Below are positions 1 to 64,000 of a DNA stretch of 64,000 nt, piece by piece (positions within the stretch are counted from its first letter, which is position 1; each line of letters begins with the position of its first letter). The position numbers and the translations under genes were made by a program. The notes under the pieces were generated by a model. That model did no database searches and was not told the origin of the DNA. It was given only the letters and a program-made list of their open reading frames with translations. Source of the stretch: Streptantibioticus ferralitis (GTDB lineage: Bacteria; Actinomycetota; Actinomycetes; Streptomycetales; Streptomycetaceae); assembly GCF_029223525.1 (NCBI RefSeq), contig NZ_JARHTQ010000008.1:1-64000 (forward strand), read 5' to 3'.

Positions 1-119
1 TGCCCACGTGTTACTCACCCGTTCGCCACTAATCCACCCCGAAGGGCTTCATCGTTCGACTTGCATGTGTTAAGCACGCCGCCAGCGTTCGTCCTGAGCC
101 AGGATCAAACTCTCCGTGA
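1..119 (-). rRNA. rrs: 16S ribosomal RNA, 5' end (partial)
   Basis: Read on the minus strand, the sequence contains the universal 5' 16S segment: GAGTTTGATCCTGGCTCAG near position 112, then the segments around the 8F and V1 region typical of Streptomycetaceae. Only about the first 119 nt are present; the gene runs off the left edge. The exact 5' end is set by analogy to other actinobacterial 16S genes and could be off by a few bases. It is the first gene of an rrn operon transcribed leftward, away from tyrS, which ends about 575 bp upstream. Confidence 0.97.
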
Positions 120-243
120 ATGCTTCCGGGCTATCCCGGCAACACCACGAGAGCGGCACAACCCGGAGGAATAATCCGGATCGTGCACAGCGTCCTCGCT
201 GTGTGTTTCAAAGGAACCTCATCCACCGGGCTTGACCGGCGGA

Positions 244-305
244 CGGGGTATCAACATATCTGGCGTTGACTTTTGGCACGCTGTTGAGTTCTCAAGGAAC
301 GGAAG
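244..305 (-). promoter_or_regulatory. rRNA leader element upstream of 16S
   Basis: On the minus strand this stretch reads CTTGAGAACTCAACAGCG, then GTGCCAAAAGTCAACGCC and TGTTGATACC. The TTGAGAACTCAA block is the well-known actinobacterial 16S leader motif and is probably part of the antitermination or RNase III processing signal of the pre-rRNA. The assignment rests on motif resemblance; the exact boundaries of boxA/boxB-like parts were not resolved. Confidence 0.65.
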
Positions 306-358
306 CTTCCTTCGAGACCGTTTCACCGGCCCCTCCGGGCTTTCCCTTCGGTTTCTCC

Positions 359-497
359 AGCTTATCAGATCTTTTCCGACCCGATTCCCGCTGGCGGGAT
401 TACCTTCTGGCTTTCGCTTTCCGGTGTTTCCAACCCTACCAGATTCGATTTCCGTTTCCGGTCTTCGTTTCCGGCCTTGTTGGCGGCCACTACTTTA
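359..497 (-). promoter_or_regulatory. candidate tandem rrn promoters
   Basis: Three -10-like hexamers occur on the minus strand in an unusually AT- and purine-rich stretch: TAAAGT (497-492), TAGGGT (438-433) and TAAGCT (364-359). The last two sit in related contexts (AATCTGG and AGATCTGA before the hexamer, GGAGAAAC or GGAAACAC after), the pattern of repeated Streptomyces rrn promoters. The -35 boxes are poorly conserved, as is common for these promoters, so individual start points are inferred. Confidence 0.5.
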
Positions 498-640
498 CCG
501 CAATTCTCGACAGGGGAATTACACCCTGTTCGGGGTCGCGATGAGTCGGTAGTGGTTGGCTGCCTTCTCAAGGTGCCCCGGCGGCCTGTGTGACCACGCC
601 GTACGGCTCTCCTTATCCAGCGGCTCGGGCTACGTTAGGC

Positions 641-678
641 GTTGGGCGGGCCGGAGTCAAGTCTCCGGCCCGCCCAAC
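641..678 (-). terminator. terminator downstream of tyrS
   Basis: A perfect 15-bp inverted repeat (GTTGGGCGGGCCGGA and its complement) with an 8-nt loop lies 17 bp after the tyrS stop codon. It separates tyrS from the rrn promoter region that follows on the same strand. No strong T tract follows, which is usual for Streptomyces terminators. Confidence 0.8.
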
Positions 679-694
679 ATCCGTCGCCCTGCCG

Positions 695-1960
695 TCAGCC
701 CTCGCTGACCTGGATCGCAGCCAGATTCTTCTTACCGCGGCGCAGCACAAGCCACCGTCCGTGCAGCAGATCGGTCGCGGACGGAACCGCGTCCTCCGCC
801 TCAACCTTCACGTTGTTCACGTACGCACCGCCCTCCTTGATGGTGCGTCGGGCGGCTGACTTGCTGGCGACCAGTCCCACCTCCGCGAAGAGGTCGACGA
901 CGGGTGCGAGCGCGGGCACCTTCGCGTAGGGCAGCTCCGACAGGGCGGCGGCCAGCGTCGGCTCGTCGAGATCGACCAGCTCGCCCTGGCCGAAAAGCGC
1001 CCTCGACGCCGCGATCACCGCGGCCGTCTGGCCGGCACCGTGGACGAGGGTGGTCAGTTCCTCGGCGAGTGCCCGCTGAGCGGTGCGCGCCTGGGGGCGT
1101 TCCAGCGTGAGCCGCTCGAGTTCCTCGATCTCCTCGTGCGACTTGAAGCTGAAGATCCGAAGGAACTGCGGGATGTCCCGGTCGTCGGCGTTGAGCCAGA
1201 ACTGGTAGAAGGCGTACGGCGTGGTCATCTCGGGGTCGAGCCAGACCGTGCCGCTTTCCGTCTTGCCGAACTTGGTGCCGTCCGCCTTGGTGATCAGCGG
1301 GGTGGCGATGGCATGCACGTTGGCGCCCTCGACCCGGTGGATCAGGTCGATACCAGAGGTGAGGTTGCCCCACTGGTCGCTGCCGCCGGTCTGCACGGTG
1401 CAGCCGTACCGTCGGTACAGCTCCAGGAAGTCCATGCCCTGCAGGATCTGGTAGCTGAACTCGGTGTAGCTGATGCCCGCGTCGGAGTTCAGGCGGCGGG
1501 CGACGGCTTCCTTGGACATCATCTTGTTGACGCGGAAGTGCTTGCCCACGTCGCGCAGGAATTCGATGGCCGACATACCGGACGTCCAGTCCAGGTTGTT
1601 CACCATGATCGCGGCGTTGGGCCCGTCAAAGGAGAGGAACGGCTCGATCTGGGCGCGCAACCGCTGCACCCAGCCCGCGACGATCTCCGGATCGTTGAGC
1701 GTGCGCTCGGCCGTCGGCTTGGGGTCGCCGATCAGACCGGTCGCCCCACCGACCAGGCCCAGCGGGCGGTGGCCCGCCTGCTGAAGGCGGCGGATGGTGA
1801 GAATCTGCACCAGGTTGCCCAGGTGCAGGCTGGGAGCCGTCGGGTCGAAGCCGCAATAGACCGTGACCGGGCCGTCCGCGAACGCCTTGCGCAGTGCGTC
1901 CTCGTCAGTGGAAACGGCGATCAGCCCTCGCCACCGCAGCTCGTCGACGATGTCCGTCAC
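695..1960 (-). CDS. tyrS: tyrosyl-tRNA synthetase
   Basis: Charges tRNA-Tyr with tyrosine in the cytoplasm (class I aminoacyl-tRNA synthetase). The 421-residue length is normal for bacterial TyrRS. The N-terminal Rossmann catalytic domain carries the HIGH-type signature as HLGN (residues 46-49) and the KMSKS-type loop as KFGKT (about residue 231); the C-terminal ~70 residues form an S4 RNA-binding domain (KSAARRTIKEGGAYVNN). The chosen GTG start at 1960 is preceded by GAAGGAGA at good spacing. Monocistronic-looking; followed by a strong hairpin and then by the rrn promoter region. Confidence 0.97.
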   Translation of the reverse strand: MTDIVDELRWRGLIAVSTDEDALRKAFADGPVTVYCGFDPTAPSLHLGNLVQILTIRRLQQAGHRPLGLVGGATGLIGDPKPTAERTLNDPEIVAGWVQRLRAQIEPFLSFDGPNAAIMVNNLDWTSGMSAIEFLRDVGKHFRVNKMMSKEAVARRLNSDAGISYTEFSYQILQGMDFLELYRRYGCTVQTGGSDQWGNLTSGIDLIHRVEGANVHAIATPLITKADGTKFGKTESGTVWLDPEMTTPYAFYQFWLNADDRDIPQFLRIFSFKSHEEIEELERLTLERPQARTAQRALAEELTTLVHGAGQTAAVIAASRALFGQGELVDLDEPTLAAALSELPYAKVPALAPVVDLFAEVGLVASKSAARRTIKEGGAYVNNVKVEAEDAVPSATDLLHGRWLVLRRGKKNLAAIQVSEG

Positions 1961-2038
1961 GGTCCCGTGTCTCCTTCAGTCGTATCGGTCGATGCCGCTC
2001 CCGCAGCGTGAACGAGCCTACGCGGTTCCGGCGAACGC

Positions 2039-2686
2039 TTATGAACGGCGTTTCCGGGGAGCGTGCGGCCGGTACGGGCTGACGGTGGGGTCCGCGGTGA
2101 TCCAGAAGCGCCAGGGGTGGGCAGCGCCCTCGCCGCCGACGCCGGTGCGCGGGCCGTTGCGGACGGTGTGCAGGGCTGGCGGAGCGCCGGTCAGGATCTG
2201 GAAGGGCGAACTGTCCGGATCGGAGGGGCACACATCGCTGCCGTCGAGTGCGCGGTCCACGTCGAGCGCGGTGGCCAGTCGGGCCGGGCCCTGGGCGAGG
2301 TCGGTGTCACGGCGTGACGTCTGGCGGCGCTTGCGGGCGAGGTCGGCGCCCGCGGTGATCTCCCCCGCGCGCAGCAGCACCGCGCTGGCGGTGCCCTCCG
2401 GGCCGCAGACCAGGTTCATGCAGTGCCACATGCCGTACGTGAAGTAGACGTACACATGGCCGGGTGGACCGAACATGACCGCGTTGCGGTCGGTGCGGCC
2501 GCGGTACGCGTGCGAGCCGGGGTCGACAGGGCCCGCGTAGGCCTCGACCTCGGTCAGGCGCAGTTCGATCGGGCCGTGTGCCGTCTTCCTGACCAGGACG
2601 CGGCCTAGGAGGTCCGGCGCGACGTCGAGGACCGGCCGGTCGAAGAAGGCGCGGTCCAGGGGGGTCCGGTCGGGGGCGGCGATCAT
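2039..2686 (-). CDS. DNA-3-methyladenine glycosylase (AAG/MPG family)
   Basis: Base-excision repair glycosylase that flips and removes alkylated purines such as 3-methyladenine. The 215-residue protein has the AAG core: LLGRVLVRK near the start, the catalytic-glutamate segment [19 protein letters not shown], then [21 protein letters not shown] and a C-terminal [15 protein letters not shown]. The ATG at 2686 has no Shine-Dalgarno sequence, but TAGGCT (2700-2695) lies 8 bp upstream, so a leaderless mRNA is plausible. Same strand as tyrS, 78 bp upstream of it. Confidence 0.92.
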
Positions 2687-2784
2687 GTCGTACGAGCCTA
2701 GCGGTAGGCGAGCCAGTCACGGGCGGCGGCGGCCAAGCCCTAGGGTGACCGACGAAGGATCAGGCGCGATCAGGAGGTAGCCAG

Positions 2785-3324
2785 GTGACCGAGCAGAAGA
2801 GGCGGCCGCTCCCCCATGACTTCCACCCACAGGTGCCGTCGTTCACGGTGGTGAGCGATGACGTGCGGCCGGGCGGGAAGCTCGGCGACGCGCAGGTCTA
2901 CGCCAAGGGCAACACCTCGCCGCATCTGCGGTGGGAGGGCTTCCCGCCGGAGACCAAGAGCTTCGCCGTGAGCTGCTACGACCCGGACGCGCCGACCGGC
3001 AGTGGCTTCTGGCACTGGACGGTGTTCGACATTCCGGCGACGCTGACGGAGCTGCCCGCCGGTGCCGGGTCGGGGAAGTTCGAGGGGCTGCCCGACGGCG
3101 CGGTCCAGGTGCGGAACGACTACGGGACGCGCGACTTCGGGGGCGCCGCGCCGCCGCCCGGTGATGAGCCGCACCGGTATGTCTTCACGGTGTACGCGGT
3201 CGACACCGGGAAGCTCGGGCCGGATGCCGATGCCACCCCCGCGGTGGTCGGTTTCAACCTGCGCTTCCACACCATCGCCCGCGCGCAGCTGATCGGCGAG
3301 TACGGGGAGCCCGCGGCGGGTTGA
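2785..3324 (+). CDS. YbhB/YbcL family Raf kinase inhibitor-like protein (PEBP)
   Basis: Phosphatidylethanolamine-binding-protein fold of 179 residues. The ligand-pocket signature is visible as [14 protein letters not shown] around residues 65-80, and the C-terminal half has the [11 protein letters not shown] strand. Cytoplasmic; no signal peptide. The bacterial members have no firmly established function. GTG start at 2785, with AGGAGGT 7 bp upstream, fits well. Transcribed divergently from the glycosylase gene, with about 98 bp between them. Confidence 0.9.
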
Positions 3325-3706
3325 CCCGAAAATAATTCCGTTGCGCCCCGCCGCCGCGCACCGCACAGTGGTGTGTACCAGGTGATCTGGCCAAGGTCAC
3401 CGGGCAGTCGGTACCGCAGTGGCGGGGGCGGCGGCGTTTCTTCCGTCGTCTGCCGGAACCGGGTCCGTGGGGCGCGCTCTGGTGTCCGCGGATGTGGTGT
3501 CCGCGCCGGCTGCCGTGTGCTCCGGGCGCCCTTGTTTCCACGGGGGTGGGCGTCCGGAGCCTTTTACTTTCCGCCAGCCCAATTCATTGTGACTCAGCGT
3601 CAAATAAGCTGTGAATTACGGAAATTGCGTTGTTCACCGGGCGTGATCCGGCCACAGTGGTGCCACCTCGCCGTGGGGGCGGGGAGGGACTCGGGAGGTG
3701 GGCGGG
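3325..3706. other. 382-bp intergenic region
   Basis: No coding sequence is supported here. The left 200 bp are GC-rich without clear structure. A hairpin followed by pyrimidines sits at 3520-3572 (listed separately). The stretch 3575-3640 is markedly AT-richer than its surroundings and probably contains the promoter of the HNH gene, although no convincing -35/-10 pair was found. Confidence 0.6.
3520..3572 (+). terminator. candidate terminator after the PEBP gene
   Basis: Arms CTCCGGGCGCCC and GGGCGTCCGGAG (one bulge/mismatch) form a stem at 3520-3559, followed by CCTTTTACTTT. It lies 195 bp after the PEBP stop codon, so it could also terminate an independent short transcript. Confidence 0.4.
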
Positions 3707-4210
3707 ATGCGCGAGACGCTGGTACTGAACGCAAGCTTCGAACCGCTGTCGACGGTGTCGCTGCGGCGTGCTGTGGTGCTGGTGATGCAGGGCAAGGCCG
3801 TGGTCGAGCAGGCGCATCCCGGGTTGCGGATCCGCGCGGCGGCCGTTGATGTTCCGGTGCCGCGGGTGATCAGGCTCTGCCGCTACGTACGGGTGCCGTT
3901 CCGACAACGGGCGCCGTGGTCACGGCGGGGGGTTCTGGTGCGGGACCGGCACCGGTGCGCGTACTGCGGCCGCCGCGCGACCACGGTGGACCATGTCGTA
4001 CCGCGCTCGCACGGCGGGCGGGACACCTGGCTCAACACGGTCGCGGCATGCGCGGCGGACAATCACCGCAAGGCGGACCGTACGCCGGAGCAGGCCGGAA
4101 TGCGGCTGCTGGCCAGACCGTTCGAGCCGACCCCGGCGGACGCACTGCTGCTTGCGCTCGGGCTGCGGGACGGCATGGACCTGCCGGAGTGGCTGGCGCT
4201 TCCGGCCTGA
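3707..4210 (+). CDS. HNH endonuclease family protein
   Basis: The N-terminal ~80 residues (MRETLVLNASFEPLSTVSLRRAV) match the conserved N-terminal part of actinobacterial HNH proteins; the HNH fold follows: CAYCGRRATTVDHVVPRSHGG supplies a CxxC zinc-binding half and the catalytic DH pair, and the later Asn/His come from NHRKADRTPEQAGM. Predicted metal-dependent nuclease; physiological role unknown. ATG at 3707 (167 aa) is preferred because GGGAGGTG ends 6 bp before it; a GTG at 3698 lies inside that RBS. The gene is alone, convergent with the SPFH gene. Confidence 0.88.
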   Translation: MRETLVLNASFEPLSTVSLRRAVVLVMQGKAVVEQAHPGLRIRAAAVDVPVPRVIRLCRYVRVPFRQRAPWSRRGVLVRDRHRCAYCGRRATTVDHVVPRSHGGRDTWLNTVAACAADNHRKADRTPEQAGMRLLARPFEPTPADALLLALGLRDGMDLPEWLALPA

Positions 4211-4249
4211 CGGCGTTCCCGGGCTGCCGCTGTCAGCCGTGCGGTGTCG

Positions 4250-4287
4250 CCCCGGCCGAGACGGCAGGCCCGCGTCTTCGGCTGGGG
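4250..4287. terminator. weak bidirectional hairpin between convergent genes
   Basis: CCCCGGCCGAGAC pairs imperfectly with GTCTTCGGCTGGGG over a ~10-nt loop, between the HNH stop and the SPFH stop. Low confidence because pairing relies on G-U and a bulge. Confidence 0.3.
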
Positions 4288-4313
4288 CCCGGGTCAGCGT
4301 GCGGAAGTGCGAG

Positions 4314-5258
4314 TCACTCCTTGTCGAGGCGGGGGCTCTCGCGGCGGGGGCTTTGGCCCGACCCGTTGTTGCCGCCGCCGGTGGGCGGAGCGAAGTTGCC
4401 GATGGCACCGCCGAGGCCCTTGAGCGCGTCGCCGAGCTCGCTGGGCACGATCCAGAGCTTGTTGGCGTCGCCCTCGGCGATCTTCGGCAGCATCTGCAGG
4501 TACTGGTAGGCGAGCAGCTTCTGGTCGGGGTCGCCCGCGTGGATGGACTCGAAGACGGTACGGATCGCCTGGGCCTCACCTTCGGCGCGCAGGGCGGCGG
4601 CCCGGGCGTCACCTTCGGCGCGCAGCACCGCGGAGGCCTTCTCACCTTCCGCGGTGAGGATTTGGGACTGCCGGATGCCCTCGGCGGTGAGGATCGCTGC
4701 GCGCTTGTCACGGTCGGCGCGCATCTGCTTCTCCATCGAGTCCTGGATGGAGGTCGGGGGCTCGATCGCCTTGAGCTCAACGCGGTTGACGCGGATGCCC
4801 CACTTGCCGGTCGCCTCGTCCAGGACGCCGCGCAGTGCCGCGTTGATCTCCTCGCGGGAGGTCAGGGTCCGTTCCAGATCCATGCCACCGATGATGTTGC
4901 GGAGAGTGGTGACGGTGAGCTGCTCGATCGCCTGGATGTAGCTGGCGACCTCGTAGGTGGCCGCCCGCGCGTCGGTGACCTGGTAGTAGATGACGGTGTC
5001 GATGTTGACCACCAGGTTGTCCTGGGTGATCACCGGCTGCGGCGGGAACGGCACAACCTGCTCGCGTAGGTCGATACGGTTGCGGATCGTGTCGATGAAT
5101 GGCACCACGATGTTCAGGCCGGCGCTGAGGGTGCGGGTGTACCGGCCGAAGCGTTCGACGATGGCGGCGCTCGCCTGCGGGATGACCTGGACCGTCTTGA
5201 TGAGTGCGATGAAGACGAGCACCACCAGGATGACCAGGACGATGATGATGGGGGTCAC
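4314..5258 (-). CDS. SPFH/band 7 (stomatin-like) membrane protein
   Basis: An N-terminal hydrophobic helix (residues ~3-24, IIIVLVILVVLVFIALI) is followed by the band-7 domain (VERFGRYTRTLSAGLNIVVPFID ... LREQVVPFPPQPVITQDN) and a coiled-coil EA-rich region rich in RAEGEARAAALRAEGEA repeats, then a glycine-rich tail. Paraslipin/QmcA-type proteins scaffold membrane microdomains. The GTG at 5258 (314 aa) has GGAGAG 5 bp upstream; reading further upstream would translate a tandem repeat and has no support. The nfeD-type gene lies just upstream on the same strand, the usual stomatin operon partner arrangement. Confidence 0.9.
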   Translation of the reverse strand: MTPIIIVLVILVVLVFIALIKTVQVIPQASAAIVERFGRYTRTLSAGLNIVVPFIDTIRNRIDLREQVVPFPPQPVITQDNLVVNIDTVIYYQVTDARAATYEVASYIQAIEQLTVTTLRNIIGGMDLERTLTSREEINAALRGVLDEATGKWGIRVNRVELKAIEPPTSIQDSMEKQMRADRDKRAAILTAEGIRQSQILTAEGEKASAVLRAEGDARAAALRAEGEAQAIRTVFESIHAGDPDQKLLAYQYLQMLPKIAEGDANKLWIVPSELGDALKGLGGAIGNFAPPTGGGNNGSGQSPRRESPRLDKE

Positions 5259-5365
5259 GACCACTCTCCGTACCACGCGCCGCTGTCTGATGGTTTGGTG
5301 ATCAAGTCTGTCAGACCTCCGCCGCGGACGCTGCGGGACCGGCGAATTCCCGTCGCTCCGCGGGC

Positions 5366-5426
5366 CGGTCTGCTGGGCGGGCCAGTCTCCTGGGCGGGCC
5401 AGTCTGCTGGGCGGCCAGTCTCCTGG
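5366..5426. repeat. short tandem repeat, ~17-bp unit, between nfeD and the SPFH gene
   Basis: Four consecutive variants of (G)CC(A/G)GTCT(G/C)CTGGGCGG occur, e.g. GCCAGTCTCCTGGGCGG and GCCAGTCTGCTGGGCG. The array sits entirely in the spacer between the two co-directional genes and does not extend into either reading frame. Confidence 0.75.
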
Positions 5427-5438
5427 CAACCGGGCCTG

Positions 5439-5861
5439 TCACATGACGACCGCGGTTGCTCCCTCGATTTCGATGACGTCGACTTTCTGTCCGGCTTCGA
5501 AGACCTGGTCGGCGTCGAATGACCGCGCCGACCAGATTTCGCCACCGAGCTTGATCCGGCCGTTGTGGCCGTCAACTCTCTCCAGGACCACGGCTTCGCG
5601 GCCCTTCAGTGCGTCAACGCCGGTGCGCAGCACGGGATGTGTGGTGCGGTGTCGGTTGGCGATGGGGCGCACCACCGAGACGAGCGCGACGGAGACGACG
5701 GCGAAGACCACGACCTGGAGCGTGAGATCGCCACCGAGGGCAGCGGTGATCGCCGCCGCGACGGCACCGGCCGCGATCATGCCGAACTCCGGCAGCGCGG
5801 TGATCACCAGCGGGATACCCAGACCAGCCGCGGCGACCAGCCACCACACCCATGTGTCCAC
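5439..5861 (-). CDS. NfeD-like membrane protein
   Basis: 140 residues: short N-terminus, hydrophobic segments at roughly residues 5-25 and 28-65 (IAAGAVAAAITAALGGDLTLQVVVFAVVSVALVSVV), then a C-terminal OB-fold NfeD domain (LKGREAVVLERVDGHNGRIKLGGEIWSARSF). Short-form NfeD proteins pair with SPFH proteins; the SPFH gene lies ~180 bp downstream on the same strand. The pair probably acts in membrane domain organisation or membrane protein quality control; the details are inferred from family knowledge. Confidence 0.9.
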   Translation of the reverse strand: MDTWVWWLVAAAGLGIPLVITALPEFGMIAAGAVAAAITAALGGDLTLQVVVFAVVSVALVSVVRPIANRHRTTHPVLRTGVDALKGREAVVLERVDGHNGRIKLGGEIWSARSFDADQVFEAGQKVDVIEIEGATAVVM

Positions 5862-5930
5862 ACGGTCATGGTAGGCCGTCGCGGTCGCCGCCGAACAGGG
5901 AGTCGCCCGCGGCGCCCGGCGTCGGGGACG

Positions 5931-6722
5931 TCAGGTCAGCGGCAGGCCGTGCGCGGTCCAGCGGTCGGCACGGCGCTCCACGACGAGCGGCAGGCCGAAG
6001 CAGTGCGAGAGGTTGCGGGAGTTCAGCTCCAGCTCGATGGGTCCGGCGGCGACCACCTTGCCCTGACGGATCATCAGGACGTGGGTGAAGCCCGGGGCGA
6101 TCTCCTCCACATGGTGGGTGACCATGATCATCGAGGGGGCGATGGGGTCGCGGGCCAAGCGCCCCAGGCGCCGCACCAGATCTTCCCGGCCGCCGAGGTC
6201 GAGACCGGCGGCGGGCTCGTCGAGGAGGAGCATTTCGGGGTCGATCATGATCGCGCGGGCGATCAGGGTGCGCTTGCGCTCGCCTTCGGACAGGGTGCCG
6301 AACTTGCGGTCGGCGTACTCGGCCATGCCGAGCCGGTCGAGGATCAGTCGGGCGCGGTCCTCGTCGGACTTGTCGTAGCTCTCCCGCCAGTGGGCGGTCA
6401 TGCCGTACGCGGCGGTGAGCACGGTTTCCAGGACGGTCTGGCGGCGCGGCATCTTGTCGGCCATGGCGACGCCCGCGATGCCGATCCGCGGGCGCAGGTC
6501 GAACACGTCGACGCTGCCGAGCTTCTCGCCGAGGATCACGGCTTCACCGGTGGTGGGGAACAGGTAACTGGAGGCGATGTTGAGCAGGGTGGTCTTGCCC
6601 GCGCCGTTGGGGCCGAGGATCACCCAGCGCTCCCCTTCGGCGACCGACCAGGAGATCTTGTCCACCAGAGCCCGTCCGTCGCGGACCACGGATACGTCCA
6701 CCAGCTCCAGTACATCGCTCAT
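5931..6722 (-). CDS. ABC transporter ATP-binding protein (stand-alone)
   Basis: 263-residue nucleotide-binding protein. Walker A is GPNGAGKT (residues 37-44), the signature is LSEGERKR rather than LSGGQ (about residue 149), Walker B is MLLLDEPAAGLD, and the switch His is in MVTHHVEE. The LSEGE signature and the lack of a permease gene nearby fit the YlmA/PhnC-like family of orphan ATPases seen in streptomycetes; substrate unknown. It lies 70 bp upstream of nfeD on the same strand but need not be co-transcribed. Confidence 0.9.
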   Translation of the reverse strand: MSDVLELVDVSVVRDGRALVDKISWSVAEGERWVILGPNGAGKTTLLNIASSYLFPTTGEAVILGEKLGSVDVFDLRPRIGIAGVAMADKMPRRQTVLETVLTAAYGMTAHWRESYDKSDEDRARLILDRLGMAEYADRKFGTLSEGERKRTLIARAIMIDPEMLLLDEPAAGLDLGGREDLVRRLGRLARDPIAPSMIMVTHHVEEIAPGFTHVLMIRQGKVVAAGPIELELNSRNLSHCFGLPLVVERRADRWTAHGLPLT

Positions 6723-6830
6723 GAGCGCGTTGTCTCCCCTATTGCCTGTTGCGATCTCGGTCGTCGAGGGTGCAGTCCCGAAGGAAAACCTACGCCACGC
6801 GTCCAGCGCTCCTGTCCATAGGCTGGGTGG

Positions 6831-7637
6831 ATGCTTCAGGAACCTCGCTCAGGACGTATGACGGCATGGGGAAATGCCCTACTTGGTGGTTTTGTCGCCC
6901 CGGATGACGCGGCGGAGGAGATCGTCGGCGGTGATTCCGTTCACCGAATCGTCGATTTGCCGGGTGAGGAGGGCCCGGTGGGGCTGACCCTCGGGCTCGG
7001 CCGGTTGCGCGCGCTGGGAGTGTCGGGCTTCCGGCTCGCGCTGCCCGTTCCGGGGCATCCGCTGGGGTTGAGCGGCCCGCCGGAGTTCAACACGCGGGCG
7101 CTCGCGGCGGGCGAAGCCGTGATCGGGGCCGGAGCGGCGGCGCTCGGCCTGGTCCCCGAAGTCACCGAGGCGGGGCCGCGCGACGACCGGCATGTGGAGG
7201 TGCTCTGGCGTTGCCTGGAGGTATGGGACGCGCCGCCCGCCGACGTGCCCTCGCTCGGCGAGGCGGAACGGGAGCTGGCCGAGGCCCTGCGGGACGCGAC
7301 GGCGGCGCTGTCCCGACTGGACGTGGCGGGCGCGGGCCCGGCCGCGCAAGCGGCCCTCGACGCCTATCGAGCCCGCGTGGAACGCGGCCGGGAGGTACTG
7401 GCCCCCGGCTATCCACCACGCGCCGCGCGCGTCCTGGAACTGGCCCAGCGGGTGGGCGCGTTGACCTCCATCGCCCAGAGCATCCAGGCCGGACCCGAAC
7501 ACGGCACGGCCGTGAGCGCCTCCCAGATCGCGGCCCGCGCCGAACTGCTGCGCCCGGTGGAGCGCACCGCCCGCCGCGCCCAGGTGGCCGCGTACAACGC
7601 CTACGTGGAGGAAGCGCAACGCCGCAAGGGGGAGTGA
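6831..7637 (+). CDS. conserved streptomycete protein of unknown function
   Basis: 268 residues, no signal peptide or membrane helix. The N-terminal half (GRMTAWGNALLGGFVAPDDAAEEIVGG, then LPVPGHPLGLSGPPEFN) looks like a folded domain; the C-terminal half (residues ~130-268) is alanine/arginine-rich and probably helical. I recognise it only as a conserved Streptomyces hypothetical. The start is uncertain: ATG 6831 has no clear RBS, and ATG 6858 (259 aa) has AGGA four bases upstream. Confidence 0.75.
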   Translation: MLQEPRSGRMTAWGNALLGGFVAPDDAAEEIVGGDSVHRIVDLPGEEGPVGLTLGLGRLRALGVSGFRLALPVPGHPLGLSGPPEFNTRALAAGEAVIGAGAAALGLVPEVTEAGPRDDRHVEVLWRCLEVWDAPPADVPSLGEAERELAEALRDATAALSRLDVAGAGPAAQAALDAYRARVERGREVLAPGYPPRAARVLELAQRVGALTSIAQSIQAGPEHGTAVSASQIAARAELLRPVERTARRAQVAAYNAYVEEAQRRKGE

Positions 7638-7664
7638 CCCCGCGGCGCTCGGTGAGTACGCGAC

Positions 7665-7693
7665 CGGCCCCGCGGAACACGTTCGCGGGGCCG
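7665..7693. terminator. bidirectional terminator
   Basis: Perfect 10-bp inverted repeat CGGCCCCGCG / CGCGGGGCCG with a 9-nt loop, between the convergent 6831-7637 gene and the chaplin gene. Confidence 0.75.
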
Positions 7694-7717
7694 TTGGCGA
7701 GAGGGGCTGGTTGGGGC

Positions 7718-7987
7718 TCAGCGGCAGATGGCGCCGGTGTTGCCGAAGGCCGGGTTGAGGATCCCGGGGGCGTTCACCGTGTTGCCGACCACGTTGACCG
7801 GGACGTCCACCGGGACCTGGATCACGTTCCCCGAGATCACGCCCGGTGACAGGGCCGTCTTGGCCACCGCGGCGCTGCCGCAGAACTCCTTCTCGTTCTT
7901 CTCGTGCGCTGACGCGGACGTCGCGGTCGCACCGGCGGCGACACCGGCTGCTGCGAGGACGAGGGCGGCTTTCTTGGCAGTGTGCAT
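7718..7987 (-). CDS. short chaplin (secreted hydrophobic coat protein)
   Basis: Secreted protein of the aerial-hypha surface layer. The 89-residue precursor has a signal peptide (MHTAKKAALVLAAAGVAAGA..SASA, cleavage near residue 27) and one chaplin domain (ISGNVIQVPVDVPVNVVGNT..APGILNPAFGN, residues ~51-83). Chaplins usually have a Cys pair within the domain; here the first position is Val (VNVV) and the two cysteines lie instead at residue 36 and at residue 88. ATG at 7987 is chosen because AAGAGGAG lies 8 bp upstream; a longer reading lacks a signal peptide. Confidence 0.9.
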   Translation of the reverse strand: MHTAKKAALVLAAAGVAAGATATSASAHEKNEKEFCGSAAVAKTALSPGVISGNVIQVPVDVPVNVVGNTVNAPGILNPAFGNTGAICR

Positions 7988-8112
7988 GGAAAATGCTCCT
8001 CTTGTCGTTCCGTGGCCGCTGCTGCGGAGCCACACCGGGCCAAACGCGTCGACCGGCCCCGATGACACGCGTTCGACCGCCGATACCTCCATACGGCGCA
8101 AAGCAGCGACGC

Positions 8113-8140
8113 GGCCCCGGAGGAGGCTTCCTCCGGGGCC
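8113..8140 (-). terminator. terminator after the second chaplin gene
   Basis: Perfect 12-bp stem GGCCCCGGAGGA / TCCTCCGGGGCC with a 4-nt GGCT loop, 50 bp downstream of the chpE-like stop, so the two chaplins are probably separate transcription units. Confidence 0.8.
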
Positions 8141-8190
8141 GGTGACCAGGAAACGGACTCGCGGACGCGGTCAGTCGTTCCGTTCGGTGG

Positions 8191-8430
8191 TTACTCGTTC
8201 ACCGAGTGGTTGCCGAAAGCCGAGTTGCCGATGCCGACCACGTTGACGCTGTTGCCCGTGACGTTCACCGGGACGTCCACCGGCACCTGGACCACGTTGC
8301 CCGAGAGCACACCCGGCGAGTTCACGGCCTTGCCCTCGGCCTGGGGGCAGCAGGCAGAGGCAGCGCCGGCACCGGCGAGGGCGAGACCGCCGGCGAGGGC
8401 GGTGACAGCCGCGGCCTTCTTCAGGTTCAT
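8191..8430 (-). CDS. chpE: short chaplin, ChpE-like
   Basis: 79-residue precursor: MNLKKAAAVTALAGGLALAG signal peptide ending at ASA (residue 26), then CC at 27-28 and a single chaplin domain (LSGNVVQVPVDVPVNVTGNS..VVGIGNSAFGN). The two conserved domain cysteines are absent (Thr and His/Ser in their place), the hallmark of ChpE among the S. coelicolor chaplins, and the position beside a NarL-type two-component system resembles the chpE neighbourhood as I recall it. ATG 8430 has AGGAGGAA 9 bp upstream. The orthology call is inferred, the chaplin family call is firm. Confidence 0.85.
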   Translation of the reverse strand: MNLKKAAAVTALAGGLALAGAGAASACCPQAEGKAVNSPGVLSGNVVQVPVDVPVNVTGNSVNVVGIGNSAFGNHSVNE

Positions 8431-8576
8431 CACTTCTACGTTCCTCCTAGCGTGGTGCGCCCGAGCAGGTCGCTGCGGACACGCCATGGAGAACGGCCGA
8501 CGGCACCATCGGTTGCGCCATCCGGGCGACATACACCCGACGGTATGAATCTAAGCCCGGTTCGCCCGGGAGCACG

Positions 8577-9260
8577 TCAGGTGCCTATCCCGTGCCGTAC
8601 CGCCCACAGCGCGGCCTGGGTGCGGTCGGCGAGGTCGAGCTTCATCAGGATGTTCGACACGTGGGTTTTGACGGTCTTCTCGGAGAGCACCAGCGCCCGG
8701 GCGATCTCTCGATTGGACCGGCCGTCCGCGATCAGGCCGAGTACCTCGCGTTCGCGGTCGGTGAGTGAACCCCCGCGCCCCTGCCCGCCGTTGGCCTCCT
8801 CCCGGGACAGCAGCGCATCGGCCACCTCGGGCTGGAGCAGCACATGCCCGGCGTGCACCGAGCGGATCGCGTCGGCCAGCGCGTCGGGGGCTACGTCCTT
8901 GTACACGTACCCGGCGGCACCGGCTCGCAGTGCGGGCACCACCGTGCGCTGCTCGGTGAAGCTGGTCACCACCAACACCCTTGCGGGGTTGTCCAGTTCA
9001 CGGAGCTTGCGCAGCGCCGCGATGCCGTCGGTGCCGGGCATCCTGACATCCATCAGGATCACGTGGGGCCGCAACTCCTCGGCGCGGCAAACCCCTTCGT
9101 CGCCGTCGGCCGCCTCGCCGACCACCTCGATGTCGTCCTGGACCTCCAGGAAGGTCCGCAGGCCACGGCGCACCACCTGGTGGTCGTCGACCAGCAGCAC
9201 CCTGATGACAGCGGCGCCGCTGCCCGCACCGCCGGTCCGGGGCTCGCTCGGTTCAGCCAC
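8577..9260 (-). CDS. NarL/FixJ-family response regulator
   Basis: 227 residues. Receiver domain from about residue 18 (VIRVLLVDDHQVVRRGL) with the acceptor Asp in VILMDVRMPG and the conserved Thr/Lys (VVTSF, VYKD); C-terminal LuxR-type HTH (LTDREREVLGLIADGRSNREIA, KTVKTHVSNILMKL). GTG start at 9260 with GGAGGTG upstream. It overlaps the kinase gene by 8 bp, so the kinase is translated first and the pair is coupled. Signal and regulon cannot be read from sequence; the adjacency to chaplin genes hints at surface development but may be only positional. Confidence 0.95.
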   Translation of the reverse strand: MAEPSEPRTGGAGSGAAVIRVLLVDDHQVVRRGLRTFLEVQDDIEVVGEAADGDEGVCRAEELRPHVILMDVRMPGTDGIAALRKLRELDNPARVLVVTSFTEQRTVVPALRAGAAGYVYKDVAPDALADAIRSVHAGHVLLQPEVADALLSREEANGGQGRGGSLTDREREVLGLIADGRSNREIARALVLSEKTVKTHVSNILMKLDLADRTQAALWAVRHGIGT

Positions 9261-10401
9261 CGGGCACCTCCATTTCGATGACGGTTCCCTTGCCGGGAGC
9301 CGAGTCCACGGTCAGCCTGCCTCCCGCGCCCGCGGCGCGGTCACGCATCGAGACAAGTCCGAGATGGCGGCCCGCCCTGCGCACCGCGGTCGGTTCGAAG
9401 CCGCGTCCGTCGTCGTGGATCCGCAGCACCGCGCCTCTGCCGCGGCCTTCGAGCAGCACCTCGACGGTGTCGGCGTCCGCGTGCCGCAGGGCGTTGTGCA
9501 GTGCCTCCTGGGCGACCCGTAGCAGCGCCTCCTCCTGGGCGGAGGGCAGGGCGCGGATGCAACGGGCGGTGAAGAGGACACGGGCGGTGTGCGCCCGGTT
9601 GAGCAGCTGGACCTGGGTGCGCAGGGTGGCCACCAGGCCGTCCTCGTCGAGCGCCGCAGGGCGCAACTCGACGACGACGGCCCGCAGTTCGTCGGCGGCG
9701 TCGGCGGCGAGCCGGGCGACTTCCTTCAACTCGCCCTTGGCACGCTCCGGATCACGGTCCACCAAGGTAGCGGCGGCCTGGGCGGTCAGCCGCAGCGAGA
9801 ACAGCTTCTGGGAGACGGCGTCGTGCAGCTCATGGGCTATCCGGGCCCGCTCCCCCGCGATGTTCAGCTCCCGGCCGCGCTCGTGCAGCCGGGCGTTGGT
9901 GAGCGCGATGGCGGCGTGGGCGGCGAGGGTGCGCAGCAGCGCCTCGTCGTCGTCGGTGAAGGAGCAGCCGGTGCGCGGCCCCGCGCACTCCTCGTTGGCC
10001 AGGAACAGGGCGCCCAGCACCTCGTCCCCGTCGACGATCGGTACGCCGAGGAAGTCGGACATCTCGGGGTGCGCGCTGGGCCAGCCGCCGAAGCGCGGGT
10101 CCTTGCGGACGTCCGCAAGGCGCTGCGGGGCGGCTTCCTGGACCATGGCCGCGAGGATGCCGTGCTGGCGGGGCAGCGGGCCGATGCTCTTCCACTGCTC
10201 GTCGCCGACGCCGTCCACCACGAACTGGGCGAAGCCGCCGTGGTCGTCGGGCACACCCAGCGCCGCGTACTTGGCACCGAGCAGCTCGCGCGCGGACGTG
10301 ACGATGGTCTGCAGCACGTCACGCACCTCGCGGTGCCGGCTGATCGCCAGCACCGCGGCGCTCACCGCGTCGATCTCGCTCCGCGCGGACCCGTTGGACA
10401 T
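9253..10401 (-). CDS. GAF-domain sensor histidine kinase (HisKA_3 type)
   Basis: 382 residues, cytoplasmic. GAF domain at about 25-170, then HisKA_3 with the phospho-acceptor His in RARIAHELHDAVSQKLF, and a HATPase_c domain with DDGRGF and a GLVSMRDRA motif near the end. No transmembrane segment, so a soluble cue or redox/gas ligand bound by GAF is likely. Pairs with the overlapping NarL-type regulator. The upstream SD is weak (GGTGAAC). Confidence 0.95.
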   Translation of the reverse strand: MSNGSARSEIDAVSAAVLAISRHREVRDVLQTIVTSARELLGAKYAALGVPDDHGGFAQFVVDGVGDEQWKSIGPLPRQHGILAAMVQEAAPQRLADVRKDPRFGGWPSAHPEMSDFLGVPIVDGDEVLGALFLANEECAGPRTGCSFTDDDEALLRTLAAHAAIALTNARLHERGRELNIAGERARIAHELHDAVSQKLFSLRLTAQAAATLVDRDPERAKGELKEVARLAADAADELRAVVVELRPAALDEDGLVATLRTQVQLLNRAHTARVLFTARCIRALPSAQEEALLRVAQEALHNALRHADADTVEVLLEGRGRGAVLRIHDDGRGFEPTAVRRAGRHLGLVSMRDRAAGAGGRLTVDSAPGKGTVIEMEVPGG

Positions 10402-10590
10402 GTGTTCACCGTACCGGCGGGCACTGACAGCGGCATCGGACCGGCGGACGGGGCGGGCCGGGCCCGCGGGCGTAGGCCGAAGTGCCCTGGTGGGGTGCGG
10501 CGTACGGCCGAGGCGACCGCGTCGTACACGTTCCTACCGTGGGGGCGTCGCCGGGCACCGGGCCCGGCGCTGGGCGTAGGGGAGCCGGAC

Positions 10591-11289
10591 GTGCCTGTCG
10601 CGATCATCACCGGTGCTTCGAAGGGGCTCGGGAGGGCGCTGGCGGCGGCGTTGGCCGGACGGGGCTGGGATCTGGTCCTGGACGCGCGGTCGGCCGCCAC
10701 GTTGCGGGCGGCGGCCGGAGAGTCGCGGGGACCGGGGCGGGTGGTGGCGCTGCCCTGGGACGTGACCGACCCGGGCCACCGTACGGAGCTGGTCGCGCCG
10801 GCCGCGGAGTCGGGTGGCCTCGATCCGTTGGTGAACAACGCCAGCGCGTTGGGTGCGGAGCCGCCGGCGCGGCTGGACGCCCTGTCGACGGAGGGGCTGC
10901 GCGGCGCACTGGAGACGAACGTCGTGGCACCGCTGGCCCTGACCCGGGCGGTGCTGCCGCTGCTGCGCGCTTCTGGGGGCGCGGTGCTCAACGTGAGCTC
11001 GGACGCCGCGGTGGAGGCGTATCCGGCGTGGGGCGGCTACGGGGCGAGCAAGGCCGCGCTGGAGCAGCTCTCGGCGGTGCTCGCGGTCGAGGAGCCGCGG
11101 GTACGGGTGTGGTGGGTGGATCCGGGCGACATGCGCACCGACCTGTATGCGGCGGCGGTCCCGGAGGATCCTTGTGCGGCGGACCGCCCCGCGCCGGAAT
11201 CGGTGGTCCCGGCGCTGCTGCGGCAGCTGGATGAGTGCGCGGACAGCGGCCGATACACGGCCGCGGCGCTGCTTGCGGTACGGCGGTGA
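10591..11289 (+). CDS. SDR family NAD(P)-dependent oxidoreductase
   Basis: 232-residue classical-type short-chain dehydrogenase. Cofactor motif TGASKGLG (residues 7-14), NNAS at the active-site strand, Ser in LNVSSDAAV and the YGASK catalytic Tyr/Lys pair at about residues 150-154. GTG start at 10591 follows GGGGAG at correct spacing. Its stop codon overlaps the start of the queA-like remnant (GTGA), so the two were a translationally coupled pair. Substrate unknown. Confidence 0.9.
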   Translation: MPVAIITGASKGLGRALAAALAGRGWDLVLDARSAATLRAAAGESRGPGRVVALPWDVTDPGHRTELVAPAAESGGLDPLVNNASALGAEPPARLDALSTEGLRGALETNVVAPLALTRAVLPLLRASGGAVLNVSSDAAVEAYPAWGGYGASKAALEQLSAVLAVEEPRVRVWWVDPGDMRTDLYAAAVPEDPCAADRPAPESVVPALLRQLDECADSGRYTAAALLAVRR

Positions 11290-11537
11290 GGAGCGTGCGG
11301 GCGGTACGGGTGCCACCGGAGCTGTCGGCCCGTGTGCCGCCGCGGTGCCGGGACGGGGTCCGGATGATCGTGGGCCGCAGGACGTCCGGGGCAGTGGAGC
11401 ACTCCGCCTTCCGCGATCTGCCCTCGCTGCTGCGGGCCGGGGACGTGCTGGTGGTGAACACCTCACGCACCCTGCCCGCCGCCGTGGACGCCGTGCACGG
11501 CGGCGAGGCGGTCGGGGACGTCAGCCTGCTGCCCTGA
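11286..11537 (+). pseudogene. N-terminal remnant of a queA-like gene (SAM:tRNA ribosyltransferase-isomerase family)
   Basis: The 83-residue reading frame VRVPPELSARVPP...GVRMIVGRRTSGAVEHSAFRDLPSLLRAGDVLVVNTSRTLPAAVD matches the first ~75 residues of QueA-family proteins (the ..FRDLP..LRxGDxLVVNxSRTxPA block). Family members are ~340 residues or more, so over three quarters are missing. The frame ends in a stop just before an extreme G/C hairpin, suggesting a deletion joined the gene start to the terminator. Starts inside the SDR stop (GTGA). No sign that the stub is functional. Confidence 0.75.
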
Positions 11538-11551
11538 CGTGCCGATACGCG

Positions 11552-11594
11552 GAGGCGGGGGGGCCCCCCCGTGGGGGGGGGGGCCCCCGCCTCT
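11552..11594. terminator. extreme G/C-tract hairpin between convergent genes
   Basis: GAGGCGGGGG and CCCCCGCCTC flank runs of about seven G, seven C and twelve G. It can fold as a bidirectional terminator between the queA-like remnant and the FHA-ABC gene. Homopolymer lengths here are also a place where sequencing error is likely. Confidence 0.6.
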
Positions 11595-11613
11595 CGTGGG
11601 ACCGACGGGCCGG

Positions 11614-14217
11614 TTACTTCTCGCGCATGACCTCGGGCTCGTGGCGGCGCAGCAGCCGGGCGACCGCGAAGCCGCAGATCACGCCGAGCAGCAGCAGCAC
11701 CACCATGTCGAGCGACCAGGCGAGCGCAGTGTGCTTCCACAGTGCGTCCACGCTTCCCGCGTGGTCCGGCGGGACGGGCGGGTCCCACGGCATGAGGTTG
11801 TTCAGGTCAGCCGTGGTGGCCAGTCCGGCCAGCGCCCAGCGGGACGGCATCAGCCAGGCGACCTGCTCGATGCCCGGCTTGTTGAACAGCTGGAAGAGGA
11901 TGCCGGTGAACACCACCTGGACGATGGCGAACATCACCAGCAGCGGCATGGTCTTCTCGGCGGTCTTGACCAGCGAGGAGATGACCAGGCCGATCATCAT
12001 CGAGGTGAACCCGATGCCGATGATGATCAGCGTCATCTCGACGGCGGGGGCGTTGTGGAAGAGCACGCCCTCGGTGGGCAACTTGCGCGGAATGAAGCCG
12101 ATACCGCAGATGATCACGCCCTGGATGGCGGTGATGAAGCCGAGCACGATGACCTTGGACATCAGATACGCGGAACGTGACAGGCCGACCGCCCGTTCGC
12201 GCTCGTAGATGACCCGTTCCTTGATCAGTTCTCGTACCGAGTTGGCGGCACCGGAGAAGCACATGCCGACCGTGAGGATCATCAGGATCGTGCCGGCGTC
12301 CTTGTTCCAGGCGAAGCCACCCCTTATCGGCCCTGGGCCGATGCCGAACTTCGCCGGGATGACCGTGCTCACCACGCCGAGCACCGCGGGCAGCACCACC
12401 ATCAGGCCCATGAAACCGCGGTCGGAGGCGATCACCGACAGATAGCGCATGATCAGCGTGCCCAGCTGCGAGCCCCAGCTCTGCGGCTTCTGCGGCCGGG
12501 TCTGCTGCGGCGCGACGGCCGCGACCTGCTGCGGGGCGGCGGCGTCGAGGTCGGCCGCGTACATCTGGTAGTGCTGCGAACCGCGCCAGCGGCCCGACCA
12601 GTCGTAGTCGCGGTAGTTCTCGAAGGCCTGGAAGACGTCCGCCCAGGTCTCGTAGCCGAAGAAGTTCAGCGCCTCGTCCGGCGGGCCGAAGTACGCCACC
12701 GAACCGCCCGGGGCCATCACCAACAGCCGGTCGCACAGCGCCAGTTCGGCCACCGAGTGGGTGACCACCAGGACCGTGCGTCCGTCGTCGGCCAGGCCCC
12801 GCAGCAGCTGCATCACATCGCGGTCCATGCCCGGGTCGAGGCCCGAGGTGGGCTCGTCGAGGAAGATCAGCGACGGCTTGGTGAGCAGTTCGAGGGCGAC
12901 CGAGACCCGCTTGCGCTGACCACCGGAGAGCGAGGTGATGCGTTTGTCCGCGTGGATGTCGAGCTTGAGCTCGCGCAGCACCTCGTCAATGCGGGCGTTG
13001 CGCTCCTCGGTCGCGGTGTCACCGGGGAAGCGCAGCTTGGCGGCGTAGCGCAGCGCCCGGCGGACCGTCAGCTCCTTGTGCAGGATGTCGTCCTGCGGGA
13101 CGAGGCCGATGCGCTGGCGCAGTTCGGCGAACTGCTTGTACAGGTTCCGGTTGTCGTAGAGCACCTCACCCTGGTCCGCCGGGCGGTAGCCGGTGAGGGC
13201 TCGCAACAGGGTGGACTTGCCGGATCCGGACGGGCCGATGACGCCGACCAGCGACTTCTCCGGGACGCCGAAGGAGACGTCCTTGAGGATCGTCTTGGTG
13301 GTGCCGCCCTGCGGGACCTGGACGGTCAGGCGGCGGGCCGAGAAGGAGACCGCGCCGGTGTCGACGAACTCCTCCAGCCGGTCGCCGACCAGGCGGAACG
13401 TGGAGTGGCCGACGCCGACGATGTCGTTCGGGCCGATGAGGTGGCGCTGCACCGGCTGACCGTTGACGTACGTGCCGTTGTGGCTGCCGAGGTCGACGAT
13501 CTCCATGCGCCCGTCGGGGTGCGCGTGGAACTCGGCGTGGTGCCGGGAGACCTGCAGGTCGGAGACGACCAGTTCGTTCTCCAGCGCACGGCCGATGCGC
13601 ATCACCCGGCCCACCGCGAGATGGTGGAAGGTCGTCGGGCTGCGGTCGCCGCGCGGTGACTGCGGGGTGGCCGCGGCTGCGGGCTGCTGGTGCGGCTGCG
13701 GCGGCTGCTGCGGTATGTGCGCCTGCGGGGGCTGCTGGGGCTGGCCGTTCCAGGCCGCCTGCTGCGCGAACTGCTGCTGCGCGGGCGGCTGCTGGGCCCA
13801 GCCGCCCGCCGCGTGCTGCTGCGGCGCCTGGTGCGCGGCGGGCGCGGCCTGGGCTGGCACCTGTGCCGCCTGCGCGGCGGGCGCCTGATGCGCGGCGGGT
13901 GCGGCCACCGCCTGTGCGGCGGTGAAGTTCAGACGCGGGCCGTCGGTGGCGTTGCCGAGGTTCACCACGGAACCGGGGCCGATCTCCACCTGCTGGATGC
14001 GCTGCCCCCGCAGATAGGTGCCGTTGGTGCTGCCGAGGTCCTCCACGACCCAACTCTGTCCGCCCCAGCGGATCGTGGCGTGCCGCCAGGAGACGCGGGC
14101 GTCGTCGAGCGCCACATCACCCTGTGGGTCACGGCCCAAAGTGTATGACCTGGACGCGTCAAGCGTCCAGGTTTGTCCGTTCAATTCCAGTACGAGTTCC
14201 GGCACTCCATGCCCCAC
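11614..14217 (-). CDS. FHA domain-ABC transporter fusion (ATPase + permease)
   Basis: 867 residues in one chain: FHA domain 1 (about 8-95, with the GRDPQGDV, RVSWRHA and STNGTYL motifs), a Gln/Ala/Pro-rich linker (about 110-195), FHA domain 2 (RIGRALENELVVSDLQVSRHHAE, GSHNGTYVNG), an ABCG-type ATPase (Walker A GPSGSGKST, signature LSGGQRKR, Walker B LIFLDEPTSGLD) and a C-terminal six-helix ABC2 permease. The architecture is that of mycobacterial Rv1747, in which FHA domains dock phosphothreonine of a Ser/Thr kinase. Inner membrane; substrate unknown. GTG 14217 is used; GTG at 14205 (VPELVLELN) is a possible shorter start. Confidence 0.92.
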   Translation of the reverse strand: MGHGVPELVLELNGQTWTLDASRSYTLGRDPQGDVALDDARVSWRHATIRWGGQSWVVEDLGSTNGTYLRGQRIQQVEIGPGSVVNLGNATDGPRLNFTAAQAVAAPAAHQAPAAQAAQVPAQAAPAAHQAPQQHAAGGWAQQPPAQQQFAQQAAWNGQPQQPPQAHIPQQPPQPHQQPAAAATPQSPRGDRSPTTFHHLAVGRVMRIGRALENELVVSDLQVSRHHAEFHAHPDGRMEIVDLGSHNGTYVNGQPVQRHLIGPNDIVGVGHSTFRLVGDRLEEFVDTGAVSFSARRLTVQVPQGGTTKTILKDVSFGVPEKSLVGVIGPSGSGKSTLLRALTGYRPADQGEVLYDNRNLYKQFAELRQRIGLVPQDDILHKELTVRRALRYAAKLRFPGDTATEERNARIDEVLRELKLDIHADKRITSLSGGQRKRVSVALELLTKPSLIFLDEPTSGLDPGMDRDVMQLLRGLADDGRTVLVVTHSVAELALCDRLLVMAPGGSVAYFGPPDEALNFFGYETWADVFQAFENYRDYDWSGRWRGSQHYQMYAADLDAAAPQQVAAVAPQQTRPQKPQSWGSQLGTLIMRYLSVIASDRGFMGLMVVLPAVLGVVSTVIPAKFGIGPGPIRGGFAWNKDAGTILMILTVGMCFSGAANSVRELIKERVIYERERAVGLSRSAYLMSKVIVLGFITAIQGVIICGIGFIPRKLPTEGVLFHNAPAVEMTLIIIGIGFTSMMIGLVISSLVKTAEKTMPLLVMFAIVQVVFTGILFQLFNKPGIEQVAWLMPSRWALAGLATTADLNNLMPWDPPVPPDHAGSVDALWKHTALAWSLDMVVLLLLGVICGFAVARLLRRHEPEVMREK

Positions 14218-14436
14218 AAGGTTTGTCCCCCGAGTAATCCCCCATGCCGGGGAGTCTAGGGATGTCGAACATCGGGAGGAACTATTTCAGGCTCTTGTCC
14301 GTAACGGAAAGTCGCCCTCATCGAACCGCTGCGACACCGTCGAATTGACTCCACCGATACAGCCTCGGAGAGTGGAAAGCGCCCACGGACCGCCGCAGTC
14401 CGGGCGATCCGGGCAACTCTCCGACCGGGGGTCGCG

Positions 14437-15831
14437 ATGACCAGCGGCGACACTGACGGTTACCAGGCGCGAAACGGATACGCCGCCTCCCCTTCCACCG
14501 CGCGCGGGGTGCCCTGGGGCAATGTGCTGCTCACCGCGTTCGCGGCGGTGGGCTGGTCATTTTCGGCCATGGCGGCGGTGGCCGCGCTCGGCCTCCATCT
14601 GCTCGGCGCGGACGCGCTGGGGTCACTCGGCCCGATGACCGCGGCCGTGGTCACCATGGCGGTGGGCGGCAAGGTCAGCCCGTCCGGCGATGTGACGGTC
14701 TTCGGCATCACCGGCGCCGCCGCGCACGGCACCATCGACATCATGCCGCTCGGGGTGGGCCTGACCGGGGCGCTACTGCTGGCGTGGGTGTTCCTGCGCT
14801 CGCTACGGCGGGTCGGGGGCCTGGTCAGCGGGCCTGAGTTGGCCGCCCGCGCGGTCACGGTGGCGGCGCTGTTCTTCGCCGTGCTCGGCGGGCTGGCGTG
14901 GGCCGGGCACTCCACCATCTCGATCAACGGTGCCGCGCTGGGCAACGGCCAGGGCGGCACCGGCGGGATCCTCGGCACGCTTCCCGGCATCGGGGACCTG
15001 GGGAACCTCGGCGGCGGGCTGGTGAACAGTCTCGGCAACCTCGTGAAGGACAAGGCGTCCGTTGGCTTCCGGGCCGACGTCGGTGCGTCGATGGCCGGTG
15101 GGCTGATCTGGGTGCTCGTGGTGCTGGCGGTCGCCTTGCTGGCCTCACGGGCCACACCGCTGCCGCCCGGCGTGGCGGCCGTTCGGCCTGCCGTGTGGGC
15201 GCTGTGGGTGATGCTGCTGGCGGCGGTGGCTGCCGGGCTGGCCACGGCGGTGTACTCGGCCATCACCGACGGTCACCCCGGGCGTGTGGTCGGCAGCGCG
15301 CTGCTCGGTGCGCCGAACGGGGTGTGGCTCGGTGCGACGCTCGGGCTGTTCGTGCCTTGGCATGGGAGCGCGTCGGGGCCGTTGGCGGTGCTGTTGCCGC
15401 AACCGCTGGAGGTACTGCTGGGTTCTGGGGGCGGCGAGCGTTCGATCACGGTGGCGGGGCTGGCTCAGGTCGACGGTCGGATGTGGCTGCTGCCGGTGGC
15501 CGCGGTGGTCATGATGCTGGCCGCCGGGGTGCTGGCTGCGGCTCGCACCCCGGCGGGGGGTGTGCCGCGGTGGCGCTTCGTGGGGGGCTGTGCGGTGCGG
15601 CTTGGGCTGGTGAGCGCGGTGGGGGTGCCGTTGGTGGCTTGGCTGAGCGGGTTTTCCGTGAACGCGGATCTTTCCGTGTTCGGCTTTGACGCTGTTGGGT
15701 CTGGGGTCGGTCTTCACGCGGGGATCGCGGTTGCGGTGCTTTTGGGGGCGGCGTGGGGGGTGGTTGCGGGGGCCCTTGGGGCGGTTCCGCTCGCGCTTGG
15801 CGGTTCCGCTCGCGCTGGCGGTTCCGGGTAA
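14437..15831 (+). CDS. streptophobe-family integral membrane protein
   Basis: 464 residues with about ten hydrophobic segments (e.g. VLLTAFAAVGWSFSAMAAVAALGLHLLG, GLIWVLVVLAVALL, VMMLAAGVLAAARTP) and a central glycine/leucine-rich loop (GGILGTLPGIGDLGNLGGGLVNSLGNL). It matches the streptophobe family, restricted to streptomycetes and without assigned function. Divergent from the FHA-ABC gene. The last ~15 codons (GGSARAWRF-type sequence in an alternative frame) run into the inverted copy of the downstream repeat, so the true C-terminus may have been altered by repeat expansion. Confidence 0.8.
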   Translation: MTSGDTDGYQARNGYAASPSTARGVPWGNVLLTAFAAVGWSFSAMAAVAALGLHLLGADALGSLGPMTAAVVTMAVGGKVSPSGDVTVFGITGAAAHGTIDIMPLGVGLTGALLLAWVFLRSLRRVGGLVSGPELAARAVTVAALFFAVLGGLAWAGHSTISINGAALGNGQGGTGGILGTLPGIGDLGNLGGGLVNSLGNLVKDKASVGFRADVGASMAGGLIWVLVVLAVALLASRATPLPPGVAAVRPAVWALWVMLLAAVAAGLATAVYSAITDGHPGRVVGSALLGAPNGVWLGATLGLFVPWHGSASGPLAVLLPQPLEVLLGSGGGERSITVAGLAQVDGRMWLLPVAAVVMMLAAGVLAAARTPAGGVPRWRFVGGCAVRLGLVSAVGVPLVAWLSGFSVNADLSVFGFDAVGSGVGLHAGIAVAVLLGAAWGVVAGALGAVPLALGGSARAGGSG

Positions 15832-15885
15832 GGCGCTTTCCCTGCCTCCGCCCCGTTGCCGGGATCGTGATGGGTGCCGTTGCGC
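15783..15885 (-). repeat. inverted copy of the serB-upstream repeat unit
   Basis: The stretch GGTTCCGCTCGCGCTTGGCG and its continuation are the reverse complement of the unit tandemly repeated at 16128-16535 (GAACCGCCAAGCGCGAGCGG), including a second, one-base-shorter copy of the 18-mer and the matching GCGCAACGGC end near 15885. It overlaps the 3' end of the streptophobe gene. Confidence 0.7.
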
Positions 15886-16127
15886 GCTGTTGGTTCGTGG
15901 GGCGGGATCGGGGGCGCTCGCGGGCCGGTGGCCATCACGATCCGCAGTGGGTGCGATTTCCTTTGGCCCTCTTCCCCTCGGGTTCGCATCCCCACCCACG
16001 CAGCTGCAAGCGCAGTCGACGGCGGAAGGGGGTGGGCCGGGGTGTCCCCGCAGCGACCCCAGGAAGCACCGCAACTGTGCAGCGATAGCCGGAGTGAGGA
16101 GACACCCCGGCCCGCCCCCGACCCCAC

Positions 16128-16535
16128 GACAGCCGCGCGCAACGGCAAGATACGGACCACGGCAACGGGGAGGGAGGGAAATCTCCGCACCCGGAACCGC
16201 CAAGCGCGAGCGGAACCGCAACCGAGCCGGAGGCCACCCCGCGCAACGGCAAGATACGGACCACGGCAACAGGGGGCGGGGAGGAAATCTCCGCACCCGG
16301 AACCGCCAAGCGCGAGCGGAACCGCAACCGGGCCGGAGGCCACCCCGCGCAACGGCAAGATGCGGGCACCGTCAACAGGGGGCGGGAGGGAAATCTTCGT
16401 ACCCGGAACCGCCAAGCGCGAGCGGAACCGCAACCGAGCCGGAGGCCACCCCGCGCAACGGCGAGATGCGGGGCACCGGAAACCGGGGTGGGAGGGAAAT
16501 CTTCGTGCCCGGATGCGCGACCGGGCCGGAGGCCG
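16128..16535 (+). repeat. ~106-bp tandem repeat array upstream of serB
   Basis: Three nearly complete units begin around 16195, 16305 and 16405, each holding GCCAAGCGCGAGCGGAACCG, then GGAGGCCACCCCGCGCAACG, then GAGG(G)AAATCT(C/T)CG(C/T) ACCCGG; partial units flank both sides. Differences between units are few. The region between the streptophobe gene and serB (15832-16576) otherwise contains a 13-bp inverted repeat (16034-16046 / 16101-16113) and no supportable gene; open frames through it are by-products of the high GC content. Confidence 0.85.
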
Positions 16536-16576
16536 CGGGGTCGGGGCGGAGGGACGGCAGATACGGTGGTCACACC

Positions 16577-17845
16577 ATGGACGACTCGCAGCCCAAACCT
16601 GCCCCCGCCGTTCCGGTCAGCGCCGCCGCGAGCGCGGCGGCAGCGCATGAGACCGGTCCGACTCTCCTGGTCAAGATCTTCGGCAAGGATCGCCCGGGGA
16701 TCACCGCCGGACTCTTCGACACCCTCGCCGCCTTCGGCGTGGACGTCATCGACATCGAGCAGGTGGTCACCCGAGGCCGCATAGTGCTCTGCGTGCTGAT
16801 CACCGCGCCCACCGGCGGCCCCGGCGCGGAGGGCGACCTCCGCGCCACCGTGCACAGTTGGGCCGAATCGATCAAGATGCAGGCCGAGATCATCTCCGGT
16901 ATCGGCGACAACCGCCCGCGTGGTGTGGGCCGTTCGCATGTGACCGTGCTCGGTCATCCGCTCACCGCCGAGTCGGCGGCCGCCATAGCGGCCAAGATCA
17001 CCGAGGTGGGCGGCAACATCGACCGTATCTTCCGGCTCGCCAAGTACCCGGTGACGGCCGTGGAGTTGACGGTTTCCGGCGCGCCCACCGAGGAGTTGCG
17101 CACCGCGCTCGCGGTGGAGGCGGCCCGCCGCGGTGTGGACGTGGCGGTGGTCGCGTCCGGCCTGCATCGCAGGGCTCAGCGCCTGATCGTGATGGATGTG
17201 GACTCCACCGTCATCCAGGACGAGGTGATCGAGCTCTTCGCGGCGCACGCGGGCTGTGAGGCGGAGGTCGCCGAGGTGACTGCGCAGGCGATGCGCGGTG
17301 AGCTGGACTTCACCGAGTCGCTGCACGCTCGGGTGGCGCTACTGGAGGGCCTCGACGCCTCCGTGGTGGACAAGGTGCGCGCCGAGGTACGGCTGACCCC
17401 GGGTGCCCGTACGCTCATCCGTACCCTCAAGCGCCTCGGCTACCAGGTCGGCATCGTCTCCGGTGGCTTCACCCAGGTCACCGACGATCTCAAGGAGCGG
17501 CTCGGCCTGGACTTCGCCTCCGCCAACACGCTGGAGATCGTGGACGGGAAGCTGACCGGGCGGGTGACCGGCGAGGTGGTGGACCGGGCGGGCAAGGCAC
17601 GCCTGCTGCGGCGCTTCGCCGCGGAGGCCGGGGTGCCGCTGGCCCAGACCGTGGCGATCGGAGATGGCGCCAATGACCTGGACATGCTCAACGCGGCGGG
17701 GCTCGGCATCGCCTTCAACGCCAAGCCGGTGGTCCGCGAGGCGGCGGACACCGCGGTGAACGTGCCGTTCCTGGACACGGTCCTGTATCTGCTCGGGGTC
17801 ACCCGCGAGGAGATCGAGGCGGCCGATCTGCACATCGAGGCTTAG
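16577..17845 (+). CDS. serB: phosphoserine phosphatase
   Basis: Final step of serine synthesis, hydrolysing O-phosphoserine. 422 residues: two ACT-type regulatory segments at about 30-110 (LVKIFGKDRPGITAGLFDTLAAFG) and 115-185, then the HAD phosphatase domain with nucleophile motif DVDSTVI, SGGFTQ and the metal loop GDGANDLDML. The long N-terminal extension is normal for actinobacterial SerB. ATG 16577 starts right after the repeat array; no good SD is visible (GGTGGT only), so the start could be leaderless or slightly wrong. A strong hairpin follows the stop. Confidence 0.96.
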   Translation: MDDSQPKPAPAVPVSAAASAAAAHETGPTLLVKIFGKDRPGITAGLFDTLAAFGVDVIDIEQVVTRGRIVLCVLITAPTGGPGAEGDLRATVHSWAESIKMQAEIISGIGDNRPRGVGRSHVTVLGHPLTAESAAAIAAKITEVGGNIDRIFRLAKYPVTAVELTVSGAPTEELRTALAVEAARRGVDVAVVASGLHRRAQRLIVMDVDSTVIQDEVIELFAAHAGCEAEVAEVTAQAMRGELDFTESLHARVALLEGLDASVVDKVRAEVRLTPGARTLIRTLKRLGYQVGIVSGGFTQVTDDLKERLGLDFASANTLEIVDGKLTGRVTGEVVDRAGKARLLRRFAAEAGVPLAQTVAIGDGANDLDMLNAAGLGIAFNAKPVVREAADTAVNVPFLDTVLYLLGVTREEIEAADLHIEA

Positions 17846-17860
17846 GTGGCGCGGAGATGA

Positions 17861-17893
17861 GTGCGGCTCCCGGCCCGCGGCCGGGAGCCGCAC
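17861..17893. terminator. bidirectional terminator between serB and sixA
   Basis: Perfect 15-bp stem GTGCGGCTCCCGGCC / GGCCGGGAGCCGCAC with a CGC loop, between convergent genes. Confidence 0.9.
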
Positions 17894-17928
17894 CTTCACG
17901 TTTCAGGCGCGGCGTCCAGACCGTCGTG

Positions 17929-18453
17929 TCAGGGGTGCGGCGTCCAGAACTCGGTCAGACGTGCCACGCCGTGCTCCACGGACTTCCACGATCCGGAGAA
18001 CGTCAGCACGGCGACCGCTGACGTCGGAAACGCGGTTCTGGTCATCCGTACCAGGGCGTCCCCCTCCACCGTGCCCGCGAGGGCGTCGGCCAGCGCGTGT
18101 ATCCCGGGGTTGTGGCCCACCAGCAGCAGATCGGCGACCTCGTCGGGGGTTTCGTTGATCACCGCGATGAGTTCGCCGAGGCTGGCCTCGTAGAGCCGCT
18201 CCTCGTAGACGGTCTTGGGGCGCTGCGGCAGTTCGTGCGCGACGAGCTTCCAGGTCTCGCGGGTACGGACCGCCGGTGAGCAGAGGGTGAGGTCGGGCAT
18301 GATGCGCGTTCCGGCAAGCCACACTCCGGCGGCGGGCGCTTCCTTGCGCCCGCGCTCGGCGAGCGGCCGGTCCCGGTCGGGCACGTCCGGCCAGTCGGCC
18401 TTGGCGTGCCGGAGGAGAATGACCCTTCGGGGCGTTGCGTCGCTCATGCCCAT
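17929..18453 (-). CDS. SixA-type histidine phosphatase family protein
   Basis: 174 residues of the phosphoglycerate-mutase/histidine phosphatase superfamily: catalytic LRHAKADWPD (RHG-type motif, as in SixA), RTRET substrate-pocket arginines, a Glu near EERLYEAS, and the second catalytic His in LLLVGHNPG. SixA proteins dephosphorylate phosphohistidine on signalling or PTS proteins, but the substrate here is unknown. ATG 18453 (MGMSD) or ATG 18447 (MSDAT) are both possible; neither has a strong RBS. Confidence 0.9.
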   Translation of the reverse strand: MGMSDATPRRVILLRHAKADWPDVPDRDRPLAERGRKEAPAAGVWLAGTRIMPDLTLCSPAVRTRETWKLVAHELPQRPKTVYEERLYEASLGELIAVINETPDEVADLLLVGHNPGIHALADALAGTVEGDALVRMTRTAFPTSAVAVLTFSGSWKSVEHGVARLTEFWTPHP

Positions 18454-18497
18454 CAGCTTTGCAGAAATCTCGGCGGCGGGCGCGGGAGTACGTACGG

Positions 18498-18725
18498 TCA
18501 GATCAGGTGCGACAGCAGCCGCGGCAGCACCTCGGACAACCGGCCGAGCAGCTGGTCCAACGGCTGCCCGGGCACCGACGAGGCGGCGTGCGCGGGACCG
18601 GCGACCACGGCCAGCAGCACCGCGAAGGAGATGGCGGGCAGGGCCACCGCCCACCACGGCAGTCTTGTCGGCACCCCGGTGGCCCGCGGGTGCGCTGACC
18701 TCGGCTGGATGTGGGGGGCCGCCAT
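18498..18725 (-). CDS. small membrane/secreted protein, conserved in streptomycetes
   Basis: 75 residues: a polar N-terminus, then a hydrophobic segment at ~25-46 (WWAVALPAISFAVLLAVVAG) ending in an AHA-type signal peptidase site, and a short C-terminus with LDQLLGRLSEVLPRLLSHL that can form an amphipathic helix. ATG 18725 is preceded by GGAGGC. No function assigned. Lies 44 bp upstream of sixA on the same strand. Confidence 0.7.
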   Translation of the reverse strand: MAAPHIQPRSAHPRATGVPTRLPWWAVALPAISFAVLLAVVAGPAHAASSVPGQPLDQLLGRLSEVLPRLLSHLI

Positions 18726-18924
18726 GGAAACCGCCTCCAGAGTCGCGTGGCGTCGTCGGTCACTGTTCGGCGCACCTCGCGCCTGCTCGGTGCACTGACG
18801 ACGCTACGGAACCGCGGCGGCCCAACCCATCAGGCGATCCACCCAGTTGACCCTGACCCTGACCCCCTAAGGGAGGTGGGGACAACCCCACCCCCGACCC
18901 TGAACCAGCAGGTCAGGGCCGCGG

Positions 18925-19047
18925 TCACCCGTAGTTGGCGGCGATGGAGGCGATCACGGCGACCACGGCGGGCACACCGAGCATGAGGCCGAAGACCAGC
19001 AGGAGCTTCTTCTGCGGCTGCGGCGGGTTCGGTTCGAGGACTGGCAT
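18925..19047 (-). CDS. SGM_5486 family transporter-associated microprotein
   Basis: A 40-residue protein, MPVLEPNPPQPQKKLLLV then FGLMLGVPAVVAVIASIA ANYG, found by translating the gap after the MFS gene. Polar proline-rich start plus one transmembrane helix is the signature of the SGM_5486 family, which is encoded next to CynX/NimT-type MFS genes. It lies 57 bp downstream of such a gene on the same strand, so it probably assists or stabilises that transporter. Function inferred from context. Confidence 0.85.
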   Translation of the reverse strand: MPVLEPNPPQPQKKLLLVFGLMLGVPAVVAVIASIAANYG

Positions 19048-19104
19048 GGGCCAAGTCTCGCACCAGTCCCCCGCGGCCCGGCGCATGGGTCCGCGGCGAG
19101 CGTG

Positions 19105-20394
19105 TCAGACCGCGCGCCGGGCCTCGTCTTCTATGTGGCGGCTGCGCCCGGCGAACAGGCCGGCGATGACCTGCGGCACCATGAGGCCGGCCATCAACGC
19201 GATCGGCAGGCCCCAGCCTCCGGACTGCTGGTAGAGGGCGCCGACCAGGATCGGCCCCGGTATCGAGATCAGATAGCCGACACTCTGCGCGAAGGCGGAC
19301 AGCCGGACCACCCCGGGGCCGCTGCGCGACCGCATGCCGATCATGGTGAGCGCGAGCGGGAACGCGCAGTTCGACACACCGAGCATCAGTGCCCAGGCGA
19401 GCGGCGCGGCGTCCGGAGCGAGCCACAGCCCCGCGTACCCCGCGAGGCCGAACGCCGCCAGGGCGACGACCAGCCCGCCCTGGTGCCGCATTCGCCCGGC
19501 GACCGTGGGCAGCACGAAGGACAGCGGTACGCCCATGATCATGGTGCCGGCCAGCAGCACACCCGCGGTGCTCGCCGAGATCCCCGCGTCACGGAAGATC
19601 TGCGGCAGCCAGCCCATGGTGATGTACGCACCGGTGGCCTGCAGCCCGAAGTAGCAGGCCAGTGCCCAGGCTGTGGGGCTGCGGGTGATGCGTATGCCGG
19701 GAGCGTCCGGTGCGGGCGCGGCGCTGGACGCCGTGCTGGTCGCCGTGCTGGTCGCGCGGGCGCGTATCAGCCCGAGCCACGGGACGACGGCGAGCGCGGC
19801 GAGCGCCGCCCATACCCCGAGGCCGAGCCGCCAACTACCGCCCAGGGCATGGGTGATGGGAACGGTGGCGGCCGCCGCTATCGCGGTGCCGAGGGCGAGC
19901 GCCATGGAGTACAGGCCGGTCATCTGGCCGATGCGGTCCGGGAAGTGCTGCTTGACGATGACCGGCATCAGCACGTTGCTGACCGCTATGCCCGCGAGCC
20001 CGAGGGCGCTGGCGGCGAGGAACGCGGGCGTCCCCCCGGCGAACGGGCGCAGCAACAGCCCCGCGGTGATGGCCGCCATCCCCGCGCACACGACGGCGCC
20101 CGGCCCGAAGCGGCGGGCGAGCCGTGGGGCGGCGATGCCGAAGACCGCGAAGCACAGCGTTGGTACGGAGGTCAGCAGTCCGGCGACGGTGCCGCTCATG
20201 TGCAGGCCGCCGCGGACCTCCGCCAGCAGCGTGCCGAGGCTGGTGATCGCCGGACGGAGGTTGAGCGCGGCGGCGATCAAGCCGATGACCACGAGCCGGC
20301 GCACCCAGGCGTCCGGGCGCGCCCTGGCCGCCGGTCCGGGGGCGGTCACCGCGGTTTCCTGGCGGTCGTGGGTCAGGGTCTCGTCGTCACGCAT
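19105..20394 (-). CDS. MFS transporter, CynX/NimT family
   Basis: 429 residues with 12 predicted membrane segments; characteristic family blocks include LNLRPAITSLGTLL near the start, FAVFGIAAPRLARRFG and GPILVGALYQQSGGW. CynX/NimT members transport cyanate or 2-nitroimidazole; the substrate here is unknown. ATG 20394 follows a TATGAT hexamer (20406-20401) by only 6 bp and lacks an SD, indicating a leaderless transcript. Divergent from a GntR regulator with an operator-like inverted repeat in between. Confidence 0.92.
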   Translation of the reverse strand: MRDDETLTHDRQETAVTAPGPAARARPDAWVRRLVVIGLIAAALNLRPAITSLGTLLAEVRGGLHMSGTVAGLLTSVPTLCFAVFGIAAPRLARRFGPGAVVCAGMAAITAGLLLRPFAGGTPAFLAASALGLAGIAVSNVLMPVIVKQHFPDRIGQMTGLYSMALALGTAIAAAATVPITHALGGSWRLGLGVWAALAALAVVPWLGLIRARATSTATSTASSAAPAPDAPGIRITRSPTAWALACYFGLQATGAYITMGWLPQIFRDAGISASTAGVLLAGTMIMGVPLSFVLPTVAGRMRHQGGLVVALAAFGLAGYAGLWLAPDAAPLAWALMLGVSNCAFPLALTMIGMRSRSGPGVVRLSAFAQSVGYLISIPGPILVGALYQQSGGWGLPIALMAGLMVPQVIAGLFAGRSRHIEDEARRAV

Positions 20395-20395
20395 G

Positions 20396-20427
20396 CAGTC
20401 ATCATAGAATCATGGGATGATTGACTG
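20396..20427. promoter_or_regulatory. candidate GntR operator overlapping the MFS promoter
   Basis: CAGTCATCA and TGATTGACTG are near-perfect inverted arms around a 13-bp centre. The arms cover the TATGAT -10 hexamer of the MFS gene, so binding would block transcription. It lies 48 bp from the GntR start, suggesting control of both genes by that regulator. Confidence 0.55.
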
Positions 20428-20475
20428 TCCAGTTGATTTCCCGATCCGGTGTTCGCGAGCCCCACGAGGAGAGCC

Positions 20476-21177
20476 ATGCCGCTGACCGCGCCCCGGCGTT
20501 CCGCCCTGGTCGACCTGGTGATCGCTCAGCTGCGCACCCAGATCACCTCCGGCGAATGGCCGGTCGGCTCCCGCATTCCGACCGAGCCCGAGCTGGTCGA
20601 GCAGCTCGGCGTCGCCCGCAACACGGTGCGCGAGGCGGTGCGCGCGCTGGCGCACAACGGGCTGTTGGACATCCGGCAGGGATCGGGCACGTACGTGGTG
20701 GCGACCAGCGAGCTCGCCGGGGTGATGCAGCGCCGTTTCGCCGACACCGACCGGGACCATCTCGCCGAGGTCCGCGGTGTGCTGGAGGCCGCGGCGGCCC
20801 GGCTCGCCGCCCGGCGCCGTACCGAACGCGACCTGTCCCAGCTGGACAGGGCGCTGGACCGGCGCGAACGGGCCTGGGAGTCCGGCGACGCGGAGGCGTT
20901 CGTGGACGCGGACACGGCGCTGCACCTGGCGGTGGTGGCCTCGGCGCACAACGACGTGCTGACGGAGATGTACGCGGACCTCGGCGAGGTGCTGCGCGAC
21001 CTGATCCGCTCCGACGTCGGCGAGGTCCTGCGCCCGGAGGGCTATGCGGAGCACGGCGCTCTGGTCGAGGCGATCCGTGCCGGGGACGGCGAGCGGGCGG
21101 CGGCCCAGGCGAGCGCCTACACGCTGGGGTGCCGACCACGCGGCGACAGCACCGGGGCCGAGCGGCATCAGGCCTGA
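20476..21177 (+). CDS. FadR/GntR family transcriptional regulator
   Basis: 233 residues: N-terminal winged HTH (LVIAQLRTQITSGEWPVGSRIPTEPELVEQLGVARNTVREAVRAL ... GLLDIRQGSGTYV, residues ~10-75) and a C-terminal FCD ligand domain (DHLAEVRGVLE, ADTALHLAVVASAHND with metal-ligand His, EHGALVEAIRAGD). GAGGAGAG precedes ATG 20476. Divergent from the MFS transporter gene and likely its local regulator. Confidence 0.93.
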   Translation: MPLTAPRRSALVDLVIAQLRTQITSGEWPVGSRIPTEPELVEQLGVARNTVREAVRALAHNGLLDIRQGSGTYVVATSELAGVMQRRFADTDRDHLAEVRGVLEAAAARLAARRRTERDLSQLDRALDRRERAWESGDAEAFVDADTALHLAVVASAHNDVLTEMYADLGEVLRDLIRSDVGEVLRPEGYAEHGALVEAIRAGDGERAAAQASAYTLGCRPRGDSTGAERHQA

Positions 21178-21186
21178 GTCGCGACG

Positions 21187-21522
21187 CTAACCGCGGGTGA
21201 TCCACACCGAGCGGATCTCCTTCCAGCACCGCCCGGTCAACGTGACCGTCTGCGCCGGGCCGACCGGCACCGGCCTGGTGTCTGTCGCCGGGTCCCACCA
21301 GCGTCGGCAGACGATGTGCAGTCGAACGTGCACGACCGCCGGATCGGGGTTGTGGCACACGGCGGTGCCGGCACTGCCGCGGATCTGGGTACGGCACTGC
21401 GTGCCCGGTGCGGCGCCCGACGGCGAGTCGGCGCCGGGTACCGCGTGGGCGGCCGACGGCGTCGCGGCGGGTGCGATCGCGGCCGCCAGGAGCAGTGCGG
21501 CCGTACGGGGATACCGGCGCAT
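21187..21522 (-). CDS. small secreted protein of unknown function
   Basis: 111 residues with a signal peptide (MRRYPRTAALLLAAAIAPAA..AHA, cleavage near 27). The mature part has four cysteines (QCRTQI, AVCHNP, IVCRRWW, GRCWKE), consistent with two disulfides in an extracellular fold. ATG 21522 chosen over the in-frame ATG 21531 because GGGCAGGA fits better. Its stop lies 9 bp from the convergent GntR stop. No family recognised. Confidence 0.75.
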   Translation of the reverse strand: MRRYPRTAALLLAAAIAPAATPSAAHAVPGADSPSGAAPGTQCRTQIRGSAGTAVCHNPDPAVVHVRLHIVCRRWWDPATDTRPVPVGPAQTVTLTGRCWKEIRSVWITRG

Positions 21523-21592
21523 GGCACACATCCTGCCCGGTGGGCCGGCCCCGCCGCTCAGTCGTGCTCGGCCGTTCGGTGTCCGTACGGCT

Positions 21593-21629
21593 GGAGCCCC
21601 GGCCCGCCCGAAGGCGGAACCGGGGCTCC
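21593..21629 (-). terminator. terminator of the fabG-fabI operon
   Basis: GGAGCCCCGG pairs with CCGGGGCTCC, and an inner CGCC-CGAA-GGCG hairpin sits within; 15 bp after the fabI stop. Confidence 0.8.
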
Positions 21630-21644
21630 GGTAAGCCGTCGCCG

Positions 21645-22406
21645 TCAGGCGCCCATCATGTGCACGCCGCCGTCCACGTGCACGATCTCGCCGGTCGTCT
21701 TGGGGAAGAAGTCCGACAGCAGGCCGACGACACCGCGGCCGGCGGGCTCCGGGTCGGCCAGGTCCCAGCCGATCGGGGCGCGGTGGTTCCACACGTCCGC
21801 GAGCTCCTCGAAGCCCGGGATGGACTTGGCGGCCATCGACTTGATCGGGCCGGCCGAGATCAGGTTGCAGCGCACGTTCTTGGCACCGAGGTCACGGGCC
21901 AGGTAGCGGTTGGTCGACTCCAGGGCCGCCTTGGCCACGCCCATCCAGTCGTACTTCGGCCAGGCGATCTGCGCGTCGAAGGTCAGGCCGACGACCGAGC
22001 CGCCGCGCGGCATCAGCGGCAGACAGGCCATGGTCAGCGACTTGAGGGAGTACGCGGAGACGTGCACGGCGGTGGAGACGTCCTCCCAGGTCGCCTCCAG
22101 GAAGTTGAAGGCGCCCTGCGGGCCGAAGGCGATGGAGTGGACGATGCCGTCCAGGCCGTCGACGTGCTCGCGCACCTTGTCGGCGAGTCCGTCGAGCTGC
22201 TCCTGGTTGGTCACGTCGAGCTCGATGACCGGGGCGGGCTTGGGCAGCCGCTTGGCGATGCGCTCCACGAGGGAGAGCCGGCCGAAGCCGGTGAGAATGA
22301 CCTCGGCGCCCTCCTCCTGTGCCACCTTCGCCGCCTGGAAGGCGATCGAGGACTCGGTCAGAACACCCGTGACGAGGATGCGCTTGCCAGCGAGGATTCC
22401 ACTCAT
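21645..22406 (-). CDS. fabI: enoyl-[acyl-carrier-protein] reductase (NADH), FabI/InhA type
   Basis: Last reductive step of each fatty-acid elongation cycle. 253 residues with the FabI features: LAGKRILVTGVLTESSIAF cofactor loop, DVTNQEQL, HSIAFGPQGA, and the catalytic Tyr-x6-Lys in YDWMGVAK, then AGPIKSMAAKSIPGF. ATG 22406, 5 bp after the fabG stop, so the two genes form a unit like mycobacterial mabA-inhA. This enzyme class is the triclosan/isoniazid target in other bacteria. Confidence 0.96.
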   Translation of the reverse strand: MSGILAGKRILVTGVLTESSIAFQAAKVAQEEGAEVILTGFGRLSLVERIAKRLPKPAPVIELDVTNQEQLDGLADKVREHVDGLDGIVHSIAFGPQGAFNFLEATWEDVSTAVHVSAYSLKSLTMACLPLMPRGGSVVGLTFDAQIAWPKYDWMGVAKAALESTNRYLARDLGAKNVRCNLISAGPIKSMAAKSIPGFEELADVWNHRAPIGWDLADPEPAGRGVVGLLSDFFPKTTGEIVHVDGGVHMMGA

Positions 22407-22411
22407 AGCGA

Positions 22412-23131
22412 TCAGTGACCCATGCCCAATCCGCCGTCGACAGGAATGACGGCTCCGGTGATGTATGCGGCGTCCTCGGAGGACAGGAAGCGCACCGAGG
22501 CGGCGATCTCCTCAGGCTGTGCGTAGCGGCCCAGCGGGACCCCGCCAAGGATCGCCGCCCGCTGCTCGTCCGTGAGCGCGCGGGTCATGTCGGTGTCGAC
22601 GAAGCCGGGGGCGACGACATTGACGGTGATGTTGCGGGAGCCCAGCTCACGAGCGAGTGAGCGAGCGAAGCCCACCAGACCGGCCTTGGAGGCGGCGTAG
22701 TTGGCCTGGCCCGCCGAACCGAGCAGTCCGACCACGGAGGAGATCAGCACGATGCGGCCCTTGCGGGCGCGCAGCATGCCGCGCGCGGCCCGCTTGACGA
22801 CCCGGAAGGTGCCGGTGAGGTTGGTGTCGACGACGGAGGTGAAGTCCTCCTCGGACATCCGCAGCAGCAACTGGTCGCGGGTCACACCGGCGTTGGCCAC
22901 CAGCACCTCGACCGCGCCGTGCTTGTCCTCGACCTCCTTGTAAGCCTGCTCGACCTGCTCCGGGTCGGTGATGTCGCACCGCACCGCGAGGACGCCCAGC
23001 TCGCTGAGGTCGGCCGGTGGCTCGCCGGACCGGTAGGTGATCGCGACCTTGTCTCCTGCCTCCGCGAAGGCACGGGCGATGGCGAGGCCGATGCCCCGAT
23101 TACCTCCGGTGACGAGAACCGAGCGGCTCAA
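22412..23131 (-). CDS. fabG: 3-oxoacyl-[acyl-carrier-protein] reductase
   Basis: 239-residue SDR: TGGNRGIG cofactor motif (residues 8-15), NAGVTRD, catalytic Ser in VLISSVVG, Tyr/Lys in YAASKAG and the VAPGFVDTDMT loop. It reduces beta-ketoacyl-ACP ahead of the FabI step. The start is TTG at 23131 (MSRSVLVTGG), preceded by GGGTGGG; no better start aligns with the family N-terminus. A perfect palindrome lies 44 bp upstream. Confidence 0.95.
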   Translation of the reverse strand: MSRSVLVTGGNRGIGLAIARAFAEAGDKVAITYRSGEPPADLSELGVLAVRCDITDPEQVEQAYKEVEDKHGAVEVLVANAGVTRDQLLLRMSEEDFTSVVDTNLTGTFRVVKRAARGMLRARKGRIVLISSVVGLLGSAGQANYAASKAGLVGFARSLARELGSRNITVNVVAPGFVDTDMTRALTDEQRAAILGGVPLGRYAQPEEIAASVRFLSSEDAAYITGAVIPVDGGLGMGH

Positions 23132-23174
23132 CGGCCCACCCTTTCGTTTGGTCGTCTGTGCGCTACGAAACTAT

Positions 23175-23188
23175 CGGTCGCGCGACCG
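23175..23188. promoter_or_regulatory. 14-bp palindrome in the fabG/tldD intergenic region
   Basis: CGGTCGCGCGACCG is a perfect palindrome placed next to a TAGTTT (23173-23168) that could be the fabG -10 box. The location fits an operator of a fatty-acid synthesis regulator. No regulator gene is adjacent. Confidence 0.45.
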
Positions 23189-23316
23189 CTACGGAGAATC
23201 GGCCTCCCACAGGGGCTGGCGGCCGTCACTGTCGGGTCCCTACAGATTCAGGCTGCCCGCCGATTGTCACAGGGGCATGATTCACTGCGAGGACGTCACG
23301 AGAAGGGGGAGCCGTC

Positions 23317-24891
23317 GTGCCCCAGGACATCGACGAGTCGTTTGTGGCACTGCCGCTACGGGCGTTGGCCGACGCGGCGCTGGCTCGCGCCCGGGCGCTG
23401 GGCGCCGAGCACGCGGACTTCCGGTTCGAGCGGGTGCGCGACGCGGCCTGGCGGCTGCGCGACGCCAGGCTGTCCAGCTCCTCCGACACCACCGACACGG
23501 GGTATGCGGTACGGGTCGTGCACGGCGGGGCGTGGGGCTTCGCGTCCGGTGTCGAGCTGACGATGGACGCGGCGGCCAGGGTGGCGGGCCAGGCGGTGGC
23601 GATGGCGAAGCTGTCGGCGAAGGTGACCGCCGCGGCGGGTTCCGAAGAGCAGGGCCCGCGCAGCGCTTCCCCGGAGGGGCGGTGGTGGGAGACGGGCGGG
23701 CGGGTGGAGCTGGCCGCCGAACCGGTACACGCGGACCGCACCTGGGTGTCGTCGTACGAGATCAACCCGTTCCACGTGCCGGACAAGGACAAGATCGCGC
23801 TGCTGGCCGAGTGGAGCGGCCGCCTGCTGGCCGCCGAGGGGGTGTCGCACGCGGACGCCTCGCTGCTGGCCGTTCAGGAGAACAAGTTCTATGCCGACAC
23901 CGCGGGGACCACGACCACCCAGCAGCGGGTGCGGCTGCACCCCGAGTTGACGGCGGTCGCGGTGGACCCCGAGTCCGGTGAGTTCGACTCGATGCGGACC
24001 CTGGCGCCGCCGGTCGGCCGCGGTTGGGAGTACCTGACCGGCACCGGGTGGGACTGGGACGCCGAACTGGCCGAGATCCCCTCGCTGCTGGCCGAGAAGA
24101 TGCGCGCGCCGGGCGTCCAGGCCGGGACGTACGACCTGGTCATCGATCCGTCGAATCTGTGGCTGACGATCCACGAGTCGATCGGACACGCCACCGAGCT
24201 GGACCGCGCGCTGGGCTACGAGGCGGCGTACGCGGGCACCTCGTTCGCCACCTTCGACAAGTTGGGTTCGCTGAAGTACGGCTCCGAGGTCATGCACGTG
24301 ACCGGTGACCGCACCGCCGAGCACGGCCTGGCGACCATCGGGTACGACGACGAGGGCGTGGCCGGGCAGTCCTGGGACCTGGTCAGGGACGGCACCCTGG
24401 TCGGCTACCAGTTGGACCGGCGCATCGCCAAGCGGTGCGGCTTCGAGCGCTCCAACGGCTGCGCCTACGCCGACTCGCCCTCGCATGTGCCGGTGCAGCG
24501 GATGGCGAACGTCTCGCTGCGCCCCGCGGCGGGCGGCCCGTCGACCCGGGAGCTGATCGGCGCCGTGGAGCGCGGGTTGTACCTGGTCGGTGACCGGTCA
24601 TGGTCCATCGATCAGCAGCGCTACAACTTCCAGTTCACCGCGCAGCGGGCGTTCCGCATCGAGAACGGTCAACTCGCCGGGCAGGTACGTGACTTCGCCT
24701 ACCAGGCGACCACCACCGACTTCTGGGGATCGATGGAGGCGGTCGGCGGACCGCAGACGTACGTCCTGGGCGGCGCGGTCAACTGCGGTAAGGCACAGCC
24801 CGCTCAGGTCGCGGCGGTCAGCCACGGCTGCCCTTCGGCGCTGTTCCGCGGCGTCACCATCCTCAACACCGCGCAGGAGGCAGGCCGATGA
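23317..24891 (+). CDS. tldD: metalloprotease TldD
   Basis: 524 residues, U62/PmbA-TldD family zinc protease subunit. The metal site is HESIGH (HExxxH, His286 and His291); the usual TldD N-terminal half and a C-terminal segment with ANVSLRPAAGG precede the third-ligand region (GGAVNCGKAQPAQVAAVSHGCPS). GTG 23317 follows AGAAGGGGGA. TldD is the catalytic partner of TldE; the complex degrades unfolded peptides or trims modified peptides in other bacteria. Stop overlaps the tldE start by 4 bp (ATGA). Confidence 0.95.
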   Translation: MPQDIDESFVALPLRALADAALARARALGAEHADFRFERVRDAAWRLRDARLSSSSDTTDTGYAVRVVHGGAWGFASGVELTMDAAARVAGQAVAMAKLSAKVTAAAGSEEQGPRSASPEGRWWETGGRVELAAEPVHADRTWVSSYEINPFHVPDKDKIALLAEWSGRLLAAEGVSHADASLLAVQENKFYADTAGTTTTQQRVRLHPELTAVAVDPESGEFDSMRTLAPPVGRGWEYLTGTGWDWDAELAEIPSLLAEKMRAPGVQAGTYDLVIDPSNLWLTIHESIGHATELDRALGYEAAYAGTSFATFDKLGSLKYGSEVMHVTGDRTAEHGLATIGYDDEGVAGQSWDLVRDGTLVGYQLDRRIAKRCGFERSNGCAYADSPSHVPVQRMANVSLRPAAGGPSTRELIGAVERGLYLVGDRSWSIDQQRYNFQFTAQRAFRIENGQLAGQVRDFAYQATTTDFWGSMEAVGGPQTYVLGGAVNCGKAQPAQVAAVSHGCPSALFRGVTILNTAQEAGR

Positions 24892-26282
24892 GCGCCCGGC
24901 AGACCGCTCCGCATGAAATCGTCGAGCGCGCCCTGGAGTTGTCCAGGGCCGACGGGTGCGTTGTCATCGCCGATGAGGAGTCGAGCGCCAATCTGCGCTG
25001 GGCACGCAACGCGCTCACCACGAACGGCGTCACGCGCGGCCGCACCCTGACCGTCATCGCCACCGTCGACGGCGCGCAGGGCACCGCCTCCGGTGTGGTC
25101 TCCCGGTCCGCGGTCACCGCCGGGGAGTTGGAGCCGCTGGTCCGGGCGGCGGAGGCGGCGGCACGCGACGCGGGCCCGGCGGAGGACGCCCAGCCGCTGG
25201 TCAGCGAGCTCGCTGCGGCCTGCGACTTCACCGACGCGCCCGCCGAGACCTCGTCCGAGGTGTTCGCGTCGTTCGCCCCCGCGCTGGGTGAGTCGTTCGC
25301 GACGGCTCGGGCGGGCGGGCGTGAGCTGTACGGCTTCGCGTACCACTCGGTGGTCTCCAGCTACCTGGGCAGCTCCACCGGGCTGCGGCTGCGCCATGAC
25401 CAGCCGACCGGGACGCTGGAGCTCAACGCCAAGTCGCCGGACGGCACCCGCTCGGCCTGGGCCGGGGCGGCCACCCGGGACTTCACGGATGTCGATCCGG
25501 CGGCGCTGGACGCCGGGCTGGCGCGCCGACTGGAGTGGGCGGGCCGCCGGGTGGAGCTTCCGGCCGGGCGGTACGAGACGCTGCTGCCGCCGACCGCGGC
25601 GGCCGATCTGCTCGTCTACCAGATGTGGTCGTCGGGTGCCCGGGACGCCGCCGAGGGCCGTACGGTCTTCAGCAAGCCGGGCGGTGGTACGCGGGTGGGC
25701 GAGAAGCTCACCGAGCTGCCGGTCACGCTGTACAGCGATCCGCGGGAGCCGGGGCTGGAGACGGCGCCCTTCGTGCTGGCGCATGCCTCGGGTGACGATG
25801 TGTCGGTCTTCGACAACGGGCTGCCGCTGGAGCGTACCGAGTGGGTGCGCGACGGGGTGCTGGACCGGCTGGTCGCCACCCGGCACGCGGCGGCGCTGAC
25901 CGGGCTGCCGGTGGCTCCCGCGGTGGACAACCTGGTCCTGGACGCCGGTGGGACGAAGTCGCTGGACGAACTGGTCGCCGGGACCGAGCGGGGACTGCTG
26001 CTGACCTGCCTGTGGTACATCCGCGAGGTGGATCCGGCGACCCTGCTGCTGACCGGGTTGACCCGGGACGGTGTCTACCTGGTGGAGAACGGCGAGGTCA
26101 CGGCGGTGGTCAACAACTTCCGCTTCAACGAGTCGCCGGTGGACATACTCGGCCGGGCGACGGAGGCCGGGCGCACCGAGCGCACGCTCCCACGGGAGTG
26201 GGCCGACTACTTCCCGCGCGCCGCGGCCCCCGCCCTGCGCGTGCCGGACTTCAACATGAGTTCGGTCAGCCAGGGAGTGTGA
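24888..26282 (+). CDS. tldE: TldD partner protein PmbA/TldE
   Basis: 464-residue PmbA/TldE homologue that lacks the HExxxH zinc motif, as expected for the non-catalytic subunit. Conserved blocks include ARNALTTNGVTRG, GLRLRHDQPTG and the C-terminal LTCLWYIREVDPATLLLTGLTRDGVYLVENG. Translationally coupled to tldD by ATGA. No precursor peptide or radical-SAM gene is adjacent, so there is no sign that this pair belongs to a RiPP cluster. Confidence 0.94.
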   Translation: MSARQTAPHEIVERALELSRADGCVVIADEESSANLRWARNALTTNGVTRGRTLTVIATVDGAQGTASGVVSRSAVTAGELEPLVRAAEAAARDAGPAEDAQPLVSELAAACDFTDAPAETSSEVFASFAPALGESFATARAGGRELYGFAYHSVVSSYLGSSTGLRLRHDQPTGTLELNAKSPDGTRSAWAGAATRDFTDVDPAALDAGLARRLEWAGRRVELPAGRYETLLPPTAAADLLVYQMWSSGARDAAEGRTVFSKPGGGTRVGEKLTELPVTLYSDPREPGLETAPFVLAHASGDDVSVFDNGLPLERTEWVRDGVLDRLVATRHAAALTGLPVAPAVDNLVLDAGGTKSLDELVAGTERGLLLTCLWYIREVDPATLLLTGLTRDGVYLVENGEVTAVVNNFRFNESPVDILGRATEAGRTERTLPREWADYFPRAAAPALRVPDFNMSSVSQGV

Positions 26283-26285
26283 GGT

Positions 26286-26311
26286 CCGGGCCCCGCAGAC
26301 GGGCGGCCCGG
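26286..26311 (+). terminator. weak terminator after tldE
   Basis: CCGGGCC and GGCCCGG arms with a 12-nt loop just after the stop codon. Short stem without T tract. Confidence 0.35.
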
Positions 26312-26472
26312 GCCGGGTCGTCGGCTTGCCGGGGGCGGCGGTCATCCGTTCGGCGCAGTTCAGACGCCACGAACGGGTCAGCCCCAGTCTCGTAGCAAGC
26401 GCAGCCGCAGCGTAACGTGTGAAGTGTCCGGACAGGGGAGATTCCGGCATATCCAACAGGTGGTGGAACGTG

Positions 26473-26859
26473 ATGCGGAACCACAGCAGTGCCGGGGTCT
26501 TCCGGATCACGGGGGCTCGTGCCGGGCTGACCGAAGACGTCAAGGGGCGGCAGCGCCGCTATGTGATCTCGATGTCGGTCCGCACTGTCTGTTTCCTGCT
26601 CGCCATCTGCCTGTGGCATGTGCAGACGGTGCTGGCCGCGATCGCGCTGGTCCTCGGTGGGGTGCTGCCGTATATCGCGGTGGTTATCGCCAATGCGGGG
26701 CGGGAGAACGCGCCGTCGCTACCGTCCGCGTTCGTGCCTCAGCCGCCGCATCCGATGCTGGAGCGGGGCGCGGGACAGGACGCGAAGGCCCCGGAGAAGT
26801 CCGAGCCAGCGGCCGGGGCGGAACCCGGTGAGGAGCCCCGGCGGGAGCGGACGAGCTGA
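26473..26859 (+). CDS. DUF3099 membrane protein
   Basis: 128 residues: N-terminal FRITGARAGLTEDVKGRQRRYVISMSVRT, the DUF3099 hallmark, then two membrane helices (about 37-55 and 58-78) ending in VVIANAGRENAP, then a charged Pro/Glu tail. Restricted to actinobacteria and uncharacterised. ATG 26473 with AGGTGGTGG upstream; a longer start would not add conserved sequence. Confidence 0.88.
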   Translation: MRNHSSAGVFRITGARAGLTEDVKGRQRRYVISMSVRTVCFLLAICLWHVQTVLAAIALVLGGVLPYIAVVIANAGRENAPSLPSAFVPQPPHPMLERGAGQDAKAPEKSEPAAGAEPGEEPRRERTS

Positions 26860-26948
26860 CCTGCGCGCTTCCGCGAAGCTCAAGAAAAGCTCAGATCAAT
26901 CACGCCGTTCCGGTGCCGTGGCGGGGTGGGTGCGTGACATACTTCGTA

Positions 26949-27026
26949 GGCGCTCCGCATCCCCCGTCGGAGCGACGGACCGACGCCGGGCGGCTCCCCC
27001 CGTGGCTGCCCGGCGTCGTTCTCTTT
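26949..27026 (+). ncRNA. candidate 6C-type small RNA
   Basis: Two consecutive hairpins with C-run loops: CGCTCCG/CGGAGCG (26951-57/26968-74) with a five-C loop, and an 11-bp perfect stem CGACGCCGGGC/GCCCGGCGTCG (26981-91/27008-18) with a six-C loop, followed by TTCTCTTTT, an unusually good intrinsic terminator for this genome. CATACT (26938-26943) is a fitting -10 box for a start near 26949. The architecture is that of the actinobacterial 6C RNA family, although one loop has five rather than six cytosines. It could alternatively be a plain double terminator. Confidence 0.55.
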
Positions 27027-27087
27027 TCCGGCGAACACCCCGGTGTTCGCGGTGAGTTCACAGTGTGTTTTGAGAGTGCGGAAGACC

Positions 27088-27315
27088 ATGGACCACGTCG
27101 CGGCCGAGACACCGATCTGTTCGGCCAAGGGATGCCGGGCGGAGGCGGTGTGGGTCATCGCATGGAACAACCCGAAGATCCACACCCCTGACCGTCGCAA
27201 GACCTGGCTGGCATGCGAGGAGCACCGCGAGCATCTGGCGTCGTTCCTCGGGATGCGGGGCTTCCTCAAGGACGTGGTGAAGATCCAGGACTGGGACTTC
27301 CCGGAAGACGTCTGA
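27088..27315 (+). CDS. small conserved cysteine-containing protein
   Basis: 75 residues, cytoplasmic. Conserved-looking features: ICSAKGCRAEAVWVIAWNNPKIHTPDRRKTWLAC and EEHREHLASFLGMRGFL. Three Cys and two His (CxxxxC ... C xxH xxH) could bind one zinc ion. Start at ATG 27088; a GTG at 27076 with no better RBS is possible. Its stop lies 1 bp from the convergent moaA stop. I recognise it only as a conserved actinobacterial protein; function unknown. Confidence 0.8.
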   Translation: MDHVAAETPICSAKGCRAEAVWVIAWNNPKIHTPDRRKTWLACEEHREHLASFLGMRGFLKDVVKIQDWDFPEDV

Positions 27316-27316
27316 G

Positions 27317-28306
27317 CTAGCCGCCGATCGCCGACATCGGGCGCTGCGGCTGGAGGAACGACGGGTCGTCCAGGCCGGATCCGGCTTTCTTGCCCCACAT
27401 GGCGGCACGCCACAGCTCCGCCAGGCGCGAGTCGGGCTCGCCGGAGCGCAACGCGGTCCGCAGGTCGCTCTCCTCGCGGGCGAACAGGCAGTTGCGGACC
27501 TGGCCGTCGGCGGTGAGCCGGGTGCGGTCGCAGGCTCGGCAGAACGGCCGGGTGACCGAGGCGATCACGCCGACCTTGGCCGGTCCGCCGTTGACGAGCC
27601 AGCGCTCGGCGGGGGCGGAGCCGCGCACCGAGGACTCCTCGGGGGCCAGGGTGAAGTGTGCGGTCAGCTGCCGCAGGATCTCCTCCGCGGTCACCATGTT
27701 GGCGCGCTGCCAGCCGTGTTGGGCATCGAGTGGCATCTGCTCTATGAAGCGCAGCTCGTAGTCGTTCTCCAGGGCCCAGGCGAGCAGGGCGGGTGCCTCG
27801 TCGTCGTTGAGCCCGCGCATCAGCACGCTGTTGATCTTGACCGGGGTGAGTCCCGCGTCCCGTGCGGCCCGCAGGCCCGCGATGACGTCATCGTGCCGCT
27901 TGCGCCGGGTGAGCCGCTGGAAGACCTCGGGCCGCAGGGTGTCCAGAGAGACGTTCACCCGGTCCAGGCCCGCGTCGCGCAGTGCCTCGGCGGTTCTGGC
28001 CAGCCCGATGCCGTTGGTGGTGAGGGACAGCTGGGGGCGGGGTTCAAGGGCGGCGCAGCGTTCGACGATCCCGACGACGCCGGGCCTGAGCAGCGGTTCG
28101 CCGCCGGTGAAGCGGACCTCGGTGATGCCCAGTTCGGTGACCGCGATCCGGACCAGCCGGACGATCTCGTCGTCGGTGAGCAACTCGGGCTTGGCCAGCC
28201 ACTGCAGGCCCTCTTCCGGCATGCAGTACGTGCAGCGCAGGTTGCACCGGTCAGTGAGTGAGACCCGCAGGTCGGTGGCGACCCGGCCGTAGGTGTCGAG
28301 CAGCAC
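27317..28306 (-). CDS. moaA: GTP 3',8-cyclase (molybdenum cofactor biosynthesis)
   Basis: Radical SAM enzyme starting molybdopterin synthesis from GTP. 329 residues: N-terminal cluster ligands in CNLRCTYC (Cys21, 25, 28), FTGGEPLLRPG SAM motif, SLDTL, and C-terminal cluster ligands in CRACDRTRLTADGQVRNC; the chain ends in the GG motif that activates MoaA. GTG 28306 is preceded by GGAGGAG. A 40-bp segment of this gene (28040-28079) is repeated exactly at 28781-28820. No other moa genes are in the window. Confidence 0.96.
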   Translation of the reverse strand: MLLDTYGRVATDLRVSLTDRCNLRCTYCMPEEGLQWLAKPELLTDDEIVRLVRIAVTELGITEVRFTGGEPLLRPGVVGIVERCAALEPRPQLSLTTNGIGLARTAEALRDAGLDRVNVSLDTLRPEVFQRLTRRKRHDDVIAGLRAARDAGLTPVKINSVLMRGLNDDEAPALLAWALENDYELRFIEQMPLDAQHGWQRANMVTAEEILRQLTAHFTLAPEESSVRGSAPAERWLVNGGPAKVGVIASVTRPFCRACDRTRLTADGQVRNCLFAREESDLRTALRSGEPDSRLAELWRAAMWGKKAGSGLDDPSFLQPQRPMSAIGG

Positions 28307-28394
28307 GATGGCGCTCCTCCCCTCCTGGGCACGGAGTGCGCCCCTGGCATCAAGCCTAGATCGACAGTCAGGGTACGTGACGGCCGGCCGTTTG

Positions 28395-28407
28395 CAACAG
28401 ATTGTTG
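28395..28407. promoter_or_regulatory. inverted repeat upstream of moaA
   Basis: CAACA-GAT-TGTTG in an AT-rich pocket 89 bp upstream of the moaA start. Possible regulator site; no neighbouring regulator. Confidence 0.3.
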
Positions 28408-28780
28408 AATCCGTCGCGGCACAGGGGCCTGCGCGGCGTCCCCGGCGCAGCCCAGAGGCGCTGCGACAGTGCGGGTGACAAGCCGGTACCGGTATCGCTC
28501 CGGTTCGTTCTACAGGGCGTGAGCGCGTCGCCGAGCACCCCACCGCCAGGGCCGGGCAAACGACCGTACGGGACCGTACGGCTGGCCGCTCCCGTGGCCC
28601 CGGCCGCGCCCCGCAGGCCCGTACCGCCGGTACCCGGCCGGTGGTACGGGCCGCGGGTGGCCATACCGCTGCTGAGCATCGAGACGCTGCGGGGCACGCG
28701 CTGACTCCGTCACGGCGGATCCTCACGGGTGGTTCGGACCGCCGGTCCGCGCGGCGGGGGCCGCTCGTCGTCGCGGCGAC

Positions 28781-28820
28781 GGGTTCAAGGGCGGCGCAGC
28801 GTTCGACGATCCCGACGACG
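28781..28820 (+). repeat. 40-bp exact copy of a moaA segment
   Basis: Positions 28781-28820 (beginning GGGTTCAAGGGCGGCGCAGC) are identical and in the same orientation as 28040-28079 inside moaA, 741 bp away. The copy ends 11 bp before the stop codon of the dehydrogenase gene and is not itself coding. Confidence 0.9.
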
Positions 28821-28831
28821 ACCGTGATGCG

Positions 28832-29875
28832 TCAGGGCCGGACCAGGACCTTCAGGGCCTTGCGCTCGTCCATCGCGCGGTAGCCGTCCGGGACGCCGTC
28901 GAGGCCTACGGCGAGGTCGAACACCGGCGACGGGTCGATCGCCCCGCTCAGTACGTCGGGGAGCAGTTCCGGGATGTAGGTGCGCACCGGGGCGATGCCG
29001 CCGCGCAGGGCGATGTTGCGCCCGAACATCACGCCCAGGTCCAGTCCGGTGCCGCTGCCGTGCGGCACGCCGACGTAGCCGATCGCGCCGCCGTCGCGGG
29101 CGATGCCGACAGCGGTACGCATCGACTGCTCGGTGCCGACCGCCTCGATCACCGAGTGGGCGCCCTGTCCCCCGGTCAGCTCGCGCACCGCCTCGACGGC
29201 CGCCTCACCGCGCTCGGCGACCACATCGGTGGCGCCGAACGTCCTGGCCAGGTCGGTGCGGTCGGTGTGGCGGCCGAGTGCGATGATCCGCTCCGCGCCG
29301 AGCCGCTTCGCCGCCACCACACCGCACAGGCCGACCGCGCCGTCACCGACCACCGCCACGGTGGCTCCGGGCCGCACGCCCGCGCCGACCGCCGCGTGAT
29401 GACCGGTACCGAGCACGTCGGAGAGGGTCAGCAGCGCGGACAGCAGCCGGTCGTCGCTCGTCGCGTCCGAGGGCAGGGCGACGAGGGTGGCGTCGGCGAA
29501 CGGCACCCGTACGTACTCGCCCTGGCCGCCGTCCGAGCCCGGCGTGCCCCAGAAGCCACCGGCCGGGCACGAGGTCGTCAGGCCCTCGGCGCAGTACTCG
29601 CACGCGCCGTCGGACCAGACGAAGGGGGCGACGACCAGGTCGCCCGCCCGGAGCCCGGAGACCTCGGAGCCGGTCTCCTCCACAACTCCCAGGAATTCAT
29701 GGCCGATTCGCTGTCCGGCCTCGCGCGCGGACTCGCCCCGGTATGCCCACAGGTCGCTGCCGCAGATGCAGGCGCGCAGCACGCGCACCACCGCGTCATC
29801 CGAGCGCTGGATGACGGGATCGGGCACCTCCTCGACGCGTATGTCGTTCGGGGCGTGGATGACGGTCGCGCGCAT
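28832..29875 (-). CDS. zinc-dependent alcohol dehydrogenase family protein
   Basis: 347-residue MDR enzyme. Catalytic zinc ligands in CICGSDLW and IGHEFLG; the structural zinc loop is CEYC..GLTTSCP, with three rather than four visible cysteines; NAD(P) site VVGDGAVGL. ATG 29875 is 9 bp after the YhhN stop with AAGGA between, so it is the last gene of a three-gene operon. In that context it could interconvert fatty aldehydes released by the two upstream enzymes and the matching alcohols; this is inference, as the substrate cannot be read. Confidence 0.9.
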   Translation of the reverse strand: MRATVIHAPNDIRVEEVPDPVIQRSDDAVVRVLRACICGSDLWAYRGESAREAGQRIGHEFLGVVEETGSEVSGLRAGDLVVAPFVWSDGACEYCAEGLTTSCPAGGFWGTPGSDGGQGEYVRVPFADATLVALPSDATSDDRLLSALLTLSDVLGTGHHAAVGAGVRPGATVAVVGDGAVGLCGVVAAKRLGAERIIALGRHTDRTDLARTFGATDVVAERGEAAVEAVRELTGGQGAHSVIEAVGTEQSMRTAVGIARDGGAIGYVGVPHGSGTGLDLGVMFGRNIALRGGIAPVRTYIPELLPDVLSGAIDPSPVFDLAVGLDGVPDGYRAMDERKALKVLVRP

Positions 29876-29884
29876 GCGTGGTCC

Positions 29885-30595
29885 TTATCGCTGTACAGGG
29901 GGTACCCGCGCTTCAACGTGGGCCCGCGGCGGGGCATTCCCGCCGCGGGGGACCACGTCCCGTGCCGCCACCAGTCCGGTGGCCAGCAGGTACTGGCCGC
30001 CGAGGTAGGTGAGCATGATCCAGAATTCCGGTCGCGGCAGCTGCGGCCAGTGGGCCAGACCGGCGGCGATCAGGCTGTCGGAGAGCAGGAACAGCGCGCC
30101 GCCCGCGCAGGTGTGGACCGACAGCCCCGCCGCGCTCAGTGCCATCGTCGACAGCAGCAGGCTGTACCCGGCGACCGGCCAGCGCAGCGCGCCCAGTGAA
30201 GGACCGAGCGTCACAAGGCTGGTCGCCCAGCCCAGCCCGTAGAGGACGGCGGCCGCCCGGGTGCGGCGCCCGGCTGCGAGGCCTCCCCGGCGGGCGAACG
30301 CCGTGATGTAGACCACGTGCCCGGCGGCGAAGCACCCCATGCCGGCGAGGAACGGGCCGTTGCCGCCCAGCATGAGCAGCGTGTCGCCGCCGCAGCCGAA
30401 CAGCAGCGCCACGACCAGCGACCGGGGCCCGCCGCGCGCCGCGCTCCAGGCGGCGAGCACCGGCATCAGCGCGGGCTTGGTCAGCTGGGCGAGCAGTCCG
30501 CCACCGGCGAGTTGTCCGGCGAGGTGCACCGCGGACAGCGCCAGGAAGCCGCCGAGCAGCCATCGGGCCGTACGGTCGCGGCCGGCTGTCCTCAC
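29885..30595 (-). CDS. lysoplasmalogenase (YhhN/TMEM86 family)
   Basis: 236 residues, eight short hydrophobic segments. YhhN family features: TKPALMPVLAAW in the first helices, the GCGGDTLLML motif, FAAGHVVYITAF and a C-terminal FLLSDSLIAAG...YLGGQYLLATG. The family hydrolyses the vinyl-ether bond of lysoplasmalogen to a fatty aldehyde and glycerophospho-head group. GTG start, overlapping the stop of the upstream sterol desaturase/AGMO-like gene by 4 bp. Confidence 0.88.
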   Translation of the reverse strand: MRTAGRDRTARWLLGGFLALSAVHLAGQLAGGGLLAQLTKPALMPVLAAWSAARGGPRSLVVALLFGCGGDTLLMLGGNGPFLAGMGCFAAGHVVYITAFARRGGLAAGRRTRAAAVLYGLGWATSLVTLGPSLGALRWPVAGYSLLLSTMALSAAGLSVHTCAGGALFLLSDSLIAAGLAHWPQLPRPEFWIMLTYLGGQYLLATGLVAARDVVPRGGNAPPRAHVEARVPPVQR

Positions 30596-31473
30596 GCGGC
30601 GGGTTCCCGCGCCGGTACCGCTGTCGCGCCGTCGGTCTCGCGCACCGGCGGCCGCCAGCCGGGTCCGCGCAGCAGATGGCCCACCCGGTCGCGCCAGGTG
30701 CGGGCGGCGGCGAGGTCCTGGGCGATGGCCGCGTACTCGTGGGTGGCGACCCGCAGCGGGTTGTGGGTGAGGATGTTCTTGGTGAGGCCGTACACCGGCG
30801 GCTCGACCTCCGGGACGAACGAGCCGAACAGCCGGTCCCAGATGATCAGGATTCCGCCGAAGTTGCGGTCCAGGTAGCCGCCTTGGGAGGCGTGGTGCAC
30901 CCGGTGGTGGGACGGGGTGTTCAGGACGAACTCAACCGGCCGCGGCAGCTTGCCGATCCGCTCGGTGTGCACCCAGAACTGGTAGACCAGGTTGGCGGAC
31001 GAGCAGAAGGCGAGGGCGGCCGGATGCACTCCGCAGGCGATCATCGGCAGGTAGAACGGCCAGACGGTGAGTGTGGTCCACGGCTGGCGCAGTGCGGTGG
31101 ACAGGTTGAAGTTGCGGCTGGAGTGGTGCACGACGTGGCAGGCCCACAGGATCCGGACGACATGGTGTCCGCGGTGCGACCAGTAGTAGAAGAAGTCCTG
31201 CGCGAGCAGCATCAGCGGGATGGTCCACCACAGCACCGGCACCCGCAGGGGTGTCAGTTCGTACACGGCGGTGTAGATCGCGACGATCGGGATCTTCCAC
31301 GTGGCGTCGAAGAGCAGGCTGCCCAGCCCCATCGACAGGCTGGTCGCGGTGTCCTTGGCCGTGTATCCGGCGGCGTCCTCGTCGGGATGGATGCGGTAGC
31401 TGACCACCTCCAGGATGGTCAGCAGCAGGAAGGCCGGTATCGACCACAGCACGGGATCGGGCAGTTGCGGCAT
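30592..31473 (-). CDS. sterol desaturase family protein, alkylglycerol monooxygenase-like
   Basis: 293 residues, membrane di-iron hydroxylase. Histidine boxes HRGHH, HVVHHSSRNFNLSTALRQ and HHRVHH, then YLDRNFGGILIIWDRLFGSF. The HHSS..(N)LSTALRQ block and the DRNFGGxLIIWDRLFG segment closely follow alkylglycerol monooxygenase (AGMO/TMEM195), which cleaves ether lipids to a fatty aldehyde and glycerol. AGMO is pterin-dependent. First gene of the 28832-31473 operon. The ATG at 31473 lies inside the 3' arm of an 11-bp palindrome. Confidence 0.85.
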   Translation of the reverse strand: MPQLPDPVLWSIPAFLLLTILEVVSYRIHPDEDAAGYTAKDTATSLSMGLGSLLFDATWKIPIVAIYTAVYELTPLRVPVLWWTIPLMLLAQDFFYYWSHRGHHVVRILWACHVVHHSSRNFNLSTALRQPWTTLTVWPFYLPMIACGVHPAALAFCSSANLVYQFWVHTERIGKLPRPVEFVLNTPSHHRVHHASQGGYLDRNFGGILIIWDRLFGSFVPEVEPPVYGLTKNILTHNPLRVATHEYAAIAQDLAAARTWRDRVGHLLRGPGWRPPVRETDGATAVPAREPAA

Positions 31474-31499
31474 GGGCGCACCATAAGAGCGCCCATGCC
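31469..31499. promoter_or_regulatory. palindrome containing the start codon of the AGMO-like gene
   Basis: GGCATGGGCGC and GCGCCCATGCC are perfect 11-bp arms around a 9-nt centre. On the minus strand the centre reads TCTTATGGT, containing a possible -10 box (TATGGT) 6 bp before the ATG in the 3' arm. That fits a leaderless promoter covered by an operator, or an RNA hairpin sequestering the start codon. Confidence 0.6.
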
Positions 31500-31515
31500 A
31501 CCTGCGCTAGGGGTT

Positions 31516-31543
31516 GTTACCGACTAGTACTACCGAAGGTAAC
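31516..31543. promoter_or_regulatory. GTTACC-N16-GGTAAC inverted repeat
   Basis: Perfect 6-bp arms in an AT-rich stretch 43 bp upstream of the AGMO-like start; resembles a regulator binding site. It also lies 60 bp past the end of the amidohydrolase operon. Confidence 0.4.
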
Positions 31544-31602
31544 GATCACGCCGGACGCACTTCACCAGATCAGCGTCCCAAACCGCCCGGCCGCGCCCCC
31601 GT

Positions 31603-32841
31603 TCACCAGACCCGCGCCCCGCCCCCGGCCGCGAAGACCGGGCTGGTCGCGTCCGGGGGCGGCGCCGGCAGCGGCTCGGCCAACTCGGCGGCCGTCGGGC
31701 CGACCCGGGCGGCGATCGGGTCGAGCAGCGCCAGGTCGAAGCCGTAGACGCGCGCCGCGTTGCCGCCCACCATTGACGCGATCTCCTTCTGCGGCAGCCC
31801 GGCGTAAGCGGTCCGCAGCGCCTCCCTGCTGTACGGACAGGTGCCCTCGTCGTGCGGGTAGTCGCTGCCCCACATCACCTTGTCCAGCCCTATCCGGTCC
31901 CGCAGCAGCGCCTCATGGCGCCGCATGAAGCTCGCGCCGACGAAGCAGTGGTCCCGCCAGACCGCCTTCGGGCCCTTTCCCATCGAACCGGCAAGCCCGG
32001 CACCGAACTTGGCCTCCGCGGTCGCCGCCTTCGCCGTGCCCGGTGCGACGGCCGCGACCAGCCGCCCGTGGTAGTACTCCAGCATGTCCAGCACTCCGGG
32101 TATCCAGGCCGAGCCCTGCTCGGTCAGGACCAACCGCAGCCCCGGGTGGCGCTGGAACGCTCCGCCGAACGCCAGGTGCCACAGCGCCCGGTGCGAGAAC
32201 CAGGTCGTCTCGACCATGAAGACGGCCCGCGCGGCGGGTTCGTCGCCGAGCGGCGGAGACGCCGATCCGGCATGGTGGTTGACCGGTACCGCCAGCTCGT
32301 CGCACACCGCCCAGAGCGGGTCGTACACCCTGGAGTGCAGCTCCGGCAGCCCCGCGCCCGGGGGGACGCCGGGCAGCAGCACTCCCCCGGTCAGTCCGGC
32401 CTCCTTGGCCCATCGCACCTCTTGTACCGCTTCGTCCACGTCGTTCAGCAGGATCTGGGCGACTCCGGCGCGCCGGCCGGGGGCCTGGGCGCAGAAGTCC
32501 GCGAGCCAGCGGTTGTGCGCCCGCAACCCGGCCCAGCGCAGTACGAACTCCTCGCGGGTGGGCGCCGGGGCGACCAGTGAACCGCTGGGGAAGAACGGCG
32601 GGACGGTGTTGGGGAAGACGACCTCGGCGACGATGCCGTCCCCTTCCAGCTCCGCCAGCCGCCGGTCGGAGTCCCAGTTGCGCTCCGCCTCGGGCGCCGC
32701 CAGGTCCTCCCACGGATTGACGTAGGTGGCCGCCCAGGCGTCGAACGCCTCATGGTGCCGGGACGCCAGATACGGCCGGTAGTCCAGCAGATCGGCCCCG
32801 GCATGGCAGTCCGCCGAGATCACCGTGTACCGCTCGGTCAC
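31603..32841 (-). CDS. amidohydrolase family protein (PF04909 type), second of a pair
   Basis: 412 residues, TIM-barrel metal-dependent hydrolase/decarboxylase. Metal-site remnants: SADCHAG near the N-terminus (one His where relatives often have HxH), NHHAGSAS in the middle and MWGSDYPHDEGT with the metal-ligand Asp. Related enzymes include ACMS and resorcylate decarboxylases. GTG 32841 follows GGAGGAGG and overlaps the stop of the sister gene (GTGA). It is the last gene of the coupled operon 31603-35811. Confidence 0.9.
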   Translation of the reverse strand: MTERYTVISADCHAGADLLDYRPYLASRHHEAFDAWAATYVNPWEDLAAPEAERNWDSDRRLAELEGDGIVAEVVFPNTVPPFFPSGSLVAPAPTREEFVLRWAGLRAHNRWLADFCAQAPGRRAGVAQILLNDVDEAVQEVRWAKEAGLTGGVLLPGVPPGAGLPELHSRVYDPLWAVCDELAVPVNHHAGSASPPLGDEPAARAVFMVETTWFSHRALWHLAFGGAFQRHPGLRLVLTEQGSAWIPGVLDMLEYYHGRLVAAVAPGTAKAATAEAKFGAGLAGSMGKGPKAVWRDHCFVGASFMRRHEALLRDRIGLDKVMWGSDYPHDEGTCPYSREALRTAYAGLPQKEIASMVGGNAARVYGFDLALLDPIAARVGPTAAELAEPLPAPPPDATSPVFAAGGGARVW

Positions 32842-34118
32842 GCCTCCTCCTTTCCCAGGTACGGGAAGTCGTCTCCGGTGAGCCAGTGGCGGCCGGTCTC
32901 CCGGGCGCGCGCCCATGACCGCTCGACCGCCGTCTGGTCCTCCGGCTGCCCCAACTCCCGTGGCAGCGGCCCGATGCGGGCCGCGACGGGCCGCAACGCC
33001 TCGGCGTCGAACCCGAAGACGTCGAGTGCCGCGAGACCCAGCATGCGCCGTGCCTCTGACACCGGGATGTCGTGGAAGGTGTTCCTCAGCCACTCCCGGG
33101 TGCTGGGCCAGGTGCCCTCAGGGTGCGGGAAGTCGCTGCCCCACAGGATGTTGTCCACCCCGATCTCGTACCGGTGCGCCAGTTCCCGGCGTTTGGTGTT
33201 GGTCGCGCAGATGAAGACGTTGCGGTCCAGGTACGCGCTGGGTGCCTGCCGCAACTCGGCGAATGGCGAGAGCTTCTTGCCGCCGTGCGCCCCGAGGTAG
33301 AGCCGGTCCATGAACCACAGCAGATTGGGCAGCCACCAGCAGCCGGACTCGGCCACCCCGAACCGCAGCCCGGGAAAGCGTTCGAACACCCCGGACCACA
33401 GCAGGAACCACAACGGGCGCGCCGGCCACCAGGTGACCTCGCTGACGAAGATGCCCAGATGGTCGCCGTACTCATGGCGCGGGGCGGTGCCGGAATGGGT
33501 GACGACCGGCATCCGCAGCGCCTCGGCCTCCGCCCATACCGGGTCATAACGCCGGTCGTGGTAGGGCGGGTTGCCTCCCCACATGGCGGGGATCATCAGG
33601 GCCCCGAGACCTGTCTCCTTGGCCCGCCGGATCTCCGCGACGACCTGGTCGGTCTCGCCGGTGATCGGCAGCAGGGCCACACCGCAGCGGCGTAGCGGGT
33701 TGAGCGCGCAGAACTCGACCAGCCAGCGGTTGTGGGCCCGCGCGCCCGCCATGCCGAGTTCCGGGTCGTGGTCGCCGGACAGCCCGAGGCCGACGCCGAA
33801 GGGCGCGGCGGTCGCGCTGTCCACGGCGTCCGCGTCCGGGAAGACGACCTCGGCGGCCACTCCGTCGCCGTCCAGTTCCTTGTCGCGCTGCGCACTGTCC
33901 CAACCGCCGCGCAGCCCCTCGGCGTTGTCCTGGAACCACTGTGCGGCGAACGCCTCGTTCCGTACCCCGAGCCGGGTCATCGCCGCACGGCGCGCGTCGC
34001 GCTGCGCCAGGAAGTCGTCGAAGGCGCGGTGGAACCTCGACTCCAGATACGGCCGGTACTCCTCGGTGGGCAGACCCGCGTGGCAGTCGGAGGAGACGAT
34101 CAGATAGCGATCCGTCAT
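32838..34118 (-). CDS. amidohydrolase family protein (PF04909 type), first of a pair
   Basis: 426 residues, same domain as its downstream neighbour: SSDCHAG, the THSGTAPRHEYGDH His motif and LWGSDFPHPEGTWP with the Asp ligand. The two proteins align through much of their length (RPYLESRFHRAFD / RPYLASRHHEAFD) but are clearly diverged, so they are old paralogues and possibly subunits or enzymes for successive steps. ATG 34118 overlaps the SDR stop by 4 bp. Confidence 0.9.
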   Translation of the reverse strand: MTDRYLIVSSDCHAGLPTEEYRPYLESRFHRAFDDFLAQRDARRAAMTRLGVRNEAFAAQWFQDNAEGLRGGWDSAQRDKELDGDGVAAEVVFPDADAVDSATAAPFGVGLGLSGDHDPELGMAGARAHNRWLVEFCALNPLRRCGVALLPITGETDQVVAEIRRAKETGLGALMIPAMWGGNPPYHDRRYDPVWAEAEALRMPVVTHSGTAPRHEYGDHLGIFVSEVTWWPARPLWFLLWSGVFERFPGLRFGVAESGCWWLPNLLWFMDRLYLGAHGGKKLSPFAELRQAPSAYLDRNVFICATNTKRRELAHRYEIGVDNILWGSDFPHPEGTWPSTREWLRNTFHDIPVSEARRMLGLAALDVFGFDAEALRPVAARIGPLPRELGQPEDQTAVERSWARARETGRHWLTGDDFPYLGKEEA

Positions 34119-35017
34119 CGGTGCTCCTCACCTCGGTCCAGGACGAAGCGTTCGAGATAGGCCGGGTTGGCGCGGTCCAGCATCGACTGCGCCCGCGCGC
34201 GGATCTGCGCGTCGCTGCGTTCGCTGGCCGGGAGCAGCCAGAAGCGGTCCGCCCGGATGCCGTCCACCACCAGTTCCGCGACCTGCTCGACGGGGGTGAA
34301 CTCCACCTCGTGTCCGGCTTCCCGCATCGCCGCCTCCCATTGCGCGAGGGTGCGGTAAGGGGTGCGCCGCGGGCGGGACTTGGCGTATCTGGCGGGGCGG
34401 TTGCGGTGCGACTCCCACAGTCCGGTACGCAGCATGTGCGGGCCGGGGAAGAGGACGGAGGCACCGATGGGCGCGGATTCCGCCCGCAGGTGGGCGTAGA
34501 GCGACTCGGTCATGGTGACCACGGCCGCCTTGGTGACGGCGTACACCGAGGCGCTGGGCAGCGGTGCCACACCGCCGTCCGTCGACGAGGTGTTGACCAC
34601 ATGGCCCGGCTGCCCGGCGGCCAGCATCCGGGGCACGAAGGCCTGTACGCCATGGAAGACGCCCCACACGTTGACCGCGAAGGCCCACTGCCAGTCCCTG
34701 GGGTCGTGCTCCCACATCCGGCCCTCGGCGCCGGAGCCGACCCCCGCGTTGTTGCACAGCACATGCACGGCGCCGTAGGCCGTGTACGCCGCCTCGGCGA
34801 GTGCGGTGACCGAGTCCGGCTCACCCACGTCGGTGAGTTGGCCGAGGACCTCCGCGCCTGTTTCGCGCACCGCGGCCACCGCCTTGGCCAGCGCGTCCTC
34901 CTCCACGTCGGCGAGCACCACCCGCAGCCCCTCGGCGGCGAACCGCCGTACCATGGCCCATCCGATGCCGCTCGCCGCTCCGGTGACCACCGCGACCTGT
35001 CCGGCCCGCAGTTCCAT
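34115..35017 (-). CDS. SDR family NAD(P)-dependent oxidoreductase
   Basis: 300 residues: TGAASGIG cofactor motif, CNNAGVG, catalytic Ser in VNTSSTDGG, YAVTKAA Tyr/Lys, and a long C-terminal extension (about residues 200-300) with RPARYAKSRPRRTPYRTLAQW that is longer than the classical family. Start ATG 35017 (or GTG 35020) shares bases with the ADC stop codon (TGATG) and has GGGAGG upstream. Second gene of the coupled operon. Confidence 0.9.
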   Translation of the reverse strand: MELRAGQVAVVTGAASGIGWAMVRRFAAEGLRVVLADVEEDALAKAVAAVRETGAEVLGQLTDVGEPDSVTALAEAAYTAYGAVHVLCNNAGVGSGAEGRMWEHDPRDWQWAFAVNVWGVFHGVQAFVPRMLAAGQPGHVVNTSSTDGGVAPLPSASVYAVTKAAVVTMTESLYAHLRAESAPIGASVLFPGPHMLRTGLWESHRNRPARYAKSRPRRTPYRTLAQWEAAMREAGHEVEFTPVEQVAELVVDGIRADRFWLLPASERSDAQIRARAQSMLDRANPAYLERFVLDRGEEHR

Positions 35018-35811
35018 CACGCCTCCCGCGGCGGGGCGTCGAGGATCTGCGCCACATCGTCATAGCGCTGGTGGATGTACGGCAGCAGGGAGCGTGCGCC
35101 GACCCGTTCTGCCACCCGGCCCGACTGGTCGCTGGACTTCTCGCCGACGGTGATCTCGACGAGTTCGCGCACGACCAGGTCGGCGACCGGGTCGTACGCC
35201 GACTCCCGCAGCACCACGCGCCCGGTGACCGCGGTCAGTTCGCGGATCCGCTCGCGCCGGGTGCAGTGCACCAGGAACGCGTCGCCCTCCAGACCGCCGC
35301 CGTCCACGGCGGGCAGGAACTTGAAGTAGAAGTCGGTCTTCTCCGACGTCCCCGGCACCGGCAACACGCCGGTCACGGTGCCGTCGACCTGGACGAACGC
35401 GACGCCGTGCCGGACGAGTTCCGCGGACACCCGCGGGCCCTCGCGCCGCACCGAGACCTCGCCGAGCTTCTTCGGCTCGCCGAACACCTCGCGCCCGCCG
35501 ATCAGCGCACGCTCCGTGGTCATCGGCATGACCAGCGGGTACCAGCCGTCGACGGCACCGTGCCGGGCGGCGACCGCGACCGATCCTGCGCCCAACGGGT
35601 GTCCGAACAGGTCGACTTGGCTGATGCTGACCCGAACCAGCGGCCGCTCCCCCGGCTTCAGCGGTGGCGGCAGCACCTGCGCCACCACGTCGGCATCGGT
35701 CTCCCACAGCGCCGTCACGCCCGTCGACCAGATGTCGGGGAGCGCGGCGCCCGCCGCCCGCGCCGCTGTGATCTCGGCCTCGTCACGCGGGCCGTACCGT
35801 ACGCGTGCCAT
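35017..35811 (-). CDS. acetoacetate decarboxylase family protein
   Basis: 264 residues with the ADC fold: LPPPLKPGERPLVRVSISQ, a SVAVAARHGAVDGWYPLVMPM strand pair, and the Schiff-base Lys region GGREVFGEPKKLGE. ADC-type enzymes decarboxylate or dehydrate beta-keto acids via a lysine imine. First gene of the four-gene operon; its start faces the TetR gene across a palindrome. ATG 35811 has only GAAGGG as RBS. Confidence 0.88.
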   Translation of the reverse strand: MARVRYGPRDEAEITAARAAGAALPDIWSTGVTALWETDADVVAQVLPPPLKPGERPLVRVSISQVDLFGHPLGAGSVAVAARHGAVDGWYPLVMPMTTERALIGGREVFGEPKKLGEVSVRREGPRVSAELVRHGVAFVQVDGTVTGVLPVPGTSEKTDFYFKFLPAVDGGGLEGDAFLVHCTRRERIRELTAVTGRVVLRESAYDPVADLVVRELVEITVGEKSSDQSGRVAERVGARSLLPYIHQRYDDVAQILDAPPREA

Positions 35812-35844
35812 CACGTATCGCCCTTCGTTCGCGGTACCGACGTC

Positions 35845-35859
35845 TGTAACTGGGTTACA
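35845..35859. promoter_or_regulatory. TetR-type operator
   Basis: TGTAACTGGGTTACA: perfect 6-bp arms with a 3-bp centre, in the 102-bp space between the divergent ADC-family and TetR genes, 34 bp from the ADC start and 54 bp from the TetR start. The placement is typical for autoregulating TetR repressors. Confidence 0.75.
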
Positions 35860-35913
35860 ACGGCAGCCTTGAAGGGTAAAGAGCCGTGCACGTAACGAAA
35901 TTGAGGGCCGATC

Positions 35914-36540
35914 ATGCCGAGATCGCAGCGCACCGCCTTGACCCGCGAGGATGTCCTGGACGCCGCCGCCAACCTCGTTGCACAACACGGCCCGGAAGCG
36001 CTGACGATGCGCAAGCTCGCCGCCGAGCTGGGCACGGCGGTCACCTCGATCTACTGGCATGTGGGGAATCGCGAGACCCTGCTGGAGGAGCTGGTGACGC
36101 GCACCGTGCGGGAGATGGGCGCCATCACCCCCAGCGGCCGCACCCCGGCGCAGCGGGTGGTCTCCATCGCCCGCGCCCAGCGCAGGATGCTGCGCGAGCG
36201 CCCGCATCTGATCGCGATGGTGCACGAACGCGGCCTGACCGAGCTGATGTTCCTGCCCGCCCAGCAGGCGCTGGTCCACGAGGTGCATGCGGCGGGACTG
36301 CGCGGCGCACGCGCCGCCGAGGCGGTGCGGGCCATCGAGTTCCATGTCATCGGCTTCGTGCTGGTCGAGCGCAACCGCGAGCGCTCGCCCGTACAGCACC
36401 CGGCGGAAGGGGATCTGTGGACGGCTCAGCGCGCGGACCAGGACCCGGCGCTCGCCCGCGCCCTGGCGGCGCCGCCCAACTCGGAGCGGCTCTATCTGAC
36501 CGCCACCCGCGCACTGGTGAACGCCCTGCTCGGTCAATGA
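35914..36540 (+). CDS. TetR/AcrR family transcriptional regulator
   Basis: 208 residues. N-terminal HTH (LTREDVLDAAANLVAQHGPEALTMRKLAAELGTAVTSIYWHVGNRETLLEEL, residues ~8-60), then an all-helical ligand domain (TetR_C-like). Divergent from the amidohydrolase/SDR/ADC operon and probably its repressor through the palindrome at 35845-35859; the inducer would be the operon substrate or an intermediate. Confidence 0.93.
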   Translation: MPRSQRTALTREDVLDAAANLVAQHGPEALTMRKLAAELGTAVTSIYWHVGNRETLLEELVTRTVREMGAITPSGRTPAQRVVSIARAQRRMLRERPHLIAMVHERGLTELMFLPAQQALVHEVHAAGLRGARAAEAVRAIEFHVIGFVLVERNRERSPVQHPAEGDLWTAQRADQDPALARALAAPPNSERLYLTATRALVNALLGQ

Positions 36541-36565
36541 CTGTCGGTGCCGCCCCCTATCCTCA

Positions 36566-37552
36566 ATGACCATGCTGGAGAACCGAACGGACCGCGCGGT
36601 CTTGACCGAGCTCCCGTCCCCGTGGCCCACCGGCTACCCGGACGGGTACGCGGTGGTGGACGTGGAGACCACCGGGCTGGGCCGCGACGACCGGATAGTG
36701 TCGGCGGCCGTCTACCGCCTGGACGCGCAGGGCGCCGTCCAGGACCACTGGTACTCGCCGGTCAATCCCCAGCGCGACCCGGGCCCGGTGTGGATCCACG
36801 GGCTGACCAGCGAGGTGCTCGCCGACGCCCCGCTGTTCCGGGAGATCGCCGACGAACTGGCCGAACGGCTCTCCGGCCGGGTGCTGGTGGCCCACAACGC
36901 CGTCTTCGACTGGTCGATGCTGGCCCGCGAGTACGCCCGGGCCGACCACCGCGCCCCGGTCGAGCAGCGGTTGTGCACCATCATGCTCTCCAAGCAGCTG
37001 CGGCTGCCGCTGCCCAACCACAAGCTGGAATCCCTCGCCGCGCACTACGGCGTGATACAGCGGCAGGCGCACCACGCCCTCGATGACGCGCGGGTGCTGG
37101 CCGAGGCGTTCCGGCCGAGCCTGCATCTGGCGGCGGCCGCCGGGCTGCCGCTCCCGCTGCACGCCTGCCGGCCGCTCACCGAGTGGTCGCCGCGTGGTGG
37201 GCCGCTCCGCTCGGCCGGTTACCCGCCCACCAGTTGGCGGCACTCACGCAAGCGGCCGCCGTGCCCGTACCCCAACCCGGGCCGGCTGCTGCCGGGCGGG
37301 CCGCTGATACAGGGAATGCGGGTCGCCTTCTCGGGTGATACGGCCGTCGACCGCGAGCTGTTGGAGGACCGGGCCACCGAGGCGGGGCTGCATGTGGCCT
37401 CCAGCGTCTCCCGGCTGACCAGTCTGCTGGTCACCAACGACCCCGGCTCTCCCGCGGGAAAGGTGGCCAACGCGCGGCGGTTCGGCACCCCGGTGGTGGA
37501 CGAGGCGCGGTTCCGGGAACTGCTCCGGGAAGTGGCCCCGGCCGAGGGGTGA
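36566..37552 (+). CDS. DEDDh 3'-5' exonuclease with C-terminal BRCT domain
   Basis: 328 residues. Exonuclease domain ~25-195: VDVETTG (Asp32, Glu34), HNAVFDW (Asp) and HHALDDA (His..Asp) give the DEDDh set, as in DNA polymerase III epsilon. A basic proline-rich linker (~200-250) leads to a BRCT domain (MRVAFSGDTAVDRELLEDRATEAGLHVASSVS, TPVVDEARF). Probable DNA repair or end-processing nuclease. TATCCT (36558-36563) stands as -10 just before ATG 36566/36572, suggesting a leaderless mRNA. Confidence 0.93.
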   Translation: MTMLENRTDRAVLTELPSPWPTGYPDGYAVVDVETTGLGRDDRIVSAAVYRLDAQGAVQDHWYSPVNPQRDPGPVWIHGLTSEVLADAPLFREIADELAERLSGRVLVAHNAVFDWSMLAREYARADHRAPVEQRLCTIMLSKQLRLPLPNHKLESLAAHYGVIQRQAHHALDDARVLAEAFRPSLHLAAAAGLPLPLHACRPLTEWSPRGGPLRSAGYPPTSWRHSRKRPPCPYPNPGRLLPGGPLIQGMRVAFSGDTAVDRELLEDRATEAGLHVASSVSRLTSLLVTNDPGSPAGKVANARRFGTPVVDEARFRELLREVAPAEG

Positions 37553-37638
37553 GCGGCGGTAGGCCGTACGGGCGGAGTCACCGCGACCCGCCAGGCACAG
37601 CGTTGTCCGCGCGGCGCGGCGCCCCGCACTCTGACCGC

Positions 37639-37890
37639 ATGGGACATTGCGAGGTCTGCGGAAACGACTATTCCATGACGTTCGAGGTGCATGCGCAGGG
37701 CGGCGCGGTGCATGTCTTCGACTGCTTCGAGTGCGCCATCCACCGCATGGCGCCAGTCTGCGAACACTGCCGGGTACAGGTCGTCGGCCACGGCGTCGAG
37801 GCCAACGGCCGCCAGTTCTGCAGCGCACACTGCGCCAAGGCCGAGGGGGTCCAGGGCATCGTCGACCGGGTGGGCGCGCCCATGGCATGA
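37639..37890 (+). CDS. small zinc-ribbon protein
   Basis: 83 residues with three CxxC pairs (CEVC, CFEC, CEHC) plus CSAHC, enough to bind two zinc ions in treble-clef or rubredoxin-like knuckles: MGHCEVCGNDYSMTF, FDCFECAIHRMAPVCEHC, QFCSAHCAK. Cytoplasmic. No SD before the ATG, leaderless start possible. Conserved in streptomycetes as far as I recall; function unknown. Confidence 0.8.
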   Translation: MGHCEVCGNDYSMTFEVHAQGGAVHVFDCFECAIHRMAPVCEHCRVQVVGHGVEANGRQFCSAHCAKAEGVQGIVDRVGAPMA

Positions 37891-37902
37891 CCCCACGGTG
37901 AT

Positions 37903-37935
37903 CACCCCACGACGGAGTTGTACCGTCGTGGGGTG
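37903..37935. promoter_or_regulatory. 13-bp palindrome ending in the SURF1 start codon
   Basis: CACCCCACGACGG and CCGTCGTGGGGTG are perfect arms around a 7-nt centre (AGTTGTA). The last three bases of the right arm are the GTG start of the SURF1 gene. It may serve as terminator of the zinc-ribbon gene, as operator, or as a hairpin masking the start codon. Confidence 0.65.
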
Positions 37936-38769
37936 TACCGCTTCCTGCTGTCAAGGCAATGGGTGATCCTCACCCTCGTCTGCCTGGTCCTGATGCCCAC
38001 CATGGTGGAGCTCGGGCTGTGGCAAATGCACCGGCATGAGAGCCAGGCCGCGCAGAACTCCGTGATCGCCCGGAGCCTGGCCGCTCCCGTCGTGCCCGTG
38101 GAGAAGCTGACCGCGGCGGGCGCCGAGGTCGCCTCGCAGGACAACTTCCGCAGCGTGACGGCCAAGGGGCACTACGACCCGGCGCGTCAGGTCGTGGTAC
38201 GGCACCGCACCTCCTCGGACGGTGCCACCATCGGGTACTACCTCGTCACCCCGCTGGTGATGAGCGACGGCAAGGCCGTCCTGGTCAACCGGGGTTGGAT
38301 CCCGTCCCCGCAGTACGGCGACGGTGTCTCGTTCCCGCCGGTCCCGGCCACGCCGTCCGGCGAGATCACGGTCACCGGCCGGATCCGGCCGGACGAGACC
38401 ACCGCCAGCACCAGCATTCGTGACAAGGCCGGGCTGCCCGCCCGGCAGATCATGCTGATCAACAGCTCGAAGCTGCCCAATTCGGTGTCCGAGCCGCTGC
38501 TCGGCGGCTACATCGAGCTGACCGGCACCTCCCCCAAGCCGTCCGGCGACCAGCCCGAGCTGGTCCCGGCTCCGACGCCCGGCGCCAGCGCCGGGTGGTA
38601 CAGCCCCCCGCACCTCGCATACGCCTGGCAGTGGTGGCTGTTCGTGGTGATGCTCCCGGTGGGCTGGTTCATCCTGGTCCGGCGCGAGCGCAGGGACCGA
38701 CTGCGCGCCCGGGAGAAGGCGCAGGCCCCGGCGACGGTCGAGAAGACGGAAGCGGCTGCGGGCGCCTGA
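37933..38769 (+). CDS. SURF1 family cytochrome oxidase assembly protein
   Basis: 278 residues. Two membrane helices (about 10-30, WVILTLVCLVLMPTMVELGLWQ, and 222-245, AYAWQWWLFVVMLPVGWFILV) flank an external domain, the SURF1 layout; conserved LGLWQ..R and VNRGWIP are present. SURF1 assists haem a insertion into aa3-type oxidase in the cytoplasmic membrane. GTG 37933 (MYRFLL) matches the usual actinobacterial N-terminus; there is no SD because the palindrome occupies the region. Confidence 0.92.
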   Translation: MYRFLLSRQWVILTLVCLVLMPTMVELGLWQMHRHESQAAQNSVIARSLAAPVVPVEKLTAAGAEVASQDNFRSVTAKGHYDPARQVVVRHRTSSDGATIGYYLVTPLVMSDGKAVLVNRGWIPSPQYGDGVSFPPVPATPSGEITVTGRIRPDETTASTSIRDKAGLPARQIMLINSSKLPNSVSEPLLGGYIELTGTSPKPSGDQPELVPAPTPGASAGWYSPPHLAYAWQWWLFVVMLPVGWFILVRRERRDRLRAREKAQAPATVEKTEAAAGA

Positions 38770-38824
38770 ACCGGGCATACGCCAGAGACGATCCGACGAG
38801 ATCCGACACCCGGAAGGCGGCACC

Positions 38825-40642
38825 GTGGCTGGACGTATCGAGGACTACGCGCTGATCGGCGATCTGCAGACCGCGGCGCTGGTCGGCAAGGACGGCTCGA
38901 TCGACTGGCTGTGTCTGCCGCGGTTCGACTCCGGGGCCTGCTTCGCCCGGCTGCTCGGCGACCAGGACAACGGGCACTGGCGGCTGTCCCCGTCGAAGAA
39001 CGGCGAGCACTGCACCCGCCGTTCGTACCGTGAGGACACCCTGGTCCTGGAGAGCGTCTGGGAGACGGCGTCCGGCACCGTCAAGGTGATCGACTTCATG
39101 CCGCAGCGGGACCGCACCCCTGAGGTCGTCCGGATCGTCGAGGGTGTCTCGGGCACGGTGCGGATGCACAGCAGATTGCGGCTGCGCTTCGACTACGGAC
39201 GGGTCGTCCCCTGGGTGCGGCGGACCGACGGAACGCGTGTGGCGGTCGCCGGTCCGGACGCGGTGTGGTTTCGCAGCGTTCCCGAGGTGGACACCTACGG
39301 CAAGGACTACGCCACCCACTCCGAGTTCACCGTCTCCGCGGGGGAGAATGTCGCGTTCGTCCTGTCCTGGCAGCCCTCGCACGAGTCGCCGCCCAGACCG
39401 ATCGACCCGTACAAGGCACTAGCCCAAAGCGTGCGGGACTGGCATAAATGGGCCGATCGGTGCACCTATGCCGGACCGTGGCGCGATGCCGTGCTGCGGT
39501 CGCTGATCACCCTCAAGGGGCTGAGCTACGCCCCCACCGGCGGCATCGTGGCGGCGCCCACCACATCGCTGCCCGAGGAGATCGGCGGGGTGCGCAACTG
39601 GGACTACCGCTTCTGCTGGCTGCGCGACTCGACGCTGACCCTCGGCGCGCTGGTCGAGAGCGGCTACCTCAAGGAGGCGGCCGAGTGGCGGGACTGGCTG
39701 CTGCGCGCGGTCGCCGGTGACGCCGCCGACCTGCAGATCATGTACGGGCTGGGCGGCGAGCGGCGGCTGCCGGAGTTCGAGGTGCCCTGGCTGCCCGGCT
39801 ACGAGGGCTCGGCCCCGGTACGGGTCGGCAACGCGGCGGTCGACCAGCTCCAACTGGACGTGTACGGCGAGGTCCTGGACTCGCTGCACCTGGCCAGGGT
39901 CTACGGCCTACCGGACAAGAAGCACGCCTGGAACATCCAGCGCCTGCTGATGGACTTCCTGGAATCCAACTGGCGGGAACCCGACGAGGGGCTGTGGGAG
40001 GTCCGCGGCCCGCGCCGGCACTTCGTGCACTCCAAGGTGATGGCCTGGGTCGCGGCGGACCGCATGGTGCGGGCGGTCGAGGCCAACCCGCAGCTGCGCG
40101 GCGACGTCAACCGCTGGCGGGCGATGCGCGACGAGGTGCACCGCGAGGTGTGCGAGAAGGGCTACGACCCGGACCGCAACACCTTCACCCAGTCGTACGG
40201 CTCCACCGCGCTGGACGCCGCCACCTTGCTGATCCCGCAGATCGGCTTTCTCCCCGCGACCGATCCACGGGTGGTCGGCACCATCGACGCGGTACGCGAC
40301 GAACTGGCGCACGACGGCTTCATCCGCCGCTACTCGCTGGACGAGAGCGCGAAGGATTCCGTGGACGGTCTACCGGGCTCCGAAGGGGCCTTCCTGGCCT
40401 GCTCGTTCTGGCTCGCCGACGCGCTCGCCGCGACCGGGCGGCGCAAGGACGCGGCCGAGCTGTTCGAGCAGCTGCTGGCGCTGCGCAACGATGTGGGGCT
40501 GCTCGCCGAGGAGTGGGATCCGGTCGCCGGGCGCCAGCTCGGCAACTTCCCGCAGGCGTTCAGCCACATCGCCCTGGTCAACACGGCGATGGCGCTCACC
40601 GGTACGGCATCCGGCCGTCGACCCGGCCGCGGCCCCGCGTAG
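38825..40642 (+). CDS. glycoside hydrolase family 15 protein (trehalase/glucoamylase-like)
   Basis: 605 residues. N-terminal domain ~1-220 (MAGRIEDYALIGDLQTAALVGKDGSIDWLCLPRFDS), then the (alpha/alpha)6 barrel with NWDYRFCWLRDSTLTL, EGLWEVRG.RRHFVHSKVMAWVA and GLLAEEWDP, the last holding a catalytic-base-type Glu. Mycobacterial homologues are alpha,alpha-trehalases, so trehalose or maltodextrin hydrolysis is likely; no signal peptide, so it acts inside the cell. GTG 38825, with GGAAGGCGG upstream. The C-terminus runs directly into an SDR remnant. Confidence 0.92.
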   Translation: MAGRIEDYALIGDLQTAALVGKDGSIDWLCLPRFDSGACFARLLGDQDNGHWRLSPSKNGEHCTRRSYREDTLVLESVWETASGTVKVIDFMPQRDRTPEVVRIVEGVSGTVRMHSRLRLRFDYGRVVPWVRRTDGTRVAVAGPDAVWFRSVPEVDTYGKDYATHSEFTVSAGENVAFVLSWQPSHESPPRPIDPYKALAQSVRDWHKWADRCTYAGPWRDAVLRSLITLKGLSYAPTGGIVAAPTTSLPEEIGGVRNWDYRFCWLRDSTLTLGALVESGYLKEAAEWRDWLLRAVAGDAADLQIMYGLGGERRLPEFEVPWLPGYEGSAPVRVGNAAVDQLQLDVYGEVLDSLHLARVYGLPDKKHAWNIQRLLMDFLESNWREPDEGLWEVRGPRRHFVHSKVMAWVAADRMVRAVEANPQLRGDVNRWRAMRDEVHREVCEKGYDPDRNTFTQSYGSTALDAATLLIPQIGFLPATDPRVVGTIDAVRDELAHDGFIRRYSLDESAKDSVDGLPGSEGAFLACSFWLADALAATGRRKDAAELFEQLLALRNDVGLLAEEWDPVAGRQLGNFPQAFSHIALVNTAMALTGTASGRRPGRGPA

Positions 40643-40705
40643 TTCGCCGCCAATCTGACCGGCATCATGGTCCCGGTCGACGGCGGCCACCAGCACGGAT
40701 TCTGA
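40643..40705 (+). pseudogene. 3' remnant of an SDR gene
   Basis: Translated in frame after the GH15 stop, the 20 residues FAANLTGIMVPVDGGHQHGF form the typical C-terminus of a short-chain dehydrogenase (..TG..(I/V)PVDGG). The rest of the gene is absent. It has no start codon or RBS and is certainly non-functional; it marks the edge of a deletion. Confidence 0.75.
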
Positions 40706-40716
40706 CCTTCCGTCAC

Positions 40717-41313
40717 CTACTCCACGCGGCGGGCGCGATGGCGCTCGACCCGCAACCGCGCCACGGCCGGAAACTCGGTGAGGCCCGTCGAGGCACGGGC
40801 TTCGGCGAGCACTCGCCCACCGAGATCCGACACCACCCCGGCCGGTCTGGCATGCCGGTCGAGCTGCAACCGCACACCCGCCCTGGGGCGGGTACGGCCG
40901 CCGGTCAGCAGTACCTCCGCGCCGAGCACCCCGGGCAGTTCCGCGGCATCGGCGGCCAGGGCCCGCTCCATCGCGCGGCCACGCAGCACCACGTCGCCGT
41001 CGTCATCGCTGTGCACCAGCACCTGGCCGAGCCTGCGGTCCCGGAACTGCGCCAGCAGCCAGAACAGCGCGGCGACCGCCAGCACCGCGAGCACCCCGAT
41101 GACCACCGGCCACCACCAGCTGTCCTTCCGGTACCGGGTGCGGGCGTTCGCGCTGAGCAGCACATCGTGCGGCCCCCGGTACGGCCACCAGGAGGGCAGC
41201 GAGAAGCCCCAGTGGCGCGGGAGGTCGAGCCCGCCGATCAGCACCGCGCAGCCGACCGCCAGCAGGATCAGTCCGATCAGGAACAACAGCGTCCGGTTCA
41301 CCCGGGTCCGCAC
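40717..41313 (-). CDS. amaP: alkaline shock response membrane anchor protein AmaP
   Basis: 198 residues with two N-terminal membrane helices (about 8-28, LLFLIGLILLAVGCAVLIGG, and 65-88), then a soluble domain with VVLRGRAMERALAADAAELPGVLGAEVLL. AmaP anchors Asp23/Gls24 proteins to the membrane. GTG 41313 with GGAAGGGGGTGA upstream, 6 bp after the DUF6286 stop. Last gene of the envelope-stress operon. Confidence 0.85.
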   Translation of the reverse strand: MRTRVNRTLLFLIGLILLAVGCAVLIGGLDLPRHWGFSLPSWWPYRGPHDVLLSANARTRYRKDSWWWPVVIGVLAVLAVAALFWLLAQFRDRRLGQVLVHSDDDGDVVLRGRAMERALAADAAELPGVLGAEVLLTGGRTRPRAGVRLQLDRHARPAGVVSDLGGRVLAEARASTGLTEFPAVARLRVERHRARRVE

Positions 41314-41319
41314 TGCCGG

Positions 41320-41997
41320 TCACCCCCTTCCCGCCCGCCGTACGGTCAGCGACAGCACGGGCCGCCGGTCCAGGCCCAGCGAGCGCACCGCCTCCCGCAG
41401 CGTGGCGGCCACGTCCTGCCGTACGTCGTCCAGATCACGGAAGTGCGCATCGGCGCGGACCTTGATCGAGCGCGGGGAGACGGAGACCCGCACCGACCGT
41501 ACGCCGGACACCTGGAGCACCCGGTCCCGTACCAGCAGACCGGCCGCCCGGCGGTCCAGGGCGGCGCGTACCTCGGCGGCGGCCGGGCGCATCGGCAGCA
41601 GCGAGCGCAGTCCCGGAGTCAGCGCCAGGACGATCAACCACAGGCCCAGCAGCGCGGCGATCGCGGCGCCGGTGATCACCCAGTGGTCCCGCAGCGGCCG
41701 GGTGGCCAGTTCCTCGGCGAGCCTGCCGCGCCAGGTCATCCCCTGGCGTCCGGCCCGTACCGCCGTCACGTCGTAGAGGACCGAGCCGGACACGGCGAGG
41801 GCGAGCAGCGCGGTGATCGCGGACGGTACCCGCCGGGCCGACCAGAACCGCCGGGCGCGACCGACCGGTGCGGGCACGACCGGCGGCGGCTGCGACTCGA
41901 ACCCGAGGGGTGCGCCGGGGTCGACGGTCGGCAGCCGTCGCGTCGTGCCGTCGTCCTGCTCGCCGCCGGGCCGGTGTTCGGATCCGGGGTCCGTCAT
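41320..41997 (-). CDS. DUF6286 membrane protein
   Basis: 225 residues: disordered acidic N-terminus (~40 residues), two membrane helices (about 53-75 and 105-128, VITGAAIAALLGLWLIVLALT) and a soluble C-terminal domain similar in layout to AmaP (RSLLPMRPAAAEVRAALDRRAAGLLVRDRVLQVSGVRSVRVSVS). ATG 41997 overlaps the upstream Asp23 stop by 4 bp. Function unknown; context implies a partner of the Asp23 proteins. Confidence 0.85.
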   Translation of the reverse strand: MTDPGSEHRPGGEQDDGTTRRLPTVDPGAPLGFESQPPPVVPAPVGRARRFWSARRVPSAITALLALAVSGSVLYDVTAVRAGRQGMTWRGRLAEELATRPLRDHWVITGAAIAALLGLWLIVLALTPGLRSLLPMRPAAAEVRAALDRRAAGLLVRDRVLQVSGVRSVRVSVSPRSIKVRADAHFRDLDDVRQDVAATLREAVRSLGLDRRPVLSLTVRRAGRG

Positions 41998-42392
41998 GTC
42001 GTCCTCCCCTGCTCCGCGCGCCCCATGGCCGCCGAGTGCAGCCGCTCGACCGCCACCGAGACCTCGGGGACGTCCATGTCCGTCAGCGCGCCCACCTTCT
42101 CGACCACCCGCCGGCGGACCGCGGCGCACACCGAGCGGACGTCCACCGGGTAGCCGAGCTCCACCGAGAGCCTGACCGTGGCCAGTCGCCTACCGCTCTC
42201 CCGCACGGCGGCCGGGCGCACCGACACCGAGACGTGCGGCACCCGGTCGCCGGGCACCCGGTGCGCCTGCGGCGCCTCGCCCAGCGCCTCACGGGCGGCC
42301 TGCGCCGCGATCTTCGCGACCACCCGGTCGGCGATCCGGAGCCTCCCGCGCTCGGCGGCCGGTACCAGCACGGCGGGCGGGTCGGCCCTCAT
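41994..42392 (-). CDS. Asp23/Gls24 family envelope stress protein (second)
   Basis: 132 residues. The Asp23 core is recognisable: RGRLRIADRVVAKIAAQAARE, then a VSVSV strand and VRLSVELGYPVDVRSVCAAVRRRVVEKVGALTDMDVPEVSVAVERL. Lies within a chain of 4-bp overlapping genes. More diverged than its upstream paralogue at 42606. Confidence 0.88.
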   Translation of the reverse strand: MRADPPAVLVPAAERGRLRIADRVVAKIAAQAAREALGEAPQAHRVPGDRVPHVSVSVRPAAVRESGRRLATVRLSVELGYPVDVRSVCAAVRRRVVEKVGALTDMDVPEVSVAVERLHSAAMGRAEQGRTT

Positions 42393-42577
42393 CGGCGGCG
42401 GTGGTGCTCGCGCGGCCGGAAGAAGTCCCCGGCCTCCAGATCGCCGTCAAGGAACCGCCCGGCCACGAACCCGACCGCGCCGAGCGCCGCCACCAGTAGG
42501 AAGGCAGGGAATCCGCCGAAGTACCCGGCGAAGCCGAGCGCCATTCCGGCGGCCATGCCCACTACGGCCCTGCTCAT
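42389..42577 (-). CDS. small membrane protein of the Asp23 operon
   Basis: 62 residues, two hydrophobic segments (MSRAVVGMAAGMALGFAGYFGG, PAFLLVAALGAVGFVAG) followed by an acidic-then-basic tail (DGDLEAGDFFRPREHHRRR). Position and size match the DUF2273-like microproteins seen between Asp23 genes. ATG 42577; stop overlaps the next start by 4 bp. Confidence 0.8.
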   Translation of the reverse strand: MSRAVVGMAAGMALGFAGYFGGFPAFLLVAALGAVGFVAGRFLDGDLEAGDFFRPREHHRRR

Positions 42578-42605
42578 CGTTCGCTCCTCGTCGTCACCCG
42601 CGTGA

Positions 42606-43109
42606 TCACTGCAGCCTCGGTCCCGGCTCTTCGTCCTCCTCGTCGGGCAGCTTCACATCGCAGACCGCGATGTTGACCTCGACGACCTCAAGGCTGGTCA
42701 TCCGCTCGACGGCGGCGATCACGTTCTCCCTTACGGCGCGGGCGACTTCGACGATGGAGACGCCGTAGTCGACCACGATGTCCAGGTCGATCGCGGTCTG
42801 CACCTCGCCGACCTCGGCCTTGACCCCGCGGGTGGCCGCCGACTTGGCGCCGCCGGGCACCCGCTCCCGTACCGTGCCCAGGGTGCGGGCGAGGCCGGTG
42901 CCCAGTGCGTGTACGCCGATCACCTCGCGGGCGGCGAGCCCGGCGATCTTCTCCACGACGCCGTCGGCGATAGTGGTGCGTCCCCGGGTGGCCGGGTCGC
43001 CGAGACCTTGTCCGGCGCGCGAGCGCCTGTCCTCCCCCGTGGTCTTCTTCGCCGCACCTGCCGCGCCGTCAGGGCCTTCCGGGTGGTTCCGCTGTGTGAT
43101 CTCGGTCAT
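42606..43109 (-). CDS. Asp23/Gls24 family envelope stress protein (first)
   Basis: 167 residues. Disordered polar N-terminus (~45 residues), then the canonical Asp23 domain: [76 protein letters not shown]. First gene of a five-gene minus-strand operon (to 40717). Asp23 proteins coat the inner membrane face and help cell-wall homeostasis in Gram-positives. Confidence 0.92.
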
Positions 43110-43277
43110 CGCGCGTCATCCCTTCCGGTCGGGAAGCGTCGGGAGGCCGCGGCGGTCGCTCCGCTGCCAGACTATGTGCGCCTACCCGACCGTGCCGCCG
43201 GGTTTGCTGGGCCGCGCCGCTATTCAGGCGATCGGGCGCGCAGATCCGGGAAGCAGACGCCGCCGCCCACCGACCGG

Positions 43278-43907
43278 TTGGCTCGCGCGGTGCGGGAGCA
43301 CCTGGGCATCGGCCGGTTGCTGCCGCTGGGAGAGGCGGCGGACGGCTCGTGGATCACCGAGCGCGCGGCGACCGGTGTACTGCGCACGGCGGCGGACGCG
43401 ATGGTCGGCGTCCGGCTGGGCGCGCTGTGCATCGGGCGCGCGGGCGGCCGGTCGCCGGATGCGGGCGCGGACATCGCCGCACGGCCCAGTGCCCTGCCGC
43501 CGGGCCCGCTGCGGATCGAGGCGGACTTCTAGGCGACCGGCGACCAGCCGCTGCGGGCGGCGGATGAGCCACGGGCGGCGCTGGCCGGGAGCGCCGACGC
43601 GGACCTCGGGCTGGTGGTCACCGCCATCGACCAGCGGGTCAGCGGACTGCTGGACGACGAACGCCCCCGCGCCGGGCGCGGTGCGGACGGTGAGCGCGAC
43701 GTACGCGGTGCGCGCGCTGAGGGCGCTGGCCAACGCGCGGCCGGCGACGGCGCCGCGTCCGTGCCGGGGGTCGCCCGGCGCACCTCGCGGTTGGCCGGTG
43801 TGGGCCCGGATGTCCTGGCGCAGATCGCCGTGGCCGCGGGATGGCGTGCGCTGGATGTGGCACGCGCGGTACGGGCCGGGGTTGGGGTCGCAGTGGCGGC
43901 CCTGTGA
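43278..43907 (+). pseudogene. amber-interrupted gene beside the Asp23 operon (P10-like family)
   Basis: One reading frame stays open in sense from about 43278 to 43907 except for a single TAG at 43530-43532. The upstream part ([37 protein letters not shown].., [12 protein letters not shown]) and downstream part (ATGDQPL.., LVVTAIDQRVSGLLDD.., VPGVARRTSRLAG, ALDVARAVRAGV) fit one ~210-residue protein that I recall as a Streptomyces family encoded next to Asp23 genes and annotated as nucleopolyhedrovirus P10-like. The downstream part has also lost conserved length. Start is uncertain (TTG 43278 or GTG 43290). Confidence 0.6.
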
Positions 43908-43920
43908 CCGACGTCGAGTA

Positions 43921-43951
43921 GGGCTTCCGGGGGGACAACCCCGAAAGCCCC
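43921..43951 (-). terminator. terminator of the enoyl-CoA hydratase gene
   Basis: Imperfect inverted repeat GGGCTTCCGGGG / CCCCGAAAGCCC a few bases after the stop codon at 43958. Confidence 0.55.
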
Positions 43952-43957
43952 GAACAG

Positions 43958-44779
43958 TTACTCGCCGACACCCGCCAGGTCGCGCAACCGCCGCCCCTGC
44001 GCGGCCCGTTCCGCCGCGCACTGCTCCTCGTAGGTACGCGAAGCGGCGTCCCGCAGCAGCGCCTTGGTCTCGATGACGGCGTCGCGCGGGGCCGCCAGCA
44101 GGGCCGCGGCGAGGTCCTGTACCGCCGAGTCGAGTTCGGCGGACGGCACCACGAGGTTGGCCAGGCCGGTGCTCTCGGCCTCCTCGGCGTGCACATAGCG
44201 GCCGGTGGCGCAGATCTCCAACGCCCTTGCGTAGCCCACGAGTCCGGTCAGCGGCTTGGTGCCCGCGAGGTCGGGCACCAGACCGAGGCTGGTCTCGCGC
44301 ATGGCGAACTGCACATCGTCCGCGCACACCCGCAGATCGCAGGCGAGCGCGAGCTGGAAGCCCGCGCCGATGGCATGGCCCTGCACGGCCGCGATGCTGA
44401 CCACGTCGTTCCGCCGCCACCAGGTGAATGCCTCCTGGTAGGTGGCGATGGTCGCGTCGAGGTCGGCTTCGGAGCCGCGTGCGAGGTCGATGAACGACGG
44501 TTCGCCGTCGAACCCCTCGGGCGTGAACGCCTGCCGGTCGAGCCCCGCGGAGAAGGAGACGCCTTCCGCGCGCAGCACGACGACCCGGACGCTCCCGGGA
44601 AGCAGTCGTCCCGCCTCGACCAGCGCCCGCCACAGTGCGGGCGACTGTGCGTTGCGCTTGGCGGCGTTGCACAAGGTGATGGTGGCGACGGCACCGTTGT
44701 CCACGGTGAGCCGTACGCCGTCATGCATCAGCAGCGGATCCGCCTGCGCAGCGGTGGTCGGAGCGTTGGGTTCGGACAT
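43958..44779 (-). CDS. enoyl-CoA hydratase/isomerase family protein
   Basis: 273 residues with the crotonase fold: GVRLTVDNGAVATITLCNAAKRNAQSPALW, oxyanion-hole loops FSAGLD and QGHAIGAGFQLALACDLRV, and the REtSLGLVPDLAGT segment where hydratases carry a catalytic Glu (MRETSLGLVPD is present). Acts on acyl-CoA esters; exact reaction not predictable. ATG 44779 with GGAGGTG. Stands alone. Confidence 0.9.
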   Translation of the reverse strand: MSEPNAPTTAAQADPLLMHDGVRLTVDNGAVATITLCNAAKRNAQSPALWRALVEAGRLLPGSVRVVVLRAEGVSFSAGLDRQAFTPEGFDGEPSFIDLARGSEADLDATIATYQEAFTWWRRNDVVSIAAVQGHAIGAGFQLALACDLRVCADDVQFAMRETSLGLVPDLAGTKPLTGLVGYARALEICATGRYVHAEEAESTGLANLVVPSAELDSAVQDLAAALLAAPRDAVIETKALLRDAASRTYEEQCAAERAAQGRRLRDLAGVGE

Positions 44780-44898
44780 CGGGCACCTCCGAGCGGGCCA
44801 CGGACAGGATTACCGAACAGTAACCACCCGGCCGTGAGCCGAGGTGACCGGGTGGTCACCGCCGCCGGGTCCGTGACAGACCGGGGTGCCCGGTGCCG

Positions 44899-45120
44899 TC
44901 AGGCCGTTGCCGCCTTCTTGCCCCGCGTCGCACCTCCGCGACCGCGCAGAGTCACACCGGACTCGCTGAGCATCCGATGCACGAATCCGTAGGAACGGCC
45001 GGTTTCCTCGGCCAGTGCCCGGATACTCGCACCGGAGTCGTACTTCTTCTTCAGGTCTGCCGCGAGCTTTTCGCGCGCGGCGCCGGTAACCCGGCTGCCC
45101 TTCTTCAGAGTCTCGGCCAC
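44899..45120 (-). CDS. gbn: Gbn-type nucleoid-associated DNA-binding protein
   Basis: 73 residues; GTG 45120 with GAGGAGG upstream. The protein is one helix-turn-helix domain similar to the C-terminal domain of Lsr2: TGAAREKLAADLKKKYDSGA then SIRALAEETGRSYGFVHRML, SGVTLRGRGG (AT-hook-like). It matches Gbn (SCO1839), a small S. coelicolor NAP that binds GATC sites and affects development and antibiotic timing. The same neighbours (enoyl-CoA hydratase, ABC-F) support orthology. Several GATC tetramers lie upstream, consistent with self-control. Confidence 0.87.
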   Translation of the reverse strand: MAETLKKGSRVTGAAREKLAADLKKKYDSGASIRALAEETGRSYGFVHRMLSESGVTLRGRGGATRGKKAATA

Positions 45121-45429
45121 CCGTGCCTCCTCTAGGGAAGTGCGCTCTGGACTCTCATGATCACCCCTCCAGCGCTTCCTGGCCACCCATTCGACAAGGT
45201 CTGAAGGAACTACGTGCGCGGCCGACGGAATTCACCGCCCGGGTCATGCGGCGGGAAGGGAAAGGATTTCGCACAGGTGTGTTTCTTCGCCGGGACGAAG
45301 TCGATCGAGAAATCGCTGGTCATCACCGTGCGTAAGGAGCGTTCGACAGCTACGAGGCTGATCACCGGACGCCGCGCGATGGTCCGGACCTGGCGTATCG
45401 GGGTACCAGCCGTCCTCACGCAGATGATG

Positions 45430-45478
45430 GATCACCGGTAAGCCGAATGATCCAGATGAATGATCCAGAAGGCCGATC
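45430..45478. promoter_or_regulatory. GATC cluster upstream of gbn
   Basis: GATC at 45430, 45449, 45462 and 45475 (spacings 19, 13 and 13), plus single sites at 45303, 45360 and 45159. Two of the clustered sites lie in a direct repeat ATGATCCAGA. Since Gbn binds GATC, this may be an autoregulatory region. Confidence 0.45.
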
Positions 45479-45491
45479 ACACCACCGGACA

Positions 45492-45518
45492 CGGCCGGAC
45501 CGCGGTGCGGACCGGCCG
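45492..45518 (-). terminator. terminator downstream of the ABC-F gene
   Basis: CGGCCGG and CCGGCCG perfect arms, with an inner partial pairing, 27 bp after the ABC-F stop codon. Confidence 0.6.
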
Positions 45519-45544
45519 CTGCGCTGGCCGGACGCCGAGCCGGC

Positions 45545-47143
45545 TCAGGCCAGCGAGACCAGGTCCGCGTACTCGTCGCCCCACAGGTCCTCCACACCGT
45601 CCGGCAGCAGGATGATCCGCTCCGGCTGGAGCGCGTCCACCGCGCCCTCGTCGTGGGTGACCAGCACCACCGCGCCGGTGAAGGTCTGCAGCGCGCCGAG
45701 GATCTCCTCACGGCTGGCCGGGTCGAGGTTGTTGGTGGGCTCGTCGAGCAGCAGCACATTGGCGCTGGAGACCACCAGGGTGGCCAGCGCCAGCCGGGTC
45801 TTCTCGCCGCCGGACAGCACGCCCGCGGGCTTGTCGACATCGTCACCGGAGAACAGGAAGGAGCCGAGGATCTTACGGATCTCCACCAGGTCCATGTCCG
45901 GCGCGGCCGAGCGCATGTTCTCCAGGACGGTGCGGTCCGGGTCGAGCGTCTCGTGCTCCTGCGCGTAGTAGCCCAGCTTGAGGCCGTGGCCCGGCTCGAC
46001 CTCGCCGGTGTCGGGCTGCTCGACGCCGGCGAGCAGCCGCAGCAGCGTCGTCTTGCCCGCACCGTTGAGGCCCAGGATGACCACCCGGGAGCCCTTGTCG
46101 ATGGCCAGGTCGACGTCGGTGAAGATCTCCAGCGAGCCGTACGACTTGGACAGTCCGGAGGCCATCAGCGGGGTCTTGCCGCACGGTGCCGGGTCGGGGA
46201 AGCGCAACTTGGCGACCTTGTCGGACACCCGCACCGCTTCGAGGCCGGACAGCAGCTTCTCCGCGCGGCGGGCCATGTTCTGCGCGGCGACGGTCTTGGT
46301 GGCCTTGGCCCGCATCTTGTCGGCCTGCGAGTTGAGCGCGGCGGCCTTCTTCTCGGCGTTGGCCCGCTCGCGCTTGCGGCGCTTCTCGTCGGCCTCGCGC
46401 TGGGCCAGGTACAGCTTCCAGCCCATGTTGTAGACGTCGATGTTCGAGCGGTTGGCGTCGAGGTAGAAGACCTTGTTGACCACCGTCTCCACAAGGTTGA
46501 CGTCGTGGGAGATGACCACGAAGCCGCCGCTGTAGTTCTTGAGGTAGTCGCGCAGCCAGACGATCGAGTCGGCGTCGAGGTGGTTGGTCGGCTCGTCCAG
46601 CAGCAGGGTGTCGGCGTCCGAGAAGAGGATCCGGGCCAACTCGACGCGGCGCCGCTGGCCACCGGACAGGGTGTGCAGCGGCTGGCCGAGCACCCGGTCG
46701 GGCAGGCCGAGTGCGGCGGCGATGGTGGCGGCCTCGGCCTCGGCCGCGTAGCCGCCCTTGGTGAGGAACTCGGTCTCCAGGCGGGCGTACTTCTTCATCG
46801 CGTTGTCGCGAGTGGCGCCCTTGCCGTTGGCCATCCGCTCCTCGTTCTCCCGCATCTTGCGCAGCACGGTGTCCAGTTCGCGGGCGGACAGGATGCGGTC
46901 GCGGGCGAGGGTGTCGAGGTCACCGGTGCGCGGGTCCTGCGGGAGGTAGCCGATCTCGCCGGAGCGGGTCACCGTGCCCCCGGCGGGCTGGCCCTCACCG
47001 GCGAGCACCTTGGTGAGGGTGGTCTTCCCCGCGCCGTTGCGGCCGACCAGGCCGATGCGGTCGCCCTTGGCGATACGGAAGGAGGCGGACTCGATGAGGA
47101 CTCGGGCGCCGGCGCGCAGCTCAAGGCCGGAGGCAGTGATCAC
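45545..47143 (-). CDS. ABC-F family ATPase
   Basis: 532 residues, two ATP-binding domains and no membrane domain. Domain 1: GRNGAGKTT, LSGGQRRR, LLLDEPTNHLD; linker with a charged coiled coil (READEKRRKRERANAEKKAAALNSQADKMRAKATK); domain 2: GLNGAGKTT, LSGGEKTR, LLLDEPTNNLD. ABC-F proteins act on ribosomes in translation control or drug protection; with no biosynthetic cluster nearby a housekeeping role is likelier. GTG 47143 gives the usual N-terminus (VITASGLELRAG); RBS TGGAG. Confidence 0.92.
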   Translation of the reverse strand: MITASGLELRAGARVLIESASFRIAKGDRIGLVGRNGAGKTTLTKVLAGEGQPAGGTVTRSGEIGYLPQDPRTGDLDTLARDRILSARELDTVLRKMRENEERMANGKGATRDNAMKKYARLETEFLTKGGYAAEAEAATIAAALGLPDRVLGQPLHTLSGGQRRRVELARILFSDADTLLLDEPTNHLDADSIVWLRDYLKNYSGGFVVISHDVNLVETVVNKVFYLDANRSNIDVYNMGWKLYLAQREADEKRRKRERANAEKKAAALNSQADKMRAKATKTVAAQNMARRAEKLLSGLEAVRVSDKVAKLRFPDPAPCGKTPLMASGLSKSYGSLEIFTDVDLAIDKGSRVVILGLNGAGKTTLLRLLAGVEQPDTGEVEPGHGLKLGYYAQEHETLDPDRTVLENMRSAAPDMDLVEIRKILGSFLFSGDDVDKPAGVLSGGEKTRLALATLVVSSANVLLLDEPTNNLDPASREEILGALQTFTGAVVLVTHDEGAVDALQPERIILLPDGVEDLWGDEYADLVSLA

Positions 47144-47553
47144 GGGTGGGGCTCCAGGACATGGTGGACGGCAGGACGGGCGGTTTCTCCGGCTGGGGGT
47201 GATCCAGTCGCGGGGTTCCGGCTGCCGTCTAATGCGCGAGGAGAACTGCCATGCGAGCAGTCTACCGGGGCGCGGCAAACGGATTTCCGGCCGCCTGGGC
47301 GGCCGGGGCGATTCGCCCGGCTTCGCGGTCAGCCCGGCCGGGGGGCGCGACGGCGCTCGCGGCCCACGCCGTGAAACTTCTTACCGCCACGACGGCGAGC
47401 AACCACCACGGTGTGGAGCGGCGGTCAAAGACATGCCGCACCCCCGATCGCAGATGCGGCGGTTTTCAGGCGCGGCCAGCCTGTCGCAGAGGCGTTCACC
47501 ACGGGGTGGTGGAGGGGGGAATGCCTGCCGCCGCGGCGTGCGGCGGCGGGGGT
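47144..47553. other. 410-bp spacer upstream of the ABC-F gene
   Basis: No gene supported. It holds the ABC-F promoter region (unresolved), a GCCGCCGC/GCGGCGGC hairpin at 47527-47547 that may terminate the next minus-strand gene, and short purine-rich stretches. A leader-type attenuator cannot be excluded but no leader ORF stands out. Confidence 0.5.
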
Positions 47554-48975
47554 TCACTCGCCGCCGTGGTGGACCTCGAAGGCGGCCCGCCGTACCGCCT
47601 TGGCCAGCGCCGGATCGGGGTGCGCGGCGGCCAGCGCGACCAGCACCTGCACGGTGCGCGGGTGGCCGGTGCCGCGCACCTCGTCCAACAGCACGGGCAG
47701 TGACTCCTGTACGGCCGTCTCCAGATGGCCGACCAGCAGATGGCTCTCGCCGTGGTCCGCGACGGCGGCCGCGGTGTCGACCCACAGCCAGGTGGCTTCC
47801 TCGCGGGTGAGCAGGGCCATCTGCTCCTCGGGCTCGCCGCCTTGCTGTTCGGCCAGCCAGAGCAGCGCGTAAGGGCGCAGCTGCGGCTCGTCGACCACGG
47901 CGCGCACGGCGGACTCGGCGGGAGCGCCGACGGTGCGCAGCGCCTCGAAGGCGAGGCCGCGCAGCAGAGCGTCGTCCCCCCGCGCCGCGTCCAGCAGCTC
48001 GCTGACCGCCTGGGCGACCGGGCGGGCGGCCAGCCAGGCGCGGTACTCGACCCGCGCGGGTCCCGGCGAGTACTGCGCACACGCCCGCAGCAGGCCTTCC
48101 GCCGACTGCTCGATGTGCCCGGCGGGCGACTGCGCGGCCACGCAGATCTGCTCCAGCTTGACCCAGACCGCCCAGTTCCCCAGCGCGGTGAGCGCGACGT
48201 CCTCGCCACCGGTGCGGGGCCGCAGCGCGCCGACCGAGACGAGTGCCTCCCATGTCCAGTCCAGCAGCGCGGACAGCTGGTCAGCGCTGCCGTCGGCGGG
48301 CGGCTCGTGCCGTTCGGTACGCAGCTCCGCCACCCGCTGCCGCAGCAGGTCGAGCAGGACGGGGCCCGCCGCCGTGCCGCTGGACAGGTGCAGCAGCGAC
48401 AGGAGTTGGGGGACGGCCTCGATGACCTCCGCGACCAGGGACGGATCGGCGTCGGCGGGCGCGGTGCGGCACAGCGACCAGGCGTCGAAGAGCGCGACCC
48501 AGCCGCGCAGCACGGCGGTGTCGTCGCGGTCCCAGGCGCGCAGGCGCCATCCGGACCGTGCCACGCCGTCCCGCAGTTCGACCAGACCGGCCAGCCGGGC
48601 GTGGTCCCACGCCGCCCGCACTCGATGGTCCGTCAAGCTCAGTGCCTCAGCGGCACGCCGCAGCTCCGGTGCGGGCAGTATCCCGTTCGGCTCCGGCCGC
48701 AGCGGGGTCGTACGCCCTGGCGCCCGCCGTCCGCGGACGTCCTCGAACGTGCTGCCGCGCGGTGCTGCGCCCTGCTCGCCATCGGCCCAGCGGGCCAACC
48801 GGACCGCGTCGGCGAGTACGAACCTTGCCAGCGCGGCGAGTTCGGCGGGAGCCGGGGTGCCCTCCGGCGGCCGGGGTGGCCCGGTGCGGCGAGCCGCGGT
48901 GGCCCTGCGTACGGCCGCGATGGGCTGCCCGGTTACGAGCCGGAGCCTGTTGTCACGCTGGGAACGGGACGTCAC
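47554..48975 (-). CDS. conserved protein with HEAT-like helical repeats, function unknown
   Basis: 473 residues, no signal peptide. The N-terminal ~60 residues are basic and low complexity (VTSRSQRDNRLRLV..AAVRRATAARRTG); the middle (100-250) resembles a winged-helix-like segment (RAAEALSLTDHRVRAAWDHARLAGLVEL), and the C-terminal half has repeated helical hairpins (ALLRGLAFEALRTVGAPAESAVRAVVDEP, VQVLVALAAAHPDPALAKAVRRAA) like HEAT repeats. I know it only as a conserved streptomycete protein. Start GTG 48975 is tentative; a TTG at 49011 is also open. Confidence 0.7.
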   Translation of the reverse strand: MTSRSQRDNRLRLVTGQPIAAVRRATAARRTGPPRPPEGTPAPAELAALARFVLADAVRLARWADGEQGAAPRGSTFEDVRGRRAPGRTTPLRPEPNGILPAPELRRAAEALSLTDHRVRAAWDHARLAGLVELRDGVARSGWRLRAWDRDDTAVLRGWVALFDAWSLCRTAPADADPSLVAEVIEAVPQLLSLLHLSSGTAAGPVLLDLLRQRVAELRTERHEPPADGSADQLSALLDWTWEALVSVGALRPRTGGEDVALTALGNWAVWVKLEQICVAAQSPAGHIEQSAEGLLRACAQYSPGPARVEYRAWLAARPVAQAVSELLDAARGDDALLRGLAFEALRTVGAPAESAVRAVVDEPQLRPYALLWLAEQQGGEPEEQMALLTREEATWLWVDTAAAVADHGESHLLVGHLETAVQESLPVLLDEVRGTGHPRTVQVLVALAAAHPDPALAKAVRRAAFEVHHGGE

Positions 48976-49051
48976 GGGAGCAGTCTTACGGGTGAGTCCC
49001 CGGATTCCCAAACGAGCACCCCCCTGCGGTCACCCCCTGGGCACCGCGTGA

Positions 49052-50182
49052 TCACATCAATGGGGTCAGAAAGCGCCGCAGCGCCTCCTCGTAGCCGACC
49101 GGGTCGGCGTTCCACATCGCCTGGTGCTCGGCGTCCGGAACGGTGTGCAGGGTGACCAGCTTGGGCCGCCGCTCGGCGAAGTCACGGGAGGCCTGATAAG
49201 GGGCGAGCGTGTCCCCGGGGCCGTGCATGATCAGTGTGGGTACGGACAGCAGGGCCGGATCGGCGGAGCCGGTGAGCCGCTCCGCGTGCAGTCCGGTACG
49301 GCCCGCGGCGGCTCGTACGCCGAGCGGCACCAGCGGGCCCGGCACTCCGCGGCCACGCGCCAGCCCGCGCACCGCGGCCTGCCAGTCGAGCACCGGGGAG
49401 TCGAGGACGAGGCCGCTCACCCGGTCCCGCAGCGGGGAGTGGTCGGCCACCCGCAGCGCCATCGCGGCACCGGTCGACCAGCCGTACAGCACCACCCGGC
49501 GGGCGCCCTCGCGTACCGCGAACCGCACCGCGGCGTCCACATCGCGCCATTCGGTGTCGCCGAGATGCCCTATGCCGTCGGGCGACGCCGGGGCGCCGGG
49601 GTCGTTGCGGTAGCTGGTGATCAGGACCGGGAAGCGCAGCCGGTGCAGCAGCGGCAGGACGACCAGCGGGTGGCGGCGGGTGGTGCCCAGGCCGTGGACG
49701 GCGATGACCCAGGTGTCGCGCGCCCCGTCCACGAACCAGCCTGGCATCGGCCCGAGTTCACCGTCGACCGCCACCTCCTGGTAGGCCAGGCCATGGGCGC
49801 CCATCGGCTCACCGGTGTAGGCCTGCGGGGTCATCGTCACCTGGGTGCCGTCCACCAGCCTGCCGAACTGGACGCGTTCGAGGCGGCGGGTGACGGTGAA
49901 GGGGGTGGTGGACAGCACCCGGCCGACGGTCGCGTGGCAGTCGGGGCCGGTGAGCCCGTAGATCCCGGGGCGTGCCGAGGTGAGGGAGCGGGTCAGGGTG
50001 ACCTGGCCAGGCGCGATGGAGTGCACGGTCAGCTCGCCCTCGGCGGTAGCGGCGGGCCCGATCGCCGAGCCGTCGGGCCGCGGGTTGAGGGCCAGCCCCG
50101 ACACCCACCGGCCGGTCGCCACGGCGACCGCACCGGCACCGAGGCAGCTGGCGGCCAGGGCGGCCGCAGTACGTAGGCGCAT
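49052..50182 (-). CDS. alpha/beta hydrolase, membrane-anchored or secreted
   Basis: 376 residues. N-terminal hydrophobic segment (RTAAALAASCLGAGAVAVATG, residues 4-24) is a signal anchor; a beta-rich domain (about 30-150, SLTSARPGIYGLTGPDCHATVGRVL) precedes the hydrolase fold with HGLGTTRR, the nucleophile elbow GWSTGAA and a C-terminal His in DAEHQAMW. Esterase or lipase-type activity at the cell surface is likely. Start ATG 50182; upstream in-frame sequence is the repeat array and is not considered coding. Confidence 0.85.
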   Translation of the reverse strand: MRLRTAAALAASCLGAGAVAVATGRWVSGLALNPRPDGSAIGPAATAEGELTVHSIAPGQVTLTRSLTSARPGIYGLTGPDCHATVGRVLSTTPFTVTRRLERVQFGRLVDGTQVTMTPQAYTGEPMGAHGLAYQEVAVDGELGPMPGWFVDGARDTWVIAVHGLGTTRRHPLVVLPLLHRLRFPVLITSYRNDPGAPASPDGIGHLGDTEWRDVDAAVRFAVREGARRVVLYGWSTGAAMALRVADHSPLRDRVSGLVLDSPVLDWQAAVRGLARGRGVPGPLVPLGVRAAAGRTGLHAERLTGSADPALLSVPTLIMHGPGDTLAPYQASRDFAERRPKLVTLHTVPDAEHQAMWNADPVGYEEALRRFLTPLM

Positions 50183-50215
50183 CGACTTCAGTGTCGATCG
50201 CGCCAGCGGGGTGGG

Positions 50216-50565
50216 CCACTGGGTGGCGGCGGGTGGGTGAAGCGGCTTTTTCTTTTCCGGGGGCAAGCCCCCGGGCCCCCGAAAGGCCACTGGGTGAGGG
50301 CGAGTGGGTGAAGCCGGGGTCACTCCCTCCGGGGCAAGACCTGGGCCCTCGCGGGTCACTGGATGACGGCGAGCGGGGAATCCGCGGTCACTTCCCCCAG
50401 GGCAAGCCCCCGGCCCCCACGGGTCACTGGACGACGGCGAGCGGGGAAACCGCGTTCCCCTCTGCCGGGGCAAGCCCCCCGGGCCCCCGAAAGGCCACTG
50501 GGTGAGGGCGGGTGGGTGAAGCGTGGAGTTTGCTGGGGGCAAGCCCCCGAACGCCGAAGTCCCGG
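50216..50565. repeat. five-unit ~70-bp repeat array
   Basis: Units start at (C/T)CACTGG at 50216, 50287, 50356, 50424 and 50495 (spacings 71, 69, 68, 71). Each has a core GGGGCAAGCCCCC(G)GGCCC hairpin and a G(T/C)GA.GGCGAG(T/C)GGG(T/G)GAA block. The last unit fades near 50565. The varying unit length rules out a continuous reading frame. The array fills the space between the hydrolase start and the aldolase stop, and the embedded hairpins may act as terminators. Confidence 0.9.
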
Positions 50566-50637
50566 GCTCCCGAACCGCCTCGGCGTGGGCCCGCGGTGGC
50601 AAGCGGCCGCGACCGGCGGACGGGTCCGCCGGAGACC

Positions 50638-51285
50638 TCACCGCGGCTGGCCGTAATCACCGAGGCGTTGGGCGACCCGGTCGATTTCCGCCTGTGGCAG
50701 CAGCGTGGGGGTGCCTGCCGCACGGGCCGTGAGCCAGACATGGCACATCCACTCCAGTTGGGCGGTGTGGTCGTAGGCCGTCTCCAGGCTGTTCGCGTAC
50801 ACCAGCGTGCCGTGGTTGCGCAGCAGACAGCCGGTGCGGTCGCGGAGCGCCTCCAGCATGTACCGGGCCAGTTCGTCGGTGCCGTAGGTCGCGTAGCGGG
50901 CGACGCGTACCGGGCCGCCGAGTGCGGCGCACATGTAGTGGACGGCGGGGAGTTCGTCCACCAGCGTGGAGACGGCGGTGGCGTGCACGGCGTGGGTGTG
51001 CACGATGGCGCGGGCACCCGTGGCCCGGTACACCGCGAGGTGCATCGGCAGTTCGCTGGTCGGCCGCAGCGTGCCGATCCGCTGCTCGCCGTCGAGGCCG
51101 ACGGCGACCAGGTCGGCGTCGCCGAGCCGGTCGTAGCGGACGCCGCTCGGCGTCACCAGCACCAGATCGCCGACGCGTGCCGAGACATTGCCCGAGGTAC
51201 CGACCACCAACCCCTCGTCGGCGGTCCGCCGGGCCGTGTCCACCACATCGCGCCAGGCCGCCGTGAGTTCGCCGTCCGCCGTCAT
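50638..51285 (-). CDS. class II aldolase/adducin family protein
   Basis: 215 residues, L-fuculose-phosphate aldolase-like. Zinc ligands in HTHAVHA and LLRNHG, catalytic Glu/acid region SELPMHLAVY, and TSGNVSARVGD phosphate-binding loop at the N-terminus. Could act as aldolase, epimerase or decarboxylase. ATG 51285, divergent from the FAD oxidoreductase gene (106 bp apart). Confidence 0.9.
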   Translation of the reverse strand: MTADGELTAAWRDVVDTARRTADEGLVVGTSGNVSARVGDLVLVTPSGVRYDRLGDADLVAVGLDGEQRIGTLRPTSELPMHLAVYRATGARAIVHTHAVHATAVSTLVDELPAVHYMCAALGGPVRVARYATYGTDELARYMLEALRDRTGCLLRNHGTLVYANSLETAYDHTAQLEWMCHVWLTARAAGTPTLLPQAEIDRVAQRLGDYGQPR

Positions 51286-51390
51286 TCACCGCACCTCCGG
51301 GGCCTGATCCTGACACGTTGTCCATTGCCGGTACCGGAAGAACCGCAGTAACGTCCCGCCACCAGCAGCGATCACGACACGAGGGCACCC

Positions 51391-52782
51391 ATGGCAACCG
51401 TCAACGGCGGTATCTCCTTCTGGTACGCGACCACCGGCGTTCCCGCTCCGCGCGAACCGCTGCCCGGTGACACCTCCGCCGACGTCTGCGTGGTGGGCGG
51501 CGGCTACACCGGGCTGTGGACCGCGTACTACCTGAAGAAGGCCGTGCCGTTCCTGCGGATCGTGGTGCTGGAGCAGAAGTTCTGCGGGTACGGCGCCTCC
51601 GGCCGCAACGGCGGCTGGCTGTACAACGGGATCGCCGGACGCGACCGGTACGCGCGGCTGCACGGCCATGACGCGGCGGTCCGGCTCCAGCGGGCGATGA
51701 ACGACACCGTGGACGAGGTGATCCGGGTCGCCGAGGAGGAGGGCATCGACGCCGACGTCCACAAGGGCGGAGTGCTCGAAGTCGCCTACTCCCCCGCCCA
51801 GTTGGCCCGGCTGAAGGCGTTCCACGAGGCCGAGACGGCGTTCGGGGAGAAGGACCGGCTGCTGCTGGGCGCCGCGCAGACCGCCGAGCGGATCCGGGTC
51901 GCGGGCACGGTCGGCGGTACCTGGACGCCGCACGGCGCGCGGATCCACCCGGTGAAGCTGGTGCAGGGGCTGGCGGCGGCGGTCGAGGCATTGGGTGTGG
52001 TGGTCCATGAGTCAACCCCGGTGACCGAGATCCGGCCGAAGCACGCTGTCACTCCGTACGGCACGGTGCGGGCTCCGTATGTGCTGCGTTGCACGGAGGG
52101 ATTCACCGCCGGGATCAGTGGTCAGCGGCGCGCCTGGCTGCCGATGAACTCCTCGATGATCGCCACCGAGCCGCTGCCGCGGCAGGTGTGGGACACCATC
52201 GGCTGGGAGGGCCGCGAGACGCTGGGCGACATGGCGCACGCCTACATGTACGCCCAGCGGACCGCCGACGACCGCATAGCGCTGGGCGGGCGCGGCGTCC
52301 CGTACCGGTTCGGCTCGCGTACCGACAACGACGGCCGCACCCAGGCCTCGACGGTGGCGGCACTGCGGGAGATCCTGGTCCGCTTCTTCCCCGCGACGGC
52401 CGGGGTGGCGATCGACCACGCGTGGTCGGGTGTGCTGGGTGTGCCGCGGGACTGGTGCGCGAGCGTCGAGTTGGACCGGGCGACCGGCCTGGGCTGGGCG
52501 GGCGGCTACGTGGGCAGCGGCGTCGCCACGGCGAACCTGGCGGCGCGTACGCTGCGGGATCTGGTCCAGCTGGACTCCGGCCAGGGTGGTGCGACGGAGC
52601 TGACCGGGCTGCCGTGGGTGGGCCACCGGGTGCGGCGCTGGGAACCAGAGCCGTTCCGCTGGCTCGGGGTGCACGGCCTGTACGCGGCGTACCGTGCCGC
52701 GGACCGGCGCGAGCAGACCGCCCGAACCGGCCGTACCGACCGGGTGGCCCAGGTCGCGGACCGCATCTCGGGCCGCCACTGA
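51391..52782 (+). CDS. FAD-dependent oxidoreductase (DAO family)
   Basis: 463 residues. N-terminal GGISFWYATTGVP.., then the FAD motif VVGGGYTGLWTAYYLKK (residues ~35-51), a GRNGGW motif, and the C-terminal TGLGWAGGYVGSGVATANLAARTL dinucleotide contact. Resembles PuuB/gamma-glutamylputrescine oxidase and related amine or amino-acid oxidases. ATG 51391, RBS CGAGGG. Divergent from the aldolase gene; a functional link is not evident. Confidence 0.9.
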   Translation: MATVNGGISFWYATTGVPAPREPLPGDTSADVCVVGGGYTGLWTAYYLKKAVPFLRIVVLEQKFCGYGASGRNGGWLYNGIAGRDRYARLHGHDAAVRLQRAMNDTVDEVIRVAEEEGIDADVHKGGVLEVAYSPAQLARLKAFHEAETAFGEKDRLLLGAAQTAERIRVAGTVGGTWTPHGARIHPVKLVQGLAAAVEALGVVVHESTPVTEIRPKHAVTPYGTVRAPYVLRCTEGFTAGISGQRRAWLPMNSSMIATEPLPRQVWDTIGWEGRETLGDMAHAYMYAQRTADDRIALGGRGVPYRFGSRTDNDGRTQASTVAALREILVRFFPATAGVAIDHAWSGVLGVPRDWCASVELDRATGLGWAGGYVGSGVATANLAARTLRDLVQLDSGQGGATELTGLPWVGHRVRRWEPEPFRWLGVHGLYAAYRAADRREQTARTGRTDRVAQVADRISGRH

Positions 52783-52871
52783 CCACGTCTCAGACCGAGC
52801 CCGGTAATTGCCGCATTTCGCGGCGTGAAACCTGGCGCGATCCGACCTCTCGCACCTGCAGGGCGTGTCCC

Positions 52872-52904
52872 GTTAACCTTTCGTTCATCCTTTGTCCGTA
52901 CGGT
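52872..52904 (+). promoter_or_regulatory. PHO-box-like direct repeats upstream of the phosphate transporter
   Basis: Three direct repeat units of 11 bp: GTTAACC-TTTC, GTTCATC-CTTT and GTCCGTA-CGGT. They fit the Streptomyces PhoP box (GTTCACC plus four bases), 40 bp upstream of the pit start. PhoP control of PiT genes is known in S. coelicolor. Confidence 0.6.
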
Positions 52905-52942
52905 CGCCGCGTCGCTGCCCGCCTGAACGATTGTCTGGGTGA

Positions 52943-54181
52943 ATGGAACACCTCACGCTGCTCATCGGAGTCGTGATCATCACCGCTCTCGTGTTCGATT
53001 TCACGAACGGTTTCCATGACACCGCCAACGCCATGGCCACCACCATTTCCACCGGGGCGCTCGCGCCGAAGGCGGCGGTGGCGATGGCCGCGGTACTCAA
53101 CCTCGTTGGCGCTTTCCTCTCGGTCCAGGTGGCCAAGACCATTTCCGGCGGAATCATCGACGAAAAGGCCGGGGTCAAGCCAGAAGTGATCTTCGCGGCG
53201 CTGATCGGCGCCATCGTCTGGAATCTGGTGACCTGGCTCGCCGGGCTGCCGTCCAGTTCCTCGCACGCCCTCTTCGGCGGTCTGATCGGCGCAACGCTGG
53301 TGGCCGTCGGATCACACGGCATCCACGGCAACGCCATCGTGATGAAGATCCTCATCCCCGCGGTCGTCTCGCCGCTGGTGGCCGGTGTCGCCGCGATGCT
53401 CGCGACCAGGGTGACCTACCGCATCGGACGCGACGCCGACCCCGAAGCCACCTCCAAGGGCTACCGCGCGGGCCAGATCGCCTCGGCCGCACTGGTCTCG
53501 CTCGCCCACGGCACCAGCGACGCCCAGAAGACGATGGGCGTCATCACCCTGGCGCTGGTCACCGGCGGCATGATCGCCCCGCACTCCGACCCGCCGCTGT
53601 GGGTCATCCTCGCGGCCGCGACCGCCATGGGGCTCGGTACGTACCTCGGCGGCTGGCGGATCATCCGCACCATGGGCAAGAAGCTCACCGACATCCGGCC
53701 GCCGCAGGGCTTCGCCGCCCAGACCGCCGCCGCGACCACCATCCTCGCCTCCTCCCACCTCGGCTTCGCGCTGTCCACCACCCATGTGGTCTCCGGCGCC
53801 GTCACCGGCACCGGATTCGGGCGCAAGGGCGCGGTGGTGCGCTGGGGCGTGGTGCAGCGCATGGCGCTGTCCTGGCTGATCACCCTGCCCGCCGCCGGAC
53901 TGGTGGCGGGGGGCGCGACGCTCGTCGCCCTGCAGGGCAGTTGGGGCGTCGTCCTGATCGGTCTGCTGGGGCTGGCCGTCTGCGCCGGGGCCTGGCTGCT
54001 CTCGATGCGCAAGCCGGTCGACCACACCAACGTCAACGACGTCGAGGACATCGCCGGGGCAGCGCCGGAAGCGCGGCCCGCCGACGCGGAGTCCTTCGAC
54101 GCCTTCACCCCCGACCCGGCGTTCACCGCCACCATCCCGGCCCCGCAGCCGCAAGCCCCCCGGAAGGAAGCCGCACTGTGA
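52943..54181 (+). CDS. inorganic phosphate transporter, PiT family
   Basis: 412 residues, about ten membrane helices. Both PiT signature repeats are present: DFTNGFHDTANAMATTISTGAL (residues ~15-36) and ALVSLAHGTSDAQKTMGVI. ATG 52943; acidic C-terminal tail (DVEDIAGAAPEARPADAESFDAF). Low-affinity H+ or metal-phosphate symport at the membrane. Coupled by GTGA to a small membrane protein. The DUF47 gene that usually precedes PiT genes is not present. Confidence 0.94.
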   Translation: MEHLTLLIGVVIITALVFDFTNGFHDTANAMATTISTGALAPKAAVAMAAVLNLVGAFLSVQVAKTISGGIIDEKAGVKPEVIFAALIGAIVWNLVTWLAGLPSSSSHALFGGLIGATLVAVGSHGIHGNAIVMKILIPAVVSPLVAGVAAMLATRVTYRIGRDADPEATSKGYRAGQIASAALVSLAHGTSDAQKTMGVITLALVTGGMIAPHSDPPLWVILAAATAMGLGTYLGGWRIIRTMGKKLTDIRPPQGFAAQTAAATTILASSHLGFALSTTHVVSGAVTGTGFGRKGAVVRWGVVQRMALSWLITLPAAGLVAGGATLVALQGSWGVVLIGLLGLAVCAGAWLLSMRKPVDHTNVNDVEDIAGAAPEARPADAESFDAFTPDPAFTATIPAPQPQAPRKEAAL

Positions 54182-54372
54182 ACATCGACTGGGGCGCCTT
54201 CGCATCGGTCGTCGGCGTGAGTCTCGTCGCGACGGTCGGTCTGGTGGGCCTGTTCACCTTCGGCATCGTCGGGCTGTCCAAGCAGCAGGAGTCGGCGCGG
54301 GCGGGTGCGTACACCGCCTTCGCGGCGTGCGCGGCGGCCGTCGCCTACGGGATCTACCTCATCGCGGGCTGA
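54178..54372 (+). CDS. small membrane protein coupled to the phosphate transporter
   Basis: 64 residues: MNIDWGAFASVVGVSLVATVGLVGLFTFG and AGAYTAFAACAAAVAYGIYLIAG form two membrane helices around a short polar turn (KQQESAR). GTG 54178 overlaps the pit stop and has GGAAGGAAG upstream. Likely an accessory subunit of the PiT transporter. Confidence 0.85.
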   Translation: MNIDWGAFASVVGVSLVATVGLVGLFTFGIVGLSKQQESARAGAYTAFAACAAAVAYGIYLIAG

Positions 54373-54463
54373 GTTGAGCCGAGCGCGGGCGGCAGCGCCG
54401 CCCGCGCGCCGTGTGCGCCCATGTGGGCGTCAGTTGACGGCCGTTCCCGCAGCGTGGTGGACT

Positions 54464-54650
54464 GCCCGGTGCCATAAGGCACCAAGCCGAAACGGCGACA
54501 GGAGAGGAAGCCGGTGCGAATCCGGCGCGGTCCCGCCACTGTCACCGGGGAGTGCGCTCCCACCCGAACGTCACGGCCGCCAGATGCGGCTGGAAGGCCA
54601 GGGGGTGTGCCGATCCGGGAGCCAGGAGACTCTCATCGCCGGTCACGTCG
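54464..54650 (+). promoter_or_regulatory. cobalamin riboswitch
   Basis: Contains the class-defining elements: a GGTGCC..GGCACC paired stem, GGAAGCCGGTGCGAATCCGG, GCGGTCCCGCCACTGT, and the B12 box AGCCAGGAGACT at 54620-54631. It sits 100 bp before cbiB and should shut off the cob operon when adenosylcobalamin is abundant. Boundaries are approximate. A short frame (54685-54747, 20 codons) follows; it may be a leader peptide but lacks a convincing RBS. Confidence 0.95.
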
Positions 54651-54751
54651 AACCAGGGCGCGGACCCTGAGTGAGGACTCCTGCCATGCCCGGCACACCA
54701 CCGTTCGCCCTGACTTCGCGGCCGCGCCGAGGAACGACGGCGGCCTGACCC

Positions 54752-55690
54752 ATGCGTGCCGACCGCCTCTTCGGGTACGGCGCCGTCCTCGGCTTCGCGG
54801 GCGATCTGCTCACCGGTGATCCGCGCCGCGGGCACCCGGTCGCCGCCTTCGGCCGGGCCGCCGCCGCCTGCGAACGGACCCTGTGGCGTGACCGCCGTGG
54901 CCGCGGAGCGCTGTTCACCGCGGTGTGCGCCGGTGGCGCGGTGGCCGCCGCCGCCGGGCTGTCCCGGCTCGCCCGCCGCTCCCCCGCCGCCTCCATCGCG
55001 CTGACCGGCGCGGCGACCTGGTCCGTGCTGGGCGGCACCTCGCTGGCCCGGGAAGCCCGCACCGTCGGCGCCGCGCTACGGGCCGAGGACCTCACGCTGG
55101 CCCGGCAGCGACTACCGCACCTGTGCGGGCGTGACCCGCAGGCGCTGGACGGGCAGCAGATCGCCCGCGCCGTAGTGGAGTCCGTCGCGGAGAACACCTC
55201 CGACGCGGTCGTCGGCGCCCTGGTGTGGGGGGCGCTCGGCGGCGTACCGGGGCTGGTCGGCTTCCGCGCGGTCAACACCCTGGACGCGATGGTCGGCCAC
55301 CGGTCGCCGCGCTACCGGCGGTTCGGCTGGGCGTCGGCCCGCCTCGACGATGTCGTCGGCTTCCCCGGTTCACGGCTCACCGCCGCCCTGACCGTGCTCG
55401 CCGCCCCCGACCGGCGCGGGGCGTGGCGCACCTGGCGGGCCGACGGCCCGAAGCACCCGAGCCCCAACGCCGGTCCGGTGGAGGCGTCGTTCGCGGGCGG
55501 GTTGGGCGTACGACTGGGCGGAACGCTCTCCTACGGGGGCCGGATCGAGCGCCGCCCGGTGCTGGGAGGCGCCAACCGGCCGGTGGAGGTGGCGGACATC
55601 GACCGCGCGGTGCGGCTGTCCCGCCGGGTGAGCGCGCTGGCGTTGGCGGTGTGCGTGGTCGGACGGCTGGCGGTCAGGAGGGGACGATGA
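54752..55690 (+). CDS. cbiB: adenosylcobinamide-phosphate synthase (CbiB/CobD)
   Basis: 312 residues, membrane protein attaching aminopropanol (phosphate) to adenosylcobyric acid. Conserved CbiB blocks: [81 protein letters not shown] and the [21 protein letters not shown] loop. ATG 54752 is the first gene behind the riboswitch; its stop overlaps cobQ (ATGA). Confidence 0.95.
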
Positions 55691-57234
55691 GCGGTGGACT
55701 GCTGATCGCGGGGACGACGTCCGACGCGGGCAAGAGTGTGGTGACGGCGGGCATCTGCCGTTGGCTGGCCCGCAAGGGCATGCGCGTCGCCCCGTTCAAG
55801 GCGCAGAACATGTCGTTGAACTCGTTCGTGACCCGCGAAGGGGCGGAGATCGGGCGCGCCCAGGCGATGCAGGCGCAGGCCGCCCGGGTCGAGCCGAGCG
55901 CGCTGATGAACCCGGTACTGCTCAAGCCGGGCGGGGACAGCACCAGCCAGGTGGTGCTGCTGGGCAAACCGGTGGGCGAACTCAGCGCCCGCGGGTATTT
56001 CGGGGGGGCTGGGGGGTCGTCCCCCGGGGAAACGCTGTACGAAGGGCGGCGGGAGAAGCTGCTGGCGACCGTGACGGACTGCCTCCAGCAACTGCGCGAC
56101 GCCCATGACGTGGTGATCTGCGAGGGCGCGGGCAGCCCCGCGGAGATCAACCTGCGCCGCACCGACATCGTCAACATGGGCCTGGCGCGGGCCGCCCGGC
56201 TCCCGGTGGTGGTGGTCGGGGACATCGACCGCGGTGGTGTGTTCGCGTCCTTCTTCGGTACCACGGCGCTGCTCAGCCGCGAGGACCAGGCGCTGGTCGC
56301 CGGGTATCTGGTCAACAAGTTCCGCGGCGATGTCTCGCTGCTGGAACCGGGGTTGGAGATGCTGCGCGGCATCACCGGACGCGCGACGTTCGGTGTGCTG
56401 CCGTTCGCGCACGGTCTGGGCATCGACGAGGAGGACGGCCTGCGGGTGTCCCTGCGCGGCACGGTCCGGGAGTCGAACTCGGCTCCCCCGTACGGCGAGG
56501 ACGTGCTGCGGGTGGCGGTCGCCGCCGTGCCGCTGATGTCCAACTTCACCGATGTCGACGCCCTGGCGGCCGAGCCCGGCGTCGTGGTGCGCTTCGTGGA
56601 CCGCCCCGAGGAGCTCGCCGACGCCGATCTGGTGGTGCTGCCCGGCACCCGTGGCACCGTGCGGGCACTGCGGTGGCTGCGCGAGCGGGGACTGGCGGAC
56701 GCGGTACGGCGGCGGGCCGCCGAGGGCAGGCCGGTACTGGGCATCTGCGGCGGTTTCCAGATCCTCGGCGAGACCATCGAGGACGAGGTGGAGTCGCGGG
56801 CCGGGACGGTCGAAGGACTCGGACTGCTGCCGGTACAGGTCCGGTTCGCGCCGGAGAAGACCCTCGCCCGCCCGTCCGGCAAGGCGCTGGGCGAGCCGGT
56901 CGAGGGCTACGAGATCCATCACGGCGTCGCCCGACTCGGCGACGCGGACGAGCCGTTCCTGGACGGGGTGCGCGTCGGCGCGGTCTGGGGAACGCACTGG
57001 CACGGGTCGCTGGAGAGCGACGGCTTCCGCCGGGCGTTCCTGCGCCGGGTGGCGCAGGCCTCCGGCCGCCGCTTCGTACCGGCACCCGACACCAGCTTCG
57101 GCGCACTGCGCGAGGAGCAGTTGGACCGCCTCGGCGATCTGATCGAGGAGCACGCCGACACCGCCGCGCTGCTTCGGCTCGTCGAGGACGGCGCGCCCGC
57201 CGGTCTCCCGTTCCTGGCTCCGGGGGCACCGTGA
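55687..57234 (+). CDS. cobQ: cobyric acid synthase
   Basis: 515 residues; amidates four carboxylates of adenosylcobyrinic diamide using glutamine and ATP. N-terminal BioD-like ATPase ([11 protein letters not shown]-loop), [13 protein letters not shown], then a class I glutamine amidotransferase with Cys in GICGGFQ and His in [18 protein letters not shown] before ATG 55687. There is a nine-residue insertion (GAGGSSPGE, about residue 109) built on a G/C palindrome (GGGGGGTCGTCCCCC) after SARGYFG, absent from typical family members. Confidence 0.95.
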
Positions 57235-57286
57235 CATCCGGCGCGGCCTCTCGCACCGCACCATCACTCGTAGGAGGAACCCCCGC

Positions 57287-59335
57287 GTGAGCACCCACTA
57301 CCCCTTCACGGCGATCGTCGGGATGGACGACCTACGGCTCGCGCTGCTGCTGAACGCCGTGTCGCCCGCGGTCGGCGGTGTGCTGGTGCGGGGCGAGAAG
57401 GGCACCGCCAAGTCGACCGCGGTACGGGCGCTTTCGGCGCTGATGCCGGAGGTCGAGGTCGTCCCGCACTGCCGCTTCTCGTGCGATCCGCGGTCCCCGG
57501 ACCCCGGTTGCCCGGACGGACCGCACACCGCGGACGCGGAGGCGGGTGTCCACCGTCCGGCGCGGATGGTCGAGCTGCCGGTCGGCGCTTCCGAGGACCG
57601 GCTGGTGGGCGCGCTGGACATCGAACGAGCCCTCGCCGAGGGCGAGAAATCCTTCGAGCCCGGTCTGCTGGCCGCCGCGCACCGCGGGGTGCTCTACGTC
57701 GACGAGGTCAACCTGCTCCACGACCATCTGGTCGACCTCCTGCTGGACGCCGCCGCGATGGGCGCCTCGTACGTCGAACGCGAGGGCGTCTCGGTACGGC
57801 ACGCCGCACGCTTCCTGCTCGTCGGCACGATGAACCCCGAGGAGGGCGAGCTGCGCCCGCAGCTGCTGGACCGGTTCGGGCTCACCGTCGAGGTGACGGC
57901 GTCCCGCGAGCCGGACCAGCGGGTGGAGGTGGTGCGCAGGCGGCTGGCGTACGACGAGGACCCGTCGGGGTTCGCCGCGCGGTGGGCGGCCGAGGAGGAC
58001 GCGCTACGGCAACGCATCGCCGCCGCACGGCAGTTGCTGCCGTCGGTGCGGCTCGGTGACGCCGCGCTGCGCCAGATCGCCGCGGTGTGCGCGGCGTTCG
58101 AGGTGGACGGGATGCGCGCGGACATCGTGACCGCCCGCACCGCGACCGCGCTGGCCGCGTGGGCGGGCCGTACCGAGGTGCTGGACGAGGACGTACGGCA
58201 GGCGGCGCTGCTGTCGCTGCCGCACCGGCGGCGCCGCAACCCCTTCGACGCACCGGGGTTGGACGAGGACAAGCTGGACGAGACGCTGGAGCAGTCCCGC
58301 GGGGAGGACGACGACCCAGATCCGGGCGGCCCGAACGGCCCGGACGGCGGCGGTCAGCCCCCGCAGGACGGTCCGATGGGTGACCCGCCGGTACCGGAGC
58401 AGCGCACCGGCGAGCAGGACGACGCCCCGCAGCCGACGCCGCAGGACAGCACGGCCGGCCGGGCGGACGGCGGCGAGCAGGCCGCCGTGGCCGCGGACGA
58501 GCCGTTCAGGACCAGGCCTTTCACCGTGGCGGGCCTGGGCGACGGTGCGGCCGGGCGGCGGTCCAGGGCGCGTACCGAGCACGGCCGCACCACCGGCGCC
58601 CGCCGCCCGCAGGGCACCTTGACCAAGCTGCATCTGGCCGCCACCGTGCGCGCCGCCGCCCCGCACCAGCGGGCGCGCGGGCGCAGCGGTCCCGGGCTCG
58701 TGGTCCGCAAGGACGATCTGCGACAGGCGGTACGGGAGGGCCGGGAGGGCAATCTGGTGCTGTTCGTGGTCGATGCCTCCGGTTCGATGGCCGCCCGGCA
58801 GCGGATGGCCGCGGTGAAGGGCGCGGTGCTGTCGCTGCTGCTGGACGCCTACCAGCGGCGGGACAAGGTGGGGCTGGTGACCTTCCGCGGCTCCGGCGCG
58901 GAGTTGGCGCTGCCGCCGACCTCGTCGGTGGAGGCGGGCGCGGCACGGCTGGAGAGGCTGCCGACCGGCGGCCGTACCCCGCTGGCGGCCGGGCTGCTCA
59001 GGGCGCGCGAGGTGCTGCGGGTGGAACGGCTGCGGGACGCGTCGCGGCGACCGCTGCTGGTCGTGGTGACCGACGGCCGGGCGACGGACGCGACCGCGGG
59101 CTCCGGTGGACGACGGGCGGACGGCTCCGCACCGGTGGCGTTGGCGTCGCGCGCGGCGCGGCTGCTGGCCGCCGAGGGGGTGTCGTCGGTGGTGGTGGAC
59201 TGCGAGACCGGCCCGGTACGGCTGGGCCTGGCGGGCGCGCTGGCCCGTGAACTGGCCGGTACCGCGGTGACGTTGGACGAGTTGCGCGCGGACGCGGTGT
59301 CCGCGCTGGTACGAGACGCCAGGAGGGCCGCGTAA
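57287..59335 (+). CDS. cobalto-/magnesium-chelatase-like AAA+-vWA fusion
   Basis: 682 residues. AAA+ domain ~5-330 (P-loop GEKGTAKST, Walker B VLYVDEVNLL, arginine finger region), an acidic Gly/Asp/Pro/Gln-rich linker (about 335-430), then a von Willebrand A domain with the MIDAS motif DASGSM (~residue 490) and TDGRATD. The fused BchI+BchD layout is that of actinobacterial putative cobaltochelatase ATPase subunits that serve CobN; cobN is not within the window. GTG 57287 with TAGGAGGAA. Confidence 0.93.
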   Translation: MSTHYPFTAIVGMDDLRLALLLNAVSPAVGGVLVRGEKGTAKSTAVRALSALMPEVEVVPHCRFSCDPRSPDPGCPDGPHTADAEAGVHRPARMVELPVGASEDRLVGALDIERALAEGEKSFEPGLLAAAHRGVLYVDEVNLLHDHLVDLLLDAAAMGASYVEREGVSVRHAARFLLVGTMNPEEGELRPQLLDRFGLTVEVTASREPDQRVEVVRRRLAYDEDPSGFAARWAAEEDALRQRIAAARQLLPSVRLGDAALRQIAAVCAAFEVDGMRADIVTARTATALAAWAGRTEVLDEDVRQAALLSLPHRRRRNPFDAPGLDEDKLDETLEQSRGEDDDPDPGGPNGPDGGGQPPQDGPMGDPPVPEQRTGEQDDAPQPTPQDSTAGRADGGEQAAVAADEPFRTRPFTVAGLGDGAAGRRSRARTEHGRTTGARRPQGTLTKLHLAATVRAAAPHQRARGRSGPGLVVRKDDLRQAVREGREGNLVLFVVDASGSMAARQRMAAVKGAVLSLLLDAYQRRDKVGLVTFRGSGAELALPPTSSVEAGAARLERLPTGGRTPLAAGLLRAREVLRVERLRDASRRPLLVVVTDGRATDATAGSGGRRADGSAPVALASRAARLLAAEGVSSVVVDCETGPVRLGLAGALARELAGTAVTLDELRADAVSALVRDARRAA

Positions 59336-59931
59336 TGCCGCAGGGGAAGCCGAGTGTGGTGCCGGACGACGGCCTGACGACCCGTCAGCGACGTAACCGG
59401 CCGTTGACGATGGTGCACACCGGCACCGGCAAGGGCAAGTCGACCGCGGCCTTCGGTCTGGCGCTGCGCGCCTGGAACCAGGGTTGGCCGATCGGGGTGT
59501 TCCAGTTCGTCAAGTCCGCGAAGTGGCGGGTCGGCGAGGAGCGGGCGCTGCGGGTGCTCGGCGACTCGGGCGAGGGCGGCACGGTCGCCTGGCACAAGAT
59601 GGGCGAGGGCTGGTCGTGGGTGCAGCGCGATCTGGAGTCCAGCGAGGAGGCGGCCCGGGAGGGCTGGGAGCAGGTCAAGCGCGATCTGGCCGCCGAGACG
59701 TACCAGCTGTACGTACTGGACGAGTTCGCGTACCCCATGCACTGGGGCTGGGTCGACACCGATGAGGTACTGGCGGTGCTGCAGGACCGCCCCGGCGCCC
59801 AGCACGTGATCATCACCGGCCGCAACGCGCCGCAGCAGCTGCTCGACGCCGCCGACCTGGTGACCGACATGACCAAGGTCAAGCACCCGATGGACGCCGG
59901 GCAGAAGGGCCAGCGGGGCATCGAGTGGTAA
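59335..59931 (+). CDS. cobO: cob(I)yrinic acid a,c-diamide adenosyltransferase
   Basis: 198 residues, CobA/CobO family: transfers adenosyl from ATP to the reduced corrinoid cobalt. P-loop GTGKGKST (residues ~27-34), FQFVKSAKWRVGEERAL, WHKMGEGWSWV, YVLDEFAYPMHWGWV (catalytic base region), VIITGRNAPQQL. Start overlaps the chelatase stop (TAATG). Confidence 0.95.
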   Translation: MPQGKPSVVPDDGLTTRQRRNRPLTMVHTGTGKGKSTAAFGLALRAWNQGWPIGVFQFVKSAKWRVGEERALRVLGDSGEGGTVAWHKMGEGWSWVQRDLESSEEAAREGWEQVKRDLAAETYQLYVLDEFAYPMHWGWVDTDEVLAVLQDRPGAQHVIITGRNAPQQLLDAADLVTDMTKVKHPMDAGQKGQRGIEW

Positions 59932-61331
59932 GTGTTCCGCGACTCGTCATCGCCGCACCCGCCTCGGGCAGCGGCAAGACGACCGTAGCCACCGGTCTGA
60001 TGGCCGCCCTCGCCCAGCGCGGCCTGGCCGTCTCACCGCACAAGGTCGGCCCGGACTACATCGACCCGGGCTACCACACGCTGGCGACCGGCCGCCCGGG
60101 CCGCAACCTGGACGCCTATCTGTGCGGCCCGCAGCGCATGGCGCCGATGTTCCTGCACGGGGCGCGCGGCGCTGACGTGGCCGTGATCGAGGGCGTGATG
60201 GGGCTGTACGACGGTGCGGCCGGTCAGGGGGAGCTGGCCTCCACCGCGCAGGTGGCGAAGCTGCTGCGGGCACCGGTGGTCCTGGTGGTGGACGCTTCGT
60301 CGCAGTCCAGGTCGGTGGCCGCGCTGGTGCACGGTTTCGCCTCCTGGGATCCCGAGGTGCGGATCGGCGGCGTCATCCTCAACAAGGTCGGCTCCGACCG
60401 CCACGAGGAACTGCTGCGGCAGGCGCTGGACGAGTCCGGCGTGCCGGTACTGGGGGTGCTGCGCCGGGACGGCCAACTGGCGGTCCCGGCCCGGCACCTG
60501 GGCCTGGTGCCGGTGGCGGAACGGCACACGGACGCGGTGGCCGCGGTACACGAGATGGCGTCCCGGGTGCTGGCGGGCTGCGACCTGGAGCAGCTCCTTT
60601 CGCTGGCCCGCAGCGCACCGCCGCTCACCGACGCCGCATGGGATCCGGCAGCGGAGATAGCCGGTTGCGGGCCGTCGCCGCACCGGGGCGGAACGGGTGG
60701 GCGGGGGCCGACGGCGGAGCCGCGCCCGGTCGTCGCCGTCGCGGGCGGCGCCGCGTTCACGTTCTCGTACGCCGAGCAGACCGAGCTGCTGGCGGCCGCG
60801 GGCGCGCAGATCGTCCCCTTTGACCCGCTGCGGGATGAACACCTTCCGGACGAAACGGCCGCTTTGGTCATCGGCGGGGGCTTCCCGGAGGTGTACGCAC
60901 CGGAACTGTCCGCGAACGAACCCCTGCGCGAGGCAGTGGTGGAACTGGCCGCGAGCGGCGCCCCGGTGGCCGCCGAGTGCGCGGGACTGCTCTATCTGGC
61001 AAGGGAGTTGGACGGCGCCCCCATGTGCGGCGTACTGGACGCCACCGCCCGGATGACCGACCGGCTGACGCTCGGCTACCGCGAGGCGGTGGCGGTGTGC
61101 GACAGCGCGCTCGCCGTGGCCGGAACCCGGGTACGCGGCCATGAGTTCCACCGCACCACGATCGAACCCGGCGCCGGGCAGGCCGCCGCATGGGGCTGGT
61201 CCCGGCCCGTACGCCGCCTTGAGGGCTTCGTCTCGGGGCCGAGCGGAGGCGTCCACGCCTCGTACCTCCACACGCACTGGGCGGCCGAGCCCGCGCTGGC
61301 CCGCAGGTTCGTCGAGCGGTGCACCAGGTGA
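59925..61331 (+). CDS. cbiA: cobyrinate a,c-diamide synthase
   Basis: 468 residues: N-terminal ATPase (ASGSGKTTVATGL), SPHKVGPDYIDPGYHTLATG corrin-substrate region, EGVMGLYDG, and C-terminal GATase with Cys in AAECAGLLYL and His in GHEFH. GTG 59925 overlaps the cobO end by 7 bp. Acts before cobO and cobQ in the pathway. Could be named cobB in the aerobic nomenclature; the cobalt-first set here cannot be told apart from this fragment. Confidence 0.95.
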   Translation: MVSVPRLVIAAPASGSGKTTVATGLMAALAQRGLAVSPHKVGPDYIDPGYHTLATGRPGRNLDAYLCGPQRMAPMFLHGARGADVAVIEGVMGLYDGAAGQGELASTAQVAKLLRAPVVLVVDASSQSRSVAALVHGFASWDPEVRIGGVILNKVGSDRHEELLRQALDESGVPVLGVLRRDGQLAVPARHLGLVPVAERHTDAVAAVHEMASRVLAGCDLEQLLSLARSAPPLTDAAWDPAAEIAGCGPSPHRGGTGGRGPTAEPRPVVAVAGGAAFTFSYAEQTELLAAAGAQIVPFDPLRDEHLPDETAALVIGGGFPEVYAPELSANEPLREAVVELAASGAPVAAECAGLLYLARELDGAPMCGVLDATARMTDRLTLGYREAVAVCDSALAVAGTRVRGHEFHRTTIEPGAGQAAAWGWSRPVRRLEGFVSGPSGGVHASYLHTHWAAEPALARRFVERCTR

Positions 61332-61738
61332 GCGAGCGGCGGATCGTCGTCGGTGTGGGGGCCAGCAGGGGTGCGCCCGCCGACGAGGTGTACGCGCTGA
61401 TCGAGGCCGTCCTCGCCGAGGCGGGCCTGCCGCCGGGCTGTGTCGCCGCGCTGGCGACCGTGGACGCGAAGGGCGGCGAGCCCGGGATCACCGAGGCGGC
61501 CCGGCGGCTCGGCGGAGTGCCCGTGGTGACGTACGACGCCGAGACGCTCGCCCGGATCACGGTTCCCACGCCGTCGAACGCCCCGCTCACCGCCGTCGGC
61601 ACACCCAGTGTGGCCGAGGCCGCCGCCCTCGCCTCGGCCCCCGGCGGCGAACTCCTGGTCCGCAAGCGGAAGTCCACCCCGCTCGCCGGCCGGGCCCCGA
61701 TGGCCACCGCCGCGCTGGCCCGGCGGCGCCGCGGATAA
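61328..61738 (+). CDS. CobE/CbiG C-terminal domain protein
   Basis: 136 residues of the CbiG_C/CobE fold: VVGVGASRGAPADEVYALIEAVLAEAG, LATVDAKGGEPGITEAARRLG, VPTPSNAPLTAVGTPSVAEAAAL. Binds corrin intermediates (CbiG-type ring opening partner or CobE carrier). GTG 61328 overlaps the cbiA stop (GTGA). The stand-alone domain indicates the CobE form. Confidence 0.85.
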   Translation: MSERRIVVGVGASRGAPADEVYALIEAVLAEAGLPPGCVAALATVDAKGGEPGITEAARRLGGVPVVTYDAETLARITVPTPSNAPLTAVGTPSVAEAAALASAPGGELLVRKRKSTPLAGRAPMATAALARRRRG

Positions 61739-61852
61739 CAGACGTGATCAGTCCCGTAACAACCCCGCAGGCCAGCGGGTTCACTCCTTGGTACGGCCGG
61801 TAGTGTGCCGCACGCACCAACCCAGCACCACCCGCAGCAAGGAGACACCTCT
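61739..61852 (+). promoter_or_regulatory. 114-bp gap before cbiX with a possible promoter
   Basis: TAGTGT (61801-61806) is a possible -10 box with GTTCAC about 17 bp upstream; it would give cbiX-cobC their own start site. No second B12 box is visible in this gap. Confidence 0.3.
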
Positions 61853-62761
61853 GTGACCTCGCCGCCCGCCCTACTGCTGATCGGTCACGGCACGCGCGAC
61901 GACGAGGAGGCCGAAGCCTTCCGCTCGCTCGTCAGAACGCTCGGCGAGCGCAACCCCGGGCTACCGGTGGGCGGCGGCTTCGCCGAGTTGTCCACCCCGT
62001 CGCTCGACGACGCCGTCGAGGAGCTCATGGCGCGGCACGGCGCACGGCGGTTCGTGGCGGTGCCGCTGGCGCTGGGCGCCGCCGGTCAGGCCACAGGAGG
62101 GGCGCCGGCCGCGCTGTCCCAGGCGGCGCCGCGCCACCCCGGTACCTCGTACCTGTACGCGCCGCTCGGTTGCCGCCCGGCGCTGCTGGAGGCGTTGGAG
62201 CGGCGCCTCGACAACGTACTGGGCGACGGCCGCCGCTCCCCCTCCGACCGGGCGGCGACCACGGTGCTGCTGGTCGGCCGGGGGTCCACCGATCCCGGCG
62301 GCAACGCCGAGGTGGACAGGGCGGCCCGGTTGCTGTGGGAGGGGCGCGGGTACGCGGGCGTGGAGACCGCCTTCGTCTCCCTGGCCGCCCCCGACGTCCC
62401 GTTGGGCCTGGACCGGTGCCTGCGGCTGGGCGCGAAGCGGGTGGTCGTGCTGCCGTACTTCCTGTTCACCGGTGCGCTGCCGGACCGGGTGCGTCAGCAG
62501 GCCGAGGGCTGGGCGGAGGCGCACCCGCAGATCGATGTGCGGTACGCCGATGTCATCGGCCGCGCGCCGGAGTTGGCCGATCTGGTGATGGAGCGGTATC
62601 GCGAGGCGCTGGCCGGCGGCCTGCGGATGAACTGCGACTCCTGCGGATACGTCATCGGGCGGCCCGGCCCGGACGAGCGGACGCCCCCGTCGCACCACCG
62701 CCCCGAGGACCCCGCGCACAGCCGCGGACACCACCATGACGGTCATGCGCACTCGCACTGA
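61853..62761 (+). CDS. cbiX: sirohydrochlorin chelatase (CbiX family)
   Basis: 302 residues with two CbiX domains: the first has the catalytic IGHGTRD (His12), the second LLVGRGSTDPGGN where His is replaced by Arg, as usual in the C-terminal half. CDSCGY binds a possible Fe-S cluster and the tail is His-rich (HHRPEDPAHSRGHHHDGHAHSH in parts), a metal store. Inserts cobalt (or iron) into sirohydrochlorin. GTG 61853 with AAGGAGAC. Overlaps cobC by 26 bp. Confidence 0.92.
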   Translation: MTSPPALLLIGHGTRDDEEAEAFRSLVRTLGERNPGLPVGGGFAELSTPSLDDAVEELMARHGARRFVAVPLALGAAGQATGGAPAALSQAAPRHPGTSYLYAPLGCRPALLEALERRLDNVLGDGRRSPSDRAATTVLLVGRGSTDPGGNAEVDRAARLLWEGRGYAGVETAFVSLAAPDVPLGLDRCLRLGAKRVVVLPYFLFTGALPDRVRQQAEGWAEAHPQIDVRYADVIGRAPELADLVMERYREALAGGLRMNCDSCGYVIGRPGPDERTPPSHHRPEDPAHSRGHHHDGHAHSH

Positions 62762-63815
62762 CCCCACCGACGGCCACGACCTGCGCCACGACCTGCGCCA
62801 CCACGGCGACGCGGAGGTACGGGACGACGGCGAGGACCTGGTGGACCTCGCCGTCAACGTCCGCACCGGAACACCTCCTCCATGGCTGGTGGACCGGATC
62901 GCCTCCTCGCTGACCGGACTTGCCGCCTACCCGGACGGCCGGGCGGCCCGGCGCACGGTCGCGGAGCGGCACGGCAGGCCGCCGGAGGAGGTCCTGCTGA
63001 CGGCGGGCGCGGCGGAGGCCTTCGTCCTGCTGGCCCGCGCGCACACGCCGCGCCGGGCCGTCGTCGTACACCCCCAGTTCACCGAGCCCGAGGCGGCGTT
63101 GCGGGACGCGGGCCACGATGTGCACCGAGTGCTCCTGCGGTACGAGTCCGGCTTCCGCCTCGATCCGTCGGACGTCCCCGAGGACGCCGACTTCGTGGTC
63201 ATCGGCAACCCGACGAACCCCACCTCCGTCCTGCACCCTGCGCGGACGCTCGCGGAGTTGGCCCGCCCGGGCCGGACCCTGGTGATCGACGAGGCGTTCA
63301 TGGACGCGGTCCCCGGCGAACCCGAGTCGCTCGCGGCGCGCCGCGATCTGCCGGGCGTGGTGGTCCTGCGCAGCCTGACCAAGACCTGGGGCCTGGCGGG
63401 CCTGCGGATCGGCTATGTACTCGCCGCCACGGAGACGATCGCGGCGCTGCAGCGCGCGCAGCCGCTGTGGCCGGTCGGCACCCCTGCGCTGGCGGCCGCC
63501 GAAGCGTGCTGTGCGCCGTCCGCGGTGGCGGAGGCCGAGGAGGCGGCGCGGCACATCGCGCGGGACCGCGCGTACCTGCTGTCCCGCCTGGCGGACTTCC
63601 CCGCCATCGAGGTCACGGGCCCGGCCGCCGCGCCGTTCCTGCTGCTGCGGTCGCGCGGCGCGGCGGAGGTACGCGAACGCCTGCGCAAGCTCGGCTTCGC
63701 GGTCCGCCGCGCCGACACGTTCCCTGGCCTGGGCCCGGACTGGCTACGGGTCGCGGTCCGCGACCGCGGCACGACCGACGCGTTCCTGAACGCCCTGGCG
63801 CAATCCGTCAGTTGA
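62736..63815 (+). CDS. cobC: pyridoxal-phosphate-dependent CobC (threonine-phosphate decarboxylase-like)
   Basis: 359 residues, aspartate aminotransferase fold type I: GRAARRTVAERHGRPPEEVLLTAGAAEAF, VIGNPTNPTS, VIDEAFMD, and the PLP Lys in SLTKTWGLAGLRIGY. Makes the (R)-1-amino-2-propanol phosphate used by CbiB. ATG 62736 lies inside the His-rich tail of cbiX, in another frame, so the tail and the cobC N-terminus share DNA. A later start such as GTG 62829-type codons cannot be excluded. Confidence 0.9.
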   Translation: MTVMRTRTDPTDGHDLRHDLRHHGDAEVRDDGEDLVDLAVNVRTGTPPPWLVDRIASSLTGLAAYPDGRAARRTVAERHGRPPEEVLLTAGAAEAFVLLARAHTPRRAVVVHPQFTEPEAALRDAGHDVHRVLLRYESGFRLDPSDVPEDADFVVIGNPTNPTSVLHPARTLAELARPGRTLVIDEAFMDAVPGEPESLAARRDLPGVVVLRSLTKTWGLAGLRIGYVLAATETIAALQRAQPLWPVGTPALAAAEACCAPSAVAEAEEAARHIARDRAYLLSRLADFPAIEVTGPAAAPFLLLRSRGAAEVRERLRKLGFAVRRADTFPGLGPDWLRVAVRDRGTTDAFLNALAQSVS

Positions 63816-63855
63816 CCTTCATCACAACTGCCGCATCCAGGATCGCCGAGGTGGG

Positions 63856-63874
63856 GGCGGGCGCGTCGCCCGCC
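63856..63874 (+). terminator. small hairpin after cobC
   Basis: GGCGGGCG-CGT-CGCCCGCC, perfect 8-bp stem 41 bp after the cobC stop, directly before a TAAGAT that may be the next promoter. Confidence 0.55.
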
Positions 63875-63888
63875 TAAGATCTTCGAGC

Positions 63889-64000
63889 ATGGACCTACTG
63901 AACCCCGGCTCATCAATGAAGCTCGACCGCATCGACCGCAGGCTGGAGCAGTTGGAGCGCAAGCTCGACGCCATCCTGGACCACCTGGGCATCGAGGTGG
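63889..64000 (+). CDS. unidentified coiled-coil protein (5' part)
   Basis: Only the first 37 codons are in the window: MDLLNPGSSMKLDRIDRRLEQ and LERKLDAILDHLGIEV. Heptad-like Leu/Ile spacing suggests a coiled coil. TAAGAT (63875-63880) stands 8 bp before the ATG and there is no RBS, so translation may be leaderless. Resembles small Streptomyces proteins whose N-terminal helix precedes a ribosomal L7/L12-like domain, but this cannot be verified from the fragment. Confidence 0.55.
   Translation, partial: MDLLNPGSSMKLDRIDRRLEQLERKLDAILDHLGIEV

Follow-up and report, generated by a model that had tools for sequence, protein, structure and literature searches.

Two overlapping genes, encoding an AGMO-like (alkylglycerol monooxygenase-like) hydroxylase and a YhhN-type lysoplasmalogenase, form a conserved pair, and this pair is the real unit of a locus in which the first-pass annotation had seen three genes making up one functional whole. 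The third gene, for a zinc alcohol dehydrogenase, is an optional and loosely associated neighbour. Sequence makes it plausible that the pair acts on ether and lysoether lipids, cleaving their O-alkyl as well as their O-alkenyl bonds, a tentative reading to which we assign a probability of about 0.4. Many Streptomyces-type bacteria carry the pair, which suggests a way of breaking down ether lipids hitherto unrecognised in bacteria.

Organisation of the locus

In the window (the 64,000-nucleotide stretch of S. ferralitis DNA analysed here), open reading frames place hydroxylase, YhhN and dehydrogenase head to tail on the minus strand, in that order (Table 1). The GTG start of YhhN overlaps the hydroxylase TGA by 4 nt, and the dehydrogenase ATG, preceded by TAAGGA, lies 9 bp past the YhhN TAA, in agreement with the overlap, gap and ribosome-binding site first described. 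Pfam returned FA_hydroxylase (PF04116) for the first protein (103.7 bits against a cut-off of 31), PF07947 for the second (112.8 bits against a curated cut-off of 25.6) and both ADH_N (78.1 bits) and ADH_zinc_N (80.8 bits) for the third, so that the earlier assignments of the second and third genes to the YhhN/TMEM86 and zinc alcohol dehydrogenase families were upheld. Scans of positions 28200-36600 gave 0 promoter and 2 terminator sites, neither number above that in shuffled sequence, and operon limits therefore rest on spacing.

Table 1. Coordinates of genes and of the stop/start overlap, in window positions
Feature	Coordinates	Strand	Length	Basis or remark
AGMO-like membrane di-iron hydroxylase, PF04116	30592..31473	-	293 aa	ORF, Pfam and AGMO numbering
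YhhN/TMEM86-type lysoplasmalogenase, PF07947	29885..30595	-	236 aa	GTG start; ORF, Pfam and eight TMEM86 residues
Zinc-binding alcohol dehydrogenase family protein	28832..29875	-	347 aa	optional neighbour; moaA locus
GTGA stop/start overlap, hydroxylase/YhhN	30592..30595	-		translational coupling likely
amid1, Amidohydrolase_2 protein	31603..32823	-		~130 bp upstream of hydroxylase; start codon approximate
amid2, Amidohydrolase_2 protein	32838..34118	-		upstream block
Short-chain dehydrogenase	34115..35020	-		NCBIfam PRK06194.1 above cut-off; upstream block
Acetoacetate decarboxylase-like protein, PF06314	35017..35811	-		upstream block; start codon approximate
TetR-family regulator	35914..36540	+		divergent from upstream block

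The hydroxylase-YhhN pair is conserved

Of 101 genomes from the window's family, 59 carry both a hydroxylase and a YhhN, and in 55 the two genes stand side by side on the same strand with the hydroxylase first, on which basis we reject a plain chance neighbourhood. Homologues of these two genes are thus adjacent elsewhere in a conserved order, and the dehydrogenase follows 15 of the 55 pairs. YhhN occurs in 59 of the 70 family genomes with a hydroxylase (counted at 40% identity or more; 78 genomes have a match of some kind if fragments such as the 33-aa one in G081 are admitted) versus 9 of the 31 without. That the remaining 11 of the 70 gave no YhhN match counts against the ether-cleavage reading. 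A 4-nt stop/start overlap was found in 96 of 105 distinct pairs (YhhN matches of at least 40 bits), a count that favours short distances because the start nearest the stop, from -12 to +60 nt, was taken. Two kinds of location on the chromosome carry the pair, one close to moaA and the other close to gene c23. Neighbouring genes at the compared loci were located by tblastn.

Outside the family, YhhN was present in 56 of 71 hydroxylase genomes (E below 1e-40; 95 genomes had a hydroxylase match of some kind, of which these 71 were counted) versus 49 of 283 others, figures uncorrected for kinship. A hydroxylase followed by YhhN on the same strand was seen in three of the 56 genomes with both; in the other 53 the genes were not adjacent, and the same was true, as judged by eye, of all 11 genomes with both in a phylum sample (five of them also in the class sample), which too weighs against joint ether cleavage. 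Among the best 80 of 589 relatives, whose shares are not frequencies because the ranking measured resemblance to a Micromonospora-like protein, the order hydroxylase-YhhN recurs at four of six Micromonospora loci and at the single Nonomuraea locus.

In a quick hydroxylase tree (126 relatives thinned to 111) the paired rows spread over several groups with 13 label changes, and this tree, with its long branches, does not tell a single origin of pairing from several. A YhhN tree of 86 rows (matches of at least 60 bits), only 7 of them unpaired, has a branch with support of 100 that groups 79 paired and three unpaired rows against four of family f3.

The alcohol dehydrogenase is an optional neighbour

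The first-pass proposal was of a three-gene ether-lipid operon in which the adjacent dehydrogenase removes the aldehyde. The 9-bp gap and common strand in the window agree with it, as does the succession of YhhN and a close dehydrogenase orthologue in 15 family genomes; however, 40 of the 55 pairs have no such orthologue at that place (27 best dehydrogenase rows), and other listed rows of 71% identity or more are, by eye, not adjacent to the pair either. Orthologues with 81% identity or more exist in 24 genomes, of which 9, two of them from the window's own genus, have no YhhN match. In the same-genus genomes G013 and G026 the dehydrogenase is a neighbour of moaA, and neither genome has a match to the hydroxylase or to YhhN; in G028 it likewise adjoins moaA without the pair, and in G007 a partial dehydrogenase match follows amid1. 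The protein reached no NCBIfam model at its cut-off. Given the 15 of 55 pairs and the pair-less moaA loci, we rejected the idea that the unit requires the dehydrogenase, and we consider the three-gene operon improbable.

Residue sets of the paired proteins

The window YhhN has K40, G70, D71, H93, G165, S172, D173 and Y197 at the positions of TMEM86A K43, G81, D82, H104, G182, S189, D190 and Y213, a correspondence drawn from the motifs and not from the human sequence. All eight residues have been tested in TMEM86A/B. Across 110 YhhN sequences (matches of at least 60 bits) six of the eight are invariant, the lysine is kept in 104 and the histidine in 101. These comparisons support the view that the paired YhhN carries the complete residue set of proven lysoplasmalogenases, and lysoplasmalogenase activity is predicted for it. 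It shares PF07947 and the eight residues with human TMEM86A/B and with the YhhN proteins of Legionella and M. tuberculosis, the bacterial members for which we found assays in the literature; unlike these, its gene overlaps that of an AGMO-like hydroxylase.

The hydroxylase contains both motifs singled out as AGMO blocks in the first-pass annotation, HHSSRNFNLSTALRQ and DRNFGGILIIWDRLFG. The eight-histidine fatty acid hydroxylase motif of AGMO is present in it and in 126 of 126 relatives, a set from which 20 matches were left out (short, or with a stop within the match) and which still holds near-duplicates, such as L002 and L062, which are one gene. With positions assigned from the PMC3617469 numbering (offset 32, then 31) and the motif, as opposed to an alignment with the human protein, Q130, H169, D202, N204, W212 and D213 correspond to AGMO (TMEM195) Q162, H201, D233, N235, W243 and D244. 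H201, D233, N235 and D244 are found in all 126 relatives, Q162 in 120 and W243 in 119. The AGMO review does not list Q162, D233 and N235 among the residues shared by all members of the hydroxylase family.

Two further AGMO positions differ. The catalytic Y236 is F205 in the window protein (tyrosine in 58 of the 126 relatives), and E137, a glutamate that serves tetrahydrobiopterin and is said in the AGMO literature to be absent from other hydroxylases, is V105. Glutamate stands there in 29 of the 126 relatives and in 7 of 55 paired rows, and is absent from 97 and 48, respectively; E137 and Y236 are kept together in 7 of the 55 paired rows of this set and in four named Micromonospora pairs among the best 80 of 589 relatives. 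The window protein also differs from AGMO in length (293 versus 445 aa) and in being bacterial, the AGMO review listing the gene in animals.

PF24858, which we take to be the AGMO C-terminal family (the search shows the name AGMP_C), gave no match in the window hydroxylase and none in the controls, so the search shows no absence. PDB sequence searches with each protein produced chance matches only. Foldseek returned 24 matches to the hydroxylase model, none at E 0.001 or better; in a second structure comparison Z was at least 2 for 4 of the 104 chains, listed under two entries of yeast Scs7p (one with Z 5.8 and rmsd 5.2 over 158 residues, the other with Z 5.6 and rmsd 5.5 over 171), and this modelled likeness is compatible with a hydroxylase fold and nothing more specific. 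The hydroxylase is AGMO-like by residue pattern, as sequence comparison supports. To call the window protein AGMO outright is a weaker case, because E137 and Y236 are missing and because PRUB680 of Pseudoalteromonas rubra, described as AGMO-like in the review PMC6667630, cyclises prodigiosin.

Proposed reactions and alternative substrates

From the observed pairing, its conservation, the overlap and the residue sets we infer both reactions, their substrate and its source. Hydroxylation by the AGMO-like di-iron enzyme would fall on the carbon beside the ether oxygen of an alkyl chain, and YhhN would hydrate a vinyl ether. Either reaction would give a hemiacetal at the same carbon, which would break down into a fatty aldehyde and a head group of the glycerol type, so that the pair together could cover saturated and vinyl ether chains. 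The aldehyde would pass to any dehydrogenase available in the cell, of which the adjacent one is an optional choice. The hydroxylase of the window clade lacks the pterin-binding glutamate and therefore may take electrons another way. The plasmalogen desaturase family PF10520, the single plasmalogen-synthesis family searched for, gave no match in the 101 family and 10 further genomes, and since no control matched either, this shows no absence; an endogenous vinyl-ether substrate is accordingly unsupported. The ether lipids would most likely come from other organisms.

The changes at E137 and Y236 and the scarcity of the glutamate among relatives and paired rows speak against ether cleavage; the unmatched PF10520 and PF24858 would point the same way, with the reservation that no control matched. 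PF04116 spans many chemistries, and it is possible, though we hold it doubtful, that the hydroxylase oxidises another lipid or a specialised metabolite whose product YhhN cleaves or remodels, with no ether lipid involved. The two changed residues and the PF10520 result, obtained without a matching control, fit this alternative. So does the sole NCBIfam match of the hydroxylase, to the ornithine lipid hydroxylase OlsE, a member of the same superfamily, although at 35.5 bits it lies far under the cut-off of 475. PRUB680, by that review's account, is also a bacterial AGMO-like oxidase, and counts for this alternative and against ether cleavage; it acts on a pigment. Against another substrate, YhhN retains the full residue set of proven lysoplasmalogenases, and the hydroxylase retains Q162, D233 and N235, not listed as superfamily-wide.

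The superfamily also includes desaturases, such as ERG3. Conceivably the pair is a two-step, pterin-free machine in which the hydroxylase-family protein desaturates an alkyl ether to a vinyl or equivalent oxidised ether that the coupled lysoplasmalogenase cleaves; an aerobic bacterium would then break down saturated ether lipids through an intermediate of plasmalogen type. The overlap would suit consecutive steps, the pterin glutamate is missing from the window clade, and the PF10520 desaturase was not found (again without a matching control), but paired members with both E137 and Y236, the 7 of 55 rows and the four Micromonospora loci, resemble ordinary AGMO, and we think such a route unlikely.

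If cleavage of ether lipids by the pair is correct, this would point to Streptomyces and its kin using or detoxifying these lipids, and the conserved pair would give the actinomycete YhhN a partner and a substrate class. Our searches of the open-access literature found no report of a hydroxylase-YhhN gene pair. Small bacterial AGMO-like proteins would become available, including Micromonospora forms with the full AGMO residue set, and one could ask directly whether proteins that have lost the pterin glutamate use a different electron donor.

Genes upstream of the pair

The block of acetoacetate decarboxylase-like (ADC), short-chain dehydrogenase (SDR) and two amidohydrolase genes ends ~130 bp from the hydroxylase, and the pair could be a side branch of this catabolic block, acting on its substrate. 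Of the 24 genomes with an amid1 orthologue (74% identity or more), 14 have it on the strand of the hydroxylase and no more than 1.5 kb upstream of that gene, and ADC-SDR-amidohydrolase blocks are present at three further loci (L096, L123 and L127). Yet 77 of the 101 family genomes lack an amid1 orthologue and the Micromonospora pair has a GntR-type regulator instead of the block, which makes a side branch very improbable. In other clades a GntR-type gene adjoins the hydroxylase at 36 loci, paired loci included; the four that were checked all encode GntR and FCD domains, one of them FadR_C as well, a neighbour in keeping with lipid catabolism.

Conservation of an overlapping hydroxylase–lysoplasmalogenase gene pair

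Three head-to-tail genes on the minus strand of this 8.8-Mb genome code for a PF04116 hydroxylase resembling alkylglycerol monooxygenase (AGMO), a YhhN/TMEM86-type lysoplasmalogenase and a zinc alcohol dehydrogenase, and the first-pass annotation had proposed that they may form a joint ether-lipid pathway. The arrangement and the Pfam families were confirmed (see table); with NCBIfam, none of the three proteins scored above a model's cut-off. The pathway claim stood only in part: what stands is a conserved hydroxylase–lysoplasmalogenase pair with overlapping genes, not a three-gene operon. Our searches of open-access papers on AGMO, lysoplasmalogenase, bacterial homologues, Streptomyces, YhhN and sterol desaturase showed no account of such a pair.

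Hydroxylase, YhhN and dehydrogenase genes in the window
Gene	Coordinates	Strand	Evidence
Hydroxylase (FA_hydroxylase)	30592-31473	minus	Pfam, 103.7 bits
YhhN	29885-30595	minus	Pfam, 112.8 bits; GTGA overlap of 4 nt with hydroxylase gene
Dehydrogenase (ADH_N + ADH_zinc_N)	28832-29875	minus	Pfam; 9-bp gap after YhhN

Among 101 Streptomycetaceae genomes, counting hydroxylases at ≥40% identity, 70 carry the hydroxylase, 68 YhhN and 59 both, and in 55 the hydroxylase is followed by a same-strand YhhN no more than 1.5 kb away. The genes are divergent in genome G077, lie on separate contigs in G046, each close to a contig end, and occupy separate places in G043 and G052; a further 11 genomes have a hydroxylase with no YhhN match and nine have YhhN with no hydroxylase. 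Outside the family, a class sample (394 genomes, 354 of them non-family; hydroxylase threshold E below 1e-40) gave 71 genomes with the hydroxylase, 105 with YhhN and 56 with both, the genes being adjacent in the same order in three of these 56 (G433, G551 and G715). In a phylum sample of 296 genomes, none of the 11 non-family genomes with both genes showed adjacency when inspected by eye.

Named loci were taken from the best 80 of 589 relatives, ranked by similarity to a group of sequences headed by the G551 protein. A profile search classed 48 of the 80 as paired: 41 from Streptomycetaceae, four from Micromonospora, one from Nonomuraea soli, one from an unclassified actinobacterium and one lacking taxonomy. 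Two of the 48 (loci L282 and L283) depend on weak matches, scoring 17 and 19 bits; L215 received a different label in this search but is paired in the YhhN sequence set. In 96 of 105 distinct pairs the stop and start codons overlap by 4 nt, the Micromonospora loci L210-L213 having ATGA or GTGA at the junction. At L127 (G073) and L205 (G049) the hydroxylase was matched in two pieces with YhhN beside it; these copies look broken or mis-sequenced.

Eight residues have been mutated in TMEM86A and B, all reported as important except G81 of TMEM86A (PMC11994398). All eight are present in the window YhhN. Among 110 YhhN sequences compared, six of the positions never vary, the lysine is kept in 104 and the histidine in 101. 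In the YhhN tree, a branch with full support separates the 79 paired rows, which come from several families, and three unpaired rows (G307, G076 and G077, the last with divergent genes) from four rows that are all unpaired YhhN of family f3.

The dehydrogenase and the moaA neighbourhood

The dehydrogenase was rejected as a fixed third member: it follows YhhN in 15 family genomes, and of the 24 genomes with an orthologue (≥81% identity) nine lack any YhhN match. The slot between c7, which by eye resembles an exonuclease, and moaA varies in content among related genomes (window 27317-36600; L088-L127). It holds the dehydrogenase alone in G013 and G026, both of the window's genus, and in G028; the hydroxylase with neither YhhN nor dehydrogenase in G017, G070, G096 and G043; hydroxylase and YhhN without dehydrogenase in G012, G005, G042, G008 and G009; and all three in G087 and G079. 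The dehydrogenase is therefore part of the moaA neighbourhood, where it and the pair meet. On the plus strand, a TldD/TldE-like gene pair (window 23317-26282; only the second gene was analysed with Pfam) adjoins moaA in relatives too.

The window's slot also contains a block (31603-36540) of acetoacetate decarboxylase-like (ADC), short-chain dehydrogenase (SDR) and two amidohydrolase genes, in the order ADC-SDR-amid2-amid1, with a divergent TetR gene. Of the 24 family genomes with an amid1 orthologue (≥74% identity), 14 have it upstream of the hydroxylase at a distance of no more than 1.5 kb, and the ADC-SDR-amidohydrolase block adjoins the hydroxylase in another genus too. In G002, G069 and G073 this block and the hydroxylase sit elsewhere, near c23 (by eye like exonuclease III); YhhN follows the hydroxylase there in G002 and G073 and was not found in G069.

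In other actinomycete groups a GntR-type gene adjoins the AGMO-like hydroxylase in 36 loci, among them L210 (gene at 2252-3001), L150, L151, L152 and L214; L075 and L102 in this count represent a single site. In 29 loci the GntR-type gene is upstream and co-directional, in four it is on the opposite strand and in three it is labelled otherwise. Paired Micromonospora are among them. The four of these regulators that were analysed with Pfam all had GntR and FCD domains, one also FadR_C. Among the loci examined, none had such a gene beside a hydroxylase of the window's tree group.

AGMO signature residues in the hydroxylase

Essential residues reported for human AGMO comprise eight histidines, Q162, H201, D233, N235, Y236, W243 and D244; E137, beside the second histidine, is described as contacting the pterin and as absent from the other members of the family (PMC3617469). 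We mapped these positions onto the window protein from residue numbering and motifs, without the human sequence (offset 32 to H201 and 31 beyond). All 126 relatives keep the eight histidines, H201, D233, N235 and D244; Q162 is kept in 120 and W243 in 119. Position 137 holds V in 48 relatives, R in 38, E in 29 and other residues in the remaining 11; at position 236, 59 relatives have F, 58 have Y and nine have H. Taking both positions together, 55 paired rows divide into VF (35), EY (7), RF (5), VY (4), MF (2) and RY (2); of the EY pairs, six (L097, L098, L190-L193) belong to two genera within the window's family and the seventh is G551. Because paired rows range from VF to EY, and four named Micromonospora pairs have HE and DRNY, the pair, judged by these motifs, occurs with both intact and altered AGMO signatures.

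The window hydroxylase has V and F at these positions and falls within a tree group of 51 rows (SH-aLRT 100), none with E and most with F at position 236, a few having Y (L092, L131, L133, L140). It is an altered AGMO-like form. The window's own genome (G000) carries a second AGMO-like gene (contig C66, 180049-180918; L092:6050-6925), 69% identical and with no YhhN beside it, which has V and Y.

The hydroxylase was modelled with AlphaFold (31 sequences; mean pLDDT 79.9, pTM 0.79), and the model gave no significant Foldseek match; in a second structural comparison only yeast Scs7p scored (Z 5.8 and 5.6). This modelled-fold match agrees with Pfam and carries no substrate information.

Proposed ether-lipid chemistry

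The AGMO and lysoplasmalogenase reactions both proceed via a hemiacetal. A pair of such enzymes would dispose of ether lysolipids of both kinds, alkyl and vinyl: AGMO splits alkyl ethers, yielding a fatty aldehyde plus a glycerol derivative, while the bond cut by lysoplasmalogenase is the vinyl ether in lysoplasmalogens (PMC9131029). However, the AGMO-like bacterial enzyme PRUB680 is reported to cyclise prodigiosin (review PMC6667630), which cautions against a quick conclusion of ether cleavage.

A search of 111 distinct genomes (101 of the family and 10 more) for the plasmalogen desaturase family PF10520, the only ether-lipid synthesis family sought, gave no match; since it had no positive control, it neither demonstrates nor rules out an endogenous plasmalogen pathway. 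For M. tuberculosis YhhN a protective role against toxic host lysolipids has been reported (PMC9052158), which makes exogenous lipids a possible substrate.
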